From: a candidate division KSB1 bacterium
GTDB taxonomy: Bacteria; Zhuqueibacterota; JdFR-76; DREG01
Assembly (NCBI GenBank): GCA_022566355.1
Contig: JADFJB010000116.1
Location: forward strand, 1 to 14,093
Length of the DNA stretch: 14,093 bases
Direction of reading: 5' to 3'
A model generated the notes under the pieces. That model saw only the letters and a list, made by a program, of their open reading frames with translations. It was not told where the DNA came from and ran no database searches. The position numbers and the translations under genes were made by a program. How positions within the stretch are numbered: the stretch's first letter is position 1; each line of letters begins with the position of its first letter. Below are positions 1 to 14,093 of the stretch, one piece after another.

Positions 1-262
1 ATTCCTTATCTATCCGCTCTTTTAGAAAAATTTTAATCAAAGATTGATAAGGAACGTCTCGTTTGTTGGCAATGATTTTTATGTCGTTCAAGACAGACTC
101 CGGAAGTCGTAGAGAAATGGTTTTAGTAGAGGGCTTTAATCTTGATAAGGCGACTTGTTTGGCTTTATCCCATTCGAAATACTCGGTTGAATCTTCTTTA
201 CGCCAGAATTCACGTTCCTCATCCTCATTTTTGAATTTTGGAATGTTTCTTTGCTTGCTCAT
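1..262 (-). CDS. brnA: CopG/BrnA-type antitoxin, 3' end cut by window edge
   Basis: Antitoxin partner of the overlapping BrnT-type toxin gene. Translated from the ATG at 262, it reads MSKQRNIPKFKNEDEERE... and stays open for 87 codons to the window edge, so the C-terminus is not seen. A tryptophan- and acid-rich N-terminal segment (FWRKEDSTEYFEWDK, about residues 19-33) is followed by PSTKTISLRLPESVLNDIK and then ANKRDVPYQSLIKIFLKERI, the typical order of CopG_antitoxin/BrnA ribbon-helix-helix proteins; the basic beta-strand with the RLP motif would contact DNA. Known for the family: the antitoxin neutralises the toxin and represses the operon. The start lies 38 bp inside the toxin gene, which suggests translational coupling. 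There is no strong Shine-Dalgarno sequence. The family is confident; the exact BrnA versus generic CopG label is less so. Confidence 0.85.
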   Translation of the reverse strand, partial: MSKQRNIPKFKNEDEEREFWRKEDSTEYFEWDKAKQVALSRLKPSTKTISLRLPESVLNDIKIIANKRDVPYQSLIKIFLKERIDKE

Positions 263-548
263 AGTATATACTTCTTTCTTTTTTGTTCATATCTCTTGCC
301 GAGATTACTCGAATTAAATTCCTTCTTATTGCGAAAACAACGAATAAAAAACGATTGAATTCGGTATGTCCTAAAACATACCATCGTTTTTCAGTCCGTG
401 AATGTTTAGGGTCATCGGCAATAATTAATGGTTTATTGAAAAAAACTTGTTCGCATTCAGCATCTGTGACTTGGTGACGAAGCCAATTTTTTCCTGTGTT
501 CCCTTTATCCCATTGAAAACCTTCACATCTTTTCAATAATTCAGACAT
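225..548 (-). CDS. brnT: BrnT-family toxin
   Basis: 107 aa. The pattern FQWDKGNTGKNWLRHQVT (about residues 11-28), then FFNKPLIIADD, RWYVLGHT, FLFVVFAIR and the terminal VISARDMNKKERSIYYE is the standard BrnT layout: a small RelE-like fold ribonuclease toxin whose conserved W-D, H, R and the SAR-x-M-x-x-x-E-x-x-x-Y end are all present. Known for the family: it inhibits translation through RNA cleavage and is bound by a ribbon-helix-helix antitoxin encoded directly downstream, as seen here with a 38-bp overlap. The upstream promoter would place the transcript start only about 3 bases before the ATG, so translation may be nearly leaderless. Length is slightly above the usual 90-100 aa because of a short N-terminal extension. 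Confidence 0.92.
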   Translation of the reverse strand: MSELLKRCEGFQWDKGNTGKNWLRHQVTDAECEQVFFNKPLIIADDPKHSRTEKRWYVLGHTEFNRFLFVVFAIRRNLIRVISARDMNKKERSIYYEQAKKHSKIQK

Positions 549-551
549 AAC

Positions 552-586
552 AAATGTATATTACGACAATATACATTTATTATCAA
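552..586 (-). promoter_or_regulatory. brnTA promoter with palindromic operator
   Basis: Read on the minus strand, TTGATA (586-581), a 17-bp spacer and TAATAT (563-558) form a good sigma70-like promoter just before the brnT ATG at 548. Overlapping it is a perfect inverted repeat: 11-bp arms AAATGTATATT (552-562) and AATATACATTT (568-578) around a 5-bp centre ACGAC. The palindrome covers the -10 box and part of the spacer, where a ribbon-helix-helix antitoxin would block RNA polymerase. Seen: the repeat and the boxes. Inferred: that BrnA binds it. Confidence 0.65.
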
Positions 587-692
587 CAGGTTTTAAAGTC
601 TTTCAGGATAAATTGATTTAAGCCGTGCATTACAGTTAACGACATGGCTTATCCGTCACGAGAGATTTTTACGTTTTATTCCAAAATCCTGG

Positions 693-2516
693 TTATTTCA
701 CCCCTTCAGCCATCTCTTTAACAACAGCTTCAACCTCCGCCGCTTTTGCATTAGAAGCCAACGGCCTGCCATAATAAATCGTAATAGGATAGGGGATCTT
801 CTTTGGCCACTTCTTTAGAATTTTAGCGCCCTCAAAACTAAAAATACTGCCCCAAACGTTATGCATGTAAATGGGGATGATGGGGCAATCCAAACCCTCC
901 ATAATGGTTTCGAAGCCGGGGCGGAATTCATTCATTTTGCCATCCCGGGTAACTTTGCCTTCGGGAAATATACACACCACGTGGTTGTTCTGCAGTTGTT
1001 CCCTGGCCTGGTTTAGCGTATTCGCGACAGATTCATGGCCAGCTTTCGGATCGATTGGAATGGTGTTCATCAGTTTCAAAAATCCTTTGATGAGGGGGAT
1101 GTCATAGAAGCTTTTCAACATGATGAAGCGGATGAAGCGCTGCACAGTCGCTCCAATCAAAAAAGCATCGATGTATGATACGTGATTGGCGATGAGAAGC
1201 GCCGGACCGCGAAATGGAAGATTCTCCTCCCCAACGATCTTGATGCGGTAAAAAGTATGTGTCAGCAGCCAAAAGCAAAATCGAACAAAATATTCCGGGA
1301 TAACCGTGCAAATATATAGTACGGCAAAAATAGTAGCGATACCGACTATCAGATAATTGGTGGAGGGCGAAAGCTCTAATTTTACGGCTAAGAGATAGTA
1401 AATCAACGAGCCCAGGACTAAGAAAAGACCGTTGAGTATCCCTGCAGATGCCAGTACTCTTCCTTTTTCATTATCCCTGGCATAGAATTGCAGGTATGCG
1501 TAAAGCGGGACAATATAGAGCCCTCCACAAGCGCCGGCAAAAAACAGGATAACCGATGAAGCGCCATAAGACATATCGGTAAAATACAAGGCAATTCCGG
1601 CAAACGCCATTCCTAAACCGCCTAACGGCACCAATCCCAACTCTACTTTGTGACCGGACCAACGGCTTGCAAGTAACGAACCGCATGCAATACCGATACC
1701 CATAAAAGCCGGCAACAGAGGAAGAAGAGTACTACTATTGCCGCTTTCGGCGAGCATGTTTTTTCCGTAAATCAGAATATTGGTTTGGAATAACAATCCC
1801 AGCATCCAGAAATAGCTGTTGGCTAAAGCAGCCAGGAAAAGTGGTTTTTGCCTTTTTAAAAAGAGAATTTCCCTAAATATTCCGGTTAGAGGATTCCATG
1901 GAAATGGTCTGTCTATTCCTATTGCCGGAATATCCCGAACAAACAGCACATATATCGATCCGAAAATGGCTATGGCTACACAATATATTGCGACTTTTAA
2001 AGTATTATCATCATGAAAAGTGAGCAGTAAACCAGCGATAGCGGTTCCTAATATGATCGCTAAAAAGGTGCTCATCTCTACCCAACTGTTGGCCCTGGTA
2101 ACTGCCTCAGGTGCACAGGTTTCCGGTATGTATCCATATTTAGCCGGTCCGAAAAAAGTGCTTTGCGAAGCCATTAAAAAAAGAACGAAAAGCATCAGGT
2201 TCAGGTTCGCCAGGTAAAATGCTAACGCCCCAAATAACATCACGCCAATTTCGATAAATTTCACAAACCGCATCACTTTGGTTTTGGCATACTTGTCAGC
2301 AAAATAACCGGACCAGGGTCCAAAGAGTACAAACGGAACGGTGAATAAAAATGTGGCCAGCGAGATTATTCCTTCGGGGTGATCGGAAACGAGTATTAGC
2401 ACCACATAAAGCTGCAACAGCATTTTGAAGAAATTATCATTGAAAGCGCCAAGACTCTGGGTAATGATGTAAGCAGAGAATCGTTTTGGAAGATTTAAGG
2501 TAGTGGTCTTTTTCAT
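693..2516 (-). CDS. MFS transporter fused to PlsC-type 1-acylglycerol-3-phosphate acyltransferase
   Basis: 607 aa. Residues about 10-405 are a 12-segment major facilitator domain of the lysophospholipid-transporter (LplT) type, starting with the typical SLGAFNDNFFKMLLQLYVV. Residues about 420-600 are a PlsC/LPLAT acyltransferase domain with the catalytic H-x4-D block NHVSYID (near 443-449) and the glycerophosphate-binding FPEGKVTRDG block (near 517). Known: LplT flips lysophospholipids inward across the inner membrane, and in many bacteria it works with the Aas acyltransferase that re-acylates them; in some it is fused to acyltransferase and acyl-ACP synthetase domains. This protein has the first two modules but no AMP-binding synthetase domain. 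Inferred role: uptake and re-acylation of lysophospholipids at the inner membrane. The ATG start is adjacent to the conserved N-terminus; no clear Shine-Dalgarno. It stands alone, followed at 621-653 by only a weak hairpin. Confidence 0.88.
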   Translation of the reverse strand: MKKTTTLNLPKRFSAYIITQSLGAFNDNFFKMLLQLYVVLILVSDHPEGIISLATFLFTVPFVLFGPWSGYFADKYAKTKVMRFVKFIEIGVMLFGALAFYLANLNLMLFVLFLMASQSTFFGPAKYGYIPETCAPEAVTRANSWVEMSTFLAIILGTAIAGLLLTFHDDNTLKVAIYCVAIAIFGSIYVLFVRDIPAIGIDRPFPWNPLTGIFREILFLKRQKPLFLAALANSYFWMLGLLFQTNILIYGKNMLAESGNSSTLLPLLPAFMGIGIACGSLLASRWSGHKVELGLVPLGGLGMAFAGIALYFTDMSYGASSVILFFAGACGGLYIVPLYAYLQFYARDNEKGRVLASAGILNGLFLVLGSLIYYLLAVKLELSPSTNYLIVGIATIFAVLYICTVIPEYFVRFCFWLLTHTFYRIKIVGEENLPFRGPALLIANHVSYIDAFLIGATVQRFIRFIMLKSFYDIPLIKGFLKLMNTIPIDPKAGHESVANTLNQAREQLQNNHVVCIFPEGKVTRDGKMNEFRPGFETIMEGLDCPIIPIYMHNVWGSIFSFEGAKILKKWPKKIPYPITIYYGRPLASNAKAAEVEAVVKEMAEGVK

Positions 2517-2577
2517 AAATTCGGTGAAGTATTCTTAAATGGAGCTATAGAGCAGTAGTAATTTGTTTGTTTTTGAT

Positions 2578-2652
2578 GACCCTCCTAAACCTCCCCTTAT
2601 CAAGTGGAGGAATTTCCTCTCATTGTTAAGGAGGGGGGCAGGGGAGGTTTAA
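2578..2652. repeat. Palindromic intergenic repeat (MITE-like)
   Basis: Arms TAAACCTCCCCT (2586-2597) and AGGGGAGGTTTA (2640-2651) are perfect 12-bp inverted repeats; within them CCTCCACTT-like and GGAGGGGGG-like purine/pyrimidine blocks allow further pairing. It lies 60 bp upstream of the transporter/acyltransferase gene and about 77 bp from the insertion sequence. Elements of this CCTCC/GGAGG look are common as dispersed intergenic repeats in several environmental phyla (recalled, not searched). No open frame. It could fold in RNA from either strand. Confidence 0.6.
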
Positions 2653-2731
2653 TTATGCCTTTTTTGATATTGTTAAGTACAATTTTTAAATGTGACAGTA
2701 ATTATATAATTATGTTTTTTTATACTTAGAG

Positions 2732-2747
2732 ATCGTCACAAAATAAC
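2732..2747 (+). repeat. Left terminal inverted repeat of the IS
   Basis: ATCGTCACAAAATAAC, 15/16 identical to the reverse complement of 3993-4008. Weaker similarity (TTATT) continues inward for about ten bases. Confidence 0.7.
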
Positions 2748-2782
2748 TTGATTATTTAAAATTCTTTTTGTATATTTTCTAC

Positions 2783-3985
2783 ATGGAGAATATACAGAAA
2801 AGATATGACTTACTCAAGCCAATAATGAACGAGCGATTTCGTCGTTTATGGAGTGCCGTTGAGGCTAAAGTCATAGGGCATGGTGGAATAGGTTTAGTCT
2901 CTAAGGCTACAGGACAGTCAAGAACTACAATATCTAATGGTATAAAAGAGTTAGACGCTACTGATAAAATAGATATTGAAGGTGTTAGTAGGAAGCCAGG
3001 CGGTGGCAGGAAAAAGATTGTTGATAAAACACCAGAAGTAGAGGCCGAATTGTTACAATTGATAGAACCTACAGTTAGAGGGGAACCGGAGTCACCGATT
3101 TTGTGGACAATAAAAAGTTTACGAAATATATCCGAGGAATTAGGAAAACGAGGTTATAACATTAGTCGTAACAGAGTTGCAGAATTATTGAAAAAGAATG
3201 GTTTTAGTCTTCAGGCTAATCGAAAGACAGATGAAGGAAAAAGCCATCCGGATCGCGATGCACAATTTCAATATATACATGATAAAGTAATAGAGTTTCA
3301 GTCAGTGAATCAACCAGTTATATCAGTAGATACGAAAAAGAAAGAACTGGTAGGTAACTTTAAAAATCAAGGTAGAGAATGGAAACGGAAAGGAGAAGCG
3401 GACAGAGTAAAAGTATATGATTTTCCAAGCGATGCAGAAGGAAAGGCTATTCCTTATGGAGTATATGATATAACGCAAAATGTCGGGTGGGTTAGTGTAG
3501 GAACGAATCATGATACAGCAGAATTTGCAGTGGAGACGATTCGTAAATGGTGGTATAAGATGGGAAACCTCGTATACAAAAATGCCAAACAATTATTAAT
3601 TACTGCAGACGGTGGTGGTAGTAATGGTTCAAGAGTAAGATTATGGAAGAAAGAAATACAGAATTTTGCAACTGAAAGTGGTTTAGAAATTTCGATATGT
3701 CATTATCCCCCTGGTACGAGTAAATGGAATAAAATTGAACATCGTCTTTTTTCATTTATTACACAAAATTGGCGAGGTAAACCGTTAATAACTTATGAAG
3801 TGGTTGTAAAATTAATTGGAGCTACAAAAACTACAAAAGGACTAAAGGTCGACTGTAAATTAGATCATACAGAATATGAAAAAGGACGAAAAGTTAGTGA
3901 TAAAGAATTTAATAAGATAAATTTAATTAAAGATAGTTTTCATGGTGAGTGGAATTATAAAATTGTACCTAAAATTGTCACATAA
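2783..3985 (+). CDS. ISAzo13-family DDE transposase
   Basis: 400 aa from the ATG at 2783; an in-frame TTG five codons earlier is a poorer start, and neither has a clear Shine-Dalgarno. Layout: N-terminal helix-turn-helix DNA-binding region (about residues 20-60, SKATGQSRTTISNGIKEL), a basic GGGRKK linker, a second helical region ending NRVAELLKKNGFSLQANRK (about 130-150), then an RNase-H-like catalytic core. The likely DDE acids are the aspartate in VISVDTKKKE, the aspartate in LLITADGGGSNG and the glutamate in WNKIEHRLFS; these blocks are the family signature. Function: cut-and-insert transposition of the surrounding element. The gene is intact and ends inside the right-end hairpin. It is the only gene here on the plus strand. 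Confidence 0.9.
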   Translation: MENIQKRYDLLKPIMNERFRRLWSAVEAKVIGHGGIGLVSKATGQSRTTISNGIKELDATDKIDIEGVSRKPGGGRKKIVDKTPEVEAELLQLIEPTVRGEPESPILWTIKSLRNISEELGKRGYNISRNRVAELLKKNGFSLQANRKTDEGKSHPDRDAQFQYIHDKVIEFQSVNQPVISVDTKKKELVGNFKNQGREWKRKGEADRVKVYDFPSDAEGKAIPYGVYDITQNVGWVSVGTNHDTAEFAVETIRKWWYKMGNLVYKNAKQLLITADGGGSNGSRVRLWKKEIQNFATESGLEISICHYPPGTSKWNKIEHRLFSFITQNWRGKPLITYEVVVKLIGATKTTKGLKVDCKLDHTEYEKGRKVSDKEFNKINLIKDSFHGEWNYKIVPKIVT

Positions 3986-4008
3986 TAACTCCGTTATTTT
4001 GTGACAAT
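3974..4008 (+). repeat. IS right-end hairpin, including right terminal inverted repeat
   Basis: The right inverted repeat (3993-4008) is preceded by its own near-perfect reverse complement (3974-3989), separated by TCC. The 16-bp arms pair at 15 positions, and the left arm contains the transposase stop codon at 3983-3985. The structure could fold in mRNA as a stop for transcription in either direction, or be a duplicated transposase-binding site. No T-run follows, so a classical intrinsic terminator is not certain. Confidence 0.6.
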
Positions 4009-4125
4009 GCCTTAGTCGTATATGATTCTAATAATTATTGTTTCTGCTTTATTTATTGACGGATTTGGATTCTCCGCACTAATCAAGTTAGCCATGATTG
4101 TTTTTTCTTTAAAAATTCAAGAAAT

Positions 4126-5973
4126 TCACATCGATGTTGTTGAATTTTCTGAAGCTTTAGAATCTCCTTTCCAGAGAGTCTGGAAATAATAGCTGATGAT
4201 CAAAAAGACTCCGCCAAAACCCAGGAATAATAAAATTCGCCAGATCGCTTTCAATTGGGCGAGGTCAACAATAAATAGTTTTCCAACCACTAAAACCAAT
4301 GTTCCGACTGCGACATTTCGCAGTTGACCCTGGTTTAGACGAAGCCCGATTATCAAAAGAGTTAATGCATAAATTCCCCAGGCGATTGTTACGTAACCTT
4401 GTCCATTGGGTAAACTATGAAGCTCTCTGGCAAACCATCCAAGTAAGGCTACATGGGCGATGAATCGATAAAGATTTTTCTCAAGAGAAGTTTTAAACAG
4501 TAACGTGACACCAAAAGATACACAAATCACCCAGAGATCTGTTAATGCTCGTGAGTTGAATACTACAGTTGCCGGAGTTGAAGTTTGATTCAAGCGTCCC
4601 CAAAGCCATAATCCAACGATCACAAATAAAATATGAGAAGCCTTGATCAGAATTGTATCTGAGAATCTATGAGCGATCACGGTTAACACAGTCGCTTCAA
4701 TAGCCAGTATAAACAAAAGCAAATCACCATCAAGAATTAAACAAAAAGCGATAGTTATCAGAAGTATACCAGTTAGTGAGTGGGTTTGTGCAATATTCGT
4801 AAAGGAATCTAATCGCTTAAGTTTTAAGTAGACCAAGCCATAAATAAAAGCCATTCCCATTGTGATCCAACCCCATGATTCATCGGATATGGACCAGATC
4901 TGCATCGAGAGTAGCAAGGATATTAATGGTGTAGAAACCGATAATATATGGATTTGTCGGTCCATAGATTTATCGGTTTTTTCTGATATTTCCTCACTTA
5001 ATTCGGAGGACGGGAGTGGCCAGCGATTTGGATTGTTAGCCTTTGCAATTTTGCGTATAACAGGCATTGCCCAAAATGTGAGCCAGGCAAAAACAATTCC
5101 ACTTTGCAAACTACCATGATCTCCAAATAAACCATGAATCTCATTCGGCAAACCGTTGCTGAGTGCGATCCAAAATACAATCCAACCACCAAGAAAGGAA
5201 ACCCATAACAGGGATCGCCAACCTCGATAAAAATAGATGGCGCCGGTTCCGGCTAGGATCAGGCAGGTATAACCAACCAGTCCTGGCAAACTGCCGGATT
5301 CAGTATACAACAAGAAGGGTGTGCCAAATCCGCCAATTGCCCCAATGAGGGAGAGTATCGCTTCATTCTGTTTTAGGGATAGAACAAATGCAAGCGTGGT
5401 AACGGAAACCATGAATACAAATGCAACTGGATGGGAAATTAGGGTATAGAGTTGAAATGCTGAGAACCCACAAATGTAAAATGCTGCGATAGCGCCACCT
5501 AACAGCACTTGACTGAAGTGTGGTCGCTTCGAATAGATTCGGAGACCTACAACTAATAACGCTATAGCCAGGGCTAGTCCAAAAGCAACACGGATGACGG
5601 GAGTTATCCAGCCTTGGTCAATCGAATATTTGAACAAGAATACCACGCCAAAAAGAAGAAGTCCGATGCCGATTTTATTGAGCCAGAACTCACTGGTTTG
5701 CATATTTTCAGGGATTTGGAAAGTTTTCCGACTTGGCAAAGGCTTTTGGGATGGCGCAATAGGAGGTTTTGGCTTTGGGCTTACAGGCGGTTGAACATGT
5801 TCTCGAGAGTGAGTTTCTGATTGTAAACTTTCTTTCGCGACTTCCTCCGGAAGATTTTGTTCTTTTGGGATTAACGGTTCATCTAACTGTTTAAGCAAAT
5901 GTTGGAGTTCTTCAACACGTTTTTCCAACTGCTCAACACGGTCATTTAAATTTTTGTCATTTTGATCTGACAT
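4126..5973 (-). CDS. DUF2339 multi-spanning membrane protein
   Basis: 615 aa. Residues about 8-32 (LNDRVEQLEKRVEELQHLLKQL) form a coiled coil; about 33-90 is a proline- and lysine-rich linker with SPKPKPPIAPSQKPLPS; the rest, from WLNKIGIGLLLFGVVFLFKY on, is a long series of hydrophobic segments (around 18) typical of DUF2339 (PF10101). Conserved-looking blocks include VLLGGAIAAFYICGFSAF and SLIGAIGGFGTPFLL. The biochemical role of the family is not established; I do not assign one. The ATG at 5973 has a good Shine-Dalgarno (GGAG, 6 bases upstream) and a sigma70-like promoter upstream. It is monocistronic as far as can be seen, with the IS inserted about 115 bp beyond its stop. Confidence 0.88.
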   Translation of the reverse strand: MSDQNDKNLNDRVEQLEKRVEELQHLLKQLDEPLIPKEQNLPEEVAKESLQSETHSREHVQPPVSPKPKPPIAPSQKPLPSRKTFQIPENMQTSEFWLNKIGIGLLLFGVVFLFKYSIDQGWITPVIRVAFGLALAIALLVVGLRIYSKRPHFSQVLLGGAIAAFYICGFSAFQLYTLISHPVAFVFMVSVTTLAFVLSLKQNEAILSLIGAIGGFGTPFLLYTESGSLPGLVGYTCLILAGTGAIYFYRGWRSLLWVSFLGGWIVFWIALSNGLPNEIHGLFGDHGSLQSGIVFAWLTFWAMPVIRKIAKANNPNRWPLPSSELSEEISEKTDKSMDRQIHILSVSTPLISLLLSMQIWSISDESWGWITMGMAFIYGLVYLKLKRLDSFTNIAQTHSLTGILLITIAFCLILDGDLLLFILAIEATVLTVIAHRFSDTILIKASHILFVIVGLWLWGRLNQTSTPATVVFNSRALTDLWVICVSFGVTLLFKTSLEKNLYRFIAHVALLGWFARELHSLPNGQGYVTIAWGIYALTLLIIGLRLNQGQLRNVAVGTLVLVVGKLFIVDLAQLKAIWRILLFLGFGGVFLIISYYFQTLWKGDSKASENSTTSM

Positions 5974-6035
5974 TTATAACTCCACTAAAATCATATTCCC
6001 AGGGTTTGCACTACAACTCAGTCTATAGTGACAGG

Positions 6036-6064
6036 AAATTACAGCAATGGTTAGGAAATGTCAA
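6036..6064 (-). promoter_or_regulatory. sigma70-like promoter for the DUF2339 gene
   Basis: On the minus strand TTGACA (6064-6059), a 17-bp spacer and TAATTT (6041-6036) lie about 63 bp before the DUF2339 ATG. The predicted leader is about 55 nt. This is the best promoter-like match in this intergenic region; it rests on sequence similarity only. Confidence 0.5.
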
Positions 6065-6105
6065 GGGAAAACTTGCAACAGAATTTGTATTACAATAAGC
6101 AATAG

Positions 6106-6177
6106 GCCACGGATTTACACAGATTTTCACGGATGAAAATGGAGATCGTCTGTTATTTGTCTGTGGAAGTCTGTGGC
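6106..6177. repeat. 72-bp inverted-repeat element between thiI and the DUF2339 gene
   Basis: Outer arms GCCACGGATTTACACAGA (6106-6123) and TCTGTGGAAGTCTGTGGC (6160-6177) are inverted repeats matching at 15 of 18 positions, with TTTCACGGATGAAAAT inside. It begins 5 bp after the thiI stop on the minus strand, so it may form a hairpin at the 3' end of the thiI transcript. Repeats built from CCACGGATT/CCACAGATT words are widespread in environmental bacterial genomes (recalled). No open frame. Confidence 0.6.
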
Positions 6178-6182
6178 AAAAA

Positions 6183-7481
6183 TCACTTTATTCGCCTTCC
6201 ACCTTCGAATTTCATTTCGATCACTTCGGAAAGGGTATCATCGATCATCTTCTGATAATCAGGAAAGATATTTATTTCAATCCCGGAAAGTTGTTCATGA
6301 TCTGAAACTGTTTTGGGATGTCGGCTGATTAATGAACAACAATCTTTATATTCTTCAATTGAATCTTCAAATGTGCCAATTTGTTTGGCCATCTTGACAA
6401 TATCATTTTTACTGTAAGTCAACAGGGGGCGAAAAACCGGTAAGTCTGTGGCATGTGAAAGCGAAACGATATTGGGCAGCGTTTGAGAAGCCACTTGTCC
6501 CAGGCTATCCCCATTTACTATTGCCTGAGCATGAATTTTATTGCCGAGCTGTTCGGCTACCCGCGCCATAAAGCGGCGGAAAATAACCAGGTCATATGGC
6601 ACTTTATGGCCGAGTAATGCGATGTCAAAATAAGTGTAGGGGACAAGATAGAGCCGGGAGCGGAGAGTGTGGTTGCTCAAATGTTGAGCGATGCGAGTGA
6701 CTTTATAGGAATCAGCTTCGTCTTGCTGCATGGATGTCGCGGTAAAGTGAATAAAATCTACAGAACAGCCGCGGCCTGCAATCAAATAAACCGCGACGGG
6801 TGAATCAATACCGCCTGATAGCAACGCAATAACTTTTCCTGCCGTGCCCACCGGCAGCCCGCCAGGCCCTCTCTCTTTTCTACTGAAGATATAGTAACTA
6901 TCCGCCTGAAATTCTGCATAAAATGTTTCGTCCGGGTTGGTGAGATCTACCTTGTCCCAGTCCGTGTTTGTTATGATGGCATGCCCTAATTGACCTTCGA
7001 TTTGAATGGAATTGAAGGGCAAAGATTTTACCGCTCGTTTTACCCGCACACAAAAGGTTTTGCCAGGCGAGAATCTTTTTTTGGCCAGTTCGATAAAATG
7101 GTTTTCTAATTGGGCTGTATCTGACTCATGCGATTCTCCAATAAAATCTTGATGAGGAACTTTTTTTGCAGATGTGAGCCAGGCAACACCAAAAATCTCC
7201 CGGACCTTTTGGAATATTGCTTCACTTGAGCTTTCATATTTATCCGGAATGACCACATACAGATACCCCCGAGTCTCATAGACCGGACAGTCAAATCCTA
7301 TATTTTTTAACATGAACCTGATGTTTTCTTTGAGCTTTTTACGAAAAACAGGCTGATTTTTCCCCTTCAATCCAATTTCACTGTCATAGTGGATGAGGAT
7401 TGTGTTTGAATAGTTTTGTGATGAAGATAGCACCGAGATGAATTTTGTATTTTTGCTATTTGAGATATATCTGTTTTTCAT
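6183..7481 (-). CDS. thiI: tRNA 4-thiouridine synthase ThiI (no rhodanese domain)
   Basis: 432 aa. ThiI adenylates uridine 8 of tRNA and transfers sulfur to give 4-thiouridine; in some bacteria it also supplies sulfur for the thiazole of thiamine. Seen: an N-terminal ferredoxin-like part with HYDSEIGLKGKN (31-42), a THUMP region (about 75-195), the PP-loop SGGIDSPVA (222-230), the conserved GDSLGQVASQT block (324-334), and a cysteine pair in DCCSLISRHPKT (381-382) at the place of the E. coli Cys344 region. The protein ends there, so the C-terminal rhodanese domain of the enteric form is absent, as in Gram-positive and archaeal homologues. The start ATG has AAGGA a few bases upstream but gives about 24 residues more than usual before the ferredoxin-like strand; a GTG at codon 17 is an alternative. 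It begins 65 bp after the res stop, on the same strand. Confidence 0.93.
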   Translation of the reverse strand: MKNRYISNSKNTKFISVLSSSQNYSNTILIHYDSEIGLKGKNQPVFRKKLKENIRFMLKNIGFDCPVYETRGYLYVVIPDKYESSSEAIFQKVREIFGVAWLTSAKKVPHQDFIGESHESDTAQLENHFIELAKKRFSPGKTFCVRVKRAVKSLPFNSIQIEGQLGHAIITNTDWDKVDLTNPDETFYAEFQADSYYIFSRKERGPGGLPVGTAGKVIALLSGGIDSPVAVYLIAGRGCSVDFIHFTATSMQQDEADSYKVTRIAQHLSNHTLRSRLYLVPYTYFDIALLGHKVPYDLVIFRRFMARVAEQLGNKIHAQAIVNGDSLGQVASQTLPNIVSLSHATDLPVFRPLLTYSKNDIVKMAKQIGTFEDSIEEYKDCCSLISRHPKTVSDHEQLSGIEINIFPDYQKMIDDTLSEVIEMKFEGGRRIK

Positions 7482-7546
7482 CTTTTCCTTTTAAAAGATT
7501 TACCCATTTTCCCCTGCTATTACATTGGATGTGTGAAAGCGGTTTC

Positions 7547-8266
7547 TCAATCCAATTCACCCACAGTTGCAACCTGCCTGTATTTAATATCTTCAAACTC
7601 ATTAAAATGAGCATACCCGCATTTTATCTTCCTTTCTTCACTTGTCTTTAATTCCTGTCCTGCTGATTTTGTTTCGGCGACAAAATAAACCGTTTTTTCA
7701 TTCTTCTTTATTAAAGCCCAGTCAGGGTTATAATTTCCGATTGGCGTTTTAATCTTGAACCAGAATGGAATTTTGAAATAAAATTCAATGTCGTCTCTGC
7801 TTTCACATTCTTTGGCAAAATTATATTCAACATTGGAGTCAAGCGGAAAAAGATTACTGTAAATGGTTTTATCTTCCTTATTTATCTTAAACGTCAGGTT
7901 ATCGACATGAATTTCATAGTCCTCAAACAATCTCATTTCATATTCTTTTGAACCGATTTTTTCGTATTTAATACCTTCAATCATTAAATCCGTGAGAACA
8001 TCTTTTATTGCAATTACAGTATTGTCCAAAAAAAGCTGTGGATTAATTAATACTTCCGCAATTCTTTCCGATTTTTTAAGGATTTCCAGAATCGTCGTGC
8101 GGGTCAGCTCAGTTCTTTCCTGTATGTAATAAAGAACATCAGGTATTTGGAATACACCATCCAGTGATGTTACGTAAGAGGCTTTTGTTTCCATTACAAT
8201 ACCCGCCTCATCAAATTTAAGAGACGTTTTAGTTGTCTTAATTACCGCTTTTTTGATAGAGGGCAT
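7547..8266 (-). CDS. Type III restriction enzyme Res, C-terminal endonuclease part (split by frameshift)
   Basis: 239 aa from the first ATG; the reading frame is open further up to a stop at 8423-8425, and those extra codons (RYRKGFELDEKFRDIWERIK, then TYRVEYDTAELIKK) continue Res homology, so this is the second half of one gene and not an independent start. No ATG, GTG or TTG lies between 8422 and 8266. The C-terminal nuclease is intact: aspartate 182 in NYNPDWALI and glutamate 198/lysine 200 in YFVAETK form the PD-(D/E)XK triad. In working type III enzymes this domain cuts DNA 25-27 bp from the site, in complex with Mod. Here it is cut off from the helicase by a one-base frameshift. Whether any protein is made from this part is unknown. 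Clear as to origin, uncertain as to expression. Confidence 0.85.
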   Translation of the reverse strand: MPSIKKAVIKTTKTSLKFDEAGIVMETKASYVTSLDGVFQIPDVLYYIQERTELTRTTILEILKKSERIAEVLINPQLFLDNTVIAIKDVLTDLMIEGIKYEKIGSKEYEMRLFEDYEIHVDNLTFKINKEDKTIYSNLFPLDSNVEYNFAKECESRDDIEFYFKIPFWFKIKTPIGNYNPDWALIKKNEKTVYFVAETKSAGQELKTSEERKIKCGYAHFNEFEDIKYRQVATVGELD

Positions 8267-8397
8267 TTGATTAACTGCTTTTGCCGTTTTTTTAATCAGT
8301 TCAGCAGTATCATATTCAACCCGATACGTGGTTTGCTGTTTTATTCTTTCCCAGATGTCTCTGAATTTTTCATCCAGTTCAAAACCTTTCCGATACC

Positions 8398-10170
8398 TTA
8401 CCGTTGCCCTTTTCCGTTTGTTTTAATTCTGCCTTTAAAAGATACGCCGCAATCTAGTTCAATCTCAGACTGTAATTGCTTAGCAAAATCTTCATAAGAT
8501 TCATTTGCGATTACTGTCAATCGGTTAATGTTTTTGTCTTGTATTCGGACTCCTTCCTGATTAACTGAAAGTCTTAAGCCTCTGCCGATTTCCTGTCTTT
8601 TTTTTAACTCGGATTGCGTTTCGTTCAAGGTACATATCTGAAAAACATTTGGGTTGTCCCAGCCTTCACGGAGAGCGGAATGGCTGAAAATAAACCGCAA
8701 TGGCTCGGTATTATCAAGAAGTTTTTCTTTGTTTTTCATGATCAGTTTAAAGGTATCATCGTCTGCCTGTGTATTTCCCTTTGTATCTTTCCATTTACCT
8801 TTCTTATCCGCTGAAAAATAGCCATTGTGAACTTCATCCACATCAAACGGAATTAAACTTTTGAATGCGGATTTGAAGGATATTTCCTTGTATATTTCTT
8901 CAAACCATTTGGCTAATTTGCCTTTAACCGGAATACCGTCCGAATCATAATCACGGTAATTGGCTACACGGTCTATAAAGAAAAGAGAAAGCACCTTTAT
9001 CCCTTTGCTTTTAAACTCTCTTTCTTTTAAGAAATGTTCTTCAACTGTTTTCCGAATTTGAACTTTCATAATCTCATCGGAAAGCCCACCGAATGTATCG
9101 CCCACAAAAATGGTTTCGCCGTTTGAAAGCTCAACTAAACTTTCGGAAATATCAATTCCATTTAGTATATAACCGTTTTTATAAATCTCTCGTTTGTTGG
9201 ATAAATCGTATAAATCATCGCCCACTTTTGCGGAAACGGATTTTCTTTTGACACCATCAGGCGTATTTACATCTATTTTGATTTTAGCGGAAGTGCGTGT
9301 CTTTGTTGCTGTTACTTTTTCAAGACAAAAGTACGCTTCATTAAAATCATTCTCAGTAATAATAGAATCCACTTCAATCTGTTTTACCAGGCCAAGATCA
9401 TAGGCTTTTACGGGATCAAGGCTGTAAACCATATTGTAACGGTTGGTGTGGGTTGCAGAGTAACGTAGCGTGCAAAGCGAATTCAAGTTCTCAAGCGCTT
9501 TTTTCCTGATTTCCGTTTCCATGTTTTGCGGTTCATCCACAATAACAATGGGAGAGGTAGTTTGTATAAATTCAATCGGTTTTTTGCCTGTCAGTTTGTC
9601 ATTAGTCTTGTTTATTATATTTTCATCTTTGGCAAAGGAATCGATATTGATAACAAGAATTTGAATATTATTATTAATGGCAAAATTTCTTAAATTGGAT
9701 ACCCTCTTGGAGTCGTACACATCAAAATTAACCGGCGTCTTATCGTAAAGGTTTTGAAAATGGTCAAAGGTTATTTCAAGGTTTTTTAATACGCCTTCAC
9801 GGATAGCAATGGAGGGAACAACAATAACGAATTTTTTAAACCCGTATTTTTTATTCAACTCATAAATGGTGCGAAGATACACATAGGTTTTACCGGTTCC
9901 GGTTTCCATTTCCACAGAAAAATTCATGCCGTCCAGTTTTTCGGAGACAGGCAACACATTCTTCTTTTGGATTTCCTGAATATTTTTTAGAGTTTGTTCT
10001 ACACTTATTTCTAATCGATTTCCAACCCCGCCTTCCCGGAACATATAATTTTCAGAACTTATTGAAAAGCTGAAATCACCCTGGTTTAATGGTTGACCTT
10101 TAAATATTCCAACAATAGCGCTTATCGCATCGTGCTGAAATTGCTGGTTGGGGTCGAAGTGGAGTTTCAT
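8398..10170 (-). CDS. Type III restriction enzyme Res, helicase part (split by frameshift)
   Basis: 590 aa, the first two-thirds of a type III restriction subunit. Superfamily 2 helicase motifs are present in order: METGTGKT (Walker A, 88-95), DEPQ (motif II, 212-215), SATHTNR (motif III, from 238), REGWDNP (motif V, about 501-507) and QEIGRGLR (motif VI, 526-533). Known role: ATP-driven movement along DNA until two Mod2Res complexes meet. The last nine codons or so (KTNGKGQR) are read out of frame after loss of one A, and the stop removes the nuclease domain. The ATG lies 6 bp after the DUF4276 stop. Its first 83 bases are repeated at 12184-12266 with one mismatch. With the partner mod genes broken in this window, restriction activity is unlikely unless an intact mod lies elsewhere. 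Confidence 0.9.
   Translation of the reverse strand: MKLHFDPNQQFQHDAISAIVGIFKGQPLNQGDFSFSISSENYMFREGGVGNRLEISVEQTLKNIQEIQKKNVLPVSEKLDGMNFSVEMETGTGKTYVYLRTIYELNKKYGFKKFVIVVPSIAIREGVLKNLEITFDHFQNLYDKTPVNFDVYDSKRVSNLRNFAINNNIQILVINIDSFAKDENIINKTNDKLTGKKPIEFIQTTSPIVIVDEPQNMETEIRKKALENLNSLCTLRYSATHTNRYNMVYSLDPVKAYDLGLVKQIEVDSIITENDFNEAYFCLEKVTATKTRTSAKIKIDVNTPDGVKRKSVSAKVGDDLYDLSNKREIYKNGYILNGIDISESLVELSNGETIFVGDTFGGLSDEIMKVQIRKTVEEHFLKEREFKSKGIKVLSLFFIDRVANYRDYDSDGIPVKGKLAKWFEEIYKEISFKSAFKSLIPFDVDEVHNGYFSADKKGKWKDTKGNTQADDDTFKLIMKNKEKLLDNTEPLRFIFSHSALREGWDNPNVFQICTLNETQSELKKRQEIGRGLRLSVNQEGVRIQDKNINRLTVIANESYEDFAKQLQSEIELDCGVSFKGRIKTNGKGQR
8421..8424 (-). other. Frameshift site inside res
   Basis: The minus strand reads ATTAAAACAAACGGAAAAGG. 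With five A instead of four after ATT the translation becomes GRIKNKRKRATVRYRKGFEL and runs into the nuclease half without a stop up to 7547 (about 874 codons in total, a normal Res length). As given, it reads GRIKTNGKGQR and stops. One missing base in a homopolymer can be a true mutation, a sequencing error or, less likely, a slippery site. Confidence 0.85.
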
Positions 10171-10176
10171 GATAAT

Positions 10177-10737
10177 TTAAATTTCAAGTATGTTTTTAAT
10201 ACCAGTAATAAAAACGTTAAAGCTATTCGAGCGTGTATTATCTAGCTTCAAGTATTCTCCAATCGCCCTTGAACCAGATATCTTTTGATAAATTCTCTTT
10301 GTGAGGCGCTCTAATTCATCTGATGGCGCTTGAATGGAATCCGGATTACGATATCTTTTTTTCACCTGGTACTTTGCAATTCCAGGTAACTCCAACCCAT
10401 GCTCAACTGCTTCCAAGTCGCCTAAATACCAACTTTCCAATTCGTGGCAAGCTATTCGAACAAGAGTGTGCGGCTTTTTATCTTCCGGGCACAACTTCAA
10501 AAGATTAAATTTTACTGTTTTACAGTCAGCCGAATCCTGGTCTCGCAATATAATAAATTTCGAATTTGGAAGTTTCCATCCCCGCAACTTTCTTGCTAAT
10601 TTTTTTTCAAGATCCTGTTTCCCTTCAAAAACAACATAACGTATAAATATATTTTCTTGAACTATCAGGCGGCGTAGGAGAACTTCTAATAAAGCTTCCG
10701 CCGAGGGCTCTTCGAGAAAAAAAACGAGATTTATCAT
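10177..10737 (-). CDS. DUF4276 family protein (TOPRIM-like), partner of AAA ATPase
   Basis: 186 aa. Matches the DUF4276 pattern: N-terminal strand with glutamates FFLEEPSAEALLEVLL (6-21), VVFEGKQDLEKKLARKLRGW (35-54), FIILRDQDSADC (61-72) and VRIACHELESWYLGD (93-107). The early glutamate followed by D66-x-D68 resembles the E...DxD metal site of TOPRIM nucleases; this is an inference from spacing, not a tested fact. The ATG overlaps the stop of the AAA ATPase gene (ATGA, 10734-10737), and the stop is 6 bp before the res ATG, so the three are translationally linked. Known precedent: SMC/ABC-like ATPases paired with TOPRIM-like effectors (OLD-type and PARIS-type modules) act in phage defence. 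The exact activity of this family is not known to me. Confidence 0.85.
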   Translation of the reverse strand: MINLVFFLEEPSAEALLEVLLRRLIVQENIFIRYVVFEGKQDLEKKLARKLRGWKLPNSKFIILRDQDSADCKTVKFNLLKLCPEDKKPHTLVRIACHELESWYLGDLEAVEHGLELPGIAKYQVKKRYRNPDSIQAPSDELERLTKRIYQKISGSRAIGEYLKLDNTRSNSFNVFITGIKNILEI

Positions 10738-11930
10738 AAAGGATCAACCCCTTCAAAAAAGCCTTCTTTCCACAGGTATCCCATTTTATCTCCGTCCGAC
10801 ATATAGGCAGCAATTTGTGCATCTTCACTCGCACGAATAATAGAAGTATATCCGTTTTTTTTGACTAACATAAATACTTCTTCCAGTTTTGCGGCATTAA
10901 GAAAATCAGGCGAGTGAGTTGAGACAAAAACCTGACCGCCTCCAATGGAATAAGCTCTGAATTCTTCCGCTAATTCAGCAAGCAATTTTGGATACAGTTG
11001 GTTTTCCGGTTCCTCAATGCACAATAAAGGATGAGGGTTGGGATCGTGCAGAAGGATAAGATAGGCAAACATTTTTATTGTACCATCCGACACATAGCGG
11101 GCAAGGAAAGGATCCTTAAAAGTTCCATCCTGGAATTTTAATAATACTCTTCCTTCTTCCGTTGTTTTTGCATCGACTTTTGTTATCCCCGGAATACGTT
11201 TCGTAAGAGATTTAAGAATTAAATCAAAGACAGATTTGTGGTTCTGATAAAGAAACTGAGTTACCAGAGCTAAATTTTCCCCTTCCCGTGACAAATGTTC
11301 TGCATAGCCGGCGTCCTGCGTTTGCCTTGCTGCGCTAATATGAAAATCAGAAACGTGCCAGTTTTCAATCATTTGCCCAAGCTCCATAACGGCCGGATAT
11401 TTCTTAAATTGGGCAAGCCCTTTTATCGCCAAAATATTTGGTTTCGCAAGAGATTGTTGTTCCCGTTCTAACTGTGATTCATCTGTAACATCATCAAACT
11501 CATTAGTAACGGCACGCCCCTCCCCCCTTGAAAATTCAAGAAATTTCCACGGCTGTCCATGGCTGCCTCTGCGGTAGCGCAATTCTTCTCGCTCAACTAT
11601 GGGTTGTCCGTTTTCTTCGTTGATCGCCAATGTGTAGGTTGCAAGTGGGTTTTTCTTTTTGTCATCAGATTTCATTTCAAAACGGAACTTGATTTCTATT
11701 TCTATTGGTCCATCAGAATCTCTACTATGTACTTCTTTATATCCGCCGCGTTTACTTAATGCAATTTGAACATTATCCGTAAGTGCATCCTTAAGAAAGC
11801 CAAATACATCGAACAAAGTACTTTTACCTGTTCCATTTGCACCTACAATTATGCAAAAAGAAGGAATCTCTCTCATTTCTATTTCTTTAAAAGCTTTAAA
11901 ATTTTTAAGACTAATAGTTTCTATTTTCAT
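10734..11930 (-). CDS. AAA/ABC-like ATPase (AAA_21/RecF-like), accessory gene of the restriction locus
   Basis: 398 aa from the ATG at 11930, chosen because AGGAG lies 7 bases upstream; a GTG at 11945 overlaps that Shine-Dalgarno and is unlikely. Features: MKIETISLKNFKAFKEIEM start typical of overcoming-lysogenisation-defect/RecF-like ATPases, Walker A GANGTGKST (30-38), signature-like YVSDGT (near 281-284), Walker B LLCIEEPENQL (EEPEN near 306-310) and the switch histidine in STHSPDF (near 339). There is no long coiled coil, so it is a compact ATPase. The gene starts 11 bp after the ancestral stop of a mod 3' remnant and overlaps the DUF4276 gene by 4 bp. Inferred role: sensor or motor subunit that controls the DUF4276 effector, with the pair as an anti-phage module within the type III locus. 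Confidence 0.9.
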   Translation of the reverse strand: MKIETISLKNFKAFKEIEMREIPSFCIIVGANGTGKSTLFDVFGFLKDALTDNVQIALSKRGGYKEVHSRDSDGPIEIEIKFRFEMKSDDKKKNPLATYTLAINEENGQPIVEREELRYRRGSHGQPWKFLEFSRGEGRAVTNEFDDVTDESQLEREQQSLAKPNILAIKGLAQFKKYPAVMELGQMIENWHVSDFHISAARQTQDAGYAEHLSREGENLALVTQFLYQNHKSVFDLILKSLTKRIPGITKVDAKTTEEGRVLLKFQDGTFKDPFLARYVSDGTIKMFAYLILLHDPNPHPLLCIEEPENQLYPKLLAELAEEFRAYSIGGGQVFVSTHSPDFLNAAKLEEVFMLVKKNGYTSIIRASEDAQIAAYMSDGDKMGYLWKEGFFEGVDPL

Positions 11931-11941
11931 CTTTTTACTCC

Positions 11942-12183
11942 TCACACCACCTTAAATTCAATCCCTACATCTTTCATCTAACAATGTGGCATTGGTTTTT
12001 AATTGGTCATTGTTATTAAACAAACGGTCGAGTGTAATTACCTTTTGCGGGTTTACATCAAGAACCGTCTTAATGATTTCTTTATTCATCTTATCAAGAA
12101 TTAATGCAATTTCAGTTTTATTCACAAGGTAAAAGCCGTCTTTTTCTTCAATCTTTGCGGTAGGCGAAACGCCGGACTTCAAG
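11942..12183 (-). pseudogene. 3' remnant of a type III methyltransferase gene (mod copy A)
   Basis: About 80 codons. The translation SGVSPTAKIEEKDGFYLVNK, then TEIALILDKMNKEIIK, NPQKVITLDRLFNNNDQLKT is the C-terminal end of a type III Mod subunit. It is joined upstream to a res start fragment at 12183/12184 in the same frame. Near 11977-11984 one extra base (TTGTTAGATG, against TTGCAGATG in the other copy) shifts the frame; corrected, the end reads MKDVGIEFKVV and stops at 11942-11944, 11 bp before the AAA ATPase ATG. As written, a stop comes at 11958. All methyltransferase motifs are missing. Confidence 0.85.
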
Positions 12184-12266
12184 AATGGTTGACCTTTAAA
12201 TATTCCAACAATAGCGCTTATCGCATCGTGCTGAAATTGCTGGTTGGGGTCGAAGTGAAGTTTCAT
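11958..12266 (-). CDS. Chimeric small ORF: Res start fused to Mod end
   Basis: 102 aa: residues 1-27 are MKLHFDPNQQ...GIFKGQP, the same as the first 27 residues of the downstream Res, and the remainder is the Mod C-terminal remnant, ending in out-of-frame LLDERCRD. It begins one base after the AlbA_2 stop (TAA-A-ATG). It has no catalytic motif and most likely reflects a recombination scar that happens to be in frame. Translation is possible because of the coupling, but a function is not supported. Confidence 0.5.
   Translation of the reverse strand: MKLHFDPNQQFQHDAISAIVGIFKGQPFLKSGVSPTAKIEEKDGFYLVNKTEIALILDKMNKEIIKTVLDVNPQKVITLDRLFNNNDQLKTNATLLDERCRD
12184..12266 (-). repeat. 83-bp duplicated res 5' end (copy of 10088-10170)
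   Basis: Bases 12184-12266 and 10088-10170 are direct repeats, identical except G10162/A12258. The identity starts exactly at the res ATG and ends within codon 28. Outside it, the two places differ completely on both sides, so this is a fragment of a second res gene. Confidence 0.93.
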
Positions 12267-12267
12267 T

Positions 12268-13425
12268 TTATTGTGCAGGCCTATGGATTGTAACCTTAAA
12301 ATAGTCAGCTTCCAAATTGCTCTCAAAGTCAATATGCGGATAAGCTTTCAATGAATTTAATATTCCACTCCCAATACCCCTGTACGGCAATAAGTCGATA
12401 GCATAGGAAGTAAGCAGAATATTTCTGTCCCTTCTTTGTATTCCCCTCTTAATATCTTCGACTGTCAGATTGTTTGGAAGCCTGCCTGGGTTTTTTATTT
12501 CCACCCGATTGGGGAAGATATATAGTTTAATGGAATCTTCAATAAAATAATCCCTATGGAAAATTGCATTGATAAGTAATTCCTTGATGACCAATTCCGG
12601 AATTTCCAAATCGCCAATACTGTTGAAGTCTTTGTCTTTTTGTATGCGGTTTAATTTACTCACAACAAAGTCTTTGCCTTTGTTGTATTTTTCTACCATA
12701 GTGCCATAAATATTATCACTTGAACGATACTTGTCAGTTAGAAATTCATTTGTGTCAAACCATATTGCGTTAATACAGAACTGGGGGATAATGGCCCTGT
12801 TATTGTTACCAAACAGGAGCAAAGAAGCAAGGGTTAGATTGTCATTTACTAAAAGTTTCAGGTTATTCAGAATCCGTTCAACCTCACCTTTTTTATCAAT
12901 AATTACCTCTTCAAAGCGATTTTTATAAAACTCTTTGAATAATCCGATGTTTACATCAGCAAGCGTTGCATTTCCGATAATTTGCTGCTCGGCATAAAGC
13001 AACTTTTTTTCCTGCATTAACCTTGACATTTCTGCATTGTCGATCACCTTTCGTTTATTCGGCCCGCTGCGCACCCACACAGAGTGGTTCTTGTCCCTGT
13101 ATAAAGTGATTCCCTTTTCGATGTAAATCAACAACACATTCTTGTCTTCTATTTTGACAACTTCTGTCCAGATGCTGCCGATAGGCGGCTTTGTATTATT
13201 GGCAGCAAGATTCATAGCGAGGTTCTGGTATTTCTTGAGTTGGTCTTTGCTGAGTCCCTTGACATCTGCATTATCGTCTACCCCAATAATCAATAATCCG
13301 CCTAATGAATTGGCAAAAGCAACCATTTCCGCGTTAAGTTTATCAGGGGAATCTATATCGCCCTTAAACTCGACTTTGCTTGTTTCCCCTTGACTAATTA
13401 TTTCCAATAATTCTGATACTTCCAT
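12268..13425 (-). CDS. AlbA_2/Schlafen-type protein with C-terminal GHKL-like ATP-binding domain
   Basis: 385 aa, intact. The N-terminal AlbA_2 domain (about 5-125) carries SQGETSKVEFKGDI and MVAFANSLGGLLIIGVDDN, then VWVRSGPNKRKVI. The C-terminal half has the HATPase_c_4-type blocks ELLINAIFHRDYF, EIKNPGRLP and PYRGIGSGI, corresponding to the N-box and glycine box. Known: proteins of this build are annotated as ATP-binding or RNA-binding regulators; AlbA_2 is the domain shared with Schlafen nucleases, and such genes often lie in defence regions. Start: ATG with AAGGA about 10 bases upstream. It sits 31 bp after the 3' end of the mod remnant and 1 bp before a res start fragment, exactly the place an accessory gene would have in a mod-X-res operon. 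Function not proven. Confidence 0.88.
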   Translation of the reverse strand: MEVSELLEIISQGETSKVEFKGDIDSPDKLNAEMVAFANSLGGLLIIGVDDNADVKGLSKDQLKKYQNLAMNLAANNTKPPIGSIWTEVVKIEDKNVLLIYIEKGITLYRDKNHSVWVRSGPNKRKVIDNAEMSRLMQEKKLLYAEQQIIGNATLADVNIGLFKEFYKNRFEEVIIDKKGEVERILNNLKLLVNDNLTLASLLLFGNNNRAIIPQFCINAIWFDTNEFLTDKYRSSDNIYGTMVEKYNKGKDFVVSKLNRIQKDKDFNSIGDLEIPELVIKELLINAIFHRDYFIEDSIKLYIFPNRVEIKNPGRLPNNLTVEDIKRGIQRRDRNILLTSYAIDLLPYRGIGSGILNSLKAYPHIDFESNLEADYFKVTIHRPAQ

Positions 13426-13456
13426 AATTAGTAAATCCTTTTGTGCTGACTAAATG

Positions 13457-13791
13457 CTACACAACCTTAAATTCAATCCCCGCATCCTTCATCTGCAATG
13501 CGGTATTGGTTTTTAGCTGGTCATTGTTATTAAATAAACGGTCGAGTGTAATTACTTTTTGCGGTGTTGCCTCAAGAACCTTCTGAATAATTGTCATATC
13601 TATTTTTTCAAGAATTAATACAATTTCAGTATCATTTGCATGGTTAATCCGGTCTTGTTAAATTCAATATCCTCCCCCAAAGCGGCTTTCAGTTTTTCCC
13701 AGTCAATCTTGTTTTCGGTAAATGCTTCGGGAATAATTTCTTTTAGCTTATTCAGCTTTTCTTCTGTAATATTCGCTGACTTTCCATCCAT
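13457..13791 (-). pseudogene. mod: Internally deleted type III methyltransferase gene (mod copy B)
   Basis: The ATG at 13791 opens MDGKSANITEEKLNKLKEII, then FTENKIDWEKLKAALGEDIEF, the recognisable N-terminus of type III Mod proteins. After about 47 codons the homology stops (near 13650) and is followed, in another frame, by the Mod C-terminus: DTEIVLILEKIDMTIIQKVL, ATPQKVITLDRLFNNNDQLK, MKDAGIEFKVV and TAG at 13457-13459. Roughly 500 codons that would carry the DPPY and AdoMet motifs and the target recognition domain are missing. The gene cannot methylate DNA. The 3' end is in better shape than copy A and differs from it at about 22 of 135 aligned bases. The AlbA_2 gene follows after 31 bp. 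Confidence 0.85.
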
Positions 13792-13943
13792 TATATTTTA
13801 TCCCAAATTCTTTACTTCTGTCCACGGTATGTTCTTCAACAAATAAGTAAAACAATCTATGATAATTATCAAATAGAACTGAATAGAAAATTAATATTAG
13901 ATTAAAATTATATAAATCTAAAGTCTCCTCTATTAGTTTGCTT

Positions 13944-13971
13944 ATCATATCTTCAAATAAATTGCTTGCAA
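13944..13971 (-). promoter_or_regulatory. Possible promoter of the mod/accessory operon
   Basis: Minus-strand TTGCAA (13971-13966), a 16-bp spacer and TATGAT (13949-13944) resemble a sigma70 promoter about 150 bp before the mod-remnant ATG. The region 13792-13950 is AT-rich, as expected for a leader, and holds no gene I can support. The match is modest and the region is biased in composition. Confidence 0.3.
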
Positions 13972-13980
13972 ATTAACATT

Positions 13981-14043
13981 TTCATTGTTCATTGTTCATT
14001 GTTCATTGTTCATTGTTCATTGTTCATTGTTCATTGTTCATTG
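13981..14043. repeat. Nine perfect tandem copies of a 7-bp repeat (TTCATTG)
   Basis: 63 bp made of exactly nine TTCATTG units (CAATGAA on the minus strand), ending at CTGATCG. It starts 10 bp beyond the putative -35 box upstream of the mod remnant. On the minus strand the repeat gives TGA in every frame, so no minus-strand gene reads through it. Perfect short tandem repeats change length by slippage, and length change here would alter spacing upstream of the promoter. Confidence 0.9.
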
Positions 14044-14093
14044 CTGATCGATACCGCCCTGCACAATAAATCAGTCGATTGCAATATTTTTCC

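Follow-up and report, generated by a model that had tools for sequence, protein, structure and literature searches.

The junction between mod and res in the type III restriction-modification (R-M) family studied here, which occurs in bacteria and archaea, is very probably an operon slot for interchangeable defence modules, with the locus described below as a decayed remnant that carries two such modules. The window, by which we mean the whole stretch of DNA analysed, comprises 14,093 nt and corresponds to one whole contig of a draft genome of 213 contigs that is 98.5% complete. The initial annotation had read the mod-res junction as a position for accessory defence cassettes and had proposed a survey of relatives, which bore this out: the junction was filled in 56 of 92 loci, by many unrelated defence-type families, and mod and res were adjacent in 36 of the 92 rather than in nearly all of them.

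The locus lies on the minus strand and consists of two modules, one composed of a mod 3′ end, an AlbA_2 gene and a res 5′ end, followed by another composed of a mod 3′ end, an AAA gene, a DUF4276 gene and res. The first mod (mod1) persists as an N-terminal relic of about 47 codons of a type III Mod (13651–13791; PDLC03634 positions 5–56, and translation) and a C-terminal relic of about 65 codons (13457–13660; PDLC03634 positions 554–618) that is out of frame with the N-terminal part, the middle having been deleted. Cassette 1 is a single gene of 385 aa with AlbA_2 and HATPase_c_4 domains (12268–13425; PF04326, 2.1e-19; PF13749, 6.9e-10). It is followed by only the first 83 bp of res1 (12184–12266; 99% identity to the start of res2) and then by the junction into mod2, of which the 3′ end alone is present (11942–12183; Mod HMM positions 549–621, E 5e-15), with a small indel close to its end in an alignment to the mod of locus L038. 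Cassette 2 comprises a gene for an AAA_21 ABC-type ATPase (10734–11930; AAA_21, 1.5e-34), the product of which contains the Walker A motif GANGTGKS and the Walker B-like motif IEEPENQ, and a DUF4276 gene (10177–10737; DUF4276, 3.5e-16) that overlaps it by 4 nt. The final gene, res2, is full length at about 874 codons with one frameshift (7547–10170; PDLC03647 positions 1–578 and 733–982) and matches ResIII (2.7e-16), RE_endonuc (2.3e-32) and REase_III (8e-232). The frameshift is located near 8400–8430, where the frame changes at codon ~583 in a tblastn comparison with the Res of L032. The loss of an internal piece from res2 was considered and rejected because short Res proteins normally do not have that stretch of the profile.

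All four spacings given in the initial annotation were reproduced from the sequence. The mod1 stop codon (TAG, 13459–13457) is separated by 31 bp from the AlbA_2 ATG (13425), and the AlbA_2 stop by 1 bp from the res1 ATG (12266); the corresponding distances in the second module are 11 bp between the mod2 stop (TGA, 11944–11942) and the AAA start (ATG 11930, with an in-frame GTG upstream at 11945) and 6 bp between the DUF4276 stop and the res2 ATG (10170). Both cassettes thus have the arrangement of embedded modules, that is, non-R-M defence-type genes placed between R-M genes, co-directional with them and tightly spaced.

The 3′ ends of mod1 and mod2 could be aligned over ~210 nt, 164 nt of which are at 80% DNA identity, and the 5′ ends of res1 and res2 form a direct repeat of 83 nt at 99% identity within the window. 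Mod and Res genes occur together in one operon, as expected for a type III system (PDLC03647, PDLC03634, RE_endonuc), in the form of relics: none of the R-M genes is intact, with the middle of mod1 gone, mod2 and res1 reduced to fragments and res2 frameshifted, which makes this a decayed type III locus, and all three accessory ORFs are intact. A search of the rest of the genome for a further type III mod or res of the same kind found none. Because mod and res are broken and no other copy was found in the genome, the type III restriction system of the window looks dead, with the accessory ORFs still open. The proposal of the initial annotation that a deletion fused two loci is consistent with these data, the direct evidence being confined to the junction and to the failure to find the lost parts anywhere else in the genome; the loss of the mod1 middle, the res2 frameshift and the mod2 indel go beyond what had been noted there. 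Elsewhere in the window, we observed a BrnT/BrnA-type toxin-antitoxin pair at one contig end (2–548, minus strand; PF04365, 6.7e-24; NF047399, 1e-14), an ISAzo13-family transposase gene (2768–3985) surrounded by imperfect inverted repeats (2660–4016), and a 7-bp tandem repeat of the ATGAACA type (13967–14055) at the other contig end, upstream of mod1.

For the survey, 80 Res relatives from one-per-species genomes were collected with up to 10 kb of flanking DNA each, and a second sample was obtained by searching whole genomes, of which 340 came from one phylum, 82 from the phylum of the window and a few from others. The 92 loci are the deduplicated Res relatives that have mod upstream on the same contig. 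The Mod HMM was made from the loci of the Res relatives and rebuilt without one wrong seed, a 624-aa protein beside res in L040; its assignment as Mod was rejected because Pfam identified it as AlbA_2, and L040 was reclassified as filled. The slot of that locus (L040, 3056–9994) holds four genes, namely an Eco57I-type methylase, its partner, an AlbA_2 gene (385 aa) and the divergent AlbA_2 gene (624 aa). Filled slots accounted for 39 of 67 loci in the genome-contig sample and for 17 of 25 in the whole-genome sample (8 adjacent), or, sorted by Res length, for 34 of 47 loci with a short Res (840–925 aa) and 17 of 40 with a long Res; both samples were built around a single Res family and include many draft or metagenome-assembled loci, and these frequencies cannot be extended to type III systems in general.

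Mod and res were adjacent in 9 of the 14 plasmid loci inspected, mostly long-Res systems. Complete plasmids with filled slots were found in Chryseobacterium (YhcG-type), Rhizobium (DUF262), Thiodictyon (RhuM), Acinetobacter (two ORFs, one of them GmrSD-like) and Planctomycetes K2D, the slot protein of the last being 92% identical to the GmrSD protein of L066. Because complete plasmids carry filled slots, the slot itself is not an artefact of draft assembly. A long-Res system on a Citrobacter plasmid (NZ_CP056645.1; L156, 1–3951) has ATP-dependent endonuclease and DUF2130 genes upstream of mod and not between mod and res, as well as an upstream DUF4391 gene.

Both cassette types of the window recur in the slot, as the initial annotation had anticipated: AlbA_2 was found in 12 other loci and AAA-DUF4276 in 4 others, plus one seen separately. 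The other contents included RhuM (8 loci), YhcG/DUF1016 (5 and a fragment), an Eco57I-type methylase with its partner (4), GmrSD (3), Fic/SoFic (3) and PrrC-like AAA_13 (3), as well as Bro-N/KilA-N, OLD or Gabija GajA-GajB, complete QatABCD, Shedu, TIR, ParB_N, a MORC-like HATPase with a C5 methylase, PDC-M11 and others; slot members that had no Pfam search of their own were assigned by blastp clustering. About 8 of the 56 filled slots contained no recognised gene. Slot genes of 104–288 aa in L057, L064, L065, L067, L108 and L135 had no Pfam match, and those of L064, L065 and L067 had no PADLOC match either; we regard them as candidate unknown defence families. Pfam scans of ~50 slot proteins gave no match to a transposase or an integrase, and a mobile-element origin of the cassettes was rejected on this basis.

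The slot has a distinctive geometry. Of its ORFs of at least 100 aa, 98 of 100 are on the strand of mod and res, compared with 68 of 86 genes immediately upstream of mod and 44 of 67 immediately downstream of res. The distance from the mod stop codon to the cassette was at most 51 nt in 46 of 53 cases, and 16 of the cassette-to-res junctions are 4-nt overlaps.

The contents change between closely related operons. On a Res tree of 91 rows, slot content required at least 50 changes (54.0 on average with shuffled labels) and the empty or filled state at least 23 (28.6 on average with shuffled labels). Slot content thus follows Res ancestry only weakly; the filled or empty state keeps some phylogenetic signal. 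Res proteins that are 92–95% identical were associated with unlike contents in L139 (empty) and L140 (Bro-N), L074 (AAA-DUF4276) and L076 (Fic), L057 and L058, and L035 (AlbA_2) and L131 (methylase, YhcG, Bro-N). The operons L139 (empty, 14 nt) and L140 (Bro-N, 920 nt) share 87–89% DNA identity with precise breakpoints, which were also observed for L057/L058, L053/L056, L051/L052 and L074/L076. In blastn comparisons of such pairs, homology extended to the mod stop codon and started again at or near the res ATG, and the middle of mod, the expected specificity region, varied separately.

Stray pieces of mod and res were found at cassette borders. L131 contains copies of the res 5′ end of 51 nt and 32 nt after its first and second cassette, respectively, both at the spacing expected of a real res, and in L090 a 63-nt mod 3′ fragment at 98% identity precedes a cassette. 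A copy of the mod 3′ end also precedes a cassette in L058 and L038, with a weak one in L061, where it separates an AlbA_2 gene from the complete QatABCD that follows in the same slot (3809–9992). The largest scars of this kind are those in the window, which retains ~240 bp from a mod 3′ end and 83 bp from a res 5′ end. In a blastn comparison, the mod and res ends of a locus matched its own slot in 4 of 55 filled loci, compared with 1 of 440 pairs for interior control pieces, and scars occur in about 1 in 11 filled slots. The scars in the window and in at least four other loci suggest transfer of modules from slot to slot. We also considered whether unusual DNA conservation at the mod 3′ or res 5′ end might mark a special recombination signal, but neither end was unusually conserved.

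The AAA-DUF4276 pair of the window matches the HEC-01 profiles of PADLOC (HEC-01B, 1.8e-202, for the ATPase; HEC-01A, 6.8e-80, for the DUF4276 protein). The 2024 preprint by Payne et al. (bioRxiv 10.1101/2024.01.29.577857) is said to have introduced guilt-by-embedding, is described by others as dealing with defence genes embedded in multi-gene systems, and is cited for the HEC and PDC families. HEC-01 takes its name from candidates embedded in Hma operons; the window pair differs in that it sits in a type III mod-res operon, for which turnover and scars were measured. Relatives of the window ATPase were found in 16 of the 340 genomes of one phylum, with 17 matches. Two of these are in mod-res slots. 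Among the others, the AAA-DUF4276 relative of L183 is embedded in a type I operon, with hsd genes on both sides, and that of L177 in an Hma-like operon, where it is flanked by an SNF2 helicase and an N6_N4 methylase; at least 3 of the 17 matches have no adjoining R-M gene. The initial annotation had held that adjacency of mod and res in nearly all relatives, together with cassette genes occurring mostly elsewhere, would mark a chance rearrangement. The second point is partly true, in that the ATPase relatives mostly lie outside mod-res slots, but this distribution is what one expects of a module that roams and not of a rearrangement by chance.

By sequence, DUF4276 had no match in the PDB. Its structural model (pLDDT 74) was nearest to the OLD C-terminal domain, GajA and a chain of PARIS AriB, with moderate Z scores of 6.4 to 4.8, so that a TOPRIM-like fold is predicted at moderate confidence. 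Because the predicted fold is nearest to the TOPRIM domains of OLD, GajA and AriB, the AAA–DUF4276 pair is probably an ABC-ATPase-controlled nuclease. PARIS (AriA-AriB) and the OLD-family nucleases combine an ABC-type ATPase with a TOPRIM-like partner, as the window pair may do, although they belong to different families by sequence and the structural similarity is moderate (Z about 6).

We propose that the mod-res junction may act as an exchange port that has no dedicated recombinase, a reading that we consider evenly balanced between true and false. Modules would travel between slots by recombination in the flanking mod 3′ and res 5′ DNA, and imperfect exchange would stack them and leave the scars; in the window, two module-bearing loci would have been joined and their R-M genes would have decayed. 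Gene order, strand and overlaps point to a single transcript from which Mod would be made first, the cassette next and Res last, and the cell would be methylated before the accessory effectors and Res appear. The cassettes are probably independent second-line defences, to a large extent, against phages that escape or inhibit restriction, and may include modification-dependent nucleases, ATPase-TOPRIM pairs, anticodon-nuclease-like ATPases, TIR and Fic.

A different reading, which we regard as unlikely, is that slot proteins physically monitor Mod or Res and are set off by phage inhibition of restriction, in the way known for PrrC and EcoPrrI, so that their position would reflect functional dependence on the R-M complex. 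The PrrC-like AAA_13 genes in the slots of L110, L126 and L130 argue for it, as does the predicted TOPRIM-like fold of DUF4276 close to AriB, given that PARIS senses anti-restriction proteins (PMC12707154), and by analogy a guard role like that of PrrC is possible for some cassettes. However, stand-alone systems are known for the Qat, Gabija, Shedu and GmrSD families, relatives of AAA-DUF4276 are mostly outside mod-res loci, both cassettes of the window are open beside an apparently dead R-M system, and the swapping of contents between near-identical R-M operons argues against a tight fit to one Mod or Res.

Simple clustering in defence islands, in which genes land everywhere and the mod-res junction is just one gap, is very improbable. 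Such clustering would agree with the often defence-like neighbours of mod and res and with the accessory genes upstream of mod on some plasmids (L156), but the strand bias within the slot (98:2) and its 4-nt overlaps stand against ratios of 68:18 and 44:23 outside, the borders coincide exactly with the mod stop codon and the start of res, mod and res scars mark the cassette borders, and the ~50 Pfam-scanned slot proteins lacked transposase or integrase matches. It is also improbable that two type III loci were mis-assembled into the double structure of the window, a reading that would leave the slot in relatives standing regardless. It would agree with the 213-contig draft state, the tandem repeat in which the contig ends and the 83-bp direct repeat at 99% identity, but the missing parts of res1 and mod2 were not found elsewhere in the 98.5% complete genome, mod1 and res2 bear separate decay, and other loci show similar slots with mod and res fragments.

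The proposed slot for interchangeable modules has precedents in other R-M operons. PrrC, encoded within the type IC hsd operon of EcoprrI, is likewise an accessory anti-phage gene inside an R-M operon, and the type III slot also holds genes of the AAA_13 type; PrrC differs in being one effector in a type I operon with proven coupling to R-M, whereas the type III slot holds many unrelated modules, for which such coupling would be putative. TgvAB, a GmrSD-like system embedded in the type I R-M locus of V. cholerae VPI-2, protects on its own (PMC11411939), and DarTG2 lies between hsdS and hsdR in EPEC (PMC12255303). Both resemble the type III slot, in which GmrSD-type genes are also found, as defence modules between R-M genes; they differ in that they belong to type I operons and that protection was shown by experiment, and the available parts of these reports describe no mod 3′ or res 5′ scars. 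According to Makarova et al. 2012 (PMC3506569), exchangeable genes resembling toxins are part of many R-M systems of types I and III, and the authors wrote of ‘repeated toxin displacement’; the available text describes neither the geometry nor the frequency of a mod-res slot, and contains no turnover measured on a tree and no recombination scars. A paper on type III diversity described an extra ATPase gene 5′ of mod (PMC8259958), and in the accessible portions of that paper, of a review (PMC12707154) and of a history of type III systems (PMC3874151), we found no mod-res slot. The survey of the type III slot and its scars therefore appear to be new, the coverage of type III systems in the Payne preprint aside; embedding in R-M operons was already known.

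The slot provides a searchable address for defence genes between type III mod and res, and several of its families are unnamed. Near-identical operons with unlike contents, together with the scars, open the swapping of defence modules to direct tests, and operon pairs found in nature, L139/L140 among them, offer a clean comparison of the dependence of slot genes on the restriction system. If the exchange-port reading is true, each stacked operon would record how its defences arrived.
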